Below, in pieces: positions 1-64,000 of a stretch of DNA of 64,000 nt (its first letter is position 1; each line of letters opens with the position of its first letter). Both the position numbers and the translations under genes were made by a program. The notes under the pieces are model-generated. The model made no database searches. It saw only the letters and a list, made by a program, of their open reading frames with translations, and was not told the origin of the DNA. The stretch is from an uncultured Bacteroidia bacterium (GTDB lineage Bacteria > Bacteroidota > Bacteroidia > Bacteroidales > Prolixibacteraceae), in NCBI GenBank assembly GCA_903923905.1, contig CAIXZH010000050.1, positions 1 to 64,000 on the forward strand. Reading direction: 5' to 3'.

Positions 1-1289
1 CCCATTCTGATTTCCAATAATTTAATTATATCTTCCCGGACGATCTCCCTTCTGAATCTGGGTTTCCAGGGTGTTAGCCGATTGTCGATATGACTAATCG
101 CAGCGTCAATATTTGCCGATTCCTCAAAGGCCTTATCCTTATAAATCCGCTCATCGATAAAAATCTGTTCGAGGGAGGCAAAATGCCATTGTTCCTCGAG
201 TTCGCCCATATGAATTTCAAGCTCAAGCTTAAGTAATTCAACAGTTTTTTCTACTGATCGTTTAAGGATTTCTGTAACATTTATAAATCTGGGCTTGTCG
301 TCTTCAACAATGCAGGCATTGGGCGAAATTGAAACTTCGCAATCGGTAAAAGCATAAAGCGCATCAATCGTTTTGTCTGAACTGATTCCCGGCATTAGGT
401 GAATCAAAATCTCGACATTTGCAGCTGTATTGTCATCAATTTTTTTGACCTTGATTTTCCCTTTATCGTTGGCTTTAACAATTGATTCAATTAAAGAAGA
501 GGTTGTCCGGCCAAAAGGTATCTCTGTAATAGCAAGGGTTTTATTATCGAGTTTTTCGATTTTGGCCCTGATCTTAACTGCACCACCTCGCAAGCCATCA
601 TTATATTTGCTGACATCGATGTAACCGCCTGTCAGAAAATCGGGAAAAAGTTCGAAATTTTCTTCGTTAAGATACGCAATACAGGCATCAAGTAACTCGA
701 TAAAATTATGAGGGAGAATTTTTGATGCCAGACCCACCGCAATTCCTTCGACTCCCTGGGCCAACAGCAGGGGAAATTTGACCGGAAGGGTTACAGGTTC
801 GCGGTTTCGGCTGTCGTATGAGAGCTGCCACTTAGTCGTTTTGGGATTAAACATAACCTCAAGTGCGAACTTTGAGAGTCGTGCCTCAATGTATCTTGGA
901 GCCGCGGCTCCATCACCAGTAAGTATATTTCCCCAGTTTCCCTGAGCATCAATTAACAATTCCTTCTGCCCAAGCTGAACAAGAGCATCGCCAATCGAAG
1001 CATCGCCATGGGGGTGGTACATCATCGTCTGCCCGATAATGTTGGCAACTTTAGTATACCTGCCATCGTCCATCTGCCTCATTGCATGAAGAATACGGCG
1101 TTGAACAGGTTTAAGTCCGTCATTTACATAAGGCACTGCCCTCTCCAGGATCACATATGAAGCATAATCAAGGAACCAGGTCTGATACATCGATGACAAA
1201 TAAACAATATGGTGAAGCTCCTTTTTAGCCTCTTTTGCCTCATTCTCTTCCGGCATCGGTAATCCTTCTGTAACTTCCTCGTTAGACAT
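1..1289 (-). CDS. parC: DNA topoisomerase IV subunit A (ParC), 3' end outside window
   Basis: Breakage-reunion subunit of the type IIA topoisomerase that decatenates and relaxes DNA together with ParE. About 429 codons are visible from the ATG at 1287-1289; no stop is reached, so the C-terminal part lies to the left. The conserved region from about residue 28 includes the HPHGDAS stretch near 92-98. The catalytic tyrosine lies in the APRYIEARL motif (about Y133). It follows parE by 74 bp on the same strand with no terminator visible between them, so the two are probably cotranscribed. The parE neighbour, which is ParE-like rather than GyrB-like, makes ParC more likely than GyrA. Confidence 0.93.
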   Translation of the reverse strand, partial: MSNEEVTEGLPMPEENEAKEAKKELHHIVYLSSMYQTWFLDYASYVILERAVPYVNDGLKPVQRRILHAMRQMDDGRYTKVANIIGQTMMYHPHGDASIGDALVQLGQKELLIDAQGNWGNILTGDGAAAPRYIEARLSKFALEVMFNPKTTKWQLSYDSRNREPVTLPVKFPLLLAQGVEGIAVGLASKILPHNFIELLDACIAYLNEENFELFPDFLTGGYIDVSKYNDGLRGGAVKIRAKIEKLDNKTLAITEIPFGRTTSSLIESIVKANDKGKIKVKKIDDNTAANVEILIHLMPGISSDKTIDALYAFTDCEVSISPNACIVEDDKPRFINVTEILKRSVEKTVELLKLELEIHMGELEEQWHFASLEQIFIDERIYKDKAFEESANIDAAISHIDNRLTPWKPRFRREIVREDIIKLLEIRM

Positions 1290-1363
1290 TTTTCACGAAT
1301 GAATTGGAGTTGCTAATATGATTTGTCGGTCATCGTCAAACAATGACAGGTGGTTATCATTAC

Positions 1364-3196
1364 TTAAATTTCATCTTTTTCTACATGGAGATTCTCAATA
1401 ATGAAGTCCTGACGATCGGGGGTGTTTTTACCCATGTAAAATTCGAGCATCTCGGAAACGGATTCATTTTTATTCAGAATAACTGAGTCGAGGCGAATAT
1501 CCTCGCCAATAAAATTCTTAAACTCATCGGGCGATATTTCACCCAATCCTTTAAAACGAGTTATTTCAGGACTGGCCCCAAGGGCTTTTACTGCCTGATC
1601 GCGTTCCTGCTCAGAATAACAATAAGCTGTTCTTTTTTTATTACGAACCCGGAAAAGGGGTGTCTGTAAAATATAAAGATGCCCTTTTTTAATCAACTCA
1701 GGAAAGAACTGCAAAAAGAAGGTGATTAGCAACAAACGGATATGCATACCGTCAACATCGGCATCAGTGGATATGATCACCTTGTTATACCGCAGTTCGT
1801 CTATACCCTCTTCGATATTCAGAGCGGCCTGAAGCAAGTTAAACTCTTCATTCTCGTACACGATCTTCTTGGTTAGCCCATAACTGTTCAGTGGCTTGCC
1901 CCGAAGACTAAAAACAGCCTGAGTCGTAACATCACGTGATTTGGTAATCGACCCACTTGCCGAGTCCCCTTCGGTAATAAAAATCGAGCTGTTTTCCTTA
2001 AGTTCATGGCTGGTGTTATAGTGAATCCTGCAGTCCCTTAATTTCTTATTATGCAGACTTACCTTTTTCGCCCTCTGTTTTGCCAGTTTTTGAATGCCTG
2101 AGATTGCCTTACGTTCCCTTTCTGATTCCTGGATTCGTTTTAAGAGAATGTCAGCGGTTGTACCATTCTTATGAAGGAAGTTCCCTAACTCCTTTTGGAC
2201 AAAATTCATTATAAAATTACGCACAGAAGGACCCTCAGGCCCCATGTCCTTTGAGCCCAGTTTTGTTTTGGTCTGAGACTCAAATATTGGTTCTTCAACC
2301 TTAATGCTGAGTGCAGAAACTATTGAGGCGCGGATATCGGAAGCATCGAACTCTTTATGGTAAAAATCCCGGATTGTTTTGACAAGTGCTTCACGGAAGG
2401 CTGCCAGGTGAGTTCCACCCTGAGGAGTAAACTGACCATTTACAAAGGTGTAATAATCTTCACCGTACTGGTTGCTGTGAGTCAGCGCAAATTCAATGTC
2501 CTCACCTTTGAGATGGATTATCGGATAAACCGGATCCTGATCGAGGTTTTCCTCCAGAAGATCATAAAGACCATTTTTTGAGAGGTATTTTTCTCCATTA
2601 AAATTGATTATTAATCCGGCGTTTAGAAAGGTGTAATTTTTCAATAATGGGACTACAAACTCCTCGATGTAGTGATAATTCCTGAAGATCTCATTATCAG
2701 GGGTAAAAGCTACTGCGGTACCGTTTACCTCCTCGGTAGGAATCTCATCATGGTCTTTTAATATCTCGCCCTTCGAAAAATCAATTCTTTTTAAACGGCC
2801 ATCCCGAACGGATTTAATCGAAAACTTATGCGACAGCGCATTTACGGCTTTAATTCCCACCCCGTTTAACCCTACCGATTTCTTGAAAACCTTTGAATCG
2901 TATTTAGCACCCGTATTCATACGAGAAGCCACATCCATCAGCTTACCAAGCGGAATACCACGGCCATAGTCTCGCACAGAAACCAGATCATCAGAAACAG
3001 ACACATCAATCTTGCGCCCGTTGCCCATCATAAATTCGTCAACAGAATTATCCAGAACCTCCTTTAGAAGGACATAAATTCCATCATCGGCCGCTGAGCC
3101 ATCGCCCAACTTACCAATGTACATACCGGGTCGCTTGCGGATATGTTCTTTCCAATCAAGCGTACGAATTGATTCTTCAGAATAACCTGGGACCAT
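1364..3196 (-). CDS. parE: DNA topoisomerase IV subunit B (ParE)
   Basis: ATPase subunit of topoisomerase IV, about 610 residues. The GHKL ATPase domain shows the E-x3-DN motif near 46-50 and the DYGRGIP motif near 77-82. The QTK loop is at about 308-310. The Toprim metal-binding motifs EGDSASG (about 409-415) and DADVDG (about 478-483) are intact. The frame stays open to an ATG at 3253, but that start would lie upstream of a near-perfect promoter at 3214-3244. The ATG at 3194-3196, giving an N-terminus [11 protein letters not shown], fits the usual ParE N-terminus and a short leader. The [12 protein letters not shown]...GKLGDG beginning is typical of Bacteroidota ParE and not of GyrB. Confidence 0.95.
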
Positions 3197-3213
3197 TTTA
3201 AATCGATTTTGCA

Positions 3214-3244
3214 CAAATATAGTGAAAATCAAAGGTGTCACAAA
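3214..3244 (-). promoter_or_regulatory. Bacteroidota-type promoter of parE
   Basis: On the minus strand TTTG (3241-3244) is followed by exactly 19 bases and TATATTTG (3214-3221), matching the TTTG-N19-TAnnTTTG consensus. Initiation would fall near 3207, about ten bases before the chosen parE ATG, so it also decides the start codon. Confidence 0.75.
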
Positions 3245-3253
3245 CGAAATCAA

Positions 3254-3605
3254 CAGCCAGTAATGAACACAATTTAGTTGATAAGTTTCAGACGCGGCCC
3301 TAAAGATGGATGTGAAAGATATTTTTAATTATTTAATCAACCCTGGCTCATTTACATACAACTAATTCTATTATAGCTACTTGTGTGATTAATTGCAAAT
3401 ATTAAACAGTTGAACGATTTCAGTTAAAAATCTGAAGGCAGATGGTTGCAATTGACCGGCCGCATTAGAAATAATCAAAATTTTCTCTACCAAAAATCAC
3501 TGCTATAGCTGCAAAAATTCAATGATTCGTTTGAATAAAAAGAAGAAGGTTATGAATATTCTAGGATTAAAAGAATAATTTTGAGATTCGGGTTTAGCCC
3601 GTGAT
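3254..3605. other. Divergent intergenic region, parE / antiporter
   Basis: About 350 AT-rich bases between divergent genes. I see no gene or RNA here. A plus-strand TAATTTTG at 3576-3583 could be the -7 element of the antiporter gene, but no good -33 element lies 19 bases upstream. It would support the ATG at 3621 over the upstream TTG at 3606. Confidence 0.4.
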
Positions 3606-3620
3606 TTGAATAGGCTAAAA

Positions 3621-5759
3621 ATGGATAAAGTACTTGATAATCTGCAGCATATATTTCAAAGACCATTTCAGAGTTCAGTCCTGATATTTGCATTGATCTT
3701 GTTCATTATACTGCTTGCACCTATTTTATTCAGAAGATTTAAAGTTCCCGGAATAATCGGATTGATTATTGCCGGAGTAATTATTGGTCCGCATGGATTG
3801 AATCTCATTGCCAAAAATTCTGCAATAGATCTCTTTTCAACCATCGGATTGCTTTATATCATGTTTCTTGCCGGCCTCGAACTGGACCTGAAAGGCTTTT
3901 CCAACTACAAGCACAAGAGTTTGGTATTTGGCTTCTTTACATTTATTTCCCCCTTTGCTATTGGATACCCTGTCTGCCGGTATTTGCTGGAGTTTAGTTT
4001 CGAGACCAGTTTTTTAGTTTCAAGTATGTTTGCCACACATACACTGGTGACTTATCCCATCGTCAGCCGTTTCGGTATTTCAAGGAATGAAGCGGTAGGG
4101 ATAACCGTTGGAGGAACTATGCTGACCGATACTGCAGTATTAATAATTCTGGCAGTTATTAGTGGTTCTGTAAACGGTGAAATTACTCCTGGTTTTTGGA
4201 TAAGATTCTCAATTTCTGTATTACTATTCCTTGGCATCGTTTTATGGCTTATTCCGAAACTTGCCACCTGGTTTTTCCGGCATTTTGAAGGGGAGAAAAA
4301 TTCACATTTCATCTTTGTCCTGGCCATGGTTTTCCTTTCCGCATTTTTATCTGAACTAGCTGGTCTTGAGCCAATTATTGGAGCATTTGCAGCCGGAATT
4401 GCGTTGAACAAACTAATTCCCCACACCTCATCCCTGATGAACAGGCTGGAGTTTGTTGGCAATTCCCTATTCATTCCATTTTTCCTGATCAGTGTCGGAA
4501 TGCTGATTAACCTGCATGTACTTTTGGAAGGCCCTCATGCATTGATTATTGCAGCAACACTTACGATTGTTGCACTCATCGGAAAATACATTGCAGCCTG
4601 GATTACCTCTGCAATATTCAAGTATTCCAAAGCTAACCGCCACCTGATATTTGGATTGAGCAGTTCGCATGCCGCAGCTACAATCGCCGTAATTATGGTA
4701 GGTTTCAGAATTGGAATTGTAGATGAGAATATACTGAATGGAACAATCGTATTAATTTTGGTAACCTGTCTTGTAGCTTCATTTGTTACGGAACATTCTG
4801 CTAAACATGTTTTAATCACCGATAAATCCGAATCTCCTGCCCTACCTTCCATCAGTGAGCAAAAAATACTTGTTCCGATCTATAACCCCAATAATATGGA
4901 ACGATTGCTCGACCTGGCCATCGCAATAAAAAATCCTAAAAACCGTTTTCCGATCGTTAGTTTGTCAGTTGTGGAGGATGACCTTCAGGCAAAGCAAAAG
5001 CTGGTCGAAGCAAAGATAAACCTTGAAAAAGCGATCATTCATGCCTCTGCCTTTGATCAGGAAGTTGAAATTATTACAACGATCAGTCAAAACGTTCCCA
5101 GCGGAATTAAACGGGTAGCCACTGAGATATTTGCCACTGAGATTATTATTGGATTTGCCCTTAAAAGCCAGTTTACTGACATCCTGTTTGGAAATGTAAT
5201 AAAATATATCGTGGAGAATACGAATCAGGCTGTCTGGGCTTGCAGTATCTCCCCTCAACTAAGCGGGCACAAAAAAATTGTGGTTATCTGCCCCCGGTAT
5301 GCAGATCGGGAATACGGATTTAATCTGTGGCTTGACAGAGTATTTCGGCTGGCTAGGACCTTAAAGGTATCCTGCCAATTTCTCTCGACTCCTCAAACCT
5401 TCAGGCACATTAAAGAATACCTGCATTCGAGTAAAATGGTTATTTCCTTAAAACATACAGAGTTTACCGATTGGAATGATTTCACCGAAATCTCAGCCTA
5501 CATTCAGCCAACAGACCTTGTAATTATTACACTACCGCGAAACGGCGGCATTTCTTACAAAATCAACCAGGAGAGTATTCCGCGACTGATGGCCAAAAAT
5601 TTTGAAAACTACGACTTCATCCTGATTTATCCGAACGAGATTGAGGATAATCCTGAAATGATGTTCTCAGACGATTTCGACAAAAGCCTGATTGAAGAGG
5701 GTATTAATAAGCTTTCAAATAAAGCAAGATCGCTTACTGAGATCTTCCGCAAGAGATAG
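3621..5759 (+). CDS. Cation:proton antiporter (CPA2/Kef type) with cytoplasmic USP-like tail
   Basis: Inner-membrane monovalent cation/proton antiporter, about 712 residues. The first ~390 residues hold about a dozen hydrophobic segments, including the GIIGLIIAGVIIGPHGL and LAGLELDL stretches typical of the CPA2 family. The remaining ~310 residues are soluble and begin with a universal-stress-protein-like fold (KILVPIYNP start), probably a regulatory domain. I chose the ATG at 3621; the upstream TTG at 3606 adds only five residues. The gene stands alone. It could exchange Na+ or K+; the sequence does not decide which. Confidence 0.85.
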   Translation: MDKVLDNLQHIFQRPFQSSVLIFALILFIILLAPILFRRFKVPGIIGLIIAGVIIGPHGLNLIAKNSAIDLFSTIGLLYIMFLAGLELDLKGFSNYKHKSLVFGFFTFISPFAIGYPVCRYLLEFSFETSFLVSSMFATHTLVTYPIVSRFGISRNEAVGITVGGTMLTDTAVLIILAVISGSVNGEITPGFWIRFSISVLLFLGIVLWLIPKLATWFFRHFEGEKNSHFIFVLAMVFLSAFLSELAGLEPIIGAFAAGIALNKLIPHTSSLMNRLEFVGNSLFIPFFLISVGMLINLHVLLEGPHALIIAATLTIVALIGKYIAAWITSAIFKYSKANRHLIFGLSSSHAAATIAVIMVGFRIGIVDENILNGTIVLILVTCLVASFVTEHSAKHVLITDKSESPALPSISEQKILVPIYNPNNMERLLDLAIAIKNPKNRFPIVSLSVVEDDLQAKQKLVEAKINLEKAIIHASAFDQEVEIITTISQNVPSGIKRVATEIFATEIIIGFALKSQFTDILFGNVIKYIVENTNQAVWACSISPQLSGHKKIVVICPRYADREYGFNLWLDRVFRLARTLKVSCQFLSTPQTFRHIKEYLHSSKMVISLKHTEFTDWNDFTEISAYIQPTDLVIITLPRNGGISYKINQESIPRLMAKNFENYDFILIYPNEIEDNPEMMFSDDFDKSLIEEGINKLSNKARSLTEIFRKR

Positions 5760-5984
5760 ATTCTAAGGAATAGGCTTGTTATGAAAAAGTGAACTTACCT
5801 CCGAAGTAGTTCAGCCAGATGCAAAAAATAGTTTGCCGGCTGCACCGGTCCAAATTTCCAAATTACACATACCAAATAATCTAAGACATTATTCCTTTGG
5901 TCTGATTCCCTACTTCATCAATAAGACAATATTAATTTTACCTATTCATAACCTATTAGAACCTGATACTTAAATAGGCATTCC

Positions 5985-5992
5985 TATCTTTG
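5985..5992 (+). promoter_or_regulatory. Putative -7 element before the EamA transporter
   Basis: TATCTTTG fits TAnnTTTG and ends 19 bases before the ATG at 6012. The -33 position reads CCTG, a weak match to TTTG. Confidence 0.45.
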
Positions 5993-6011
5993 TCCAACCA
6001 ATTTTGAATTT

Positions 6012-6911
6012 ATGTGGGCACTCTTTGCCGTTCTTTCGGCTATTTTCCTTGGAACATACGATGTTTTTAAAAAATTATCGCTGAGTCATAATGCTGTTCT
6101 GCCAGTTCTCTTTTTTTCAACGTTCACATATGCCGTCACCTTTCTTCCTTTAGTCCTGATATCCGCTTACTACCCTGAATTACTGAAAAACACTATTTTT
6201 TTTATTCCTGAAGCACCTCTTGCACAGCACGGCTATTTTTTCCTTAAATCGGTGATTGTCACAAGCTCCTGGATTTTCGCATTTTTCGCAATCAAGCACC
6301 TTCCTTTGACAATCGTTTCTCCAATACGTGCAACCGGTCCCATCTGGATTATTTTGGGAGCCATCGTTATTTTTTCAGAACATCTGACTATGATACAGTG
6401 GATTGGAACAGCTATTACTCTGGTCTTTTTTTATTTTTTATCGCTTGCAGGGAAGTCTGAAGGGTTTCATTTTTCGACTAATAAATGGGTTCTGTTTTTA
6501 ATTGCCGGTACTCTGCTTGGATCAATAAGCGGGTTTTATGATAAATTCCTTGTTCGTAATTTCGACCGGATGGCTATGCAGGCATGGTCATCGATATACC
6601 AGGTTGGCCTACTTTTACCGATAGTCCTTTTTCTCTGGTACCCGAATCGTAAAGAAAATACCCCATTTCAGTGGCGTTGGTCAATCCCGATGATCGGTCT
6701 TTTTTTGGTAGTTGCTGACTTCCTGTATTTTTATGCGATTGGTTTTGACGGATCTCTCATTTCCGTAATATCGGCTCTGCGACGTGGAGGAGTCGTCATC
6801 TCATTTACCCTCGGAGCTGTAATATTTCATGAAAAGAATGTCCGGCAGAAAGGTTGGCTTCTACTCGGAATTTTGACAGGGGTTATTATTTTGGTATTAG
6901 GCAGCAAATAA
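6012..6911 (+). CDS. EamA/DMT family transporter
   Basis: Inner-membrane permease of the drug/metabolite transporter superfamily, 299 residues and about ten hydrophobic segments, made of two EamA repeats (about 1-145 and 155-298). The SPIRATGPIWIILGAIVIFSEHL stretch in the first half and the SVISALRRGGVVISFTLGAVIFHE stretch in the second are the matching conserved parts of the two repeats. The substrate cannot be told from sequence. It is monocistronic and convergent with the MprF-like gene, with a shared hairpin between them. Confidence 0.85.
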   Translation: MWALFAVLSAIFLGTYDVFKKLSLSHNAVLPVLFFSTFTYAVTFLPLVLISAYYPELLKNTIFFIPEAPLAQHGYFFLKSVIVTSSWIFAFFAIKHLPLTIVSPIRATGPIWIILGAIVIFSEHLTMIQWIGTAITLVFFYFLSLAGKSEGFHFSTNKWVLFLIAGTLLGSISGFYDKFLVRNFDRMAMQAWSSIYQVGLLLPIVLFLWYPNRKENTPFQWRWSIPMIGLFLVVADFLYFYAIGFDGSLISVISALRRGGVVISFTLGAVIFHEKNVRQKGWLLLGILTGVIILVLGSK

Positions 6912-6913
6912 TA

Positions 6914-6945
6914 TTTTAGAGCCACGAAGTATTACGTCTCTAAAA
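6914..6945. terminator. Bidirectional hairpin between EamA and mprF genes
   Basis: TTTTAGAG (6914-6921) and CTCTAAAA (6938-6945) form an 8-bp stem with an inner ACG/CGT match. T-runs occur on both strands, and it lies between two convergent stop codons. Confidence 0.5.
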
Positions 6946-6947
6946 TT

Positions 6948-9581
6948 TTACGGTTTGATTACTTTCATCAATGCTCCCGGAACCTGAATAAGGTCAAAGT
7001 CATGATCATAGATCAGGAATTTGTTCTCCCATATAGTTGCAAATTTCTCCTTATATTCCCGTAACCCCTTATATTGTGAAAATCCCCTTATTTTCTCATA
7101 GGCAAACTTCATGGACTTTTCTTTGAAAGTATGGGGATCGTTTAATCCTGACATTGGTGCAAAACCCATATTGACATACGAATATCCTTCGGATTTAAGG
7201 TGACGGAATAATTCGATAATAATAAAATCCATTACCCCATTTGGAGCATCTGACGTTTTTCGAATTAAATCACAAGTACCTTCTCCCCTGGCGAAATCGG
7301 GAATGATGTTTAAAAATGCCACAATTTTCTCTTCAGAGTTCTCAACCGTAATAAGCGTTTGCTGTTTCAGTTCACCCCATATAAACATCCCCTGCGAGAA
7401 GATTATTTCACTTCTGCCGGTATCCTCAAGCCATTCGTCAGATACCGATTTAATTTTCTGAAGAAGACCATCTTTAATCGGAGGAGTATGAATTTGGGTT
7501 TTGTAACCCCTATCCTTTACTTTAGAGAGCGCATTCCTGATCGACTTCTTAGAGCCCCCTTCCAATGAAAAAGTATTCAGATCTACCAACCCCTCCTGCC
7601 CCAAAAACATTACCTTTTTTTTCAAACTTTGATAAATCGGCAGATCGGCTTCTGGGACGCGATAATAAATACTTTTTAATCCAATTTCAAAACAAAACCG
7701 GTCAAATTGGCTAATACAAAGCTTCATCTGATTTTCATCCTCCGCAACCGGGTTTTCAAGAACAACAGCATAATTTCCAGCTGGCCGATAGGCAATGAAT
7801 GCATTTATTCCTTCAGGTTCAAAGATCATTTTATCCTGGTAAGTCTTGAAATAATCAAGAGCCGATTTTCCATGTTGTTCAACTAATTCCCTGGGCCGTT
7901 CAAGTTCAAGCGGAGAAGGAAAAATCTTCAGGAAGTAAGGACGAATAAGGGTATAAATCAGGAAACAAAGTGTTAAAAATCCGCTTACATTAATCGACAA
8001 AAGAAATTTATGGGCAAACCGATCAGCTGGAATCAAATCGGTGCTGCCAACCAGAAAATAGTTCTGCAATGCATACCTGATGGATTGCAGGAAACTAAAA
8101 TCAATATTAAAGTGTTTTTTGTCAAGATAATAGAATCCGATTACGCTATAAACCAATACCGCAAATATGCTCAATATCGCAGTTTGTATTCCAACCGATC
8201 GCAAACGGGGATTGTTTTTTACATAATAGTCTTTCTTGGTAAATATCAAAACGACAATGACTAAAAACGCAGCAATAGCCTCCTCGTAATCCACAGCTTT
8301 AGTGAGATTACCTATCATGGAAACAAATGAGAGGAAAAATGCAAACCACCAGGCAATTTTTAGCCCTTTGAGCATAAAAGAAGCGGTAACCAATAAAAAC
8401 AGACCCAGCCCAAGAACAAAATAATTCGAAACAATAATTGCATCTATTGGCAAAAAGTCCCTTAACCAGTGAACCCGTTCTGATATTGCTGGAGTCAGCA
8501 CAGAAACTATATTAATTATTCCCAATGATAATAGTAGCAGAGCTGGTATAATTCTCATCAGTAGCTTATTGATTTTCACCAAAAAACTAAATATACCAAG
8601 GACTAATGGAAGCCAGAATTCAAAGAAGCGGTAGAGAAGTGTGGTTGTAACAGCCTCAATATTTGAAAAGCCAAAACGGATAAGGACAAAAGTCATTGAA
8701 ACTTCAATGGCGCCAAGACCTCTTAGAAATGGCGAAACAATTAAAAAGATAACTGAAATGACATAACCCACGAAAGCAGCAATAAAGGAAGGATTATAGC
8801 CCAGGGCCAACATCGCAATGTAAAGATGGGCAATGCCGGCAAATTCAATAAGAACAGAATAAAAGACAGTTATAAAGAATTGTTTTTTACTAATCCTGTT
8901 GTTCCTGATATCTACCGAAAATACTTCAAAAAATGAGAATGATTTAACCAGCCATCTATAAAACAACCCTTTTTTTACGATTGACCGATACATAAAATAT
9001 AAAATAACTATAAGCGCAAACATTGCAAAAAATGCAATCCATTCACCAGAATTGAGTCCGCCTGCAATTAATGAGTACATAAATATGGGAATTGCAACTA
9101 CTATCACAGACAAAATCCCAACGAATCCATAAACAGTGGAGGCAAAATGGATTTGCGATTTTGTTATTCCCTTCTTCTCAATCTCACCCGTAAAAAAAGC
9201 AAGGGAAGAAATGCCTCCGGCAGGTAAGAAAATACTTACCAAATTTCTTTTCAGGAATAAAACTATGGCACTGATTAATGAGATACGTTTCCGAATTGAC
9301 GCAAATGAAGCCACATACATCAATCCCTGTAAAATAACGTATCCAAACGTTAAAAGAATTCCAATACATACAAACTTCCAGTCAGCCGAAAACAGCAATC
9401 GATTTACTTCCGCTAACTCGGTATGTTCACTTTTAATAAACCAAATAGCAATGGCAATTGAAAAAATGGTAAATATTGCCTGAGCCAGCATTTTGCTGTT
9501 CTCTAAAATAAAAGGAAGACTTCTCTCTTTAATAAATTGACCAATATAAAGAAAAGGTCGGCTAGCTTTAGTCAAAAACAT
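6948..9581 (-). CDS. mprF: MprF-like aminoacyl-phosphatidylglycerol flippase/synthase
   Basis: Two-part inner-membrane protein of 877 residues. The N-terminal ~520 residues contain about a dozen or more hydrophobic segments matching the flippase domain (including the LPAGGISSLAFFTGE stretch near 117). The C-terminal ~330 residues are a soluble DUF2156 transferase domain (YRPAGNYAVVLENP, then the VMDFIIIELFRHLKSEGYSYVNMGFAPMSG region). In characterised MprF proteins this domain moves lysine or alanine from aminoacyl-tRNA to phosphatidylglycerol, lowering the negative charge of the membrane and giving resistance to cationic peptides. Bacteroidota homologues are little studied, so the amino acid and even the lipid acceptor are open. 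It follows the mutarotase gene by 10 bp and is likely cotranscribed with it. Confidence 0.82.
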   Translation of the reverse strand: MFLTKASRPFLYIGQFIKERSLPFILENSKMLAQAIFTIFSIAIAIWFIKSEHTELAEVNRLLFSADWKFVCIGILLTFGYVILQGLMYVASFASIRKRISLISAIVLFLKRNLVSIFLPAGGISSLAFFTGEIEKKGITKSQIHFASTVYGFVGILSVIVVAIPIFMYSLIAGGLNSGEWIAFFAMFALIVILYFMYRSIVKKGLFYRWLVKSFSFFEVFSVDIRNNRISKKQFFITVFYSVLIEFAGIAHLYIAMLALGYNPSFIAAFVGYVISVIFLIVSPFLRGLGAIEVSMTFVLIRFGFSNIEAVTTTLLYRFFEFWLPLVLGIFSFLVKINKLLMRIIPALLLLSLGIINIVSVLTPAISERVHWLRDFLPIDAIIVSNYFVLGLGLFLLVTASFMLKGLKIAWWFAFFLSFVSMIGNLTKAVDYEEAIAAFLVIVVLIFTKKDYYVKNNPRLRSVGIQTAILSIFAVLVYSVIGFYYLDKKHFNIDFSFLQSIRYALQNYFLVGSTDLIPADRFAHKFLLSINVSGFLTLCFLIYTLIRPYFLKIFPSPLELERPRELVEQHGKSALDYFKTYQDKMIFEPEGINAFIAYRPAGNYAVVLENPVAEDENQMKLCISQFDRFCFEIGLKSIYYRVPEADLPIYQSLKKKVMFLGQEGLVDLNTFSLEGGSKKSIRNALSKVKDRGYKTQIHTPPIKDGLLQKIKSVSDEWLEDTGRSEIIFSQGMFIWGELKQQTLITVENSEEKIVAFLNIIPDFARGEGTCDLIRKTSDAPNGVMDFIIIELFRHLKSEGYSYVNMGFAPMSGLNDPHTFKEKSMKFAYEKIRGFSQYKGLREYKEKFATIWENKFLIYDHDFDLIQVPGALMKVIKP

Positions 9582-9591
9582 ATCGGCAACA

Positions 9592-10716
9592 CTACTTTAT
9601 TGAAAATCGATAGACACACGCTGAAGAATAAATTTCACCAGGTCTTAATACAACAGTTGGAAAATTGGAATGATTTGGAGAGTCCGGAAAATGTTGGGTT
9701 TCAAGACAGAATGCAGACCTGAAATTATAAGGTTTACCTTTTTTCCCTATCTCTTTACCTTTAAGAAAATTACCAGTATAGAACTGGATACCGGGTTCAT
9801 TGGTGAACACTTCCATATAGCGTCCACTTAGCGGATCATAAACCGAAGCTGCAAACGAAACCCTTTCATTTTTTGTTTTATTTAATACAAAGTTGTGGTC
9901 ATAACCATGACCAAACACCAACTGCTGAATAGGGTCATTAATCCGCTTTCCAATAACCAAAGGCAGAGTGAAGTCAAAAGGTGTCCCCTTCACTGGTTCA
10001 AGATTTCCGGTTGGAATAAGGGTGGAGTCTACCGGGGTAAAGTAATCGGCATTGATGTACATCTTGTGATCGAGAATATCACCATGTCCTGCTCCATGGA
10101 GGTTAAAATAGGTATGATTCGTTAAGTTAATCACTGTTGGCTTATTGGTTTTTGCGGAGTAAAAGATGTTCACCTCGTTTTTATCTGTAAGCTTGTAGAT
10201 CATCATAACCTTCAATTCTCCGGGATAACCCTCATCCATGTCAGGCGAAACCAATGTCATCTCTACCTCGTTATCCCTATTTTGAACACCATTCCAAATT
10301 TTGGAGGAGAATCCTTTGATTCCCCCGTGCAGACTATTGGGAATATTATTTATCGCAAGTTTATATTCCAGATTGTCGAGTTTAAATGTACCTTTTGAAA
10401 TACGATTTCCATACCGCCCTATTGCAGCACCAAAATACTGTTCTTTGGCGTTAAGGTAACCGGTTAGACTATCATAACCCAAAACAATATCCTCCTTCTT
10501 TCCACTTCTGTCGGGAACCATTAAAGACACGATTCGTCCGCCATAATTGGTGACTGACATCTCCATCCCGTTTTTGTTTCTTAATGTGAAAAGTTCAACC
10601 TGTTTTCCATCAATCTTTTTATTAAAAGCATCAGGCGAAATTACCGTCCTGGATTTTTTTTGGTCACAGGAAACCACAGCAAAGGCAACAAGCAGAGTCA
10701 GTGTTATTATTTTCAT
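9592..10716 (-). CDS. galM: Aldose 1-epimerase (galactose mutarotase), lipoprotein
   Basis: Interconverts the alpha and beta anomers of aldoses. It is 374 residues long with an N-terminal lipoprotein signal ending in a VVSC lipobox (Cys about 17), so it acts in the periplasm or at the outer membrane and not in the cytosol like E. coli GalM. The catalytic His region NSLHGG, the second motif NHTYFNL and the C-terminal catalytic Glu motif FCLETQHFPDSPN are all present. A minus-strand TACCTTTG at 10751-10758 is a possible -7 element. It is followed closely by mprF, with no obvious functional link. Confidence 0.9.
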   Translation of the reverse strand: MKIITLTLLVAFAVVSCDQKKSRTVISPDAFNKKIDGKQVELFTLRNKNGMEMSVTNYGGRIVSLMVPDRSGKKEDIVLGYDSLTGYLNAKEQYFGAAIGRYGNRISKGTFKLDNLEYKLAINNIPNSLHGGIKGFSSKIWNGVQNRDNEVEMTLVSPDMDEGYPGELKVMMIYKLTDKNEVNIFYSAKTNKPTVINLTNHTYFNLHGAGHGDILDHKMYINADYFTPVDSTLIPTGNLEPVKGTPFDFTLPLVIGKRINDPIQQLVFGHGYDHNFVLNKTKNERVSFAASVYDPLSGRYMEVFTNEPGIQFYTGNFLKGKEIGKKGKPYNFRSAFCLETQHFPDSPNHSNFPTVVLRPGEIYSSACVYRFSIK

Positions 10717-10889
10717 AAACTAAGTAGAAATTTTCTAATTACAATAGTTGCAAAGGTAATCAATAAATTTTATTGACCTTACCAGATATTTATTATGGAA
10801 TATTAACTATTTTGCGCACCTCTGCCATAGGCAACCATTTTTTATTTAACCCGGAAATAGATTAACATCAATAATTCTTAAACTAGTAG

Positions 10890-12197
10890 ATGATGGAAGA
10901 AAAAAACAAGGAAACACGCAGAAGTTTTATTAAAAAATCTGCTGCAGCATCTGCATTGCTTTCAGTTCCCAATATTATTCCAGCTCATGCATTTGGGGCA
11001 AATGACAGAATCAATGCAGCAGTCCTGGGGGTAAACGGACGGGGAAAAAGCCATATCGAAGGATTAATGGCACAAAAGAATGTTCAAATCACAACTTTAG
11101 TAGACCCTGATCTCAATGTTGCCGGCGAACGGGCAAAAGAGTTTGAGAAGAAATACGGCCAAAAGGTGAATACTTTTCAGGATATGCGAAAAGTATTTGA
11201 CAATAAGGATATTCACGTAGTAACAGTAGCAACCCCGAATCACTGGCATACTCTTGCAACTATATGGGCTTGTCAGGCCGGGAAAGATGTATATGTCGAA
11301 AAGCCTGGCTCTCATAATATCTGGGAGGGTCGTAAGATGGTTGAAGCCGTTCATAAATATGACCGGATTGTCCAGCATGGCGTTCAATTACGTAGTTCTG
11401 TCGCTATCCGCGAAGCAATTCAGCTTTTACGCGACGGATATATTGGGAAAGTTTATATGGCCAGAGGCCTGGTTTTCAGGAAAAGAGGGGATATCGGGAA
11501 TAAACCAGTTGAGCCTGTTCCTGAAGGTCTTAATTATGATCTTTGGACCGGACCAGCTCCAAAGCGGCCATTTACTAAAAATCTGGTTCATTACAATTGG
11601 CATTGGCATTGGGATTATGGCAATGGAGACGTTGGAAATCAGGGAATACATGAGACCGATCTGTGTATGTGGGGTTTAAATGTTGGTTTACCTTCAAAAA
11701 TAACTGCAATGGGAGGAAAGTTCCTTTGGGAAGATTGCAAGGAGACTCCCGAAGTTTTGTCTTCAGTTTTTCATTTTCCTGAGGAAAAGAAAATTATCCA
11801 GTTCGAGGTGCGCCCATGGTACTCCAATGCCGAGGATGGTGCTTCTGTTGGCAATATTTTCTACGGGGACAAAGGATTTATGGTAATTAAAGGATATGAC
11901 ACCTACGAAACATATCTTGGAGATGACAAAACGCCGGGTAAAAAGGGGAAAGAGGGAGGCGACCACTTTAAAAACTTCATTGATGCTGTAAGAGCTCATG
12001 ATTCCTCCATGTTGAATGGTCCTGTTGAAAGTGCTCATCTCTCATCCGCTCTTGCACATCTTGGAAATATCGCTTATCGAACAGGAAGAGTTTTGACTTT
12101 CAACCCAAAATCCGAGTCATTTGTAAACGATCCTGAAGCAGACCGGATGTTAAGCCGCAATTACCGGGCCCCATATATTGTGCCCGAAATTGTTTGA
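10890..12197 (+). CDS. Gfo/Idh/MocA family oxidoreductase, Tat-exported
   Basis: NAD(P)-dependent dehydrogenase family protein, 435 residues. The N-terminus carries a twin-arginine signal (RRSFIKKS followed by a hydrophobic stretch and PAHA), so it is probably exported folded with its cofactor. The Rossmann part begins with NAAVLGVNGRG, and the family EKPGSHN motif carries the conserved Lys. The C-terminal domain includes the HWHWDYGNGDVGNQGIHETD region common in Bacteroidota relatives that act on sugars. Two ATGs one codon apart (10890 and 10893) are possible. Its substrate is unknown, and no sugar-catabolic genes adjoin it. Confidence 0.85.
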   Translation: MMEEKNKETRRSFIKKSAAASALLSVPNIIPAHAFGANDRINAAVLGVNGRGKSHIEGLMAQKNVQITTLVDPDLNVAGERAKEFEKKYGQKVNTFQDMRKVFDNKDIHVVTVATPNHWHTLATIWACQAGKDVYVEKPGSHNIWEGRKMVEAVHKYDRIVQHGVQLRSSVAIREAIQLLRDGYIGKVYMARGLVFRKRGDIGNKPVEPVPEGLNYDLWTGPAPKRPFTKNLVHYNWHWHWDYGNGDVGNQGIHETDLCMWGLNVGLPSKITAMGGKFLWEDCKETPEVLSSVFHFPEEKKIIQFEVRPWYSNAEDGASVGNIFYGDKGFMVIKGYDTYETYLGDDKTPGKKGKEGGDHFKNFIDAVRAHDSSMLNGPVESAHLSSALAHLGNIAYRTGRVLTFNPKSESFVNDPEADRMLSRNYRAPYIVPEIV

Positions 12198-12226
12198 TTA
12201 AATTTTCTCAGAACAAAAGTATAAGT

Positions 12227-12257
12227 AGAGACGCGATTGATCGCGTCTCTTTTTTTT
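12227..12257 (+). terminator. Rho-independent terminator after the Gfo/Idh gene
   Basis: A perfect 10-bp stem, AGAGACGCGA (12227-12236) and TCGCGTCTCT (12241-12250), with a TTGA loop and a run of eight T. It lies 30 bases after the stop codon. Confidence 0.85.
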
Positions 12258-12351
12258 ACCATAGGTGAATAGATAGGTTATAAAATGTTATAACCATTTG
12301 TTTGATAATTTTTTATACTTTTGATGTTAGGAATTAAACAAATAAAAAGTG

Positions 12352-13344
12352 ATGAATTACGATTCAACCCCGGATGTCTACACCCGAATCAAAGATCTTG
12401 AAAAGGAAATCTCTTCATTGCGCGAGCAAATCTATTTCCTTGAAAACGAGAATAAATCGATCCAGGAAGAGAAAGAAAAATACCAGCTCATTTCTGATTA
12501 TGCGTTAGACTGGGAATTCTGGATCGATACCAGGGGAAAATTTAAGTGGATTTCTCCATCGTGTAATGATTTAACTGGTTACACTGCAAATGAATTTTTT
12601 CAGGATACGAATCTATTCTTTGAAATTATTTATGCCGATGATGTAAACCGGATTCGTCAATTTCTGCATGACTCAATCAGTTTTATGCAAATAGGTCAGT
12701 TTATCGAATTCAGATTGCTCACGCGAACCAAGCATCTGAGATGGTGTGAATTAAACAGCAAAGCCATATTTGACCAAAGGGGAAGCTATTTGGGTCAAAG
12801 AGGATCAATCCGTGATATAACCCGGTTAAAAACTGCCCTTGGACAAATCAGGGAAATGTCTGAATCGCAGGTTTGGGAAATGAAAACCAAACAAAAATAC
12901 AGGGACCAAATTGCCGGTAAGGACCGTGAAATGGTCTCCTCACTGGTCAGAATCGCACAAAAAAACGAAATGGTTCTATATTTAAGAAAGAACTTGTCTG
13001 TGATCCAAAATACCCTTCCGGGACCGATCCGGAACAAAGTGTCAGCAATGTTGGTGAAAATTGATGAACACCAGCGTACACAGATTTTTAACTGGGATGA
13101 TTTCAAACTCCATTTTGAAAAAGTTCACCAGGGTTTTTTCGAACGTCTTAAAGGGAAGTATCCGCATCTGACGATAAAAGATCAACGCCTTTGCGCTTAT
13201 ATTCACCTCGGCCTGTCGACCAAAGATATTGCCGGACTGATTAATATCACACCCGAGAGTGCAGAGATCGGAAGGATACGTCTGCGTAAAAAACTCGAAT
13301 TGGACCGTTCACAAAATCTTGCACTCTTCCTTCAAAAGATATAG
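12352..13344 (+). CDS. PAS-domain protein with C-terminal LuxR-like DNA-binding region
   Basis: Probable cytoplasmic sensor-regulator, about 330 residues. An N-terminal coiled coil (about 12-42) is followed by a PAS domain (about 48-160; WIDTRGKFKWISPSCNDLTGYTANEF and the PAC-like RDITRLKT end). A second helical stretch leads to a C-terminal region (about 240-330) ending in LSTKDIAGLINITPESAEIGRIRLRKKL, the helix-turn-helix pattern seen at the end of many Bacteroidota one-component regulators. There is no histidine kinase or receiver domain. The ATG at 12352 is preferred over the GTG one codon earlier. A TACTTTTG at 12316-12323 is a possible -7 element. Ligand and targets are unknown. Confidence 0.75.
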   Translation: MNYDSTPDVYTRIKDLEKEISSLREQIYFLENENKSIQEEKEKYQLISDYALDWEFWIDTRGKFKWISPSCNDLTGYTANEFFQDTNLFFEIIYADDVNRIRQFLHDSISFMQIGQFIEFRLLTRTKHLRWCELNSKAIFDQRGSYLGQRGSIRDITRLKTALGQIREMSESQVWEMKTKQKYRDQIAGKDREMVSSLVRIAQKNEMVLYLRKNLSVIQNTLPGPIRNKVSAMLVKIDEHQRTQIFNWDDFKLHFEKVHQGFFERLKGKYPHLTIKDQRLCAYIHLGLSTKDIAGLINITPESAEIGRIRLRKKLELDRSQNLALFLQKI

Positions 13345-13519
13345 TAGTAAGGCATCTCAAAATTTATTTTTAAATATATTAGGTTCTATATTACTGTTAA
13401 TAAATATATTAAATATTTTTGTTATAACACAAAAATAAATGTTAGGTTTATTTTTGAATATTCCATCTTTTAAAGATTCTTTTTATCCTTCCTTTGCGCG
13501 GAACATCTAAATTTTGGGT

Positions 13520-15538
13520 ATGAGACATCATCAATATCGTAAACTGGCAAATGAAGAAATTGCACAGTTAATTATGCAGGGATGTTATTGCGACGACTGG
13601 AATCTGATTGAGGTCGTTGGTGACTTCTTACCCGATCAAATCAAAAACTCCCGGTTTTCGGGATATAATTACCTGGGGAGATTCGATGAGGAGATTACCC
13701 TGTTCGGAGGGGTAAAGATGAAAACAGGGATCCTTAATGCCCATATTCACAATTGCACAATTGGGAATAATTCACTGATTAGTAATATTAAGAGCTATAT
13801 TGCCAATTATAAAATCGGTGAACGGGTCGTCATTCATAATCTAAACCAACTTGCCGTTGAAAATTTATGTTCCTTTGGGAATGGGATAAAGGTAAAAGTG
13901 ATCAATGAAACAGGGGGTCGCGAAATCCCCATATACGACCATTTGTCGGCTCACGTAGCCTACATCCTGGCACTATACCGCCATCGTACCAAAGCAGTTG
14001 AAGTGATTGAAAAATTCGTTTCCAATTATACTGATTATATCTCTGATACGGTAGGTGAAATTAGCACTGGTGTTCAGATTATTAACTGCGGTATAATGCG
14101 GAATGTTAAAATTGGTCCATATGCTTCGCTCGAAGGGGTCTCTAAACTGATTAACGGCTCAATTAACAGTTCCGCAACTGATCCGGTTGAGATCGGTCAG
14201 GGTGTAATTCTTGAAAATTTCATTGTCTGTTCTGGTTCACGAATCACCGATTCAACACTGATCTCGAACTGTTTTGTTGGTCAGGGGTGCATTCTGGACA
14301 AACACTATTCAGCTGTTGAATCGGTGTTTTTTGCAAACTGCCAGGGTTTACACGGTGAAGCCTGTTCTATTTTTGCCGGGCCCTATACGGTGTCACACCA
14401 TAAATCCACCTTGTTAATTTCCGGGCTTTTCTCGTTTCTCAATGCAGGGAGCGGTTCAAATCAAAGTAATCACCTCTATAAGCTAGGACCAATCCACCAG
14501 GGTATTGTAGAGCGGGGAGCTAAAACGGCAAGTGATTCGTACCTGTTGTGGCCCTCCAGGATTGGCGCTTTTTCTCTGGTGATGGGACGTCACTACAGGC
14601 ATTCTGACACTACAGACTTTCCGTTCTCTTATCTTATTGAGGATAAAGACGAAAGCCGACTGATCCCCGGAATTAACCTTCAGAGTATCGGAATCATTCG
14701 CGACTCCCAAAAGTGGCCCCAACGTGATCGCCGTAAAGATTCTAATTTGCTGGATTTAATCAATTTCAATCTGCTGAGTCCATATACAATCCAGAAAATG
14801 ATCAAAGGAAGGGCAATTCTTATGGAACTTTTAAGTGCTTCCGGTGATACTGCCCCATTTTACACCTATCATGGGATGGTCATTAAAAATAGTGCTCTCT
14901 ATCGGGGAATATCGCTTTACGAGAAAGCAATCTGGAAATTTCTGGGCAATTCATTGATTTCCAGATTACAAAGAAATAAAATCAATATCGTTCAGGATAT
15001 TGCGGATGCCCTTAAAAAAGATACCCCGCTCGGCAGTAACTGTCGGTGGCTCGATCTCACAGGAATGATTTGTCCCTCCGATGCAATAAATCAATTGATT
15101 GATGCCATCGAAAGCGGAGGAATCCATTCGCTTGAAGAGCTAAATGCTTCCATTAGGACTATACACGAAAACTATTATACCTACGAGTGGTCATGGGCTA
15201 TTGATGTTATTGAAGAGTTTTATGGCATCCCGGTGAAGGATTTTACCCCTAAGGATGTGATTGTAATAACCCGCAAATGGATAAGTGCAGTACTCGAAAT
15301 TGACAACCTTCTTTATAATGATGCCAGGAAAGAATTTTCCCTTATCAAGCAAACCGGTTTCGGAATTGATGGCGACAAAACAGCACAGCAACTTGATTTT
15401 GATCAGGTTATGGGTGAATTTGAAACACACGCCGAAGTTGGTTCAATCAGAGATCATATGGTTAAAAAGGAGGCTCTTGGAAAATTGGTGATTGAAAAAA
15501 TGGAGGAACTACTTATCTTAGAATCAATAAAAAACTAA
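13520..15538 (+). CDS. DUF4954 family protein with hexapeptide-repeat (left-handed beta-helix) region
   Basis: About 672 residues. The middle (roughly 60-360) has the imperfect I-G-x4-I pattern of hexapeptide repeats, for example NCTIGNNSLISNIKSYI and VIIENFI-like turns, as in UDP-sugar acyl- and nucleotidyltransferases. I recognise it as the Bacteroidota DUF4954 family, which has no proven function. It precedes glmS by only 5 bp, so it is very likely cotranscribed. A role in hexosamine or nucleotide-sugar metabolism, or in control of GlmS, is an inference from that context. The ATG at 13520 is preferred; a TTG two codons earlier is in frame. Upstream, TATTTTTG occurs at 13414 and 13449 without good -33 partners. 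Confidence 0.8.
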   Translation: MRHHQYRKLANEEIAQLIMQGCYCDDWNLIEVVGDFLPDQIKNSRFSGYNYLGRFDEEITLFGGVKMKTGILNAHIHNCTIGNNSLISNIKSYIANYKIGERVVIHNLNQLAVENLCSFGNGIKVKVINETGGREIPIYDHLSAHVAYILALYRHRTKAVEVIEKFVSNYTDYISDTVGEISTGVQIINCGIMRNVKIGPYASLEGVSKLINGSINSSATDPVEIGQGVILENFIVCSGSRITDSTLISNCFVGQGCILDKHYSAVESVFFANCQGLHGEACSIFAGPYTVSHHKSTLLISGLFSFLNAGSGSNQSNHLYKLGPIHQGIVERGAKTASDSYLLWPSRIGAFSLVMGRHYRHSDTTDFPFSYLIEDKDESRLIPGINLQSIGIIRDSQKWPQRDRRKDSNLLDLINFNLLSPYTIQKMIKGRAILMELLSASGDTAPFYTYHGMVIKNSALYRGISLYEKAIWKFLGNSLISRLQRNKINIVQDIADALKKDTPLGSNCRWLDLTGMICPSDAINQLIDAIESGGIHSLEELNASIRTIHENYYTYEWSWAIDVIEEFYGIPVKDFTPKDVIVITRKWISAVLEIDNLLYNDARKEFSLIKQTGFGIDGDKTAQQLDFDQVMGEFETHAEVGSIRDHMVKKEALGKLVIEKMEELLILESIKN

Positions 15539-15543
15539 ATAAG

Positions 15544-17382
15544 ATGTGCGGAATAATAGGATACATTGGACAGGAAAATGTATATCCGATTCTAATCCAG
15601 GGTCTTCAGCGACTGGAATACAGGGGCTATGATTCAGCAGGTATTGCAATTTTAAACGGCTCACTAAAAGTTTTTAAATGCAAGGGAAGAGTTTCGGATC
15701 TGGAGCAACATGTAAAAGATGAGGATATTTCCGGAACAATAGGAATTGGCCATACACGTTGGGCAACTCATGGTGAACCAAACGACCGGAACGCTCACCC
15801 GCATACGTCGATGAATGGTAAATTTGTCCTTGTCCATAACGGAATCATTGAAAACCATACCGAACTTAAAACTGATCTAATGAAAAATGGATTCCGGTTT
15901 CAATCAGAAACGGATACCGAAGTTCTGGTAAATCTGATAGAATATTTTTACAGTAAGGGAGAAGCTATAGATGGTGAAATGGCTATTCGGCTTGCTCTTT
16001 CAAAAGTAGTAGGTGCCTATGGAATTGCAGTAATCTGCACAAAGGAAAAGGATCAGCTAATCGTTGCCCGAAAAGGGAGTCCTCTGGTGATTGGGGTTGG
16101 AGAGGGCTCCTATTTTATAGCATCGGATGCTTCTCCAATCATTCCATATACCAGGAATATGATCTACCTGAATGACAACGATGTGGCCATTATCAACAGG
16201 CAGGGTCTAATCCTGAAAACTGTTGAAAATATTCCCGCAGTGTTCAATATCACTAAAGTCAGCATGACCATTGGTGAAATTGAAAAGGGGGATTTTGATC
16301 ATTTCATGTTGAAAGAAATCTTTGAACAACCCAAGATTATTGAGGAGACCTTCCGTGGGCGCATTACATCAGATCATTCGACAATTATACTTGGAGGTTT
16401 AATGGATGTTTTCCCAAAATTACTCAGTGCACAACGCATTATTATTATTGGTTGTGGCACTTCATGGCATGCTGCTCTTGTCGGTGAATACCTTATCGAA
16501 ACCTATGCCAGGATTCCGGTTGAAGTTGAATATGCTTCTGAATTCAGGTACCGGAATCCGATTTTGACTAACACGGACGTGGTCATTGCTATCAGTCAAA
16601 GCGGAGAAACTGCTGACACTCTTGCCGCAATAAGAATGGCCAAAGCCAATGGTGCAACCGTTTTGGGTATCTGTAATGTAGTGGGATCAACAATAGCACG
16701 CGAAACAGAGGGTGGTGTCTTTACCCATGCGGGAATTGAAATTGGAGTTGCTTCAACGAAAGCTTTTACGGCACAAGTTACCGTTTTAACACTACTGGCA
16801 CTAAAACTGGCAAAGGAAAATGAAAAGATGACTCAGGAAACCTATCAGTGCCTAATTCAGGAATTGATTAATGTACCTGCAAAAGTGCAATCAATTCTGC
16901 AAAAACATCTACATATTAAAGAAGTTGCATCGAAGTACAAGAAGGCAACCAATGCCCTATATCTGGGTCGTGGTTTACTTTTCCCGGTAGCATTGGAGGG
17001 TGCTCTAAAACTTAAGGAGATCTCCTACTTGCATGCTGAAGGATACGCCGCCGGAGAGATGAAACATGGCCCTATCGCCTTGGTTGACGATAACCTTCCA
17101 GTAGTAGTAGTAGCTGCAAGAGACGATTATTATACAAAAATCGTAAGTAATATCCATGAGGTTAAGGCCCGCAAAGGCAATATCATTGCGGTAGTAACTG
17201 AAGGGGATAATAATCTCAACAGTCTGGTCAACGATTTATTTGAAATTCCGGAATCACATCCAATCGTAACTCCGATTTTAGCAATCATTCCTCTACAATT
17301 GTTTTCCTATTATATCGCAGTAAGCCGCGGATGCAATGTCGACCAGCCCAGGAACCTGGCCAAATCGGTAACCGTGGAGTAG
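15544..17382 (+). CDS. glmS: Glutamine-fructose-6-phosphate aminotransferase (isomerizing)
   Basis: Makes glucosamine-6-phosphate from fructose-6-phosphate and glutamine, the first committed step to UDP-GlcNAc for peptidoglycan and lipopolysaccharide. It is 612 residues, the normal length. The N-terminal glutaminase domain starts MCGIIGYIG, with Cys2 the nucleophile after Met removal, and has GHTRWATHG near 73-81. Two SIS isomerase domains follow (IIIGCGTSWHAALVGE and SQSGETADT; then LYLGRGLLFPVALEGALKLKEISY). The C-terminus PRNLAKSVTVE is canonical. No glmS ribozyme or leader fits, because the gene lies 5 bp behind DUF4954. Confidence 0.97.
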   Translation: MCGIIGYIGQENVYPILIQGLQRLEYRGYDSAGIAILNGSLKVFKCKGRVSDLEQHVKDEDISGTIGIGHTRWATHGEPNDRNAHPHTSMNGKFVLVHNGIIENHTELKTDLMKNGFRFQSETDTEVLVNLIEYFYSKGEAIDGEMAIRLALSKVVGAYGIAVICTKEKDQLIVARKGSPLVIGVGEGSYFIASDASPIIPYTRNMIYLNDNDVAIINRQGLILKTVENIPAVFNITKVSMTIGEIEKGDFDHFMLKEIFEQPKIIEETFRGRITSDHSTIILGGLMDVFPKLLSAQRIIIIGCGTSWHAALVGEYLIETYARIPVEVEYASEFRYRNPILTNTDVVIAISQSGETADTLAAIRMAKANGATVLGICNVVGSTIARETEGGVFTHAGIEIGVASTKAFTAQVTVLTLLALKLAKENEKMTQETYQCLIQELINVPAKVQSILQKHLHIKEVASKYKKATNALYLGRGLLFPVALEGALKLKEISYLHAEGYAAGEMKHGPIALVDDNLPVVVVAARDDYYTKIVSNIHEVKARKGNIIAVVTEGDNNLNSLVNDLFEIPESHPIVTPILAIIPLQLFSYYIAVSRGCNVDQPRNLAKSVTVE

Positions 17383-17400
17383 AAGCAGAGAGATGAGTGA

Positions 17401-17435
17401 TAAGTTATGAGTTAAAAGTGATAACTCATAACTTA
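17401..17435. terminator. Hairpin between convergent glmS and envelope operon
   Basis: A 14-bp perfect inverted repeat, TAAGTTATGAGTTA (17401-17414) and TAACTCATAACTTA (17422-17435), with a 7-base loop, five bases before the stop of the convergent gene. The stem is AT-rich, so it would be a modest terminator; no long T-run follows. Confidence 0.45.
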
Positions 17436-17439
17436 AAAC

Positions 17440-18276
17440 TTACATTTTTAAGATCAACCGGGGACTAAGTGGTAGTGACTTATAAAGAATCGTAGCATCC
17501 GACTTGGGGATAACAATCTCAATATGAGGCTTAACCGGTTCCCTGTTAAATTTAGTTAATGCCTGTATTGATCTTGAAATCTCATTTTTGTTATATTTCC
17601 TGCGGATATCCGAAATAAGCTTCAGGCCATCTGCGTCGGGTTGTTCGTTCTGTGAAATGATAAGTCTTAAGTTACGTTCAAATTCCATAACAACAAGAAC
17701 ATCACCTAGCTTTGCCTCCTTAGGCTCAGTGACCATCTTATTGGCTTCAAGGGTATCTTTAGGCGCAATTTTTTCAACATACGATATCTTGGGGATAGTA
17801 GCCTCGACATTTCGAAGTACAAATGGTTCAGCCATCCAACCCAACAAAGCATCCTTATTGTACAACTTAATTGAATTACTGATAGTTGCATGAATAATAT
17901 GACACTCGTGCAAAGGTATACCCTTGAGTTCCAGGATGGCCAGGTTATTAATCAGATCCAGGACAAGATAAGTGGAATCCTCTGTAGCAAGAATTAACCT
18001 GGACCGAAGCAAATTTTCCTTTCGCTTCAACTCAAGAAGTTTATTTTGGGAATCTTTACTATTACTGATTGTTTCAGTGGCAGTTGCAGTATCCTCACCG
18101 GGATTAATAATTTCATCCTTACCAACCTTTTTCTTTTCTTCAGAATAATTCCTGACTGTTGCTTTTGGCAGAGGGTTCTTTGTGAAAACAGGACGAATAA
18201 TGGTCGTAATAGCAACAAATATGAGACAAGCAGTTAATAACAGAGTAATGATCCAAAAGGCTATCTTATTTTTCAT
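17440..18276 (-). CDS. Unknown membrane-anchored protein in L,D-transpeptidase operon
   Basis: I do not recognise this 278-residue protein. One hydrophobic segment at about 6-30 would anchor it in the inner membrane with the rest in the periplasm. A Ser/Thr/Glu-rich linker (about 40-75) and a short helical stretch (about 80-95) precede a mixed alpha/beta part. It has no catalytic motif I can name. It is the last gene of a tight three-gene run with two L,D-transpeptidases (10-11 bp spacings), so a role in cell-wall crosslinking or its control is a reasonable guess from context only. Confidence 0.6.
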   Translation of the reverse strand: MKNKIAFWIITLLLTACLIFVAITTIIRPVFTKNPLPKATVRNYSEEKKKVGKDEIINPGEDTATATETISNSKDSQNKLLELKRKENLLRSRLILATEDSTYLVLDLINNLAILELKGIPLHECHIIHATISNSIKLYNKDALLGWMAEPFVLRNVEATIPKISYVEKIAPKDTLEANKMVTEPKEAKLGDVLVVMEFERNLRLIISQNEQPDADGLKLISDIRRKYNKNEISRSIQALTKFNREPVKPHIEIVIPKSDATILYKSLPLSPRLILKM

Positions 18277-18286
18277 TGTCGGATTT

Positions 18287-18982
18287 TTAATAAATATATA
18301 CTTTCGAACCTTTACTTAGTGTGTTGTAAACTACTTCGAGGTCTTTATCTCCAAGACGCACACAACCATGAGTCACGGGAAGTCCGAGGAATCGCTGATA
18401 AAGGGTGCCATGAATCATATATCCGTTTCCGATTTCCATAGCATAATCTCCTAATGTACTGTAATCTATCCGCTCCGCCGATCTGGCTGATGGAATTGGT
18501 AATCCATCCTCTATAAATGCCCAGTCAGGTTTTACCCATGGACGGTTCTGCTGCTTATTTCGGACGGTAAAGATTCCTTTAGGTGTCTTAAAGATAATTC
18601 GTTTATTTCCGGCAATTAATAATTCATTTTTACCTGTTGAACAAACTCCTGTCCGGACAGTATCCCCATCAACATTTCGCAGAGAAAAGCGGTTCTCTGT
18701 CGTGTTTACGACAATATAAGGCTTTACCGGCTTAAGTTTCTCAAGCTTGGTTTCAATCGAACTTATAGTACGGCCGGACCGAAGTACCATATTTTCGATG
18801 GCTTCGGGGGATTTCCCTTCAAAAAGAGATTTGCCGGCAAACAAGAATTTCACTTTAAAGGCACTATCCTGAAATACAGGCGTATAAAGAATCATCATTA
18901 CCGACAAACAGAATAGAAATACCGGAATGATCCAAATTAGGATACTGAGAAATGGCCGGCTTTTTTTTTCTTCGATTTCCAT
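18287..18982 (-). CDS. L,D-transpeptidase (YkuD domain), membrane-anchored
   Basis: 231 residues with one N-terminal membrane segment (about 12-34) and a C-terminal YkuD domain from about 88. The catalytic motif is THGCVRLGD with Cys at about 207, preceded by the conserved IHGT His at about 191. Family members form 3-3 peptidoglycan crosslinks or attach proteins to the wall. It sits between another L,D-transpeptidase and an unknown membrane protein with gaps of about ten bases. This catalytic domain is of the classical HGC-R type, unlike the more diverged upstream enzyme. Confidence 0.88.
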   Translation of the reverse strand: MEIEEKKSRPFLSILIWIIPVFLFCLSVMMILYTPVFQDSAFKVKFLFAGKSLFEGKSPEAIENMVLRSGRTISSIETKLEKLKPVKPYIVVNTTENRFSLRNVDGDTVRTGVCSTGKNELLIAGNKRIIFKTPKGIFTVRNKQQNRPWVKPDWAFIEDGLPIPSARSAERIDYSTLGDYAMEIGNGYMIHGTLYQRFLGLPVTHGCVRLGDKDLEVVYNTLSKGSKVYIY

Positions 18983-18993
18983 TATATTGATAT

Positions 18994-20109
18994 TTAGTTT
19001 AATAACTCCGAAAGTGATTTCATCGATCCTACGATAGTAACAGGGGTTCCAACTGCAGCACGGCTAAAAAGTTCATCTATCTCTGAATTTGAAAGTGCAA
19101 TACAACCGCTCGTCCAATCAGCCCCTTTGCCCCCTTCACCATGAATTTCGATCAAACCACCTATTCTGCTGTTTCTTGATATAATACCCTGCTTCTTTTT
19201 GCTGTTAAACATCGCATAATCCTCATCATTGGGATAATTAATTAGCATGGCTTTGTAGTATTTTGAATCTCCGTTACCTTTTTTCTTGATAATTCGGTAC
19301 ATCCCTTCCGGAGTTGCCTTATCGCCGGCAAAAAACTTATTCCCAATCCAGTTTCTGCCAAACTCGACATCGTATTCTTTACTTAGTTTCCCTTTATAAT
19401 AAAGGTATCCTTTATGTTGTATCTTGTCGACAATGAAAGCATATGCGTTATTCTGCGCAGACAATCGAATAGTAGCTGCAAACCAGCTTTGCCATTTTGA
19501 AAAGCTGCTGAAATATTCTTTTAAAAGTACATTGACCTCTTTATCAGCAATGCTGATCCTGATTTTGCCTTCATTGAGTTTTTTGGTAGCAAGCATGATA
19601 TCTCCACTACTGAAAGCATTTAGACCCTGTTCCAACGACAACTTCCCAAATTCATAATTTTTTCTCAGACTTACTTTTAACGGCAGGTGGATGAACAGAT
19701 CATGGTAGTTGTCTAATTTTTTCTTGAGCAATTCAGCTTCCTGCAAATATTTCATCTTTAATGAATTCTTATTTGCACCCGAAGAGGCATTGGCCTCCTC
19801 TGCTTTTAAAGTAGCAGTTAAGATGAGCCCCCTTGCCTTTGAATAATTTCTTTTGAAGAAAATTCGTTCATTTTGAATCTTCCATTCTATTAGAGCAGCC
19901 TGATATTTTCGTTCAGCAGCTCCATAGTACTCAGGCGAATACACATCGGCATTAGCTCTTTTTGCCTTCGCCAGTATTGATTGACATGATTTAAATTCGG
20001 TTAAAGGTGGCTTTTCCATGGTTAGGATGAGCACCATATAAACGATTACAAATATTGAAAGTAGTATTCCAAAACTAACAAATAATTTCTTTTTCCAGCC
20101 CAGTTTCAC
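18994..20109 (-). CDS. L,D-transpeptidase with N-terminal domain shared with adjacent lipoprotein
   Basis: 371 residues. It has a membrane anchor at about 9-30, then a helical domain (about 45-205), then a YkuD-like catalytic domain with EIHGEGGKGADWTSGCIALS (His about 323, Cys about 336). The first part of the helical domain (about 46-105) matches the neighbouring lipoprotein: A-D-x-Y-x-PE-(Y/F)-x-AA, then QN, then RNY at equal spacing. That suggests a duplicated periplasmic domain of DUF4398 type that may bind or sense the wall. It is first in an operon with 18287-18982 and 17440-18276. A TAAATTTG at 20115-20122 lies very close to the ATG and may be chance. Confidence 0.82.
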   Translation of the reverse strand: MKLGWKKKLFVSFGILLSIFVIVYMVLILTMEKPPLTEFKSCQSILAKAKRANADVYSPEYYGAAERKYQAALIEWKIQNERIFFKRNYSKARGLILTATLKAEEANASSGANKNSLKMKYLQEAELLKKKLDNYHDLFIHLPLKVSLRKNYEFGKLSLEQGLNAFSSGDIMLATKKLNEGKIRISIADKEVNVLLKEYFSSFSKWQSWFAATIRLSAQNNAYAFIVDKIQHKGYLYYKGKLSKEYDVEFGRNWIGNKFFAGDKATPEGMYRIIKKKGNGDSKYYKAMLINYPNDEDYAMFNSKKKQGIISRNSRIGGLIEIHGEGGKGADWTSGCIALSNSEIDELFSRAAVGTPVTIVGSMKSLSELLN

Positions 20110-20302
20110 TCTGACAAATTTAGATTAACACTTTTAAAATCAGATATCTCATTCGGGAAGAGCCCTCTTGATATTCATCTGCTATTTCTAATTATTGATT
20201 CGTGGGGCCTTTATTCAGAATCAGGTAAAATCCCCAAAATATATTCCGCGTAAGCGGTCAGCAAAGGAACTGAAAAATATGATTGATTAGGGAACAACCA
20301 TG

Positions 20303-20314
20303 GGGAAATTTCCC
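20303..20314. repeat. Perfect 12-bp palindrome GGGAAATTTCCC
   Basis: A perfect palindrome in the 270-bp gap between the lipoprotein terminator and the transpeptidase operon. It could be an operator for that operon; nothing else supports this. Confidence 0.3.
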
Positions 20315-20325
20315 AAATAAATTTC

Positions 20326-20357
20326 AAAAAGAACCCCCGGAAATTCATCCGAGGGTT
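20326..20357 (-). terminator. Rho-independent terminator of the lipoprotein gene
   Basis: On the minus strand AACCCTCGGA and TCCGGGGGTT (20348-20357 and 20332-20341) pair as a 10-bp stem with one G-U pair and a 6-base loop, followed by CTTTTT. It begins 24 bases after the lipoprotein stop. Confidence 0.75.
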
Positions 20358-20380
20358 AAAGTTTTTAAGCTTTCAAAGAT

Positions 20381-21004
20381 TTACTTTTTAGCTTTTTTGC
20401 CACCTTTACTTTTTGCTTTGTCAATAACTTCTGTCAATTCAGTGCTGATAGCTTTTGCTTTTTCAACAGCTGGTTTGATTTTGCCAGAAAGAGTTAAGAT
20501 GTCTTCGTTGTTTGTAACACCAGCAGTAACTTCAGTGCCAACAGTTTCAACAGCAGCAATTTCCTGTCCGATAGCTTCAACAGCAGCTTTGCCTTCTTTT
20601 CCCTTAGGAGCTTTTGCTAACAATTCCTTGTTTGCAGCGGTAATGGTACCAAGTTCAGTAAGAGCAGCAGTAACTTCAGCTTTTAAAGCGGCTTTCTTTG
20701 CAGTTGTTTCTTCAACAGCTTTAGCTGCAAGAGTGTTTACTGAAGCAAGAGTTGTCTTAGCAGCATCATAATTGCGGAATAACGCAAATTTTGAATTCTG
20801 CTCTTCAACAGCTGTAACAGCAGTTTTTAATGCTTCAGAAGCAGCATTGAAAGATTCAGGTACATAACGATCAGCACCTGCAGTTTTAGCAGCTTCGATA
20901 GCAACGTTTGCAGCATCAATTTCAGCTTGAGGAGCTTTGGCACAACTAGCCAATGTAACAACTAAAACACTAAAAGCAACCAGTTTTAATAATCCCTTTT
21001 TCAT
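20381..21004 (-). CDS. Alanine-rich helical lipoprotein (DUF4398-like)
   Basis: 207 residues with a type II signal ending LASC (Cys about 21), then an almost wholly helical, Ala/Lys/Glu-rich chain with a basic KSKGGKKAKK tail. An in-frame ATG 39 bases upstream (21043) exists, but only the ATG at 21002-21004 puts the signal peptide first. Residues about 35-100 match the N-terminal helical domain of the L,D-transpeptidase downstream on the same strand. The composition resembles small abundant envelope lipoproteins such as Lpp, and the basic tail could contact the wall; that is inference. It has its own terminator and so is likely a separate, strongly expressed unit. Confidence 0.75.
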   Translation of the reverse strand: MKKGLLKLVAFSVLVVTLASCAKAPQAEIDAANVAIEAAKTAGADRYVPESFNAASEALKTAVTAVEEQNSKFALFRNYDAAKTTLASVNTLAAKAVEETTAKKAALKAEVTAALTELGTITAANKELLAKAPKGKEGKAAVEAIGQEIAAVETVGTEVTAGVTNNEDILTLSGKIKPAVEKAKAISTELTEVIDKAKSKGGKKAKK

Positions 21005-21169
21005 AATTTTGAAGATAAATTTAAAGTAATAAATGTTTTTCAATTCTTAAAAATATACAGTTTAGACGCAAACCTGTGGAGAGGTCACAATATTTTGAGA
21101 TTTTTTTTTAATTTTGACGGGTGAATTATTATAGAATCTTTATTTCTAATGTTTTATCGTTTTTAAAAG

Positions 21170-21736
21170 ATGACAATAAAAAGTTCTGTTAAGGATTATT
21201 CTGATAAGGAAATCATCAGACTTATTAAGCAAGAACACAATACAAACCTTTTTGAAGTGCTTTACAAACGCTACTCAGATAAGGTTTACGACAAATGTTA
21301 TTCTTTGCTGAAAGATAAAACTCTTGCCCAGGAATTTGTACAGGACATATTTTGTAAAGTTTTCGAGCGTCTGACCGACTTTAGAGGGGAATCTAATTTC
21401 TCTACCTGGCTTTATGCGATTACTTATAATAATTGTATAGAGTACCTGCGTACAAAAAAGAAGATGAATTATCCTGACTGGAACAGCCAGCATGAACTAC
21501 CTGACGTAATCGATGAATTGAATGAAAAGGAGATCAATAGTGAACGTCTGATGAAAATCCTTGAATATATCCATCCTGAAGAAAAAGCTTTACTCACCAT
21601 GCATTATATAGATAATGTACCTATAGCCTATATTCAAACTGCATTAAAGATTAGTGAAAGTGCTACCAAAATGCGATTAAAACGGGCCCGGGACCGGGTA
21701 GCATTCTTGTACAAAGAACATTATAATCAAGATTAG
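21170..21736 (+). CDS. RNA polymerase sigma factor, ECF subfamily
   Basis: 188 residues with sigma region 2 (about 25-95; LFEVLYKRYSDKVYDKCYSLL, AQEFVQDIFCKVFERL, FSTWLYAITYNNCIEYLR) and region 4 (about 130-182; ISESATKMRLKRARDRV). No anti-sigma gene with a transmembrane segment follows. The next gene, 57 bp downstream, is a cytoplasmic-looking PepSY-like protein. Target promoters are unknown. Confidence 0.9.
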   Translation: MTIKSSVKDYSDKEIIRLIKQEHNTNLFEVLYKRYSDKVYDKCYSLLKDKTLAQEFVQDIFCKVFERLTDFRGESNFSTWLYAITYNNCIEYLRTKKKMNYPDWNSQHELPDVIDELNEKEINSERLMKILEYIHPEEKALLTMHYIDNVPIAYIQTALKISESATKMRLKRARDRVAFLYKEHYNQD

Positions 21737-21793
21737 TTTTCTTTTTGAATGTGACTTTTGTGTTAAATTCCGTCTCAAAGAGAAAACCATTCT

Positions 21794-22219
21794 ATGAAAG
21801 ATTTTATCCTAAAATACTTATTCCGGATTAATCCCAATACTCCCGGACAACCACTTTTGAAATCATTTGATCTGCTTTTTCCTGAAGCCACCAATGTTGA
21901 ATGGTCAAAAGAAAAGGAAGGTCATTTCGAAGTTATTTTCCGTATTAATGGTATAGAAATGATTGCCTGGTTCGAAAAATCGGGTAAATGGCTTAAAACG
22001 GAGACAAATTACAAAATTGATATGCTTAATCCTGTAATCAGGGAAAAACTCGAAACATTTGGCCAAATCATGAGTTCGATATTTATCGAAAAGGCTGAAT
22101 ATCATCCTATTTATGAGTTTATCATCCGTGACCATTTTCAGGTACGCCATATATTTATTACCGATTCAGAAGGCAATGTAACCGAAAGACGTAATTTCGA
22201 TGAAGGTGAACTCCTTTAA
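21794..22219 (+). CDS. PepSY-like protein of unknown function
   Basis: 141 residues, no signal peptide and no membrane segment. The region about 28-75 (FPEATNVEWSKEKEGHFEVIF..., then WFEKSGKWLKTETNY) has the pattern of the Bacteroidota PepSY-like (putative beta-lactamase-inhibitor-like) repeat, normally periplasmic; a second, weaker copy may span about 85-135. It lies 57 bp behind an ECF sigma gene and is probably cotranscribed. Lack of a signal peptide suggests a cytoplasmic partner or regulator of the sigma factor, which is inference. Confidence 0.6.
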   Translation: MKDFILKYLFRINPNTPGQPLLKSFDLLFPEATNVEWSKEKEGHFEVIFRINGIEMIAWFEKSGKWLKTETNYKIDMLNPVIREKLETFGQIMSSIFIEKAEYHPIYEFIIRDHFQVRHIFITDSEGNVTERRNFDEGELL

Positions 22220-22289
22220 TTAAACCTTATTATTGCATTTACTATCAAAGTATTAAATTGTTCAAAAGATCATTTGGCGGAGGCAATTT

Positions 22290-22862
22290 CTAACTATTTC
22301 CACCTAATTCCCTATAACGATAACAATTAATCAGGTGATCATTGACCATTCCTGTGGCTTGCATATGGGAATAAATGATTGTAGGTCCTACGAAAGTAAA
22401 CCCCCTTTTTTTCATATCCTTCGATATGATCTGGGAACTTTCTGTTTCCGCAGGAACTTCTTTAATAGATTTATGCATGTTATGAATTGTTTGCCCATTT
22501 AAAAATCCCCAGATATACCGGTCAAAACTGCCAAATTTCTCTTGAACAGCGAGAAAAGCCTGAGCATTTTTTACCGTGGATACAATCTTCAACCGGTTTC
22601 TGATAATTCCGGTATTATTCAATAGTTCAACTATTTTATCCTCATTGTAACTGGCTATTCTTTGAGGATTAAAACCATCAAAAGCGAGACGATAACGCTC
22701 TCTTTTCCGCAGTACTGTTAACCAACTCAATCCCGCCTGAGCCCCTTCGAGGGTGAGAAATTCAAAGAGCTTTTGATCGTCATGAACAGGCACCCCCCAT
22801 TCCAGATCGTGATACTGAAGATACAGATCATCCCCTAAACACCAATCACACCTATTTAACAT
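22290..22862 (-). CDS. tag: DNA-3-methyladenine glycosylase I
   Basis: Base-excision repair enzyme that removes 3-methyladenine from alkylated DNA. It has 190 residues. The zinc ligands of the family are all present with E. coli spacing: Cys5, His18, His176 and Cys180. The LEGAQAGLSW stretch holds the conserved catalytic-pocket Glu (about 39). It ends 70 bases from the convergent PepSY-like gene. It is monocistronic. Confidence 0.95.
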   Translation of the reverse strand: MLNRCDWCLGDDLYLQYHDLEWGVPVHDDQKLFEFLTLEGAQAGLSWLTVLRKRERYRLAFDGFNPQRIASYNEDKIVELLNNTGIIRNRLKIVSTVKNAQAFLAVQEKFGSFDRYIWGFLNGQTIHNMHKSIKEVPAETESSQIISKDMKKRGFTFVGPTIIYSHMQATGMVNDHLINCYRYRELGGNS

Positions 22863-22923
22863 GCTTTATACATTATTATATTAAAATTAAAAACCATAAC
22901 TCAGCCAACGAACACAATTTTGC

Positions 22924-22931
22924 TATTTTTG
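22924..22931 (+). promoter_or_regulatory. Putative -7 element before the TPR gene
   Basis: TATTTTTG fits TAnnTTTG and lies 29 bases before the ATG at 22961. No convincing -33 element. Confidence 0.4.
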
Positions 22932-22960
22932 CACACTTACAAATTGCTATTCACCTTCTG

Positions 22961-25021
22961 ATGAAGAAAATATTTACCATACTTATTTTTGCAGGCATTT
23001 CATTGTCAACATTCGCCCAACTCAATATTGATCAGTATTTTTATATTGGACGTAGCCGGATTTATTTCGGAAATTACGTCAGTGCAATAGAAAATTTAAA
23101 TATAGTTATAAAACTAAGACCCAATCTCCCGGAACCCTACTTTTTCAGGGGAATGGCAAAGCATTATATCGATGACTACCGGGGGGCTAAAAATGATTAT
23201 GATAAAGCCATAGATATCAAACCATTCTATCCTGAAGCCTATATGTACCGGGGTATGGCCAACTATGAGCTTAAAAACTACAAAGAGGCGTTAAGTGATT
23301 ACACCAAAGCGCTTGAATATAAGAGTGATGATCAGGCTATTTATACCAACCGGGGAATCACCAAAGCCGCTTTGGAAGATCTCCCTGGTGCAATAGACGA
23401 TTATACTAAGGCACTCGAAATTGATCCGTTGCAGGCCAATACATTTCTCAACAGAAGCTCCGCCAAACAAATGAAAAATGATTTGGACGGCGCTATCAAA
23501 GATTGCGACGAAGCGATTAAGATCAGACCTCACTATGCCAGTGCCTACCTGATGAGGGGAATTGCCAAATTTGAGAAACAGGATTATGCCAGTGCATTGA
23601 AGGATTACGATCTATGTATCAGGCTCGACCCAAAAATGGCCCAGGCATTTGCCAATCGCGGAATTGTCAAACATAAACTCGATGATACAAGGGGTGCAAT
23701 TCCCGATTACGATATGGCTATCAAATTAAACCCGGAAATTGCCGTTGCCTGGCTAAACCGGGGCATCGCAAAAGAATCTCTTAAAATCCCCGGCTTTGAA
23801 GCAGATTTTGCAGTTGCAGAACAACTTGATCCAAAATTCGCCCAATACAGAAAACGTATCGACGCTGAACAGGAAAAGGAAAAACAAAGACGCTTGTATG
23901 GATTCGTACTGCCAACAGCCAATCAAAAATCCCAGAATAAAAACGGCCAGAATAAACAGGCAAATACGAATCCGCAGAACCAACAGGCTAATGCCAATCA
24001 GACAAACCAGCAATCGAATGTGAATCAGCAAAATCAAATTGCGGCTGGTGGAGGATCTGCCAGTCAGGCTAATGCATTAGCCCAAAATAATACTAATAGT
24101 GGAACTGCTACCGATTCAACAGCAGTAGAACAGGAAAACAATAAGGGACCTGTAACCCAAAAACGCGCCCGGCGAAATATTATTGTAAATACCGGAGGTG
24201 AAGTGACCGAAACTGAGATCGCCAGGGGAATGGTTCAGAACCGGAACGTGAAGATTGAATTGAAACCCGAATTCATTATTTCAATTTTCCATAAAGATTC
24301 AGTGGATTATCAGAGATTACAGTATTACAGCATGGAGGTGGATGCCATGAATCGTAAAAACAACAATCAGCCTTTCATGCTCATCACCAATAAACCAGTC
24401 AAAAACGATGATTGGAGAAGTGAAGAATACAATGAAAATATCACTCTTTGGGAGAAAAAGATACAAAATAATAAGAAAAATCCGGATTCCTATTTCAACA
24501 GGGCAATCTATTATGAACTCTTGAAAAACTACAATCAGGCAATTGAAGATTATAACCGAACGATTAAAATAGATGGTCGGAATGTCTTGGCTTATTTCAG
24601 CCGGGCCAACGCTATGACCAAACGGGTCGATTTCATCCGGATGCCGGGGATTCTTCCGGAGCCGACAACACTAAATATAAACGGGGCTAAAGCTTCACCG
24701 GATGCTCCTAAGGAAGAGAAAATCCTGGATTACGAAGATATCATAAAAGATTACGAATCAATATTATACATGAATCCAAGATTCATATTTGCATGGTATA
24801 ATATGGGAAATACAAAAGTTAAAAAGAAAGATTACCTGGGTGCTATTAACGACTACTCAAAAGCGATAGAACTTGAACCCGATTTTGCTGAGGCCTATTT
24901 TAACCGGGGATTGACCCGAATCTATCTGGATGATATGGAGGGTGGCTCACTCGATTTAAGTAAGGCAGGAGAATTAGGGCTTACTGACGCTTACAATGTA
25001 ATTAAAAGGTATTGTAACTAA
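22961..25021 (+). CDS. Exported tetratricopeptide-repeat protein
   Basis: 686 residues with a signal peptide (about 1-19, cleaved after FAQ). Seven to eight TPR units fill about 22-300 (repeats ending in DYDKAIDIKP, DYTKALEYKS, DYTKALEIDP and so on). A low-complexity Asn/Gln-rich linker (about 318-400) precedes a small non-repeat part. A second TPR block (about 500-680) follows. Such proteins act as periplasmic or outer-membrane scaffolds in Bacteroidota; the partner is unknown. The Q/N linker looks like a flexible hinge between two TPR superhelices. It lies 58 bp upstream of rarA and may be cotranscribed. Confidence 0.85.
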   Translation: MKKIFTILIFAGISLSTFAQLNIDQYFYIGRSRIYFGNYVSAIENLNIVIKLRPNLPEPYFFRGMAKHYIDDYRGAKNDYDKAIDIKPFYPEAYMYRGMANYELKNYKEALSDYTKALEYKSDDQAIYTNRGITKAALEDLPGAIDDYTKALEIDPLQANTFLNRSSAKQMKNDLDGAIKDCDEAIKIRPHYASAYLMRGIAKFEKQDYASALKDYDLCIRLDPKMAQAFANRGIVKHKLDDTRGAIPDYDMAIKLNPEIAVAWLNRGIAKESLKIPGFEADFAVAEQLDPKFAQYRKRIDAEQEKEKQRRLYGFVLPTANQKSQNKNGQNKQANTNPQNQQANANQTNQQSNVNQQNQIAAGGGSASQANALAQNNTNSGTATDSTAVEQENNKGPVTQKRARRNIIVNTGGEVTETEIARGMVQNRNVKIELKPEFIISIFHKDSVDYQRLQYYSMEVDAMNRKNNNQPFMLITNKPVKNDDWRSEEYNENITLWEKKIQNNKKNPDSYFNRAIYYELLKNYNQAIEDYNRTIKIDGRNVLAYFSRANAMTKRVDFIRMPGILPEPTTLNINGAKASPDAPKEEKILDYEDIIKDYESILYMNPRFIFAWYNMGNTKVKKKDYLGAINDYSKAIELEPDFAEAYFNRGLTRIYLDDMEGGSLDLSKAGELGLTDAYNVIKRYCN

Positions 25022-25079
25022 CAGGATCCTGGTCAGGTTTTCTCCCGCAAATTATTAACGGTATAATTTCATTCAACGT

Positions 25080-26351
25080 ATGTCCAACCAACCCCTGGCA
25101 GAAAGATTAAGGCCCTCGACTCTGAAGGACTATATTGGCCAGAAACATTTGGTTGGCGAGGGTGCGGTACTCCGGAAAATGATTGACTCCGGAAACCTCT
25201 CCTCCATCATTCTTTGGGGACCACCCGGTGTTGGAAAAACAACCCTTGCAAAAATTATCGCCAATTCACTGAACCGCCCCTTCTATATACTAAGTGCCAT
25301 TAATTCAGGGGTAAAGGATGTTCGTGAAGTAATTGATAAGGCCAGAAGTAACCGCTTCTTTACCGCCCCAAATCCGATCTTATTCATCGATGAAATTCAC
25401 AGGTTTAGTAAGGCGCAACAGGATTCGCTGCTTGGAGCTGTAGAACAGGGTCTTGTGACCTTGATTGGCGCTACTACGGAGAATCCATCTTTTGAAGTGA
25501 TCTCTCCCCTCCTCTCCCGCTGTCAGGTTTACATCCTGAAATCGCTTGAGAAAGAGGATCTAATCACCTTGCTTAACCATGCTCTTTCTTCAGATTATGA
25601 GATCAGTAAACGAAAAATAATAGTGGAGGAGAATGAAGCAATTCTCCGGTTCTCAGGTGGTGATGCCCGCAAATTGCTTAATGTTCTCGAAATTGTATTG
25701 AATGCGGTCACCGGGGGCGAGGTAATTATTACCAACGAACTGGTAACAAATCAATTACAGGCCAACCTGGCATTGTATGACAAAAACGGAGAGATGCATT
25801 ACGATATCATCTCGGCCTTTATCAAAAGCATACGCGGAGGTGACCCGGATGGCGCAGTCTATTACCTGGCAAGAATGATTGAAGGTGGCGAGGATGTCAA
25901 ATTCATCGCACGCCGGTTGCTGATATTATCCTCTGAAGATGTGGGACTTGCAAACCCAAATGCGTTTCTGATTGCACAAAATACCTTTGACGCTGTTCAT
26001 AAAATAGGAATGCCCGAATCCCGCATTATCTTATCCGAGTGCACCATTTACCTGGCCACCTCTCCCAAAAGCAATTCAGCTTATGAGGCTATCGATGCCG
26101 CCCTGGCTGAGGTGCGCGAATCAGGCCATCTTCCCATACCGCTCCACCTGCGGAATGCTCCCACCAAACTGATGAAAGATCTCGGTTATGGGAAAGAGTA
26201 TAAATATGCCCATGCCTACGAAGGGAATTTTGTCGATCAGGAGTTTCTCCCAGAAAAAATCAAAGACAAACGATTCTATACCCCTCAAAACAATGCTTCA
26301 GAGCAAAAAATTCTTGAAAGGCTCAGGATGTGGTGGAAAAAAAGATATTAA
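25080..26351 (+). CDS. rarA: Replication-associated recombination protein A (AAA+ ATPase)
   Basis: 423 residues, clamp-loader-like AAA+ ATPase of the RarA/MgsA/WRNIP1 family that acts at stalled forks. The Walker A motif GPPGVGKTT is at about 47-55, the Walker B motif ILFIDEIHRF follows, and sensor 1 is in IGATTENPSFE. The C-terminal half (DGAVYYLARMIEGGEDVKFIARRLLILSSEDVG and the LRNAPTKLMKDLGYG region) is the family tetramerisation part. Full length and intact. Confidence 0.95.
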   Translation: MSNQPLAERLRPSTLKDYIGQKHLVGEGAVLRKMIDSGNLSSIILWGPPGVGKTTLAKIIANSLNRPFYILSAINSGVKDVREVIDKARSNRFFTAPNPILFIDEIHRFSKAQQDSLLGAVEQGLVTLIGATTENPSFEVISPLLSRCQVYILKSLEKEDLITLLNHALSSDYEISKRKIIVEENEAILRFSGGDARKLLNVLEIVLNAVTGGEVIITNELVTNQLQANLALYDKNGEMHYDIISAFIKSIRGGDPDGAVYYLARMIEGGEDVKFIARRLLILSSEDVGLANPNAFLIAQNTFDAVHKIGMPESRIILSECTIYLATSPKSNSAYEAIDAALAEVRESGHLPIPLHLRNAPTKLMKDLGYGKEYKYAHAYEGNFVDQEFLPEKIKDKRFYTPQNNASEQKILERLRMWWKKRY

Positions 26352-26488
26352 GGAACCACGGCTTCGCAGCACAAATTCTGAACAAAAAGTTAATGTCAGA
26401 CGTTAGCAATATATAAGAAATAAAAGATAAATGATCTGCAGCGGAATCCCTTTGCTGATTTCAGAATAATCACGATAAAATTAAGCAT

Positions 26489-29400
26489 ATGGCAATTCTC
26501 GTAGCTATAAAACACAATACCTCATATAAATACGATCATTTAATAAACATGGGTCCCCATGTCATCCGGTTAAAACCCGCCCCCCATTGCCGCACAAAAA
26601 TCCATTCCTATTCCTTAAATATTGAGCCAAAGGAACATTTTATAAATTGGCAGCAGGATCCCTTCGGAAATTACCTGGCCCGGATTGTCATGCATGAAAA
26701 AGTAAAAGAATTTAAAGTCGGCGTTGAAGTAATAACCGAGATGACAGTGATTAATCCATTTGATTTCTTTGTTGAAGAGTATGCCGGAAAATTCCCGTTT
26801 CAATATGTTAAACAAGATATTAAAGAATTGGCCCCTTATTTTGAACTATCAGAAAATGGTCCGTTTTTAAAGCATTGGATAGCGAAGCTTGCCCAATTTA
26901 AGGATATGTCAATCGTTGATTTTCTGGTGGCAGTAAATAGTGAACTTTACAAAGAGCTGGAATATACAGTCAGGATGGAACCCGGAGTTTTTACCTGCGA
27001 AGAGACTCTTCAAAAAAAATTGGGTTCATGCCGTGATTCAGCCTGGGTTCTGGTGCAATCCATGCGTCATCTTGGGCTTGCTTCGCGGTTTGTATCGGGT
27101 TACCTGGTACAACTCAAAGCAGACCAAAAGGCTTTGGGTGGTCCATCAGGAGCTGAAAAAGATTTTACTGATTTACATGCCTGGTGCGAGGTTTATATTC
27201 CCGGCGCAGGTTGGATCGGACTCGATCCAACTTCGGGATTACTGGCCGGAGAAGGGCATATTCCGTTATGTTGCACACCTGCACCATCAAGCGCAGCTCC
27301 AATTACCGGTGCAATTGATCCGTGTAATGTGGAGTTTACCCATTCAAATGAAGTTATTCGCATTCATGAAGATCCACGTGTAACCAAACCTTACTCGGAT
27401 CAGCAATGGGCTGAAATAATGGCACTTGGCAACGTTGTTGACCATAAACTGGAAGCTGGTGATGTTCGTCTAACAATGGGTGGAGAACCCACCTTCGTTT
27501 CTGTCGACGACATGGAATCGGACCAATGGAATACTGCTGCTGATGGTAAAGAAAAACAAAAATTGGCCAATTCGCTGATCAAAAAACTCAGTGTCCATTT
27601 TGGTGCAGGTGGTTTATTCCATTATGGCCAGGGAAAATGGTATCCGGGTGAACCGACTCCAAGATGGCAAATGGCTTTGTACTGGAGAAAAGACGGGAAG
27701 CCAATATGGAAAAACAAGAAATTGCTGGCTGATTTCAGCAAGGACGATATTTATACTGTTGAAAATGCCAGAAGATTTATGGTTCAACTGACCAAAATGC
27801 TGGGAGTATCCGAGAATAACATCATCGCGGGGTACGAGGATGCCTTCTACTACCTCTGGACTGAACGCAAACTTCCGGTAAATATTGATCCTGCAAATAT
27901 GAACCTTAAAGATTCTCTCGAGCGAAAAACGCTTATGGAACAGCTCGACAGAGGATTGAATAGCCCGGCAGGCTACGTATTACCCCTTCAGTGGGCTTAT
28001 CCCAAAAAAGGATGGATCTCGTGTAAATGGGAATTCCGTGGAGAAAATATGTTCCTGATTCCGGGAAATTCCCAAATGGGACATCGCTTACCACTTGATT
28101 CACTTCCTGTTGTGCCAGAGTCTAAGAAACCAAAACCTATCGAGCGAAGTCCTTTTGAAGAGATCGTAAATCTGGGTGATTTTCATAAATCAGTTGAAGA
28201 AAGGTCTATGACAATACCTGATTATGCCATTCCTGATGAACTATTAAATCCCAAAATATACGACTTCAAGAAAGAGGATGAGGAAATCAATAAAAATAAA
28301 CATCTCCCCTTTCAGAAATCAAAAGAGCTAAAGGATGAATTTGCTCCTTTATTTGATTCATTTACAATTAGAACAGCTATTGTGTCAGAGATCAGGGAAG
28401 GAAAGATTCACCTCTTTTTGCCGCCTGCCGAAATGATAGAGCATTACCTGGACCTCGTAGCAGCCATTGAACTGACCGCCGAGGCGCTTCAAATTCCGGT
28501 TGTTGTTGAAGGCTATGCCCCTCCTAAGGATAAACGGATTGAAAAATTGATGGTTACTCCCGACCCCGGGGTAATCGAAGTGAATATTCATCCGGCGAAA
28601 TCATGGGATGAAGTTGTAAATAACTACAACATACTCTTTGAATCGGCCCTTGATAGCAGGCTTGGTTCAGAGAAATTTATGCTCGACGGGAAACACACCG
28701 GAACAGGTGGCGGAAACCACATAACCTTGGGGGGAATCACCCCATCTGATTCACCGTTATTGAGGCGGCCCGATCTTTTGAGAAGTATGTTGACTTTCTG
28801 GCAGCACCACCCGGGATTATCCTATCTCTTTTCCACCGCATTCATCGGGCCTACCAGTCAGGCTCCCCGGGTTGACGAGGGACGACAAGAACTACTTTAT
28901 GAACTTGAAATTGCTTTTGCCCAGATTCCTGAGCCGGGACAGGGAGATGTTCCATTTTGGTTGGTCGACCGGTTATTCAGGAATTTGCTGATCGATCTTA
29001 CTGGCAACACGCACAGGGCAGAATTCTGCATCGATAAACTTTATTCCCCCGATTCCTCAACAGGGAGATTGGGAATCCTAGAATTAAGGGGGTTTGATAT
29101 GCCGCCAAACAAGCAGATGTGCCTGGTTCAGCTTCTTTTAATCAGGACTTTGGTAGCCTGGTTCTGGGAAAAACCCTATAAAGGAAAACTGGTTCGCTGG
29201 GGTACAGAATTACATGATAAATTTCTTACGCATCACTTTGTAAAAGATGACCTTAAAGATATTGTGAATCAATTGAATGATGCCGGATATCCCTTTGATG
29301 TCAACTGGCTGGAACCATTTTTCGAGTTTAGGTTCCCCCACATCGGCAGAGTGAAATTTAAGGATATCGAACTGTCTTTGCGCACTGCCATTGAACCCTG

Positions 29401-29962
29401 GAATGTTTTGGGTGAAGAGATGTCCAGTTCGGGAACGGCACGTTTTGTGGATTCATCCGTAGAGCGGATTGAATTAAAAGCAACCGGGTTAACTGGAGAA
29501 CGATATGCCATTTTATGTAACGGGATGCGGATTCCAATGGCCAACACCGGAACAAAAGGGGAATTTGTAGCCTCCCTGCGTTACAGGGCCTGGCAACCAC
29601 CCTCAGCACTCCATCCGAATCTTGGAGTTGACACGCCTTTGGTATTCGATATCTTTGATTTATGGGTAGGTAAATCTGTGGCAGGGTGTACATACCATGT
29701 TTTTCATCCCGGTGGAAGAGCCTATGATTCCTTTCCTGTTAACAGTTTTGAGGCTGAAGGGAGGCGTGTATCCCGTTTCTACAATGAAAATCATACCCAG
29801 GGAGTTTATACTCCAAAGGAAATCAGTCCCGATATTAAAAGATATATTTTGGAAAAGGAGGTGGAAATCGATCAGAAAATTGCCCTGACTCCAACAATTA
29901 TTGAACCTGATCCGGAGTATCCTCACACCTTTGATTTGCGTAAGTATAAGCTGAAAAGGTAA
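26489..29962 (+). CDS. Transglutaminase-like/DUF2126 fusion protein
   Basis: 1157 residues. The N-terminal beta-sandwich (about 1-90, Bact_transglu_N type) precedes a transglutaminase-like core with the triad Cys181 (GSCRDSAW), His230 (LHAWCEV) and Asp246 (GLDPTSG). From about 320 (LTMGGEPTFVS) to the end the DUF2126 part follows, with the GGNHITLGG and EFCIDKLY motifs. DUF2126 is reported in comparative genomics as a circularly permuted amidoligase-like domain tied to alpha-E, transglutaminase and ATP-grasp genes. These are exactly the neighbours here, but on the opposite strand. The protein has no signal peptide, so it acts in the cytosol. It may form and hydrolyse or transfer amide bonds on one substrate. 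Confidence 0.85.
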   Translation: MAILVAIKHNTSYKYDHLINMGPHVIRLKPAPHCRTKIHSYSLNIEPKEHFINWQQDPFGNYLARIVMHEKVKEFKVGVEVITEMTVINPFDFFVEEYAGKFPFQYVKQDIKELAPYFELSENGPFLKHWIAKLAQFKDMSIVDFLVAVNSELYKELEYTVRMEPGVFTCEETLQKKLGSCRDSAWVLVQSMRHLGLASRFVSGYLVQLKADQKALGGPSGAEKDFTDLHAWCEVYIPGAGWIGLDPTSGLLAGEGHIPLCCTPAPSSAAPITGAIDPCNVEFTHSNEVIRIHEDPRVTKPYSDQQWAEIMALGNVVDHKLEAGDVRLTMGGEPTFVSVDDMESDQWNTAADGKEKQKLANSLIKKLSVHFGAGGLFHYGQGKWYPGEPTPRWQMALYWRKDGKPIWKNKKLLADFSKDDIYTVENARRFMVQLTKMLGVSENNIIAGYEDAFYYLWTERKLPVNIDPANMNLKDSLERKTLMEQLDRGLNSPAGYVLPLQWAYPKKGWISCKWEFRGENMFLIPGNSQMGHRLPLDSLPVVPESKKPKPIERSPFEEIVNLGDFHKSVEERSMTIPDYAIPDELLNPKIYDFKKEDEEINKNKHLPFQKSKELKDEFAPLFDSFTIRTAIVSEIREGKIHLFLPPAEMIEHYLDLVAAIELTAEALQIPVVVEGYAPPKDKRIEKLMVTPDPGVIEVNIHPAKSWDEVVNNYNILFESALDSRLGSEKFMLDGKHTGTGGGNHITLGGITPSDSPLLRRPDLLRSMLTFWQHHPGLSYLFSTAFIGPTSQAPRVDEGRQELLYELEIAFAQIPEPGQGDVPFWLVDRLFRNLLIDLTGNTHRAEFCIDKLYSPDSSTGRLGILELRGFDMPPNKQMCLVQLLLIRTLVAWFWEKPYKGKLVRWGTELHDKFLTHHFVKDDLKDIVNQLNDAGYPFDVNWLEPFFEFRFPHIGRVKFKDIELSLRTAIEPWNVLGEEMSSSGTARFVDSSVERIELKATGLTGERYAILCNGMRIPMANTGTKGEFVASLRYRAWQPPSALHPNLGVDTPLVFDIFDLWVGKSVAGCTYHVFHPGGRAYDSFPVNSFEAEGRRVSRFYNENHTQGVYTPKEISPDIKRYILEKEVEIDQKIALTPTIIEPDPEYPHTFDLRKYKLKR

Positions 29963-29976
29963 TCTTATGAAGATGC

Positions 29977-30015
29977 GACCGGGTGACTGTTCAGGTCATG
30001 AATAGTCACCCGGTC
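29977..30015. terminator. Large hairpin between convergent DUF2126 and Anbu genes
   Basis: GACCGGGTGACT (29977-29988) and AGTCACCCGGTC (30004-30015) form a 12-bp stem. A wobble pair and TTC/GAA extend it, leaving a 7-base loop. It lies 15 bases after one stop and 17 before the other, and it shares its design with the hairpin at 37377-37421. Confidence 0.65.
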
Positions 30016-30032
30016 ACTAAAATACAATTCTC

Positions 30033-30737
30033 CTAATCCTCAAAATGGAGGAACTTCGGCAGTTCGTTGGCCGCATTAACAAGCATCTCATTCCAGCGTT
30101 TCGCAGTACCCTTTAATTCATCTTCAGTCTTTCGGAATTCCTGGATATCGTAACTTCCATTTTTATAAAGGGCAAAATCGAGAGGAAAATCAACATCACT
30201 CGCATTTTTAAACGTTGCGTCAAACGAAAGAAAGGCCACTTTTATCGCCAGATCAAAGTTAATCTCCTCATGTAAAAGCCGCCGAAGGATAGATTTTCCA
30301 AACCCGGTATTCCCGATCACGGTATAGGGTGACTCGTCAGAAACCTCTACCCAGTTCCCTTCCGGGAATACAAGAAAAACTGTCGAACGTTTATCCTTAA
30401 AGCATTGTCCTCCAATAATAAAATGTGCATCAAAGAAAAATTTACTTTTCTGCAGATCTTCAAGATCTTCAGCCCGGACTCTTTTCACCATATTCCCAAC
30501 AAGATTTGCAACTTTATAGAGTTTATCCGATGGATGGTCAGGCAATTCGTCCTCAAACATATTAATCACTTTATCCCGTATGGACCGTAATCCTGATGAC
30601 ATGATGAAAAATGCATTGCCATCGGCTTTGTATGTCTGAATCTTTTTGGACGTTGATACCCCCAGCCCACTGCTGATACGGGTATCGGATAATGCGACAA
30701 CCCCTGTTTTACTCTTAATTGCGAGACAAAATGTCAT
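30033..30737 (-). CDS. Anbu-type proteasome-like peptidase
   Basis: 234 residues of the Ntn-hydrolase fold, the ancestral-beta-subunit (Anbu) family. After Met removal Thr2 would be the nucleophile (MTFCLAIKS). The conserved Asp is in LSDTR (about 18) and the Lys in SKKI (about 31-32), the Ntn catalytic set. The IGNTGFGKSILRRLL region is also typical. Anbu genes occur with transglutaminase, alpha-E and ATP-grasp genes, as here. It lies two bases after the transglutaminase stop, so it is translated from the same mRNA. The substrate is not known for the family; removal of ligated peptides is one proposal. Confidence 0.88.
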   Translation of the reverse strand: MTFCLAIKSKTGVVALSDTRISSGLGVSTSKKIQTYKADGNAFFIMSSGLRSIRDKVINMFEDELPDHPSDKLYKVANLVGNMVKRVRAEDLEDLQKSKFFFDAHFIIGGQCFKDKRSTVFLVFPEGNWVEVSDESPYTVIGNTGFGKSILRRLLHEEINFDLAIKVAFLSFDATFKNASDVDFPLDFALYKNGSYDIQEFRKTEDELKGTAKRWNEMLVNAANELPKFLHFED

Positions 30738-30739
30738 AG

Positions 30740-31585
30740 TTATTGATTAGTGATAGTTACTGAATGATTACTTCGCTGCATTCCTGTTGCCTCAAGGATC
30801 CCTATGATCGGACTGCAATCGCGGTAATCGGTACCATGAGCAATCTTTAAATAATGATGATCGGCGAGCAGATTATTGGTTGAATCAAACCCGACCCAAC
30901 CCATTCCGGGGATCAGTGCCTCAGCCCAGGCATGCATCTGACTTGACCCGATAAAATCCACACCCTGGTTCAGATATCCACTAACATACCGGGCCGGTAT
31001 TTTGTTTTTGCGACATACTGATATAAACAGGTGAGCATAATCCTGACACACCCCCTCCCGATAGAGCAATACCTCTTCGATGCGGGTATTAATATCGGTA
31101 CTTTGAGGAGAATAATGCAATAGTTTGAAAATGAAAGTATTTAATTCCAACAGGAAATCAAATACTTGAATACCTTTAGAATACTCAGGAAAAGAGATGG
31201 ATGATGATGAAGGCAGTGTAGTCAGATTAGTTACCGATAGAAAAAGAAAATTATCAATTTGAAAATCCGGCAGGTTGATCTCTTCGTATTCTGCACCAGG
31301 GGCCCATGGGCTTAACTGGAAAGGATTAAGTTCAGGCCTCTCTATTTTAGCCGATAGCTTAAACCAAAATTCTGTGAAAGGCTTATCGATATAATATTGA
31401 ATGGTTTTAAAACCAAAGATGTTTTTCGACAGATGCATATCCTGAGTTCCGGAACAATAGAATTTTAAATCGCTGATTTTCTGATCTTTTCCAGAATCCG
31501 GGATTACAAGCAACTGAAAGTTTGCCCTTCGTACAGGTTGTTCATAACTGTTTTCAATAGTGTATTCTAATTCAAACTCATTCAT
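30740..31585 (-). CDS. Transglutaminase family protein of the Anbu operon
   Basis: 281 residues. The N-terminal beta-sandwich (about 1-125) is followed by a transglutaminase core with Cys180 (GVCQDYAHL), His218 (MHAWAEA) and Asp234 (GFDSTNN). In bacteria such proteins usually act as papain-like amidases or peptidases, not crosslinkers. Its start overlaps the stop of the alpha-E gene (TGATG), which implies translational coupling. No signal peptide. Confidence 0.88.
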   Translation of the reverse strand: MNEFELEYTIENSYEQPVRRANFQLLVIPDSGKDQKISDLKFYCSGTQDMHLSKNIFGFKTIQYYIDKPFTEFWFKLSAKIERPELNPFQLSPWAPGAEYEEINLPDFQIDNFLFLSVTNLTTLPSSSSISFPEYSKGIQVFDFLLELNTFIFKLLHYSPQSTDINTRIEEVLLYREGVCQDYAHLFISVCRKNKIPARYVSGYLNQGVDFIGSSQMHAWAEALIPGMGWVGFDSTNNLLADHHYLKIAHGTDYRDCSPIIGILEATGMQRSNHSVTITNQ

Positions 31586-32523
31586 CAGAAAGAGAGGTAT
31601 TTTTTTTCAAGTTCCGAACTTATCTCCATAACCATATCCTGGGTGTTATTTAACAGCCCGTAAATATCATCTTTATATTCATCATAAGAAAGATATTTAT
31701 ATTGTGCGCACAGTTTTCCTATCTTAAAAGTTAAGGATTTTGCATCCTTACTATCGTCATTGCTGATTTTTGCCATATACTTCTCTATTCCATTTACGGA
31801 GTGGGCAATAGATCTTGGACATTGCGGATTCAGCATTATAAATTCAAGAACCTGTTCCCTGTTTGGAATTGAACGGTAAAATTTCCGGTTCATATCTAAG
31901 GATTCCGTGCACCTTAACATGGTCGTCCATTCAAAACTCATCTCAGTTACAGGATGACCTGCAAGTTCAATCTTATAAATATCGTGCAATTTTGAATTGA
32001 TAATCTTAATTACCTGGATAACCCTTTCAATATGCATCCCCAATAAAATTATTGCCCACTCTTCGTCATGAAGAAGGGTTCCCGAAATTTTTCCCTGTAC
32101 AATGGAGGTCTGTTCCAAAATAATCTGAGTCAGGTCGTAAAATCCTGTCGAAATATAAGTCTCAACAGAATAATTGTTTACCAGGTGATAATACTTATTT
32201 ATGGCTTCCCAGAGGTCTGTTGAGATTGCATTTCGCGCTCCGCGGGCATTTTCACGTGCAATAGTGATGATGCTGATAATTGAATTTGGATTTTGGGTAT
32301 CCAGCCCAATCTTGTATAAGACATCTTTCTCTTCAATAACCTCCATATCAAAAATACCGGTCAAATAGAGCATCGACTCCAGTACAAATTTTCTGTCGTA
32401 AGTCTTCATAATCGGGGCATCCAATGAAGAGAAATAGATCTCTTTACTATATCTGGCAAAATGTTCGGCTCTTTCGATGTACCGACCCATCCAATATAAA
32501 TTATTTGCTACTCTCGATAACAT
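31585..32523 (-). CDS. Alpha-E domain protein
   Basis: 312 residues, almost wholly helical, beginning MLSRVANNLYWMGRYIERAEHFAR, the signature start of the alpha-E family; a ARENARGARNAIS stretch follows near 92. The family is always found with circularly permuted ATP-grasp and transglutaminase genes and is thought to serve the same peptide-forming system; the biochemical role is unknown. It lies 25 bp behind the ATP-grasp gene. Confidence 0.9.
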   Translation of the reverse strand: MLSRVANNLYWMGRYIERAEHFARYSKEIYFSSLDAPIMKTYDRKFVLESMLYLTGIFDMEVIEEKDVLYKIGLDTQNPNSIISIITIARENARGARNAISTDLWEAINKYYHLVNNYSVETYISTGFYDLTQIILEQTSIVQGKISGTLLHDEEWAIILLGMHIERVIQVIKIINSKLHDIYKIELAGHPVTEMSFEWTTMLRCTESLDMNRKFYRSIPNREQVLEFIMLNPQCPRSIAHSVNGIEKYMAKISNDDSKDAKSLTFKIGKLCAQYKYLSYDEYKDDIYGLLNNTQDMVMEISSELEKKYLSF

Positions 32524-32548
32524 AATTCAGTTTTTTATCCTTTAACAA

Positions 32549-34018
32549 TTAATCCAAAACCCAGGTATCCTTGGATCCCCCGCCCTGTGATGAATTGACA
32601 ATCAGATTGCCCTTTTTCAGGGCAACCCGTGTAAGTCCACCCTTCAAAACATATTCTTCATCTTTTCCCATCAGACAAAAGGTGCGCAGATCGATATGCC
32701 TTGGTTCAAATTCCTTTGATTCTTCGATATAGGTGGCATGCACCGAAAGACTCATGATAGGCTGGGCAATATATTTTCTTGGGTTGGATTTAATTCTCAC
32801 TTTCACCTCCTCAATTTCAGCTTTTGTGAGTCTGTTTCCAATAGTAATCCCATAGCCTCCTGACTCATCTACAGGTTTAACAACGAGTTTATCAATGTTT
32901 TCCAGCACATACTTCCCTTCAGATTCATTCTCACAGTGAAACGTTTCTACATTATTGAGAATCGGTTGTTCATTAAGATAATATTTGATGATGTCGGGCA
33001 CATAATGGTACACCGCCTTGTCATCGGCAACACCGGTACCCGGAGCATTGGCAAGAGTTACATTCCCGGCACGATATGCATTCATCAAACCGGCAACTCC
33101 CAGCATAGAGTCTTTTCTAAAGCACAGCGGATCAATAAACTCATCATCAACCCGACGGTATATAACATCTACTTTGATGGGACCATAAATAGTTTTCATG
33201 TACACAAAATCCTTTTCCACAAATAGATCCCGACCCTCAACAAGTTGAATACCCATTTTTTGAGCAAGAAAAGAGTGCTCAAAATAAGCTCAGTTAAACA
33301 TTCCCGGAGTGACAACCACAATTGTCGGATTATCCGTATTTTTTGGCTTGACCGATTTTAACATCTCAAGTAAATGTTCCGGATATTGGTATATTGCCTT
33401 TGTCTTTAGTTTATCAATCAGTTCAAACAACGATTTTTTTAAAGCCACACGGTTAGACAAAACATAACTAACTCCTGAAGGACATCTTAAATTGTCTTCC
33501 AGAATATAATATTCTCCGTTGGTATGTTTGATAAGGTCTGTTCCGGAAATGTGTATATAAATTCCACCCTCCGGGGTAAAATCGATCATCTCTTTAAGGT
33601 AGTTCTTCGATGTAAAAATCAGATCTGCCGGAACGACCTTATCCTTAAGTATCTTCTTTTGGTGATAGATATCGTGAAGAAACAGGTTAATCGCCTTATT
33701 TCGTTGAATTACACCCTTTTCCAATTGCATCCATTCTGAATTGGGAATAATACGGGGAATGAGATCAAAGGGAAAGATCCGTTCATCCGGTTTCTTATCC
33801 TCTGCATAAACAGCAAACGTGATCCCCTGGTTCAGGAATGCAGTTTTTACCTCGTTGTTGATCTGTTCGAAATCAATCAGGCTCAATTGATTAAAGCGCT
33901 CCACCATCGTGGCATAATGGTCTCTGGGCTGTTTGGAGTCACCATAAATCTCATCATAGTGGATGTTCCCAAGGGTATAGGAATCTAAAATTCCGTTTTT
34001 AAGCTGTTTCATATCCAT
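32549..34018 (-). pseudogene. Circularly permuted ATP-grasp protein interrupted by one in-frame TGA
   Basis: Two open parts (34018-33290 and 33289-32549) lie in the same frame and are separated only by a TGA at 33290-33292. Reading through it gives ...TPGMFN[20 protein letters not shown]..., which is the continuous family sequence, where Ser normally sits at the stop. TCA to TGA would be a single change. The first part holds the EDNLRCPSGVSYVL metal-binding motif and the second the [15 protein letters not shown] nucleotide-binding loop, so neither half alone should be active. Total length without the stop is about 489 residues, near normal. Translation probably begins at 34018 (MDMKQL). The frame is open to 34060, but those residues are not family-like. 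The cause may be a sequencing error, a recent nonsense mutation or, less likely, recoding. Confidence 0.85.
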
Positions 34019-34042
34019 AACTGTTAAAGAGGTCCTTTTTTC

Positions 34043-34060
34043 TTGACATTTTATTGTCAA
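34043..34060. promoter_or_regulatory. Palindrome upstream of the ATP-grasp operon (candidate operator)
   Basis: TTGACA (34043-34048) and TGTCAA (34055-34060) form a perfect 6+6 inverted repeat with six AT bases between them. It ends 25 bases before the chosen start of the operon, so it would suit a dimeric regulator or a leader hairpin. Confidence 0.35.
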
Positions 34061-34207
34061 ATATCAACTCATGGACTCATTATGTCACGAATATAAAAAT
34101 TATATGGCCAATATGATATTTTTGTCGTTGAATTAATGTAATAGTAACAATAAGGATATGATTTATATACAAAAAGTCTTTTTCTGACAAGATAAGGCCA
34201 AAATAAA

Positions 34208-34250
34208 GGGGTATCTATTCTGAATAATCATAAATAGTTACATATACCCC
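34208..34250 (-). terminator. Hairpin downstream of ppk2
   Basis: GGGGTAT-CTATT (34208-34219) pairs with AATAG...ATACCCC (34233-34237 and 34244-34250), with a bulge on one side. On the minus strand it is followed by CTTTATTTTGG, so it may terminate the ppk2 transcript 65 bases after its stop. Confidence 0.45.
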
Positions 34251-34314
34251 CATAAAAAATGTATATAACATAGCAAAAAATGATAAATAAAGAAGCAAAG
34301 ACCTGTAAGGTGTT

Positions 34315-35139
34315 TTAATAAACCTCCGGCACAAATGTCTGATCGGTAACAGGTGGACGAACGTAACCTATATCAGATTGCTTAACCGGTAATTGGATCT
34401 CTTCCTGTTCAATTTCATGATAAGGGATCAGAGACAACAGGTGGTGGATACAATTTAGCCTGGCTTTCAGTTTATTATCCGATTTTACCACGTACCAGGG
34501 GGCCTGTTTAATATCGGTGTACTGAAACATGGTGTCCTTTGCCTTTGAATATTCGAGCCATTTGGAGCGGCTGAGCACATCCATCGGACTGATTTTCCAT
34601 CGTTTGGCCAGGTTATGAATCCGTTCCTGGAACCTCCGTTCCTGTTCCTCGTCACTCACTGAAAACCAATATTTTATTAGTATTATACCCGAACGCACAA
34701 TCATCCGCTCAAATTCGGGACATGACCGGAGAAATTCCTCATACTCTCCGGGTGTACAAAAGCCCATCACCTGCTCCACACCTGCCCTGTTATACCAGCT
34801 CCGGTCGAAAAGGACCATCTCTCCGGCAGCAGGTAAGTGCTTAATATACCGCTGAAAATACCATTGTGTTTTTTCCTTTTCGGTTGGAATACCCAAAGCC
34901 ACTACCCGGCAGAACCGGGGATTTAAATATTCCATAACCCGCTTAATCACACCACCTTTACCCGCAGCATCACGCCCTTCGAATAAAATGACAACCTTGA
35001 GTTTTTTTACTTTAATCCATTCCAGCAATTTAACAAGCTCTAACTGAAGCCTTTCAAGTTCCTTCTCCAAACTCTTTTTTTCATCCTTCGAAAGTTCGGG
35101 TGTTTGATGTGACTCATTTCGGTGAAAATTATCTTCCAT
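34315..35139 (-). CDS. ppk2: Polyphosphate kinase 2
   Basis: 274 residues. PPK2 enzymes move phosphate between polyphosphate and nucleotides. The Walker A motif EGRDAAGKGG is at about 54-63, and the lid/Walker B region VLFDRSWYNRAG is at about 109-120. The GRDAAGKGG form and the TQWYFQRYIKHLPAAGE region fit the single-domain class that acts mainly on nucleoside diphosphates, but class is inferred from motif only. A second, different PPK2 lies at the right edge of the window. Confidence 0.92.
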   Translation of the reverse strand: MEDNFHRNESHQTPELSKDEKKSLEKELERLQLELVKLLEWIKVKKLKVVILFEGRDAAGKGGVIKRVMEYLNPRFCRVVALGIPTEKEKTQWYFQRYIKHLPAAGEMVLFDRSWYNRAGVEQVMGFCTPGEYEEFLRSCPEFERMIVRSGIILIKYWFSVSDEEQERRFQERIHNLAKRWKISPMDVLSRSKWLEYSKAKDTMFQYTDIKQAPWYVVKSDNKLKARLNCIHHLLSLIPYHEIEQEEIQLPVKQSDIGYVRPPVTDQTFVPEVY

Positions 35140-35322
35140 AGCAGAATTTTAGATTACTTTCCTTATTGGGTTGGGCCAATATTCCGGGTCAATGGTTAAA
35201 TAGTTATCCTGAAACACAAATTTAATCAATAGTCGAGTCTTTAGGTGTTTTTTGGTTCTTTTTTTGTTGTTGAACCGATTTTAACTTATTAATTTTTTTC
35301 CCTGTTTTAAACTCCTGACAAT

Positions 35323-36504
35323 TTAAATAAAGTGACCCCCACTCATTTCCAAATTGAAAAAGTTCAGTCTTAGTCCAGATATATCGGTGGCCTTTTTTAC
35401 ACATTCATGGCAAATATAGTCCGGATAACGATCATATTTCTTAAGTTTTATACCGCAGATCGGGCATTTATGTTCAAAGTTTAAATTCAGATAATAGCCA
35501 AAAAGTCTGTTACTTAATCCCTGTATATCATCCCTTCCGGCAATTTTACCGATCCATTTTTTCGGAATGGAATCGTAGCCATAACAAAGTCCTGCAAGTC
35601 CCCCGGTAACAGCCCCTGTGGTATCAGCATCATCACCCAGATTTACCGCCAGTAAAACTGCCTCTTCATAACTGGTTGAATTAATCAGGCACCAGATACT
35701 TGCCTCAAGGGTATCCACGATATACCCGCTTGATCGTATTTCATTTGCTCTTACTTTGGTAATGGATGATATTGAAGTATCCATTAATTTTGCGGTTTGA
35801 TCAGCTTCTCCGTCTGTTTTTCCTGAATTTTCATTATCGCAGCAACTCATTTCACCAAATAGTCGCTTAAAGTGAACTATCTCATTTTTGAGTTCCGGAA
35901 AATCTTCTATATCATGCTCAAAGTTCCAGGTTAATGTTTCCAACGCTGAAACAGGCTCTTCATGCATCAGATTCAGCGCATATTCCAATAGTATAACGCA
36001 TCCTAAAACCGATCTCGGATGCCTGTGCGTGATGGAAGATACCTCTTTGATTAGTTTATAACGCTCCTTAAAATCCAAATTAACAATCTGAATTAGCAGA
36101 GGTAGAATCCTCATTAAAGAACCATTTCCATTTGAGTTAATACCAGTCTCGCCTGCAAATAAAGGCTCAATCCCGTTTTTCAGGTTTACTATTGCATTGC
36201 GTGTTGTGCCGCCGATATCGAAGACCTTCCCGTAAGGTGTCCAGAACCCTGTGTCCAGCCATTTGACAAAATTCGAGGCAATGTCGTTAAGGTTGTAACC
36301 ATTACATAATGACTCAGCCAGGCAAAATGTGAGGGAACTGTCATCAGACCATGTTCCTGGAGGCTGATTATGGGTGCCATAACCCAGCATCCCTTTGACC
36401 GGATTCCTGGCAATGGTCGATCTGCTCATGAATTCAACCGGCACACCCAGCGCATCCCCAACGGCAATGCCGAAAAGAATATCTTTGCAAATATTTGATT
36501 TCAT
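35323..36504 (-). CDS. ADP-ribosylglycohydrolase family protein with C-terminal zinc-ribbon-like tail
   Basis: 393 residues. The DraG/ARH core (about 1-320) has the two metal-binding signatures: GVAVGDALGVPVEF with TWSDDSSLTFCLAES near 52-66, and the C-terminal NLGDDADTTGAVTGGLAGLCYG. It should remove ADP-ribose from proteins, DNA or small molecules. A tail (about 345-393) carries CPxC and CHEC pairs (CPICGIKL and YICHECVKKATD), a zinc-ribbon pattern also fused to such enzymes elsewhere, but here it stops soon after MSGG, earlier than I remember for this fusion. No partner ADP-ribosyltransferase is near. It is monocistronic. Confidence 0.85.
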   Translation of the reverse strand: MKSNICKDILFGIAVGDALGVPVEFMSRSTIARNPVKGMLGYGTHNQPPGTWSDDSSLTFCLAESLCNGYNLNDIASNFVKWLDTGFWTPYGKVFDIGGTTRNAIVNLKNGIEPLFAGETGINSNGNGSLMRILPLLIQIVNLDFKERYKLIKEVSSITHRHPRSVLGCVILLEYALNLMHEEPVSALETLTWNFEHDIEDFPELKNEIVHFKRLFGEMSCCDNENSGKTDGEADQTAKLMDTSISSITKVRANEIRSSGYIVDTLEASIWCLINSTSYEEAVLLAVNLGDDADTTGAVTGGLAGLCYGYDSIPKKWIGKIAGRDDIQGLSNRLFGYYLNLNFEHKCPICGIKLKKYDRYPDYICHECVKKATDISGLRLNFFNLEMSGGHFI

Positions 36505-37145
36505 AACTATTACTTATTACAATTAAATGAATTATTCTCTTCAAACAATAATCTATCTCAATAAAGCTTCATGACTTGACCGCTATATTTTTTATATGAA
36601 AAGTTTGGATAGAGAAACCTTATTTTAGCTCTCCCAACCTCAGAAGCCGAAAACAGAAAGACAATAATACCTTATTGCCTTATTTAAGTTGATTTGAACC
36701 TTTAAATGTACTACATCCATCCTTAAAGGAATAAGGTTAATCTTGATGTATTATCATTTTCTACTAAAGTTAAAAAAAAGAAATAAGGTTTAAATTTTCC
36801 CGTGACTTAAGTATTGATTACTAGTTTATCAATAACTGGCAAATTTCCATTTTCCTCAATATCAACATTATCTGAATTATATTTCATACGCGGATATTTT
36901 CAGCCCGCTTTTCATTTTTGATTAAGGAAGGCAAAAATATCGTAAAATATTTCGTCCAGTCCATCTCATAAAGTTAAGATAATATTTATTTTAAATTGGC
37001 TTCACTTCATAGGAATTCCTCGTAAATAACACCCAATAAAACTCAGTGATACAGAGCGTTAGAGTGAAATAAATCCCTGATGGATTGAAAATCAAATTTT
37101 AAATCACCTTCTGTTTTATTCTTAGTTCAAAAGTATATACTGGCT
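36505..37145. other. Gene-free AT-rich stretch
   Basis: About 640 bases with no credible coding region and no RNA I recognise. A minus-strand TATTTTTG occurs at 36932-36939 without a -33 partner. With 37146-37432 this is one of the longest non-coding stretches of the window. Confidence 0.5.
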
Positions 37146-37319
37146 ATGTCAAAACGCGTCACACCACGAATCAAACTGAAATTTATTCCTAAAACAAAAT
37201 CATTCTCAACATATTGTAATGATCAGGTGACGGTTCGTGACCCGGATAATCACAGGATCACTCATCTGCACGAAATATTGCTTCCAATAATAATCGGAAG
37301 AACATTGGGGCATCTTTAA
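37146..37319 (+). CDS. Possible small basic protein, 57 residues (doubtful)
   Basis: An ATG-to-TAA frame of 57 codons beginning MSKRVTPRIKLKF with a basic N-terminus and a hydrophobic LLPIIIGRTLGHL end. I know no family. No ribosome-binding site or TAnnTTTG promoter is seen. Part of it (37212-37265) resembles a degenerate copy of the GGGTGA hairpins at 29977 and 37377. It may therefore be chance, listed only because the surroundings are otherwise empty. Confidence 0.15.
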   Translation: MSKRVTPRIKLKFIPKTKSFSTYCNDQVTVRDPDNHRITHLHEILLPIIIGRTLGHL

Positions 37320-37376
37320 GTATGGGTTTTTAAGAAATTTAAAGATTGCATCTGAAATTCATTTTGATAATTCAAA

Positions 37377-37421
37377 AGTTAGCGGGTGAATATTCCTGAC
37401 TTGAACATTCACCCGCTAACT
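37377..37421 (-). terminator. Large hairpin downstream of the 125-residue gene
   Basis: A perfect 15-bp stem, AGTTAGCGGGTGAAT (37377-37391) and ATTCACCCGCTAACT (37407-37421), is extended by TTC/GAA across one mismatch. The loop is 7 bases. On the minus strand TTTTGAA follows. It begins 12 bases after the stop at 37433. Confidence 0.6.
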
Positions 37422-37432
37422 CAACACGCGGC

Positions 37433-37810
37433 TTACACCGTTTTTACCACCTTAACTGCCTGCACAGAGTCATCAACCTGAAATCCCCATTCTGATAACC
37501 GTTTGGGATTTTTCGGATTTAAGGCTTTCAGTAAATTGCGGCTTGCCATTACTGCCTCCATAATCTGGGGAGTATAACGGTCCCGCTCCCTGTAGGCCAA
37601 CTCCATCTGGCTCTTGAATGCCTCAGCCTGCTGATGTTTACTCAATGCCGTTTCAATGGTTGGACCAACAACATTCCATTGAATACCGTCAAGATTAATA
37701 AGGGGGGATGCGGCTCCGTCGGCCAGGTGTTTTGCATAAACTTTAGATGCCAGGTTAAGCATTTCTCCAGCATTCTGCGAAATAACAATTCTTCCTGATG
37801 TTCTTGTCAT
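37433..37810 (-). CDS. Conserved-looking hypothetical protein
   Basis: 125 residues, soluble, no signal peptide and no membrane segment. Mixed helix-rich composition with ISQNAGEMLNLASKVYAKHL near 9-28, a short NLDGIQWNVVGP stretch, and a long helix about 55-95. I do not recognise a family or any catalytic motif. Coding character (normal codon use, own hairpin terminator, ATG start) supports a real gene. It is isolated: over 900 bases are nearly empty on one side, and the tandem-repeat region lies on the other, just upstream of its start. Confidence 0.6.
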   Translation of the reverse strand: MTRTSGRIVISQNAGEMLNLASKVYAKHLADGAASPLINLDGIQWNVVGPTIETALSKHQQAEAFKSQMELAYRERDRYTPQIMEAVMASRNLLKALNPKNPKRLSEWGFQVDDSVQAVKVVKTV

Positions 37811-37875
37811 AATACTGAATTTAAATTGTTTATCAGTAAATATAACGAATTAAAATGAATAATACAATCCCGGAT

Positions 37876-38025
37876 ATGATTAATCATTCTGCCATTACCA
37901 TTAATGATTTCGCCATAATGAATAATCAGATCGCCATTATTATCAATCTTTTCGCCGTTATCATTAATGATTTCGCCAAAATAAGTATTAACACGTCGAA
38001 ATATGGATTGACCATGGCAATATAA
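37876..38025 (+). CDS. Possible 49-residue protein made of heptapeptide repeats (doubtful)
   Basis: An ATG-to-TAA frame through the 21-bp tandem repeats. Because 21 is a multiple of 3, the repeats read as heptads of the form INDFAIM, NNQIAII, INLFAVI, INDFAKI. The result is a short hydrophobic amphipathic chain. No ribosome-binding site is visible, and any frame through such a repeat would show periodicity. It may be chance. Confidence 0.2.
   Translation: MINHSAITINDFAIMNNQIAIIINLFAVIINDFAKISINTSKYGLTMAI
37879..37983. repeat. Five tandem 21-bp degenerate repeats
   Basis: Units start at 37879, 37900, 37921, 37942 and 37963. The consensus is ATTAATGATTTCGCCATTATC; TCGCC is kept in four units and TGCC stands there in the first. 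There are no indels, so the period is exact while the sequence has drifted. They lie 69-173 bases upstream of the 125-residue gene. Confidence 0.8.
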
Positions 38026-38085
38026 AGTCCGGGGCTGACTCGAAGCTTATATAGTCCGGGGCTGACTCGAAGTCGGACCCGGACT
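38026..38085. repeat. Twofold 20-bp direct repeat with long hairpin, downstream of metA
   Basis: AGTCCGGGGCTGACTCGAAG occurs at 38026-38045 and again at 38053-38072. The second copy pairs with what follows (to 38085) as a stem of about 15 bp with one mismatch and one G-U pair and a CGA loop. It ends 7 bases from the metA stop, so it could end metA transcription, although no T-run follows. Confidence 0.7.
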
Positions 38086-38092
38086 AAATCAT

Positions 38093-39010
38093 CTACTTTA
38101 TATCATGCAAATCATATGGTGTCTCCTGGTAGACATAGTAATTGAGCCAGTTCAGGAAAAGGAGGTTGGCATGTGAACGCCAGCTCAGGACAGGCTCCTT
38201 CGAAGGATCATTATCCTTATAATAGTTTTTAGGCAAATCAATTGGAAGACCCTTCTCAAAGTCACGTTTGTATTCGCGGTTAAGGGTTCCCCGTGAATAT
38301 TCAGGATGACCGGTGATAAACAGTTGTTTCCCTTCGTTGGCCATAACCATGTGAACTCCGGCTTCATCTGATTGCGAAATCAGCTCAATTTCAGGTACAT
38401 TAAGAATATCACGGGCCAGAATCCGGGTATGTCGTGAGTGGGGAGCCCTGAAAATATCATCAAAACCACGGAATATCGGAAGCTTAGCCTCGGAATGGTG
38501 ATGATCAAAAACACCAAACATTTTCTTGTTTAACGGATATTTTTCAACACCATAAAAATAGTGAAGACCGGCCTGAGCAGCCCAGCAAATAAACATGGTA
38601 GAGGTGACATGGTGTTTTGTCCATTCAAATATCTCACAGATATCCTTCCAGTAATCAACCTCCTCAAAAGGAAGATGTTCAACCGGAGCCCCGGTAATGA
38701 TCATCCCATCATACTTATTCTCTTTGACTTCCGAAAAAGTATGATAAAAAGTGTTTAAATGGTCGAGGGAAGTATTCTTTGAGACATGACCTTCAATCTG
38801 CAGAAAGTCGATTTCGATCTGGATCGGGGAATTGGACAACAGCCGCAATAAATCGGTCTCAGTTGCGATCTTCAGAGGCATAAGATTGAGAATAATGATC
38901 TTTAGCGGACGGATATCCTGATGAGCCGCCTGGGTTTCATTCATTACAAAAATATTCTCCTTGCGCAGAAGATCGATAGCCGGAAGGCCGTCGGGAAGAT
39001 TTAATGGCAT
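38093..39010 (-). CDS. metA: Homoserine O-acyltransferase, MetA family (probably O-acetyltransferase)
   Basis: 305 residues. It activates homoserine for methionine synthesis. The catalytic Cys142 (MFICWAAQ) and the late His and Glu motif (TGHPEYSRGTLNREY) are present. Residue 111 in GAPVEHLPFEEVDYW is Glu. In the family Glu at this place goes with acetyl-CoA use (B. cereus type) and Gly with succinyl-CoA (E. coli type), so I predict O-acetylhomoserine as product. That agrees with the O-acetylhomoserine-dependent MetY encoded upstream on the same strand. The gene has its own probable promoter and a structured leader. Confidence 0.92.
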   Translation of the reverse strand: MPLNLPDGLPAIDLLRKENIFVMNETQAAHQDIRPLKIIILNLMPLKIATETDLLRLLSNSPIQIEIDFLQIEGHVSKNTSLDHLNTFYHTFSEVKENKYDGMIITGAPVEHLPFEEVDYWKDICEIFEWTKHHVTSTMFICWAAQAGLHYFYGVEKYPLNKKMFGVFDHHHSEAKLPIFRGFDDIFRAPHSRHTRILARDILNVPEIELISQSDEAGVHMVMANEGKQLFITGHPEYSRGTLNREYKRDFEKGLPIDLPKNYYKDNDPSKEPVLSWRSHANLLFLNWLNYYVYQETPYDLHDIK

Positions 39011-39030
39011 GTTACAATTTTTTAATTTAA

Positions 39031-39066
39031 TTCAGATGTTCATATTTGACTTAATTCAAATCTGAA
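39031..39066 (-). promoter_or_regulatory. Nested inverted repeat in the metA leader
   Basis: ATTTGA (39044-39049) and TCAAAT (39056-39061) form an inner stem. TTCAG (39031-39035) and CTGAA (39062-39066) form an outer stem, with an 8-base bulge on one side. It lies between the probable promoter and the metA ATG. I cannot match it to a known SAM riboswitch class. Confidence 0.4.
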
Positions 39067-39083
39067 CAGATTTTTTGAAAGAA

Positions 39084-39091
39084 CAAAGATA
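39084..39091 (-). promoter_or_regulatory. Putative -7 element of metA
   Basis: Minus-strand TATCTTTG fits TAnnTTTG and would give a leader of about 65 bases. The -33 region (TGG) is weak. Confidence 0.5.
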
Positions 39092-39175
39092 GATACTCAT
39101 ATAGTACGCCACCAGGAAAAGCCCAAATTTTCACCAAAATGCATTGCTTGTCATTAACATCTTAGTGCATCCTGA

Positions 39176-39260
39176 TGACTACTATATAACTCTTTTTCAT
39201 CACGCAAAGTCGCTAAGCCGCAAAGTTTTATTTCTCCGTGACTCCTGTATAACTCTTTTT
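39176..39260. repeat. Imperfect 22-bp direct repeat flanking a CGCAAAG stretch
   Basis: TGACTACTATATAACTCTTTTT (39176-39197) recurs at 39239-39260 with two differences. Between the copies is the low-complexity ACGCAAAGTCGCTAAGCCGCAAAG stretch of a kind often seen between Bacteroidota genes. Confidence 0.6.
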
Positions 39261-39280
39261 ATATCGGACTCTAAGATTCA

Positions 39281-39457
39281 AAGGTGCAGAGCACCGTTTA
39301 TATTTGTAGACCAAGGATTAAATGTATTCAAACAAGGTACAGGGTACCGCAACTTCTTCTTTATAAATTGTTTGAATAGGAATAATATGTCGGTACGCTG
39401 TACCTCCCAATAACGGTAATTCACTTTTTCTACAAATCTTGCGGTACTCTGTACCTT
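39281..39457. repeat. MITE-like element with inverted ends and four GGTRC-N3-GYACC palindromes
   Basis: Palindromes GGTGCAGAGCACC (39283-39295), GGTACAGGGTACC (39336-39348), GGTACGCTGTACC (39392-39404) and GGTACTCTGTACC (39443-39455) are spaced 53, 56 and 51 bases apart. The ends mirror each other: AAGGTGCAGAGCACCG then ATTTGTAGA (39302-39310) on the left, and TCTACAAAT (39429-39437) then the matching arm on the right. A further 11-bp inverted pair, TATTCAAACAA (39325-39335) and TTGTTTGAATA (39368-39378), lies inside. There is no coding frame. I see no clear target-site duplication. Confidence 0.65.
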
Positions 39458-39538
39458 TTTCTTATAGAATCATCCTCAAAAGTTATCTGTTTTGATGTTG
39501 GAGTTTCACAACTCCCGGATACTTTGCGTGAGTTTTAA

Positions 39539-40946
<1,408 letters not shown>

Positions 40947-40960
40947 TGGATACTAGTTAA

Positions 40961-42355
40961 CTATACTGATGGAGAAATTGTTTCAAAAAATTCCTCATGG
41001 ATAGCTTTAACTGCAGGAATACAGTCATTTTTCCGGACCAGAAAATAGCAGACAATTGGAGATGCTCCCAGGCAACTCATCATCACATTTATCCCATTAC
41101 TTGCCAGGGCTGTAAAAATACGTGCTGCCACTCCGTAATTTTCGGCAATTCCATTTCCAACTGTTGCGACAACAGCAATATCCTCGATAATCTGTACACG
41201 CCCGACAGCCGAAAGTTCTATTGCACTTACTACGGAGTAGGCAGTTTTCAGGTCTTTCTTCGCAATTAAAATGTTAATCGATATTTGAGAAGTGAGTACA
41301 GAATTTATATTTATGCCTGCCAGATGCAACGCCGTAGTAACTTTCGCCAGTATACCCGGTTTTGCACCAACACCTGAGCCTTTTAATTTCAGAATGCCAA
41401 AATCTTCACTGGATGTAACGCTTTTTACTACTCCTTTAGTGACTATTTTTTCTGCATTTACCACAGATCGAGGGTTTTCCAGATCCGAATCCCCGAAAAT
41501 ATTAAAGATTCTGATCGGAATATGAGGTGAAGATAAAGGTTCAACTGTACGAGGATGTAGAATCTTAGCTCCAAAATAGGCTAATTCTGCAGCCTCATTA
41601 TAGGTTAGCTGACTAATTTGTACCGGATTATCTACTGTTTTTGGATCAGCACTTAAAAACCCATTGACATCTTTCCAGATATCTAATGAAGGGGCACCAA
41701 GACAACGGGCAATTGATGCAGCAGAATAGTCACTGCCTCCACGTCCGAAGAGGGTTGTTTTACCTTCCGGAGAGAGTCCGTAAAACCCGGGAACAACGTA
41801 GACCAGGTCACCGGATAGCGCTTCACGGACTTTTGCTGTTGATTTCACAAAATCTACAGAAGCCGTACCAAACTCGCCATCCGTGATCAATCCAATAGAT
41901 TCCGGAAGGGCAACCTTCGTTTCGATCCCTTCAAAATTGAGAATACCTGCCAGAAATACCGCTGAAATACGTTCTCCATAAGCCTGCACATGATCTTCAA
42001 GTGCCGGAGAGGCATCCCCCGTTAGTGCAATCCCCTGAAGATATCTTCCAAGTTCCTCCAGTAGGGCACTTATCTCTGATAAGATCCGATTTATCACATT
42101 CGTATCGCCAACATGCAACTCAAGGGTCTCCCTTTTAAGACTTAACAGATAATCAATAGTTTTTTGGGCAATCGACTCATCGTGACGTGCTTTATTCAGT
42201 GAATCAATCAGATAATTGGTGACACCATAAAATGCGGAAACGACAACTACCACAGGTCCTTCATATTTTTTGATAACCCGAATAATATTTCCAATATCCT
42301 CCTTACATTTAAGGTTGGATCCGCCGAATTTAACGACAGCTTTAGGCATACTCAT
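40961..42355 (-). CDS. lysC: Aspartate kinase
   Basis: About 464 residues, monofunctional. It phosphorylates aspartate, the first step to lysine, threonine and methionine. The start VVKFGGSNL is the family signature; the GRGGSDYSAASIA and DIWKDVNGFLSADPK motifs follow. Two ACT domains end the protein (about 310-464; LKGSGVGAKPGILAKVTTAL and VATVGNGIAENYGVAARIF) and give feedback control. The frame is open to 42394, but the family start fits the ATG at 42355 (or the one at 42349). Confidence 0.93.
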   Translation of the reverse strand: MSMPKAVVKFGGSNLKCKEDIGNIIRVIKKYEGPVVVVVSAFYGVTNYLIDSLNKARHDESIAQKTIDYLLSLKRETLELHVGDTNVINRILSEISALLEELGRYLQGIALTGDASPALEDHVQAYGERISAVFLAGILNFEGIETKVALPESIGLITDGEFGTASVDFVKSTAKVREALSGDLVYVVPGFYGLSPEGKTTLFGRGGSDYSAASIARCLGAPSLDIWKDVNGFLSADPKTVDNPVQISQLTYNEAAELAYFGAKILHPRTVEPLSSPHIPIRIFNIFGDSDLENPRSVVNAEKIVTKGVVKSVTSSEDFGILKLKGSGVGAKPGILAKVTTALHLAGININSVLTSQISINILIAKKDLKTAYSVVSAIELSAVGRVQIIEDIAVVATVGNGIAENYGVAARIFTALASNGINVMMSCLGASPIVCYFLVRKNDCIPAVKAIHEEFFETISPSV

Positions 42356-42630
42356 GCAATTTAAAATAATGTTTAAAATAGGGAATTGCTCCAAAGGAAC
42401 ATTTAGATAAAGCCTTCAAACAGGTTTTGCCCGTAGGAAGGCTATCGCATATCCATAGACATGGAGCGGATTAAAGATTCATTATAAAGAAAACCGGAGA
42501 AACATGGCTGCTTCCCCCTAGCAAAAATAACACTATTTAAGTTTTCTCGTTTCATCCTGACTACTCAGCTAAAGTTGAATTTTATCCTCCGACAAACTTA
42601 GCGAGCGGAATTTAGATTTCCAAATATCTT

Positions 42631-42996
42631 TTAATTATTCTTTTTGATCTTTGACAGAAAGGCATCCGCCATCTTCCTTCCACGAAATTTGGCCCTCTCA
42701 GCGACGATTCCCTCAAAATTGGCCTCAATAGTTTCGTTCCAGATTATTAACCATCTTTCAAAATGGTGTTCGTCAATATTCATCCCAAAATGAATCGGAA
42801 CAGGATTCCCAAAATAATCGGGTCGTCGCAGTAATACAGTATGCCAAAAACGATAAAGCTTTTGGTGATGCATCTCCCACCGACCTGAAAGTCGGACATT
42901 AAATATAGGTCCGATCATGGAATCCTGCTGCACCACATTATAAAACTGGTCGACCAGAAACTCTATATCCTTTAACGTTGTAATGTCCTTCTTCAT
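42631..42996 (-). CDS. Truncated haemoglobin, group III
   Basis: 121 residues, two-on-two globin. The proximal haem His is in HHFERWLIIW (about 77-78), and the B10 Tyr is about 19 in FYN. The absence of the GG motifs of group I and the HFxRWL signature indicate group III. Such globins bind O2 or NO in microaerobic bacteria. It is followed on the other strand by an aldo/keto reductase, with divergent starts about 130 bases apart. Confidence 0.9.
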   Translation of the reverse strand: MKKDITTLKDIEFLVDQFYNVVQQDSMIGPIFNVRLSGRWEMHHQKLYRFWHTVLLRRPDYFGNPVPIHFGMNIDEHHFERWLIIWNETIEANFEGIVAERAKFRGRKMADAFLSKIKKNN

Positions 42997-43055
42997 AGAT
43001 TGCCTGTTGGGTCAAATTTCATGATTTTATGGTTATCAATCAAATTTTGAAGAAC

Positions 43056-43063
43056 TATATTTG
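43056..43063 (+). promoter_or_regulatory. Putative -7 element of the aldo/keto reductase gene
   Basis: TATATTTG, a perfect TAnnTTTG, 62 bases before the ATG at 43125. The -33 region is weak. It argues against a start at 43029, which would lie upstream of it. Confidence 0.5.
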
Positions 43064-43124
43064 GGAATTATTCATTCCAAAAGGGAAAGCGATTTGTTTA
43101 AGCAATAAATATTTCTATATAACC

Positions 43125-43958
43125 ATGATAATAAATGACTTAAAAGGAACCGTTCAATTGTCAAACGGGGTAAGTATGCCCTGCTTTGGGTTAGGTGTAT
43201 TCAAGACTCAGGAAGGTTCGGAGGTAGAGAATGCGGTAAAATGGGCTCTGGAGGCCGGTTACCGTCATATTGATACTGCGGCAATTTATAGGAATGAACG
43301 AGGTGTAGGAAATGCGGTAAGGGCCAGTGGCATTCCCCGAAATGAGCTGTTTATCACAACTAAGTTATGGAACGACAATCAGCGAAACGACACTGTTATG
43401 GCGGGATTTGAGGAAAGTCTCGGATTACTTCAGACTGATTATATCGATTTGTACCTGATACACTGGCCTGTGAAGGGAAAATTCACGGCAACATGGAAGG
43501 TCATGGAGGATATTTATCGCTCCGGAAGAGTCCGCGCAATTGGTGTGAGTAATTTTTTGCAACATCATCTTGAAGATTTGTTCAGAATAGCAGATATTAA
43601 GCCGATGGTCAACCAGGTGGAATGCCATCCTTACCTTGTTCAACAGCAATTGATCGATTTCTGCCATGCTCATCACATGGTTTATGAAGCCTGGAGCCCG
43701 ATTATGCGGGGGAAAGTCAATGATATTCCACTCTTGGAAGAACTTTCTGATAAATACCATAAATCACAAGTACAGATTGTTCTAAGATGGGATTTACAAA
43801 AAGGGATTGTGACGATTCCGAAATCGGTCCATCAGGAGCGGATACGTCATAATGCCGATATTTTTGATTTTGAGTTGTCGGCTGAAGATATGGATTTGAT
43901 CGATAAATTGGATAAAAACCATCATTTTGGAGCTCATCCAGATAATTTTACCTTTTAA
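43125..43958 (+). CDS. Aldo/keto reductase
   Basis: 277 residues, NADPH-dependent carbonyl reductase of the (beta/alpha)8 superfamily. The catalytic tetrad is visible: Asp50 and Tyr55 (HIDTAAIYRNERGVG), Lys80 (FITTKLW) and His113 (LYLIHWP). The frame extends upstream to 43029, but those residues are not family-like, and the family N-terminus VQLSNGVSMPCFGLGVF fits the ATG at 43125. The 2,5-diketo-gluconate reductase-like subfamily is likely; the physiological substrate is unknown. Confidence 0.92.
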   Translation: MIINDLKGTVQLSNGVSMPCFGLGVFKTQEGSEVENAVKWALEAGYRHIDTAAIYRNERGVGNAVRASGIPRNELFITTKLWNDNQRNDTVMAGFEESLGLLQTDYIDLYLIHWPVKGKFTATWKVMEDIYRSGRVRAIGVSNFLQHHLEDLFRIADIKPMVNQVECHPYLVQQQLIDFCHAHHMVYEAWSPIMRGKVNDIPLLEELSDKYHKSQVQIVLRWDLQKGIVTIPKSVHQERIRHNADIFDFELSAEDMDLIDKLDKNHHFGAHPDNFTF

Positions 43959-43996
43959 ACAGACCCCAAAAGTTTTAAAATCCTTCGGGGTCTGTT
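43958..43996. terminator. Shared hairpin between convergent AKR and cfa genes
   Basis: AACAGACCCC (43958-43967) and GGGGTCTGTT (43987-43996) form a perfect 10-bp stem. It overlaps the last base of the reductase stop and two bases of the cfa stop codon. Confidence 0.65.
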
Positions 43997-45113
43997 ATCT
44001 AACCGATTGATAACCGCCTGGCACCCCATTCCTGGAGAGTACTATCTGCCATAACTGACAACGTCTTGACCTGAATGCCGCGGCGGCTGAAAGTAGATAG
44101 TATTTCCACATCCTGTAAAAGCGTTCCGACAGGTCGCTTTTCAATTTGTCCCAGTTATTTACGAAATTTTCATGCCAGGCCATCAGCGTCCTGTCGTAGT
44201 CAGGCCCAAAATTATGCCAATCTTCCAGAACAAAAAGTTTTTCAAATGCATTGGATAGTTGGCTGGCCGAGGGGATCATCCCATTTGGGAAAATATATTT
44301 ATTCGTCCATGGATCTGTTGCTTTGGCAGGTTCCATATGGCCAATGGTATGTAGAAGAAATAAACCATCCTCTTCAAGACATCTGCCGGCAACCTTAAAA
44401 AAGGTATTGTAATTCCGGTAACCTACATGTTCAACCATTCCAACACTTACAATCCGGTCAAACTTCTCCTTCATATTCCGGTAATCCATCAGCCTGAAAT
44501 CAACCGGAAGCCCATCACATAATCGTTGGCCAAGTTGCACCTGCTCCCTGGAAATAGTAATTCCCGTAACCTCAACCTGGTATTTTGAAGCAGCATATTT
44601 ACCAAACGGTCCCCAGCCACAGCCAATATCAAGAATTCGCATACCGGGTTTGAGATAAAGTTTACGGCAGATTAAATCAAGTTTATTTTCCTGCGCTTCA
44701 TCCAGATTGGTGGCATCTTTCCAATAACCGCAACTATAATTCATCCGACGGTCAAGCATACTTTCAAAAAGATCATTGCCCAGATCATAATGCTTTTCAC
44801 CAATGATGAATGCCCTTCGTCTGGATTGCAAGTTGATAAACTTATCAGTAAAAAGCTTCATAAGTAATGAAAATTTCAACCGAATTTTTTCATCCAAACG
44901 GGCAACTAAAATCCGGTGTATCAATTCATCAATTTTTTCAGCTTCCCACCACCCATCCATATAGGATTCCCCCAATCCCAGTTCACCTTCAGTTAGAGCT
45001 CTGCGGTAAAAATCCTTGTTATGAATCCGGATATCCCACGGATTACTACCATCAACCTTCACACCTGCCAAACCCAAAAACTCGGCTGTTATCTTCTCGT
45101 AACTATTTCCCAT
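43995..45113 (-). CDS. cfa: Cyclopropane-fatty-acyl-phospholipid synthase
   Basis: 372 residues. It transfers methylene from S-adenosylmethionine to unsaturated acyl chains of membrane lipids. The SAM-binding motif LDIGCGWGPF is at about 161-170, and the NYSCGYW segment holds the family active-site Cys (about 128). The VSVGMVEHVGYRNY and LLHTIGH motifs are intact. Length is that of the E. coli enzyme. It is monocistronic. Confidence 0.94.
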   Translation of the reverse strand: MGNSYEKITAEFLGLAGVKVDGSNPWDIRIHNKDFYRRALTEGELGLGESYMDGWWEAEKIDELIHRILVARLDEKIRLKFSLLMKLFTDKFINLQSRRRAFIIGEKHYDLGNDLFESMLDRRMNYSCGYWKDATNLDEAQENKLDLICRKLYLKPGMRILDIGCGWGPFGKYAASKYQVEVTGITISREQVQLGQRLCDGLPVDFRLMDYRNMKEKFDRIVSVGMVEHVGYRNYNTFFKVAGRCLEEDGLFLLHTIGHMEPAKATDPWTNKYIFPNGMIPSASQLSNAFEKLFVLEDWHNFGPDYDRTLMAWHENFVNNWDKLKSDLSERFYRMWKYYLLSAAAAFRSRRCQLWQIVLSRNGVPGGYQSVR

Positions 45114-45228
45114 AATATAATCCCTTAAATATTAAAATTTTGTCTTTATTCCTTCAAAGTTTGATGGCAGAAATTTTTAACCTTTAAGTACCGTATTATT
45201 TTAAATATGAGCTATTTTTAAGGTGATA

Positions 45229-45714
45229 TCAGTCCAATTTGGCTAACAGGACGACATAATTTTCGCCATACTTTTTGGCACATTTAGGGCAGGTTGTATA
45301 CCACATATAGATCTTTCCGTACTTATACCCCTTTGAGTTTAAAATGCTTTTAAAATTAGTACACCATTTTCCTGTTTCCTGGAAAGGACCTTCATAAACT
45401 TTGCAGTAAAATTTGCCGCTGATAGTCACATTTTCAGTGCCCGGTATCTCTTTATTGACTGCCAGATAAAGATCCATATTCCATTTTGAGGTTTGATCTG
45501 ACAGGCAAAGGTAATCAGGCATTTCTGCTCCGGCAGTGGCCAGACTTTTGCCAAACCGTTTCATAACACGGCCAAAATTAAGAGGCATGTAAAACAAAGT
45601 AAAGACACGGTCTTTAACGAATTTTTTATTCTCCCATTGCAGAATTTTTTCGTCCCATGGGGCAGGATCAAATTTTGGACAGCAAATTGTCTCTTCTTCA
45701 GATTGAGTTTTCAT
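45229..45714 (-). CDS. Conserved protein of unknown function (often annotated only as hydrolase)
   Basis: 161 residues, cytosolic, no signal peptide. It has an N-terminal CCPKFDPAPWDEK segment and a C-terminal TTCPKCAKKYGENYVV segment; the cysteine pairs might bind a metal. The middle VSKWNMDLYLAVNKEIP-like stretch recalls GyrI/SOUL-like effector-binding folds, but that is only an impression. I remember close relatives in many Bacteroidota and Firmicutes without a proven function. The ATG at 45714 has GGAG seven bases upstream; an in-frame ATG at 45726 overlaps that site. Confidence 0.7.
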   Translation of the reverse strand: MKTQSEEETICCPKFDPAPWDEKILQWENKKFVKDRVFTLFYMPLNFGRVMKRFGKSLATAGAEMPDYLCLSDQTSKWNMDLYLAVNKEIPGTENVTISGKFYCKVYEGPFQETGKWCTNFKSILNSKGYKYGKIYMWYTTCPKCAKKYGENYVVLLAKLD

Positions 45715-45875
45715 AATAATCTCCATTTAAAAAATCATTTAACACTCAAATAAAAATAATCTCGCTAATAAGAACTACCTTGCATTCTGGTTTTCAATCT
45801 TCTTAAGATAGAAATTAACTCAAAGTTACGCTATTGCCAGATTAATTGTGTGAAAACAGCCTGAAAAATTAAAAC

Positions 45876-45914
45876 AAAAAGAGGGTATCTCAAAGATTGA
45901 GATACCCTCTTTTT
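45876..45914. terminator. Strong bidirectional terminator near ychF
   Basis: An 18-bp perfect stem, AAAAAGAGGGTATCTCAA (45876-45893) and its complement (45897-45914), with a 3-base loop and T-runs on both strands. It serves ychF, whose stop is at 45957. Confidence 0.85.
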
Positions 45915-45956
45915 GGTATTAAAACCAAAGGTTTGCCTCTGTAAAATTACTTCATT

Positions 45957-47057
45957 TTATACATTGAATCTGAAGTGCATTATGTCGCTATCCTGAACAA
46001 CATATTCCTTCCCCTCGATATAGATTTTCCCAACCTCCCGGCAGGCAGCCTCTGAACCAAGTTTCACATAATCATCATACTTAATAACTTCAGCCCGAAT
46101 AAACCCTTTTTCAAAATCGCTGTGGATAATTCCAGCTGCTTTTGGCGCCTTAATCCCTTTGACAAAGGTCCAGGCCCGGCTTTCATCGGCTCCGGTCGTA
46201 AAATAGGTCTGAAGATTGAGCAATTTGTAAGCTGAATGGATCAGTTTATTGACCCCCGGTTCATCAAGTCCGAGATCTTCGAGAAAAAGTTGCTTCTCTT
46301 CATAACTCTCCAGTCCGGCAATGTCGGCTTCGGTTGCTGCAGCAATAATCAGTATTTCAGCATTTTCATCAGTAACAGCCTCTTCAAATTGCCGGGTGAA
46401 TTTATTCCCTTTTGCTGCCGAGGATTCGTCGACGTTGCAAACATAAAGAACAGGCTTTTTGGTCAGCAGAAAGAAATCGTGGATAAGCGCCTCTTCATCT
46501 TCGGTTAATTCTAAGGTTCTGGCACTTTTACCGGTTAGCAAGACCGATCTTAATCTTTCTGCAATGGCAACTGTTTTCTGGGCAATTTTATCATTTCCTA
46601 CCTTTGCCTGCTTTTGCAATTTGGCGATCCTGTTCTCGACCGTTTCCAGGTCCTTTAATTGTAATTCGATATCAATCACCTCTTTATCACGGACAGGATT
46701 GATAGAGCCATCAACATGAATGATATTTTCATTCTCAAAGCAGCGGATAACATGGATAATTGCATCAACTTCACGGATATTTGCCAGGAACTGATTACCG
46801 AGTCCTTCTCCCTTGCTGGCCCCTTTTACAAGTCCGGCAATATCAACAATTTCAACAGTTGTTGGAACGACCCGCTTAGGCTTATCAATTTCAGCCAGTT
46901 TGATCAGTCTTTTATCCGGAACGGTGATTACCCCAATATTGGGTTCGATCGTACAAAAAGGAAAATTTGCTGCCTGCGCTTTTGCATTCGAAAGGCAATT
47001 AAAAAGTGTCGATTTCCCGACATTGGGAAGTCCGACGATTCCACACTGTAAAGCCAT
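45957..47057 (-). CDS. ychF: YchF/Obg-family ATPase
   Basis: 366 residues, ribosome-associated P-loop NTPase. The G1 motif GLPNVGKST is at about 8-16, the G3 region is DIAGLVKGASKGEGLG, and the base-recognition motif is NVDE instead of NKxD, which in this family means ATP rather than GTP. The C-terminal TGS-like domain ends HFRFNV. A minus-strand TAATTTTG at 47084-47091 is a possible -7 element. Confidence 0.95.
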   Translation of the reverse strand: MALQCGIVGLPNVGKSTLFNCLSNAKAQAANFPFCTIEPNIGVITVPDKRLIKLAEIDKPKRVVPTTVEIVDIAGLVKGASKGEGLGNQFLANIREVDAIIHVIRCFENENIIHVDGSINPVRDKEVIDIELQLKDLETVENRIAKLQKQAKVGNDKIAQKTVAIAERLRSVLLTGKSARTLELTEDEEALIHDFFLLTKKPVLYVCNVDESSAAKGNKFTRQFEEAVTDENAEILIIAAATEADIAGLESYEEKQLFLEDLGLDEPGVNKLIHSAYKLLNLQTYFTTGADESRAWTFVKGIKAPKAAGIIHSDFEKGFIRAEVIKYDDYVKLGSEAACREVGKIYIEGKEYVVQDSDIMHFRFNV

Positions 47058-47083
47058 TATAAATACGGTATATTTTAATCGGA

Positions 47084-47091
47084 CAAAATTA
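47084..47091 (-). promoter_or_regulatory. Putative -7 element of ychF
   Basis: Minus-strand TAATTTTG fits TAnnTTTG, 26 bases before the ATG. No -33 match at 19 bases. Confidence 0.4.
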
Positions 47092-47201
47092 CTAATTTAG
47101 CTGAGAAATCTTACCTGAGTTCTCGCTAAGAAACAAACATGAGAATGCCAAACAGATAATCTGGGAGCCAATAGTAACAATAACCAAAAACTACATTGTC
47201 T

Positions 47202-48002
47202 ATGAAGAATATCTTCTACTTATTTTTGATTTTAAATTTTATATCAATTACCGGATTTAGCCAGGACCGGATAATCAAAGTAACCCGTGATACGATCAAA
47301 TGTCAAATCAAGGAGATCGGGGATGATGAAGTAAAATATACTCAGCAGAATCTTTATGGTGATGTGGTTTTTGGTATAGATAAAAACAAAATTCACCAGA
47401 TCATTTTCAGTGACGGGAAAGAGGTTAAAATCAAAGATTCGATGTACGACTCGGAACAATACGAAAAGCAGCATAAGAATGCTGTCAAAGTAGGATTTTT
47501 ATCCCCTTTATTTGGGGCAACGAGTTTTACATTCGAACATAATCTAAAGCCGGGTAGCAGTATTGAGGCAACATTGGGTATCATCGGACTTGGAGATAAT
47601 ATTAATGGTGATTCTTCAGAAGGTATATATCTCAAATTTGGCTATAAATTCATCAAAAGTCCAGACTATTATTTTAAGGGGACCCGGTATGCCCATATTT
47701 TAAAAGGGACTTATATCAGACCCGAGATATCGCTTTTAACTTATAGTGAAATACCAAATATTGACAACTATTATACTTCTGGCAGCGGCGCAAGAGAAAC
47801 GGTTACGATGTTTGCCATTATGCTTAATACCGGTAAACAATGGATTGTGAACAACCGCTTTTTATTCGACTGGTTCATTGGAGGCGGTTATGGATTTGGA
47901 GATGCAAAAAATAGTAACGCATTTAGGTTTACATTTTTAGGAGGAGGAACAGATTCCAAGTTAGTACTTACTTCCGGGATCAGGATAGGTGTTTTATTTT
48001 AG
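47202..48002 (+). CDS. Exported protein, probable outer-membrane beta-barrel
   Basis: 266 residues. A signal peptide (about 1-20, ending FSQ) precedes a short globular part (about 22-85) with the VTRDTIKCQIKEIGDDEVKYT start seen in many Bacteroidota outer-membrane-associated proteins. The remainder alternates polar and aromatic residues and ends with ...RIGVLF, consistent with a small beta-barrel. The ATG at 47202 is preferred to a TTG two codons earlier. Function unknown. It precedes the ECF sigma operon by 65 bases and may be read with it. Confidence 0.65.
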   Translation: MKNIFYLFLILNFISITGFSQDRIIKVTRDTIKCQIKEIGDDEVKYTQQNLYGDVVFGIDKNKIHQIIFSDGKEVKIKDSMYDSEQYEKQHKNAVKVGFLSPLFGATSFTFEHNLKPGSSIEATLGIIGLGDNINGDSSEGIYLKFGYKFIKSPDYYFKGTRYAHILKGTYIRPEISLLTYSEIPNIDNYYTSGSGARETVTMFAIMLNTGKQWIVNNRFLFDWFIGGGYGFGDAKNSNAFRFTFLGGGTDSKLVLTSGIRIGVLF

Positions 48003-48067
48003 AATTAAACCTTTTTCGGAATAAAGAGTCTTAATGACAGAATATCATACAATTGTGGGTAGCTAAA

Positions 48068-48619
48068 ATGGATTTAAACGAAAAGGAACTAATTGCCAAT
48101 CTTAAATCTGAAGCAAGCAGGGAGCAGGCTTTTCAACTACTGGTAAAAATGTACCAGCAGCGGCTTTACTGGCATATCCGGAAAATAGTCATGAATCATG
48201 ATGATACCGATGATATTCTGCAAAATGTATTTATAAAAGTATGGAAGAACATTGAAAGTTTCAGGGAGGATTCGTCACTATTCACCTGGCTGTTCAGAAT
48301 CGCGACCAATGAATCGTTAAGCCATCTGCAAAAGCAAAAGCGCCATTCATTAGTTTCGATCAATGAAATAGGCGATTATCTTTCTGAATCACTCGAATCG
48401 GATGTTTATTTTGAGGGAGATGAAATTCAGAGGAAATTTCAATTGGCGATCCTTCAATTACCTAATAAACAGAGAATAGTATTTAATATGAAATATTTTG
48501 ATGAAATGAAATATGAAGAGATTTCCCTGGTCCTTAAGACTTCTGTTGGGGCATTAAAAGCCTCGTATCACTTTGCGGTAAAAAAAATAGAAGAATTTTT
48601 GAAAGAAGATCCTAAATAG
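48068..48619 (+). CDS. RNA polymerase sigma factor, ECF subfamily
   Basis: 183 residues with region 2 (about 17-85; LVKMYQQRLYWHIRKIVMNHDDTDDILQ, FTWLFRIATNESLSHL) and region 4 (about 125-180; YEEISLVLKTSVGALKASYHFAVKKIEEFL). The ATG at 48068 is preferred over a TTG at 48053. It is followed by a membrane protein and a periplasmic LTxxQ protein, the usual arrangement of a sigma with its envelope-stress partners. Confidence 0.92.
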   Translation: MDLNEKELIANLKSEASREQAFQLLVKMYQQRLYWHIRKIVMNHDDTDDILQNVFIKVWKNIESFREDSSLFTWLFRIATNESLSHLQKQKRHSLVSINEIGDYLSESLESDVYFEGDEIQRKFQLAILQLPNKQRIVFNMKYFDEMKYEEISLVLKTSVGALKASYHFAVKKIEEFLKEDPK

Positions 48620-48663
48620 GGATTAAACCATTTGCGATCATAAATGTCAAATAGTTGTTAGAA

Positions 48664-49125
48664 ATGAAAGAGAAAAACGTAAATATTGAAAATCTGTTCG
48701 GAAAGCTCAAAAAAGAAACCCCTTTCAGGGTTCCAGAGAACTATTTCGAAACCTTCGCTGACCGACTTAATGTGCGAATTCAGGAAGAGAAGAATTCTTA
48801 TAATAAGAGATCCTTATTTATCTACTTCAAGCCAATGATGGCAGTGGCTGCTATTTTAGTGCTTGCCATGCTGCTGATTTATATACCAATCACAAAGCTA
48901 CTACCATCTGATTCGGGAAATATCGTTCAAAATCGCTCAGAAAAGAACGTCAATGATTCAGTCAGTGGTATTCCCGCAGCTTTAATCTCGAATTTCTCAG
49001 AAGAACAGCTCCTCGCTGCATTTTCAGCCTCCAATGATTTGGACTCAAAGACCCTAACCGCTGATAATCTTGCAGTTTACATTGCAGACAATTACAGCAG
49101 TTACGAAATTCTTACCGATAATTAA
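48664..49125 (+). CDS. Single-pass membrane protein, possible anti-sigma factor
   Basis: 153 residues. The N-terminal cytosolic part (about 1-55) contains the TPFRVPENYFETFADRL motif common in small proteins encoded behind Bacteroidota ECF sigma genes. One membrane segment (about 57-80) and a Ser/Asn-rich periplasmic tail follow. The arrangement and position behind the sigma gene suggest an anti-sigma factor, but no zinc-binding HxxxCxxC motif is seen. The ATG at 48664 is preferred over a TTG three codons upstream. Confidence 0.6.
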   Translation: MKEKNVNIENLFGKLKKETPFRVPENYFETFADRLNVRIQEEKNSYNKRSLFIYFKPMMAVAAILVLAMLLIYIPITKLLPSDSGNIVQNRSEKNVNDSVSGIPAALISNFSEEQLLAAFSASNDLDSKTLTADNLAVYIADNYSSYEILTDN

Positions 49126-49135
49126 AAATAGAACC

Positions 49136-49693
49136 ATGAAACGACCAATCTCAACCAGGATAAATTGCGAAGAAAGCAATTTCCGGCTATTTTCAACCCA
49201 CTTTAAGAAATCATGGAGTTATTTCTTGAATATCAATGTACTAATTATTGGTTTAATCCTGACCTCCTATGTTGGGATGGCTCAACAAAAACTTGATCCT
49301 CAGACGCTTGAATTGATCAAAACCAAAAAAATAGCATTCCTGACCGAACAAATCGGACTGACTTCTCAGGAGGCCCAAAAATTCTGGCCGGTATATAACG
49401 AACTCGATAAAGAGAAATCTCTGCTTATGGATAAAAAGAGAGAACTCGAGTCACGCGGTGATACACCAAAACCAGGAATGAAAGAGGCCGATTTCCGCCA
49501 ATTGGCCATAGAAATGGCCTCAATTCATACCAAAGAGGGTAAATTAAGTGAGGAGTACAATATAAAATTTTTAAATATTCTCTCTGCTGAGAAGGTGGTG
49601 AAACTTTACCTTGCTGAAGGCAAATTCAGAGCTACTTTATTGCACGAATTGCGCAGGAGTCAGCAGGATAAAAAAGAAAATGAACATAAATAG
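49136..49693 (+). CDS. Periplasmic CpxP/Spy-like LTxxQ-type protein
   Basis: 185 residues with one N-terminal hydrophobic segment (about 28-45, likely an uncommonly late signal peptide ending VGMAQ). A helical periplasmic part with FLTEQIGLTSQEAQKFWPVYNELDKEKS follows, the pattern of CpxP/Spy-like chaperones and metal sensors. It is the last gene of the ECF sigma operon, 10 bases after the previous stop, and would report envelope stress; that is inference from context. Confidence 0.65.
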   Translation: MKRPISTRINCEESNFRLFSTHFKKSWSYFLNINVLIIGLILTSYVGMAQQKLDPQTLELIKTKKIAFLTEQIGLTSQEAQKFWPVYNELDKEKSLLMDKKRELESRGDTPKPGMKEADFRQLAIEMASIHTKEGKLSEEYNIKFLNILSAEKVVKLYLAEGKFRATLLHELRRSQQDKKENEHK

Positions 49694-49756
49694 ATGATAT
49701 GTTTAGCTAGTGAAAGTAGTTTAAGTAGAGTAGTTTTTAGTAGTGAATTTTCGGTT

Positions 49757-49800
49757 AAGAGGTTGTCAGAAATCAGCGATTTATTGACAACCTCTTTTTT
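49757..49800 (+). terminator. Rho-independent terminator of the ECF sigma operon
   Basis: AAGAGGTTGTCA (49757-49768) and TGACAACCTCTT (49785-49796) form a 12-bp stem, followed by a run of T to 49800. Confidence 0.85.
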
Positions 49801-49905
49801 GTAAAAGGATGTTAGACTATTAGGCTATTAGGGGTTGAATATTATTTGCTGGTTTTAAGTCTATCTTCCAAAACGCCTAACAGCCAAAAGCCTATCTTCC
49901 AGCCG

Positions 49906-51270
49906 TTACACTTTTAATGCGATAACCAGCTCTGTTACTGAAATGAGCTGTTGTTCCCCGGTTTCCATATTTTTTAAATTAACCATTCCCTTTTCGATTT
50001 CAGACTCTCCAGCCAGTACAACAAATTTAATACCCTTTCGATTGGCATAAACCATCTGCTTTTTCATTTTATCAGAATCGGGATAAATCTCACTGCTGAT
50101 ACCTGCTTGCCGCAAACAGGATAAAAGGGGAAGGCAGTAGCATTCTTCTTTTTCTCCAAAGTTTACAAACATCACTTTTGAAGAAGCCATAGCATCTTTT
50201 GGAAAAATGTCGAGTTGTGACATTACGTCGTAAATCCGGTCGGCTCCAAAAGAAATTCCAACCCCTGAAACACCTGAAAGACCAAATATTCCGGTAAGAT
50301 CATCATACCTGCCACCACCAGTAATTGACCCAATTTCAACATCCTTTGATTTGACTTCAAAAATTGCACCCGTATAATAGTTTAAGCCTCGCGCTAAAGT
50401 CAGATCCAATTCAATTTCGGATTCTAAATTAATGCCAGACAGGTAGTTAAAGATTGTGCGCACCTCCTTTATTCCCTGCAAACCTGTTGAGGACATTGAG
50501 ATCACCCGTTCAATCTGGTTTATTTTTTCAGTATTACTTCCATTTAAATGGAGAATTGGTTGAAGCTTAAGAATTGCTTCGTGAGTTACCCCTTTATGAA
50601 TCAGTTCTTCATTGACCTTATCAATACCGATTTTATCTAATTTGTCAATCGCGACAGTAATGTCGACAATCCTTTCAGCTTCTCCAATGGCTTCAGCAAT
50701 ACCTGCAAGGATTTTACGATTATTAATTTTGATTACCACTTTGAGACCAAGAAACCGGTAAACATGGTCGACAATCTGGATCAGTTCCACTTCATTCAGT
50801 AGCGAATCTGAGCCAATAATGTCCACATCACACTGGTAAAACTCACGATAACGTCCTTTCTGAGGTCGGTCGGCACGCCAAACCGGCTGAATCTGATATC
50901 TGCGAAAAGGAAATACAATATCATTCTGGTTTTGAACAACATACCTTGCAAAGGGTACCGTAAGATCATATCGCAATCCCTTTTCCGAAATCTTTGTAGT
51001 GAGTTTTGAACTGTTTGAAGCCGTTAATTCCTCAGAATTTACAGCCGAAAGGTAGTCACCGGAGTTTAGAATTTTAAACAACAATTTATCACCTTCTTCG
51101 CCATATTTCCCCATCAGGGTTGAAAGATTTTCCATTGCTGGTGTTTCAATCTGCTGAAAACCATACAATTGAAATACCCTTTTCACGGTATCAAAGATAT
51201 AATTCCTCCTTGCCATTTCATTGGGAGAAAAGTCCCGGGTTCCTTTGGGTATTGACGGTTTCTGTGCCAT
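49906..51270 (-). CDS. hisS: Histidyl-tRNA synthetase
   Basis: 454 residues, class II aminoacyl-tRNA synthetase. Motif 2 lies near [29 protein letters not shown]. The histidine-specific motifs [14 protein letters not shown] and GGRYDDL are present, and the C-terminal anticodon-binding domain follows from about 360. Intact and of normal length. A minus-strand TAACTTTG at 51294-51301 is the probable -7 element. Confidence 0.96.
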
Positions 51271-51293
51271 GCTAATTTTTAAAAATTAAGGTG

Positions 51294-51301
51294 CAAAGTT
51301 A
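51294..51301 (-). promoter_or_regulatory. Putative -7 element of hisS
   Basis: Minus-strand TAACTTTG fits TAnnTTTG and lies 23 bases before the ATG. No TTTG at the 19-base spacing. Confidence 0.45.
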
Positions 51302-51316
51302 GGGAATAATCGCAAA

Positions 51317-51346
51317 AAAGAGGATGTCTTTGGGGACACCCTCTTT
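51317..51346 (-). terminator. Terminator of the TonB receptor gene
   Basis: AAAGAGG-TGTC pairs with GACA-CCTCTTT around one mismatch and a 6-base loop. On the minus strand it is followed by TTTGCG. It lies 80 bases after the receptor stop. Confidence 0.65.
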
Positions 51347-51425
51347 GAATTTAATAATTATGTCTGAGGGAATTTTTAATGCCCTCTACAACGATGTGCT
51401 GTTGTACAATAAATACTTTAATCAA

Positions 51426-54400
51426 TCAATTAAATAGGTATTTAATACCAAACATCATTTGCCATCTTGAACCAATAGCTGTTGAGTTTTGGAATGGTTG
51501 AGTAAACGGAGTTGTTCCTGTTTGGAATGGCAGTGAAAACGAAGGAGTTTTTCCATCGGCAGAGATACCTTCATATTTTAATATGTTTGTAGCAGTAGGA
51601 ATTTTAACCACACCCCAATCCCGGTTGATAAAATTTCCGGCATTAATCATATCCAATGAGAACCTGATCGTGTGAGATTCTTTGCCAACTTTAAGTTTTA
51701 AATCCTGAGTTATGTTTAAATCCAGTTTACTATAGTAAGGCAATACTGTGGCATTTCGTTTAGCGTATTGACCCCTGTGCGTATTCAGGTAGGTTGAATT
51801 GGAAATGAACGCGTCCAGCTGTGACCAAATTTGTGCAGCTGATCTTGTATCAGTTGACGTTCCTGTACCTAACCCACCTGAACCGACTTTAACCAGGTTG
51901 ATATCAGAAATTGTTTTTGGAATATACATCAGGTCATTACCCGTATTACCATCGCCGTTTAAGTCACCATTATAGACATACGAGGTTACACCATTGTTTG
52001 TCAATTCATAGATTGCTCCAAATGTTGTAGCAATATTTTTCCCTTCATTTAGTTTATAGGAGAAGTTGCCAATAACCCTGTGTGGCTGGTAATAGGATGC
52101 ATAACCTAAATTAGCTGCGTTAGGATCCTGATTGGCAACTGGTGCTGCACTCCATAATGATGAAGCAGTTGAACCACCTTCTGCAGTGTTCTTGGCCACT
52201 GAACGAGTGTATGCTATACCATAGGTTAAATTTTCAAGAGTTCTTTGAATCTTTGCAGTTAAGGTGTAGACAAAACCCTTACTTGTGTTACTCATTAAAA
52301 TTGCGTTCCCAATATTAGGATTTGCCAATGTCGTACCGGCATAATATTTATTTGTATTTGCAACCGAAGTTAAGTAACGGGTTCTGTTATCAATACCACC
52401 CAAAGCAAATCCGTTCGATTCATTTAAATTGACATTGGAGTAATAAACTGCATTGATGTCTTTGGTATAGTTGTATTCAGCACCAACTAACCAGCCTTCA
52501 TCCAATTTCTTGTCAACAGCCAATGTTGATTTCCATGCTGTTGGATATTTGAAGTTTTTAGCAACCAAAGCAGTACTGTATGAAGTATTGGCAGCACCGG
52601 CAGTAGGCCTGTAAGCGTTAGGGTCAGCATTAAATACTGTCTTGTTGGCAGCGTTGGTGAATGAACCAAATTGAATACCATTGTTCGAAGCCTGGTTAGA
52701 AATCCAGACGAATGGCGGAGGTCCTGCGAAGATACCGGTACCGCCTCTAACCTGTAATGTTTTATCACTATTGGGATTCCAGTTGAAACCTAATCTTGGT
52801 GATACAAGAACATTATTCATTGGTGCTTTACCAATATTATATGACACATTGTCTTTGAATTTCAATGCATCAAAGTTAGGGTTATCAGTCATTGCCTGTT
52901 TATAAATGGTCTCATCAAATCTTAATCCAGCAGTTACGGTTAAATCATTTGTAATTTTCCACTTATCCTGCACAAACTGCGATAACTCTGTTGATCCGGC
53001 ATAAGCCCAAGGGAAAGCCCCACTTGGCAAAGCAGAATATTGCAGGTAATATGATTTAGCATTTAATGTTCCGTTTTTTGCTGAATTATAGAAATCTGTC
53101 AGGCTATTGAATTGATAAACACCCTGATAACCAGGAGCAAATGCGTTCTGATATTTTTTAATTGAGTTTTGAGTACCAAAAGTTAGTTCATGCGCACCAC
53201 TATAATAAGTTAAAATGTCATTCAACTGATATACGTTGGTAAACAATTTATTGTTGTAAGTGTACATTTCATAACCGAAAGTGGTAGAAATATTTCCATT
53301 GTTTAAGATATCAACCAGTGGAAATGTAGAACTATTGGAGTGAGGAGAACGGAAATCTCTCAATGCGGTATAACCAATTTGTAATTTATTTGACAACTTA
53401 TTATTGAAATGGGTATTCAACTCAGCAATTAAAATATTAAAGTTGTTATTAATCACATAACCACTCCCAAAGAAAGGCATTGAATAGGTTCCTGGTTGTC
53501 CACCGGTTACCTGGCCAGAACCTGGTCGTGAAGTAGATGCAAATTGATCGGCAAATGATTTTAAGTAGTTATACTTCAATGTGAAAGTATTCTTGCTATT
53601 AATGTTCCAGTCTAATTTGGCTGTGACCTTATCTGAATTAGTTTTGAATGAATATCCCTGGAAAGAACCAGGGTCATATCCATACTTGGATTTTAGGAAA
53701 CCAGCTAAAGCAGTTAAAGTATCTGCGTTTGCCTGGGAATAATTTCCACCCGCAGCATGAGTTGCGTCAGAAGCCAACATTGAAGTAGCGGGAGCGTCTT
53801 GTCTTACTTGCTCCACACTAACATAGAAAAACAATTTGTCTTTAATAATTGGCCCACCTAAACTAAATCCTTTTATAGAGTAATTAAAAGGAGTTTTTGG
53901 AACTGTTGTCGGTCCCGCATTATAACCCAAATAATTTTCATTCCTGGAATATTGGTAAATACTACCTTTAAAAATATTTGTACCACTTTTAGTTACGGTG
54001 TTAACACCTGTTCCGGAAAATCCACCCTGTTTCACATCATAAGGTGATACATTAACCTGAATTTGCTCAATCGCTTCCAATGAAATTGGTTGTGCAGATG
54101 TTTGTCCACCCAGGATAGACGACAGTCCAAATGAATTGTTAAAATTAGCACCATCAACCGTCATATTATTGTATTGGTTACTTCTGCCACCAATATTCAA
54201 TCCGTTTGCCGTAGGTTCTAACTTAACAAAATCCTGAATTGAACGGTTAATTGTTGGTAAACGATCAATTTGAGTTCTGGTAATTAACTCCTGAGATCCC
54301 GTCCTTGAACTACTGAAAGTCTTATCATTTGAAAACTGAATCACAACTTCACCTAACTGAGTTGCCTGATCAACTAATTTAAAATTTTGTTTAAAAGTCT

Positions 54401-54698
54401 GACCCAAATTTAAATAAATGTCTGTTGCTGTTTCAGACTTGAATCCGACAAAAGAGGTGGTTAATGTATAAGGGCCGCCGATTTTCAAGTTTGGTAGATT
54501 ATACCGGCCATCATTACGCGTGGTGGTCATATATTTTGTACCTGTCGGGATATGAACTGCGGTTACATTTACATTTGGTAATGATCCAGTTACATCCGAA
54601 ATGGTCCCTGAAATTTCAGAAGTCGTTTCCTGAGACTTTGCGATAACGGCAAATAGGATTAGCATTATCAGTATCAACATACTTTTTAGTTTCCTCAT
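51426..54698 (-). CDS. TonB-dependent receptor, Oar-like
   Basis: 1090 residues, outer-membrane transporter. A signal peptide (about 1-22) is followed by a carboxypeptidase-regulatory-like beta-sandwich (about 25-110) and a plug (about 115-235, including TPINRSIQDFVKLEP-like text and the GGRSNQYNNMTVDGANFNNSFG stretch). The beta-barrel ends in a terminal aromatic pattern (WQMMFGIKYLFN). The INxxFNSL-like and PFNYSIKGFSLGGPIIKDKLFFYVSVE stretch is typical of Oar-type receptors, which lack a SusD partner, and none is found here. Its ligand is unknown. A minus-strand TACATCTG with ATTG 18 bases upstream could be its promoter. Confidence 0.9.
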   Translation of the reverse strand: MRKLKSMLILIMLILFAVIAKSQETTSEISGTISDVTGSLPNVNVTAVHIPTGTKYMTTTRNDGRYNLPNLKIGGPYTLTTSFVGFKSETATDIYLNLGQTFKQNFKLVDQATQLGEVVIQFSNDKTFSSSRTGSQELITRTQIDRLPTINRSIQDFVKLEPTANGLNIGGRSNQYNNMTVDGANFNNSFGLSSILGGQTSAQPISLEAIEQIQVNVSPYDVKQGGFSGTGVNTVTKSGTNIFKGSIYQYSRNENYLGYNAGPTTVPKTPFNYSIKGFSLGGPIIKDKLFFYVSVEQVRQDAPATSMLASDATHAAGGNYSQANADTLTALAGFLKSKYGYDPGSFQGYSFKTNSDKVTAKLDWNINSKNTFTLKYNYLKSFADQFASTSRPGSGQVTGGQPGTYSMPFFGSGYVINNNFNILIAELNTHFNNKLSNKLQIGYTALRDFRSPHSNSSTFPLVDILNNGNISTTFGYEMYTYNNKLFTNVYQLNDILTYYSGAHELTFGTQNSIKKYQNAFAPGYQGVYQFNSLTDFYNSAKNGTLNAKSYYLQYSALPSGAFPWAYAGSTELSQFVQDKWKITNDLTVTAGLRFDETIYKQAMTDNPNFDALKFKDNVSYNIGKAPMNNVLVSPRLGFNWNPNSDKTLQVRGGTGIFAGPPPFVWISNQASNNGIQFGSFTNAANKTVFNADPNAYRPTAGAANTSYSTALVAKNFKYPTAWKSTLAVDKKLDEGWLVGAEYNYTKDINAVYYSNVNLNESNGFALGGIDNRTRYLTSVANTNKYYAGTTLANPNIGNAILMSNTSKGFVYTLTAKIQRTLENLTYGIAYTRSVAKNTAEGGSTASSLWSAAPVANQDPNAANLGYASYYQPHRVIGNFSYKLNEGKNIATTFGAIYELTNNGVTSYVYNGDLNGDGNTGNDLMYIPKTISDINLVKVGSGGLGTGTSTDTRSAAQIWSQLDAFISNSTYLNTHRGQYAKRNATVLPYYSKLDLNITQDLKLKVGKESHTIRFSLDMINAGNFINRDWGVVKIPTATNILKYEGISADGKTPSFSLPFQTGTTPFTQPFQNSTAIGSRWQMMFGIKYLFN

Positions 54699-54736
54699 GC
54701 TTTTTGTTTTTTAGTTTATGAATTCCTTAGTAATAA

Positions 54737-54766
54737 CAGATGTAAATTTTACTGTTATTTAACAAT
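54737..54766 (-). promoter_or_regulatory. Putative promoter of the TonB receptor gene
   Basis: On the minus strand ATTG (54763-54766), 18 bases, then TACATCTG (54737-54744), one mismatch from TAnnTTTG. Confidence 0.4.
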
Positions 54767-54906
54767 TTTTAATATTTAACAAATTAAGACAAACTTAATT
54801 TCATTTCCCACACAATTGGATAACATTCCTGTTACATTTATGGCGCCACTGACCGATTATAGTTATTCCGCCAATCGTTTTCTGGTTAAAATCCGGTTGG
54901 AATGAC

Positions 54907-54914
54907 TACTTTTG
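54907..54914 (+). promoter_or_regulatory. Putative -7 element of nadA
   Basis: TACTTTTG fits TAnnTTTG and ends 22 bases before the ATG at 54937. The -33 region is only TCTG-like at 22 bases. Confidence 0.45.
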
Positions 54915-54936
54915 CAGCAATTGCAACAATAATTCG

Positions 54937-55929
54937 ATGTCAAAAGAAAGTTTTAATCGGTTAATAAAAATGCACGGCTACGTTAATCAGCCGATTGCCT
55001 CAGGTATTGACCTTCCGGGTGAGATCCGGAAAATGAAATTGGCAAAAAATGCAGTAATTCTGGGACATTATTATATTACTGCTGAACTTCAGGATATTTC
55101 TGATTTTCTGGGAGATTCCCTTGCCTTGGCACAACAGGCGCAAAAGACAGATGCTGATCTAATTCTATTTGTTGGGGTTCACTTTATGGGTGAGACTGCA
55201 AAGATTCTTAATCCGGATAAAAAAGTCATTGTTCCCGATCTGAATGCCGGATGTTCATTGGCAGAATCGGCGCCGGCTGAGGCATTTCAGGCTTTTAAAA
55301 TTCAACATCCTGATCACAAGGTCATTTCTTACATCAATTGCTCCGCTGAAATCAAGGCACTATCGGATGTTATTGTAACCTCATCAAATGCTATGAAGAT
55401 TGTGGAATCATTTCCAAAAGAACAACCTTTGATCTTTGCGCCAGACAAGAATCTAGGAAATTATATTAATTCGGTGACAGGAAGACAAATGGTTCTTTGG
55501 AATGGGGCATGCATGGTTCATGAAAAATATTCGCTGGAGAAAATTGTCAAACTAATGGACGAACAACCTAAAGCACTTTTTATTGCCCATCCGGAATGTG
55601 AACAACAGGTTCTTTTGGTCGCTGATTTCATTGGTTCGACAACTGCACTGCTTAATTATGTGGCTAAAAGTGAAGCCTCCGAATTTATCGTAGCAACTGA
55701 AAGTGGAATCCTCCACCAGATGCAGCGGAACTGCCCTGACAAAATATTTATCCCGGCACCTTCGATCGACTCAACATGTGGCTGTAATGACTGTAGTTAT
55801 ATGAAATTAAATACAATACAAAAACTATACCTTGCGCTAAAATATGAAAAACCCGAAATAATTCTCGATCCGTCAATCATTGAAAAGGCTAAAATACCCA
55901 TCCTCAGAATGCTTGAATTATCAATCTGA
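54937..55929 (+). CDS. nadA: Quinolinate synthase
   Basis: 330 residues. It condenses iminoaspartate with dihydroxyacetone phosphate to quinolinate for NAD. The three [4Fe-4S] ligands of the family are visible: Cys106 (NAGCSLAE), Cys192 (NGACMVHE) and Cys286 (CNDCSYMK). The GHYY segment near 43-46 matches the substrate site. nadB and nadC are not in the window. Confidence 0.95.
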   Translation: MSKESFNRLIKMHGYVNQPIASGIDLPGEIRKMKLAKNAVILGHYYITAELQDISDFLGDSLALAQQAQKTDADLILFVGVHFMGETAKILNPDKKVIVPDLNAGCSLAESAPAEAFQAFKIQHPDHKVISYINCSAEIKALSDVIVTSSNAMKIVESFPKEQPLIFAPDKNLGNYINSVTGRQMVLWNGACMVHEKYSLEKIVKLMDEQPKALFIAHPECEQQVLLVADFIGSTTALLNYVAKSEASEFIVATESGILHQMQRNCPDKIFIPAPSIDSTCGCNDCSYMKLNTIQKLYLALKYEKPEIILDPSIIEKAKIPILRMLELSI

Positions 55930-55950
55930 TTGGAATTGAGTTTGACAAAA

Positions 55951-56092
55951 GGCAGCTGGCAATTAGCAACTGGCCACTTGCCTGGACCGGCTTCCCTTGA
56001 TGACTTTCTTTACCAGTCAAAGCTTTGAACAAATTTAAACTTATCCAACAAAAAATTATATCTCAGGCAGGCAGTTGCCAGTCGCAATTGCC
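55951..56092. repeat. Diverged inverted repeat of GGCAATTGCAACTGG type between nadA and ilvE
   Basis: GGCAGCTGGCAATTAGCAACTGGCC (near 55951-55975) is an approximate reverse complement of GGCAGTTGCCAGTCGCAATTGCC (56070-56092), with about 95 bases between. It lies between two convergent genes and may fold into one bidirectional hairpin or be remnant repeat DNA. Confidence 0.35.
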
Positions 56093-56102
56093 GGAATCTT
56101 AT

Positions 56103-57116
56103 TTACTCAATAATTGTTGTCCAATTGTATGGGTCCGGTTCAAGACCATATTGAATTCCTCTAAGCTTTTCATAAAGTTGAACCGACACTTTGCCCGGTT
56201 CAGTTCCGTAGGTGTATTCTAAATTTTTGTCGGCATCAAAGACTCTTTTAATCGGAGAGATTACAGCAGCTGTACCGCAGGCTCCAACTTCATCAAATTC
56301 GGAGAGTTCTTCTACCGGAATCTGACGTTCTTCAATCTTCATCCCCATATCAGCAGCCAATTGTCGTAAACTCATATTGGTAATAGAGGGGAGAATTGAC
56401 CCTGATTTGGGAGTTACATAGGAATTTCCTTTAATCGCAAAAAAATTGGCAGGTCCACATTCATCAATATATTTCTTTTCCCTGGCATCCAGATAAAGTA
56501 CAGCTGAGAATCCCTCATGATGGGCACGCTGACCGGCAACAAGACTGGCTGCATAATTACCACCAACCTTAATTTTACCGGTTCCCAGAGGAGCTGCACG
56601 ATCGTATTCGCGATAGATTACCAGATCAGTCGGTTTAAAACCCTCTTTAAAGTAAGGACCAACAGGCATGACCAATACCAAAAAAAGATACTCATCTGCT
56701 GGATTTACACCGATTTGATGGCCTGTTCCAATGAGCAATGGACGAATATATAAAGATGCCCCGGATTCAAAAGGCGGAACAAAAGCCTCGTTTAATTTCA
56801 CAACTTTCTTTACTGCATCAGTGAATAATGGAGTTGGTACTTCAGCCATCATAATCCCTTGTGAAGAACGCTGCATTCGCTTTGCATTCTCTTCCATCCT
56901 GAAAACACGGATCTTTCCGTCTTTCCCTCTGAAAGCTTTTAATCCTTCAAAAGCCTCTTGTCCATAATGAAATGTAGTTGCCCCAATATGCAAAGTAACA
57001 TTTTCAGATTCAGACACTTCTAATTCACCCCATTTACCATTGCGATACCAGCAACGAATATTGAAATCCGCTTTGCTATACCCAAATCCAAGATTTTCCC
57101 AGTCTATTGTTTCCAT
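56103..57116 (-). CDS. ilvE: Branched-chain amino acid aminotransferase
   Basis: 337 residues, fold-type IV PLP enzyme. It transfers the amino group to or from Leu, Ile and Val. The PLP lysine is probably K183 in GTGKIKVGGNYAASL, as in the human-type BCAT branch. The EFDEVGACGTAAVISPI motif near the cofactor phosphate is present. Length and motifs fit the BCAT branch found in eukaryotes and many Bacteroidota. It is monocistronic, with 553 bases upstream that show no clear promoter. Confidence 0.93.
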   Translation of the reverse strand: METIDWENLGFGYSKADFNIRCWYRNGKWGELEVSESENVTLHIGATTFHYGQEAFEGLKAFRGKDGKIRVFRMEENAKRMQRSSQGIMMAEVPTPLFTDAVKKVVKLNEAFVPPFESGASLYIRPLLIGTGHQIGVNPADEYLFLVLVMPVGPYFKEGFKPTDLVIYREYDRAAPLGTGKIKVGGNYAASLVAGQRAHHEGFSAVLYLDAREKKYIDECGPANFFAIKGNSYVTPKSGSILPSITNMSLRQLAADMGMKIEERQIPVEELSEFDEVGACGTAAVISPIKRVFDADKNLEYTYGTEPGKVSVQLYEKLRGIQYGLEPDPYNWTTIIE

Positions 57117-57670
57117 ATCTTAATTTTATGCACTGATTCCGTCTGCTAAAGTACAATTAATCCATTAAAAGTTAGTTTTATTCAGAAAACAAAGCAATGA
57201 TATCCCTAAATTTTTATCGGTGTAACTTTGCCAAATTCTCCGACTGTGAACTTTACAAACCGACAATTCTGAAAAATTTATTAACCATTATATTAACAAA
57301 TATGATCTGCACAATAACGATGCATTGATATATTATATCATTGTATTTCAATCATTTATATATAAACATAAACCAATTTTTACAAATTTCCACATTTACT
57401 GCATTGAACTAAAAATGAATTTTCTTCGATTCAGCGTCTGGGATGAAAAATAAGTTTAAATTCTTCGTAAATTTGATAATGGATTCTAAAAATACCGATT
57501 TTAAAATAGTATTTGTAAGGTCTTGAAATAGTAATTATTGGAAATAGGTAAATTAAAATGAAAATAATCCATCCACCTGAAAGTGTAGGAATCCATGATA
57601 TCTTATCAAAAACGACACATTAGTAAATAAGAAATAAATCCTAAAATTCTTACCTTAAAACCCATTAGCA
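57117..57670. other. AT-rich intergenic region, ilvE / kamA operon
   Basis: About 550 bases between divergent genes. I find no coding frame of note and no tRNA. A plus-strand TAACTTTG at 57223-57230 is a possible -7 element without a -33 partner. It is far upstream of the kamA ATG (57671), so a long leader of about 430 bases would follow if used. No other TAnnTTTG lies close to kamA, so the operon promoter is unclear and may need another sigma factor. Confidence 0.45.
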
Positions 57671-58909
57671 ATGGAAGAAAATTTGACTGAAGCATCTCCA
57701 TTAAGCATGGTTCCGGCAAGGGACCATGCAGTTCCCAATAAAAACAGGCTTTCAGTTCTCAGCTTCCCATACGATGAATCAATTCTTCAATTCATCGCAA
57801 AAAATTACCCGCATACGACAATCCATGACTGGAATAATTGGAACTGGCAGATAAAACATAGTATAGATTCTGCCGACCGGTTGAAGGAGATATTTGGGGA
57901 ATTCCATGAAAACGTGATCCGTTCATTGCCGGAAGACCATTTACCATTTCGCATAACTCCTTACTTTAGTTCATTACTAAGCCGTTTATCTCCCAATCAC
58001 CCACTTTTCAGAACCGTTGTTCCCGCCAAAGAAGAGCTAATTACAACTCCGGGAGAAATGATTGATCCTCTTTGCGAAGCAGAAATTACACCTGTACCTC
58101 ATATTGTTCATCGTTATCCTGATCGTGTATTATTTACTGTAACAGGTTTTTGTGCTGCATATTGCCGTTACTGTACACGAAGTCATATGGTGTCTCAACA
58201 AAATAAATGTCATGTTTCAATCCGAAGTTGGGATAGAGCTATAGAATACATCAGAATTAACAATTGCATCAGGGATGTCCTTATTTCAGGAGGGGATCCG
58301 CTTACCTTGTCAGACTCGGGTATCGAATATCTATTATCCCGCATAAGAGCCATTCCCCATGTTGAAATTATAAGGATAGGCACTAAGATCCCGGTTGTAT
58401 TACCGATGAGAATTACAAGGAGTTTGGTAAACATCATCAAAAAATATCATCCGGTGATGATGAGCCTTCATTTCTCACATCCGGATGAACTCAGCATTGA
58501 AGCGAGAGAAGCTTGCAACCGTCTGGCAGATGGTGGAATACCATTGGGAAGCCAAAGCGTCCTTTTGAAAGGGGTCAATGATCAGGTCGAAATCTTTAAA
58601 AAGCTTAATCATGAACTTTTAAAGGTCCGTGTCAGACCATATTACATCTACCAATGTGATCCAATTCCCGGCTCTGCCCATTTTCGGACTGAAATAAAAA
58701 AAGGGATCGATATTATTAATGGGCTTACCGGTTATACCTCGGGTTATGCTGTCCCGCATTTTGTAATTGACGCTCCTGGAGGAGGGGGGAAAATTCCAAT
58801 ATTGCCATACGCTATTAAAAGCACTAATAAAGAAGGTGTTACACTTATTAATTACGAAGGAAAAGAGTACATCTATCCTGAAAAGTTTTCACATAATTTG
58901 GAAATATGA
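57671..58909 (+). CDS. kamA: KamA-type radical SAM 2,3-aminomutase
   Basis: 412 residues, near the length of clostridial lysine 2,3-aminomutase (416). The radical SAM cluster motif C-x3-C-x2-C is Cys161, Cys165 and Cys168 (FCAAYCRYC). The PLP lysine is about K374 in DAPGGGGKIP. The two aspartates that hold the lysine side-chain amine in lysine 2,3-aminomutase are kept (about D304 in GVND and D367 in VIDAP); in glutamate 2,3-aminomutase they are changed, so lysine or another basic substrate is favoured. The clostridial C-terminal zinc cysteines are missing. It is the first of four overlapping genes. Confidence 0.88.
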   Translation: MEENLTEASPLSMVPARDHAVPNKNRLSVLSFPYDESILQFIAKNYPHTTIHDWNNWNWQIKHSIDSADRLKEIFGEFHENVIRSLPEDHLPFRITPYFSSLLSRLSPNHPLFRTVVPAKEELITTPGEMIDPLCEAEITPVPHIVHRYPDRVLFTVTGFCAAYCRYCTRSHMVSQQNKCHVSIRSWDRAIEYIRINNCIRDVLISGGDPLTLSDSGIEYLLSRIRAIPHVEIIRIGTKIPVVLPMRITRSLVNIIKKYHPVMMSLHFSHPDELSIEAREACNRLADGGIPLGSQSVLLKGVNDQVEIFKKLNHELLKVRVRPYYIYQCDPIPGSAHFRTEIKKGIDIINGLTGYTSGYAVPHFVIDAPGGGGKIPILPYAIKSTNKEGVTLINYEGKEYIYPEKFSHNLEI

Positions 58910-59910
58910 TAAAAGTCGGCCTGACTTTCGACCTAAAGGAGGATTATTTGCAATTAGGATATACCCATGATGAGGTTGCTGAATTTGATACTCCGGAGAC
59001 TATAGACGCACTTGAACAAGCCCTGAATTCATTGGGTTTCGAAGTGATCCGGATTGGGAATATTTTCAAACTGGTGAATTATCTTAATGATCAGAGTCGC
59101 TGCGATCTTATTTTCAATATTTGTGAGGGAATGTTTGGAATCGCACGTGAGGCACAAGTGCCGTGTCTTTTGGATGCCTACCGGATACCCTACGTATTCA
59201 GCGAACCCGATATCCTGAACCTGACACTCGACAAAGGATTGACCAAACTGGTTCTAAAACAAGCTGGAATACCTACTTCTGAATTCAGCATAATATCGCA
59301 TATTACTGATCTTCATAATATTAGAATGCCATTCCCACTTTTTGTAAAACCTGTTGCAGAGGGGACGAGCAAAGGAATTGATGGATTCTCATTTGTTAAC
59401 GATCAAATTCAGCTCGAAAAATCGGTAAACTACCTGTTGACAACCTATCATCAATCAGTTTTAGTGGAATCCTTTCTTCCAGGAAGGGAGTTTACCGTTG
59501 GAATCGTTGGAAGCGGCGAAAATACAAAAGCGTTAGGAACCCTGGAGATCATTTTGAATGAACATACCCCCCACCCTTTCTATTCGTTTACCATCAAGAA
59601 AGAGTGGGAAAAATATGCCAGTTATCACCTGGCAACTGACGAAGTTGCTTTAAAATGTGCTGAAATTGCTGTCGATGTTTGGAAAATAATCAAAGGGAAA
59701 GATGGGGGTCGGATTGATTTCAGATTGGATGCCCAAGGAAAACCTAATCTGATAGAAATAAACCCTTTAGCAGGTCTAAATCCAATCTGGTCCGATCTGC
59801 CGATACTTGCCAGGTTGAGTGGAATGACCTATATTCAATTGATCAGTGCCATAATGGATTCAGCTCTAAAACGAACATCTTTAAATTATAGTGAATGGCA
59901 CATGCGATAA
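58906..59910 (+). CDS. ATP-grasp ligase, D-Ala-D-Ala ligase-like (first of two)
   Basis: 334 residues. The nucleotide Lys is about K148 (LFVKPVAEGTSKGI), and the family metal ligands are Asp271, Glu284 and Asn286 (GGRIDFRLD...LIEINPLAG). The N-terminal part (VGLTFDLKEDY start, NICEGMFG) resembles Ddl but lacks the Ddl N-terminal sequence, so it is a Ddl-like ligase for another amine. It overlaps kamA by 4 bases (ATGA) and the next gene by 16. Together with the neighbour it may form an amide bond between carboxylate and amino groups of small molecules, with ATP. Confidence 0.85.
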   Translation: MIKVGLTFDLKEDYLQLGYTHDEVAEFDTPETIDALEQALNSLGFEVIRIGNIFKLVNYLNDQSRCDLIFNICEGMFGIAREAQVPCLLDAYRIPYVFSEPDILNLTLDKGLTKLVLKQAGIPTSEFSIISHITDLHNIRMPFPLFVKPVAEGTSKGIDGFSFVNDQIQLEKSVNYLLTTYHQSVLVESFLPGREFTVGIVGSGENTKALGTLEIILNEHTPHPFYSFTIKKEWEKYASYHLATDEVALKCAEIAVDVWKIIKGKDGGRIDFRLDAQGKPNLIEINPLAGLNPIWSDLPILARLSGMTYIQLISAIMDSALKRTSLNYSEWHMR

Positions 59911-60842
59911 TTCTTCATAATCCCGTCAGCGATACATCCAGGCAGGATGAACTGGATGTCCTTGATCAGGTGGAATTGATTTCCGAAACACTGACCAATT
60001 TGGGATACAGCTATCAATCGCTGGAATTTACATTAAATAACAGCGACCTATTAAATTTATTGAAAAATAAGCCTGTTTCAGTGGTTTTTAATCTGGTTGA
60101 AACAATCAATGATTCCGGACGGTTCAGTTTTGTAGCCGCTGCAACGCTCGAATTATTCAAGGTTTCTTTTACCGGATCGGGGGCCGAAGCGATTTTTCTG
60201 ACTACCGACAAACTAGTTTGCAAAACTATACTTATCTTTAACAACATTAAAACACCTGCCTGGGCAAGGGAATTAGCAGATGTTGACCCGGACATCATTT
60301 ACCTGATCAAACCAATTTCCGAGGACGGTTCAGTGGGAATTGATGATGCACAGCTTTTCTCAGGAAAGGAACTCAAAGAGATCCCTGAAGGTTATTTTGC
60401 GGAAGAATATATTCATGGACGTGAATTTAATATTTCAATCATTGCCGGAGAAGAATCTTTTCAGGTATTACCAGCAGCGGAAATGTGCTTCTCAAAGGAA
60501 TTCTATAATGATAAACCGCGTATTTTGGGTTATAATGCCAAGTGGGATGAACATTCTATGGAGTATCAAAACACCAAAAGAAGTTTTCAATTTAACGAGC
60601 CTGATCAAATATTATATTCTGAATTACAGGAGATTGCAGGAAAATGTTGGCGAATTTTCGGACTCCGGGGATATGCACGCGTTGATATAAGGGTTGGAGA
60701 CGATGGCTTACCTCAGGTAATTGAAATAAATGCAAATCCCTGTATAGCACCAGACAGTGGCTTTATAGCTGCTTGTCATGAGGCAGGATTAAATAATATA
60801 GAAATTATAAAAAGAATTATTCATGATACAAAACAATACTAA
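59895..60842 (+). CDS. ATP-grasp ligase, D-Ala-D-Ala ligase-like (second of two)
   Basis: 315 residues. The corresponding residues are K139 (YLIKPISEDGSVGI), E171 (AEEYIHGREF), D264, E277 and N279 (ARVDIRVGDD...VIEINANP). It is related to the gene before it but clearly diverged, so the two are paralogues with probably different substrates. It overlaps the previous gene by 16 and the next by 20 bases. Both lie within one polycistronic unit. Two ligases would allow two successive amide bonds; alternatively they could work as partners. Confidence 0.85.
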   Translation: MAHAIILHNPVSDTSRQDELDVLDQVELISETLTNLGYSYQSLEFTLNNSDLLNLLKNKPVSVVFNLVETINDSGRFSFVAAATLELFKVSFTGSGAEAIFLTTDKLVCKTILIFNNIKTPAWARELADVDPDIIYLIKPISEDGSVGIDDAQLFSGKELKEIPEGYFAEEYIHGREFNISIIAGEESFQVLPAAEMCFSKEFYNDKPRILGYNAKWDEHSMEYQNTKRSFQFNEPDQILYSELQEIAGKCWRIFGLRGYARVDIRVGDDGLPQVIEINANPCIAPDSGFIAACHEAGLNNIEIIKRIIHDTKQY

Positions 60843-61332
60843 CCAGGAATTTAAGAATAAGGGATTTAGAAAAACAGTCGTACCTACTGATATAATGACG
60901 GTTACAGATATATTGAAATCGACCGGCTTTTTTAAACCATTTGAAATAGATGTGGCCATCGAACTTCTCCAGGATCGGATGAAAAATGGAGAGGGATGCG
61001 GTTATCAATTTTACTTCCTTGAACTCGAAGGACGAACAGTGGCCTATGCCTGTTACGGTGAAATCCCATGTACCATCAAAAATTATGACCTTTACTGGTT
61101 GGCCGTGGATAATAATTTCAGAGGAAAAGGTCTTGGCACAATGCTGCTTCAAAAAATCGAAGAGGATATCAAAAAACATTCAGGAAGAGGCATCTATATT
61201 GAAACTTCCAATAAGGAACAATATGCCCCGACAATCGCTTTTTACAAGAAAAGCAGATACAAACAAATTGCTGTTTTTAAAGATTTCTATGCCATAAACG
61301 ACAATAAGGCAGTTTTTTACAAAAAACTTTAA
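60823..61332 (+). CDS. GNAT family N-acetyltransferase
   Basis: 169 residues. The acetyl-CoA pyrophosphate-binding motif RGKGLG is at about 100-105, with the DLYWLAVDNNF strand before it. Its start lies 20 bases inside the preceding ATP-grasp gene. As last gene of the kamA operon it would acetylate an amine of the product or an intermediate, as the acetyltransferase paired with lysine 2,3-aminomutase does in Methanosarcina to make N-epsilon-acetyl-beta-lysine. That comparison is by function only. Its stop overlaps that of the convergent DUF308 gene. Confidence 0.87.
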   Translation: MIQNNTNQEFKNKGFRKTVVPTDIMTVTDILKSTGFFKPFEIDVAIELLQDRMKNGEGCGYQFYFLELEGRTVAYACYGEIPCTIKNYDLYWLAVDNNFRGKGLGTMLLQKIEEDIKKHSGRGIYIETSNKEQYAPTIAFYKKSRYKQIAVFKDFYAINDNKAVFYKKL

Positions 61333-61907
61333 ACCTCTTCGTACGGAATATCCTGGACCTCTGATCCGTTGTATTTCGGTGACTTGGGATCAATTTTGCG
61401 GGCTCTGAACAGGTCTGAGATTCCATTTAGTATGAGTAATGCTCCAAGAAACGGAAGAATTGCCTCTGCACTTTTAAAAGGATTGGAGAGTAAAAAGATG
61501 CCGCTTCCTAAAGTAAATAATCCAATAATCATAAAGAGCCATGCCCAGACTGAACGTGTAAGAGATCCCAATGATCCTGCCAATTGAATAAACCCCATGA
61601 TCAATAAGATAATTCCAATAAAAACCATGAATATTTTGATCATGATTGTCGGTGAGGTAATAAAAACCATCCCAAATATGATGTTCATCACTCCTTGAAC
61701 AGACCAAAATCCAATCCGGTTTCTGTTCATTCTTAGGTTCGACAGAATCAGAGTGATGAGTCCGCTTACCAAAAGCATGGCACCAATAACCATCATAACC
61801 GTTTTCATGGTTAAACCCGGAACAATTAAAAGAACACCGCCGATAAGAATAGTTGAAATACTTCGGGTTATTGAACCCTTGGAGTTTGAGACAAATAAAT
61901 TTTTCAT
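61329..61907 (-). CDS. DUF308/HdeD family membrane protein
   Basis: 192 residues with six hydrophobic segments arranged as three pairs of short helices, the DUF308 pattern of HdeD-like proteins. No active-site residues are known. In enterobacteria HdeD is tied to acid stress. Here it is convergent with the kamA operon and overlaps it by 4 bases at the stop codons; I see no terminator between them, so the two transcripts would overlap. Confidence 0.8.
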   Translation of the reverse strand: MKNLFVSNSKGSITRSISTILIGGVLLIVPGLTMKTVMMVIGAMLLVSGLITLILSNLRMNRNRIGFWSVQGVMNIIFGMVFITSPTIMIKIFMVFIGIILLIMGFIQLAGSLGSLTRSVWAWLFMIIGLFTLGSGIFLLSNPFKSAEAILPFLGALLILNGISDLFRARKIDPKSPKYNGSEVQDIPYEEV

Positions 61908-62218
61908 AATTTCAGCATGAAAGTATTTTAAAACCTACAATTAACGAACTAACAAGAAACCTATTTTAATTTCATTTGAAAGGTATTCAAAAATGAATAT
62001 CCGGCAGACCGAAATTTATGCAAAATAGCTATTTCAATGATTATTTCGAAACTTAATCAGATTTTTTTGGAAAATCAGTTTAAATTTGCGCTCTGAAATA
62101 ACCATGATTCAGAAAATACTGAGGAAAATTATTTTTACGGACCTCCTACCCGGTAGGATTTGATCAAATAAAGAAGAAAGAATAAACAGATTAAACCTAA
62201 AGTTATTTAGCTCAATAT
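61908..62218. other. Intergenic region upstream of yebC
   Basis: About 310 bases. A plus-strand TAAATTTG at 62081-62088 is a candidate -7 element of yebC. Two palindromes at 62144-62169 lie in the leader. Nothing else is recognised. Confidence 0.5.
62144..62169. promoter_or_regulatory. Two abutting palindromes in the yebC leader
   Basis: TCCTACCCGGTAGGA (62144-62158) and ATTTGATCAAAT (62158-62169) are perfect palindromes sharing one base, 50 bases before the yebC ATG. The first can form an RNA hairpin. Confidence 0.4.
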
Positions 62219-62932
62219 ATGGGACGCGCATTTGAATACAGAAAGGCCAGAAAGATGAAACGGTGGGGATCGATGGCCAGAACTTTCACGAAAATAGGAA
62301 AAGAGATTGCTATTTGCATAAAATCAGCAGGACCGGATCCGGTTTCAAACTCACGACTTCGTGTATTGATGCAAAATGCCAAAAATGCCAGCATGCCCAA
62401 AGAGAATATCGAACGGGCAATTAAGAAGGCAACATCAAAAGATCAGACCGATTATAAAGAGGTAGTATATGAAGGTTATGCCCCACATGGTATAGCGGTT
62501 CTTGTGGAAACAGCCACCGATAATACTACTCGTACAGTAGCAAATGTCCGGAGTTACTTCAATAAAAACGGCGGTTCACTTGGGACATCAGGATGCGTGG
62601 ATTATCTTTTTGAGCATAAATGCCTGTTCAAAGTAAAGAACAAGGAGGGCATTGATCTTGAGGAACTTGAATTCGAAATGATTGACTTGGGTGTTCAGGA
62701 GGTTTTTGCCGAAGATGAAAATATAATTATCTATGGCGACTTTGAAGCTTTCGGACCAATTCAAAAATATATCGAAGAAAATGATTTTGAGATTGTTAAT
62801 GCAGAATTTGAGCGGATTCCTTCCGAAGTTAAGGAGTTAAATGAAGATCAGATTGCTGAAGTTGAGAAGCTGTTAGAGAAACTTGAAGAAGATGACGATG
62901 TAACTAATGTTTTTCATAATATGAAAGATTAG
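62219..62932 (+). CDS. yebC: YebC/PmpR family protein
   Basis: 237 residues. Start MGRAFEYRKARKMKRWGSMARTFTKIG is the family signature. Domains I-III are complete; the acidic C-terminus (LLEKLEEDDDV) is normal. The family was long called a DNA-binding regulator, and more recent work on it points to a translation role at ribosomes; the sequence does not decide. It is monocistronic, with its own terminator. Confidence 0.95.
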   Translation: MGRAFEYRKARKMKRWGSMARTFTKIGKEIAICIKSAGPDPVSNSRLRVLMQNAKNASMPKENIERAIKKATSKDQTDYKEVVYEGYAPHGIAVLVETATDNTTRTVANVRSYFNKNGGSLGTSGCVDYLFEHKCLFKVKNKEGIDLEELEFEMIDLGVQEVFAEDENIIIYGDFEAFGPIQKYIEENDFEIVNAEFERIPSEVKELNEDQIAEVEKLLEKLEEDDDVTNVFHNMKD

Positions 62933-62968
62933 AAATGTTAAATTTCTATTAAAATTTAACATTTTTTT
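62933..62968 (+). terminator. Rho-independent terminator of yebC
   Basis: AAATGTTAAATTT (62933-62945) and AAATTTAACATTT (62952-62964) form a 13-bp AT-rich stem with a 6-base loop, followed by T to 62968. It begins at the base after the stop codon. Confidence 0.75.
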
Positions 62969-63041
62969 ATTATTTTATTTGAATTTATTTTCCTAATATT
63001 GTACTCATAGAATTAAAAATACAAACAAGATATTCAAGACA

Positions 63042-63120
63042 TCCTTTCACCAGTTGAAAGGTTATTTAGGTTAGGTTTAGGTTAGGTAGAGCAAGGAGTC
63101 ATTCGACTCCTTGCTTGTTT
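63042..63120 (+). ncRNA. Possible small RNA or double hairpin between yebC and ppk2 (doubtful)
   Basis: CCTTTCA/TGAAAGG hairpin (about 63042-63060), a perfect 11-bp tandem duplication (TTTAGGTTAGG twice, 63065-63086) and AGCAAGGAGTC/GACTCCTTGCT hairpin (63090-63115) followed by TGTTTA. The last hairpin could simply be a terminator shared with the convergent ppk2. No clear promoter is visible. Confidence 0.25.
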
Positions 63121-63131
63121 ATATCCCTATT

Positions 63132-64000
63132 CTATTGAGCTTCACCCAGAAGCATCTGCTTCCCTTTTTCAATATTTTCAAGTTGCTTAACTGTCAGTTT
63201 TGGATATTCAATTCCCAAAGAGCTAAGTTTTTCAACGATAATCTGGCATACAAGTAACTGCATAAACCATTTATGATCTGCGGGAATAATATACCAGGGA
63301 GCTATTGCAGTTGATGTGTGCTTAAAAGCCTGCTCATAGGCTGAATGGTAATCTGCCCAGTATTTACGTTCCTCAACATCCCGATCAGAAAATTTCCAAT
63401 TTTTTTCAGGATGTTCTATCCGCTTTAAAAACCGTCTTTTCTGTTCATCTTTAGAAACATTAAGGAAAAATTTCAGGATTAGTGTACAATTGTTGGAAAG
63501 GTACTTCTCAAAATTATTGATTTCGTTATATCGCTGAAGCCATAACGATTGGTCCGGGGCGACTTTGCTATAGTCGATCGCAAGTTTTTGACCGGCGAGA
63601 ATTTCCGGATGGACCCTGGTAACCAAAACCTCTTCGTAATAGGAGCGGTTAAAAATACCAATATCCCCTTTTGCAGGAGTAACCTTCATGCAGCGCCATA
63701 AATAGGCATGATCAAGCTCCTCAGCAGAAGGCACTTTAAAACTTGTGACATTACAACCCTGTGGGTTTATTCCAGACATCACATGCTTTATTGTGCTGTC
63801 TTTCCCTGCAGCATCCATTGCCTGGAAAATAATTAATAATGAAAATTTATCCTGCGCATAGAGTTTGTCCTGAATTTCAGAAAGACTTTCAATCCCCTGT
63901 TTTAGTTCATCTTCTGCACTTTTTTGATTTGTAAATGAGTTCTTGTCATCAGTTGGAAAATCGGATAGTTTCCTGCTCCCGTCGGCAGGAAAAATGTATT
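63132..64000 (-). CDS. Polyphosphate kinase 2 family protein, 5' end outside window
   Basis: The frame is open from the stop at 63132 to the right edge (about 289 codons visible). The first visible residues are YIFPADGSRKLSDF, and the start lies beyond the window. Walker A is FQAMDAAGKDSTIKHVMSG; the lid region is GDIGIFNRSYYEEVLVTRVHPE. The MDAAGKDSTIKH and GINPQGCNVTSFKVPSAEELDHAYLWR form differs from the other PPK2 at 34315 and is that of the class often linked to AMP or GDP/ADP phosphorylation by polyphosphate; class is inferred. An internal ATG at 63818 is in the Walker A motif and cannot be the true start. Confidence 0.9.
   Translation of the reverse strand, partial: YIFPADGSRKLSDFPTDDKNSFTNQKSAEDELKQGIESLSEIQDKLYAQDKFSLLIIFQAMDAAGKDSTIKHVMSGINPQGCNVTSFKVPSAEELDHAYLWRCMKVTPAKGDIGIFNRSYYEEVLVTRVHPEILAGQKLAIDYSKVAPDQSLWLQRYNEINNFEKYLSNNCTLILKFFLNVSKDEQKRRFLKRIEHPEKNWKFSDRDVEERKYWADYHSAYEQAFKHTSTAIAPWYIIPADHKWFMQLLVCQIIVEKLSSLGIEYPKLTVKQLENIEKGKQMLLGEAQ

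Follow-up and report, generated by a model that had tools for sequence, protein, structure and literature searches.

A lipoprotein and its neighbouring YkuD-family enzyme share a DUF4398-like helical bundle in a conserved gene cluster of Bacteroidota with a possible role in envelope tethering

Sequence comparison confirms that two adjacent genes of a Bacteroidota gene cluster, one encoding a lipoprotein and the other a membrane-anchored enzyme with a YkuD domain (LDT1), specify homologous helical regions of about 165-183 residues, which in the enzyme correspond to the whole ectodomain. Their origin by domain duplication is as good as certain. Together with a second YkuD enzyme (LDT2) and a membrane-anchored protein (P4), they form a very conserved cluster, complete in nearly every Bacteroidota locus examined, which suggests a putative outer-membrane-to-wall tethering system in bacteria devoid of the classical Braun lipoprotein.

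Organization and distribution of the gene cluster

The window, i.e., the whole stretch of 64,000 nucleotides analysed, carries the four genes on its minus strand in the order lipoprotein-LDT1-LDT2-P4, the lipoprotein gene coming first. The features considered here are listed below.

21170..21736, plus strand: divergent ECF sigma factor, candidate regulator
20381..21004, minus strand: lipoprotein gene (207 aa, ATG start), with a helical bundle at residues 26-205, divergent DUF4398 relative
20942-20944, minus strand: codon of the lipobox Cys21 of the lipoprotein
20768..20875, minus strand: shared motif of the lipoprotein, residues 44-79 (ADRYVPESFNAA ... QN ... RNY), from BLASTP and motif conservation
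20591..20611, minus strand: loop APKGKEG of the lipoprotein, residues 132-138, from invariant positions and the predicted model
20384..20419, minus strand: basic C-terminal tail of the lipoprotein, residues 196-207 (KAKSKGGKKAKK)
20332..20357, minus strand: terminator-like GC-rich hairpin followed by a T run, between the lipoprotein and LDT1 genes
18994-20109, minus strand: LDT1 (371 aa, GTG start), helical ectodomain and YkuD domain
19843..19950, minus strand: shared motif of LDT1, residues 54-89 (ADVYSPEYYGAA ... QN ... RNY), from BLASTP and motif conservation
19492..20010, minus strand: LDT1 ectodomain, residues 34-206, homologue of the lipoprotein by profile-profile comparison
19033..19443, minus strand: YkuD domain of LDT1, hydrolase type
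19102-19104, minus strand: codon of the catalytic Cys336 of LDT1
18287..18982, minus strand: LDT2, transmembrane segment and YkuD domain of the transpeptidase type (THGCVR, Arg209 invariant)
17440..18276, minus strand: P4, conserved membrane-anchored protein, fourth and last gene of the cluster

An initial annotation of this DNA had placed the first two open reading frames at 20381-21004 and 18994-20109 on the minus strand, describing the former product as a lipoprotein with a basic C-terminal tail and the latter as a membrane-anchored copy with a catalytic domain. Both descriptions hold, with a lipobox Cys21 and a basic segment at residues 196-207 in the lipoprotein, and a predicted transmembrane helix at residues 5-29, the putative inner-membrane anchor, preceding the YkuD domain in LDT1.

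Allowing for contig ends, the lipoprotein, LDT1 and LDT2 occurred together in 24/24 LDT1-bearing relatives, as they did in 7/7 remote loci from the same phylum. At least 465 encoded relatives emerged from a scan of GTDB species genomes. All of the best 80 loci contain LDT2, 79 contain the lipoprotein and 78 contain P4, the missing genes falling at contig ends; since these 80 loci were selected by their likeness to full-length LDT1 and partly overlap the first set, they do not represent a random sample. Carriers are mostly metagenome-assembled genomes (MAGs) of Bacteroidales or Marinilabiliales, with a few isolates from Maribellus (e.g., Maribellus sp. YY47, locus L153) and Mangrovibacterium (e.g., Mangrovibacterium lignilyticum BM_7, locus L163). 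The lipoprotein profile was detected in 12 of 393 genomes sampled evenly across the phylum, three of the 12 being weak partial matches only, so that the system is scattered in the phylum. The whole cluster was also found in one KSB1 MAG and one 'Deltaproteobacteria' MAG (L129, L164), which reflects either transfer between phyla or misbinning.

P4 matched no Pfam family, and the idea of a dead YkuD protein was not supported by comparison of its soluble part with LDT2 (11.9% in local and 0.5% in global mode); a weak resemblance to the end of YkuD domains was confined to the final 24 columns of P4 (68.5%). The ECF sigma factor gene lies beside the lipoprotein gene in most close relatives and in 35/80 of the best loci.

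A common helical bundle in the lipoprotein and LDT1

The motif given in the initial annotation as A-D-x-Y-x-PE-(Y/F)-x-AA is present in both proteins, with one position missing from that notation; its actual form is PE-x-[YF]-x-AA. It reads A54-D-V-Y57-S-P-E-Y-Y62-G-A64-A65, followed by Q79-N80 and R87-N-Y89, in the enzyme, and A44-D-R-Y47-V-P-E-S-F52-N-A54-A55, followed by Q69-N70 and R77-N-Y79, in the lipoprotein. The equal spacing of QN and RNY noted earlier is exact, with a constant offset of 10 residues throughout. Across 83 lipoproteins and 79 enzymes, conservation reached 99 and 95% for the Ala of ADxY, 100 and 94% for its Tyr, 100 and 100% for the [YF] of RNY, 51 and 100% for the Asn of QN, and 55 and 99% for the Arg of RNY, respectively.

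The homology extends well beyond this motif. BLASTP aligned the two proteins with an E-value of 9e-10. When 61 related whole genomes were searched with LDT1, the matches besides LDT1 itself were exclusively lipoproteins, and the lipoprotein retrieved itself and the LDT1 family, plus one weak partial match. Profile-profile comparison with hhalign, a check proposed in the initial annotation, was significant with alignments of 18 lipoprotein and 17 enzyme relatives (97.3%, E 1.7e-11, 165 columns), with 75 lipoproteins and 79 enzymes (98.8%, E 5.9e-17, 183 columns), and after removal of the signal peptide and the transmembrane segment (98.2%, E 3.2e-14). The common domain thus stands, its extent being not the 60 residues or so originally proposed but the whole ectodomain. 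Most of the signal comes from the first half of the domain (97.6%); the second half by itself is weak (37.7%), and its homology, when compared alone, is suggestive only. No internal duplication was seen inside the bundle (0.1% and 0.6%).

Both proteins are, on these comparisons, divergent and extended relatives of DUF4398 (PF14346) separated by one old duplication. The lipoprotein scored 24.6 bits and the enzyme 11.8 bits with the Pfam model, below its gathering score of 27.9, and matches were obtained for 9/18 lipoprotein relatives at E <=0.01 and for 6/18 enzyme relatives at E <=0.1. A profile built from 27 DUF4398 proteins of other Bacteroidota matched the two families at 96.0% (E 3.8e-9) and 97.0% (E 1.2e-10) and did not match LDT2 or P4 (0.2-0.4%). 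This combination of a sub-threshold Pfam score and a profile match designates DUF4398 proteins as distant relatives, the two families not being members by the Pfam rule. Convergence of two helical, low-complexity, Ala- and Lys-rich sequences, to which the weakness of the second half and weak matches of the lipoprotein to unrelated coiled coils might point, is extremely improbable, since the hhalign match was abolished by reversal of the lipoprotein profile (0.1%) and by 40 column shuffles (maximum 0.3%), the neighbouring LDT2 (0.5%) and P4 (0.3%) profiles used as internal controls did not match the lipoprotein profile, and each family matches DUF4398 sequences drawn from other proteins.

Structure prediction, also suggested at the outset, agrees with this picture. 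The AlphaFold2 models were confident (mean pLDDT 89.5 for the enzyme and 87.7 for the lipoprotein), with predicted helices at residues 36-51, 54-57, 59-81, 90-139, 146-167 and 171-219 in the enzyme, before the YkuD domain, and at residues 26-41, 44-47, 49-70, 80-131, 136-164 and 169-205 in the lipoprotein. As judged from these predicted boundaries, the helix order is one-for-one the same in both proteins. A Foldseek search of the PDB returned no significant relative of the bundle, the best fold, the N-domain of Borrelia BB0323, being too weak to retain (E 0.45, probability 0.92, TM 0.42/0.51), and the lipoprotein sequence had no relation to solved structures (best E 0.18).

In a phylogenetic tree, a single branch (SH-aLRT 98) sets every lipoprotein copy apart from every enzyme copy, which implies one duplication older than these lineages; this was a quick tree with long enzyme branches, and its finer branching is unsure. 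With the matching predicted helix patterns, it bears out the domain duplication put forward in the initial annotation.

An apparently abundant lipoprotein with an invariant lysine

The lipoprotein resembles a structural protein. Codon adaptation of its gene (0.80) ranks first among the 45 genes of the window (mean 0.717, sd 0.023) and lies 4.2 sd above a composition-matched expectation; on the composition-matched scale, LDT1 ranks 45 and LDT2 42 of 45. A terminator-like site follows the lipoprotein gene in 48/79 loci, compared with 1% of mononucleotide shuffles, and follows LDT1 in 1/79 loci. Codon adaptation and terminator together indicate that the lipoprotein is apparently abundant and in excess over the enzyme. 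A scan for sigma-70-type promoters was uninformative (4 found, 3.4 expected).

Among the 83 lipoproteins, P133, G135 and K136 of the APKGKEG loop are invariant, and K136, located in the turn behind the longest helix of the AlphaFold2 model, is the sole invariant lysine. The C-terminus is more variable. A terminal Lys or Arg occurs in 67/83 relatives, and a Lys within the last three residues likewise in 67/83. Remote members without a C-terminal Lys end in GQGS, GTRS, AGR, VRS or RRS, and in one group a KARIKF or RARIRF ending ([KR]ARI[KR]F) takes the place of a Lys/Arg run, with a strictly kept terminal Phe (L119, L120, L136, L140, L148, L160). Given these endings, attachment through a C-terminal Lys in the manner of Lpp cannot be general in this family. 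The lipoprotein gave no match to the Lpp model (PF04728), and none was found over the cut-off anywhere in the genome.

Two YkuD enzymes with opposite catalytic signatures

Both enzymes are clear YkuD proteins (PF03734, cut-off 23.4), with 67.1 bits for LDT1 and 74.0 bits for LDT2, and the catalytic Cys is kept in all sequences of each family. They differ at the second residue after this Cys. In LDT1, Arg is replaced by Ala338, with the signature GC[VI]A in 79/79 sequences, a change that marks DpaA-like hydrolases, in which the Arg is lost and Ala or Asn is found instead (PMC8263019); this Arg-less signature is common to LD-carboxypeptidases too. An invariant Lys258 is the equivalent of the substrate-binding Lys83 of DpaA. 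Among E. coli proteins, DpaA was the best match (44.8 bits, against 27.4 for LdtA), the top PDB match was 8IKR, i.e., DpaA, and Foldseek placed first Bdellovibrio Bd1075, an LD-carboxypeptidase (PMC10653827). LDT1 groups with the hydrolases, DpaA being nearest and the LD-carboxypeptidases Pgp2, Csd6 and Bd1075 next, as a separate clade sister to DpaA (support 90/87). Lacking the transpeptidase Arg and grouping with hydrolases, LDT1 is likelier to release than to attach, and it may act as an amidase or as a carboxypeptidase.

LDT1 is not the DpaA orthologue, as judged from the tree and from the presence of a closer DpaA relative elsewhere in the same genome; with the curated DpaA model NF040599, LDT1 scored 32.5 bits, short of the cut-off of 365. 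That relative, a second Arg-less YkuD gene on contig C33 (319-549, minus strand; L004), reached 111.7 bits with E. coli DpaA, against at most 36.5. The genome thus encodes a true DpaA relative although Lpp is absent over the cut-off.

LDT2, the next gene after LDT1, displays the THGC[VI]R signature, which conforms to the SHGC/THGC-x-R pattern, in 79/79 sequences and is the candidate attaching enzyme. It matched E. coli LdtB (43.8 bits), LdtE (40.3), LdtA (40.0) and LdtC (38.8) far better than DpaA (6.0). The best tree did not unite LDT2 with LdtA-C and LdtE in one clade, a grouping with an AU p-value of 0.117.

A putative tethering module and its alternatives

The reading that we tentatively prefer is that of an Lpp-like module working like the enterobacterial Lpp, LdtABC and DpaA set, in which LDT2 would attach the lipoprotein and LDT1 would release it, the linkage being presumed covalent. 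The lipoprotein would be an abundant helical bundle, presumably anchored in the outer membrane, and LDT2 would couple one of its lysines, either Lys136 or one in the Lys-rich tail, to the meso-diaminopimelate of peptidoglycan. From the inner membrane, LDT1 would detach the lipoprotein or trim acceptor peptides. LDT1 and the lipoprotein derive from duplication of one DUF4398-like bundle, which in LDT1 is combined with a YkuD domain; this shared bundle would direct LDT1 either to the wall site used by the lipoprotein or to the lipoprotein. This model is preferred because it would explain why one Lys never varies, why the lipoprotein seems to be abundant and why two opposite LDTs are obligatorily paired, with Ala in 79/79 LDT1 and Arg in 79/79 LDT2 sequences, K136 in 83/83 lipoproteins and a Lys/Arg-rich C-terminus; release of a wall-linked lipoprotein has a precedent in DpaA (PMC8263019). 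The earlier proposal of an Lpp-like substrate or tether is thus plausible, being backed by LDT2, the hydrolase type of LDT1, codon adaptation, the basic tail and Lys136, except that the enzyme named for it, LDT1, lacks the transpeptidase Arg, the candidate for attachment being LDT2. Counting against the tether are the C-terminal ends of the remote members and of the [KR]ARI[KR]F group, and the facts that LDT1 is not a DpaA orthologue and that carboxypeptidases share its Arg-less signature. Moreover, a simple up-down arrangement of the helices would place Lys136 and the tail on the side of the lipid anchor, remote from the wall, a position that the predicted helix order makes likely for Lys136. 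A stronger version, in which Bacteroidota possess a covalent tether of the outer membrane that is new, self-contained and not related to Lpp, with LDT2 attaching an abundant DUF4398-like lipoprotein through the invariant loop Lys136 and LDT1 releasing it while bearing the fold of its substrate as a targeting module, is doubtful.

Almost as likely as the covalent tether, and its main rival, is a non-covalent scaffold. The bundle, for which the initial annotation put forward a still hypothetical wall- or partner-binding role, would then be a wall-binding or self-associating domain through which the abundant lipoprotein links the outer membrane to the wall and, by contact between the bundles, recruits or activates LDT1, LDT1 and LDT2 only remodelling peptidoglycan by LD-carboxypeptidation and 3-3 cross-links. 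Both proteins retain the QN...[RK][ND][YF] loop, which is what a binding site common to the two would predict, the C-terminal Lys is not universal, and the relatives of the bundle point the same way. Canonical DUF4398 genes in other Bacteroidota (L178-L207) occur mostly as tandem pairs encoding a short lipoprotein (about 127 aa) and a longer one (about 290 aa) whose C-terminus is of the OmpA type, assigned by eye from GHTD...RR motifs, and in Leptospira LipL71 combines DUF4398 with LysM (PMC5406399); both arrangements associate the family with wall binders of the non-covalent kind. By itself, however, a scaffold leaves unexplained the invariant Lys136 of the 83 lipoproteins, the obligatory second LDT of the transpeptidase type and the Lys-rich tail of most members.

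It is rather unlikely that the lipoprotein serves as a regulator of LDT1, for instance as a competitive decoy for the site of the LDT1 bundle, so that wall trimming tracks lipoprotein supply under the ECF sigma factor. The common fold and motif, the apparent excess of lipoprotein over enzyme and the divergent sigma factor at part of the loci would suit such a role, but it has no need for the invariant Lys136 loop, in place of which the enzyme copy has LPL, and the sigma factor is not a constant neighbour.

Comparison with known systems and significance

As in the E. coli system of Lpp, LdtA/B/C and DpaA, the cluster combines a lipoprotein whose C-terminus is basic with two YkuD enzymes, a transpeptidase that bears the Arg and a second enzyme that lacks it. 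In contrast to E. coli, the genes form one cluster, the lipoprotein has about 187 aa in its mature form and is not homologous to Lpp, the enzyme lacking the Arg has the fold of the lipoprotein, the C-terminal Lys is not universal, and the bond is putative. In E. coli MG1655 (L175), lpp and ldtE adjoin. LDT1 resembles the amidase DpaA (LdtF, YafK), Pgp2, Csd6 and Bd1075 in its Arg-less Cys+2 position and its Lys83 equivalent, and differs from DpaA by its membrane-anchored bundle. For tethering at a Lys that is not C-terminal, Coxiella burnetii LimB offers a precedent, in attachment position alone: it is tethered to the wall through Lys21 (PMC12729407), and the LDT responsible is not known (PMC11841132). 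The pairs of DUF4398 genes share with the present locus a tandem arrangement of a free lipoprotein and a copy fused to a wall-directed domain; here, unlike in the OmpA-type pairs, the copy is fused to a YkuD enzyme and has a predicted inner-membrane location, and the bundle, with four helices, is longer. With its OmpA-type and LysM partners, the family is thus repeatedly paired with wall-directed domains, the YkuD enzyme being the partner here.

DpaA-like enzymes were reported by Winkle et al. in Bacteroidetes and other Lpp-less bacteria, where they presumably act on other substrates (PMC8263019). The literature searched, mostly papers outside subscription, contained no account of a Bacteroidota lipoprotein attached covalently to the wall, and earlier work may exist. 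The present cluster unites in one locus a candidate substrate, a candidate attaching enzyme and a candidate releasing enzyme, and its presence in some cultured strains makes the tether question directly testable. It also adds a YkuD fusion to the relatives of DUF4398, a family with almost no literature, and suggests how an enzyme may arise when a catalytic domain is fused to a duplicate of the protein with which it probably acts.
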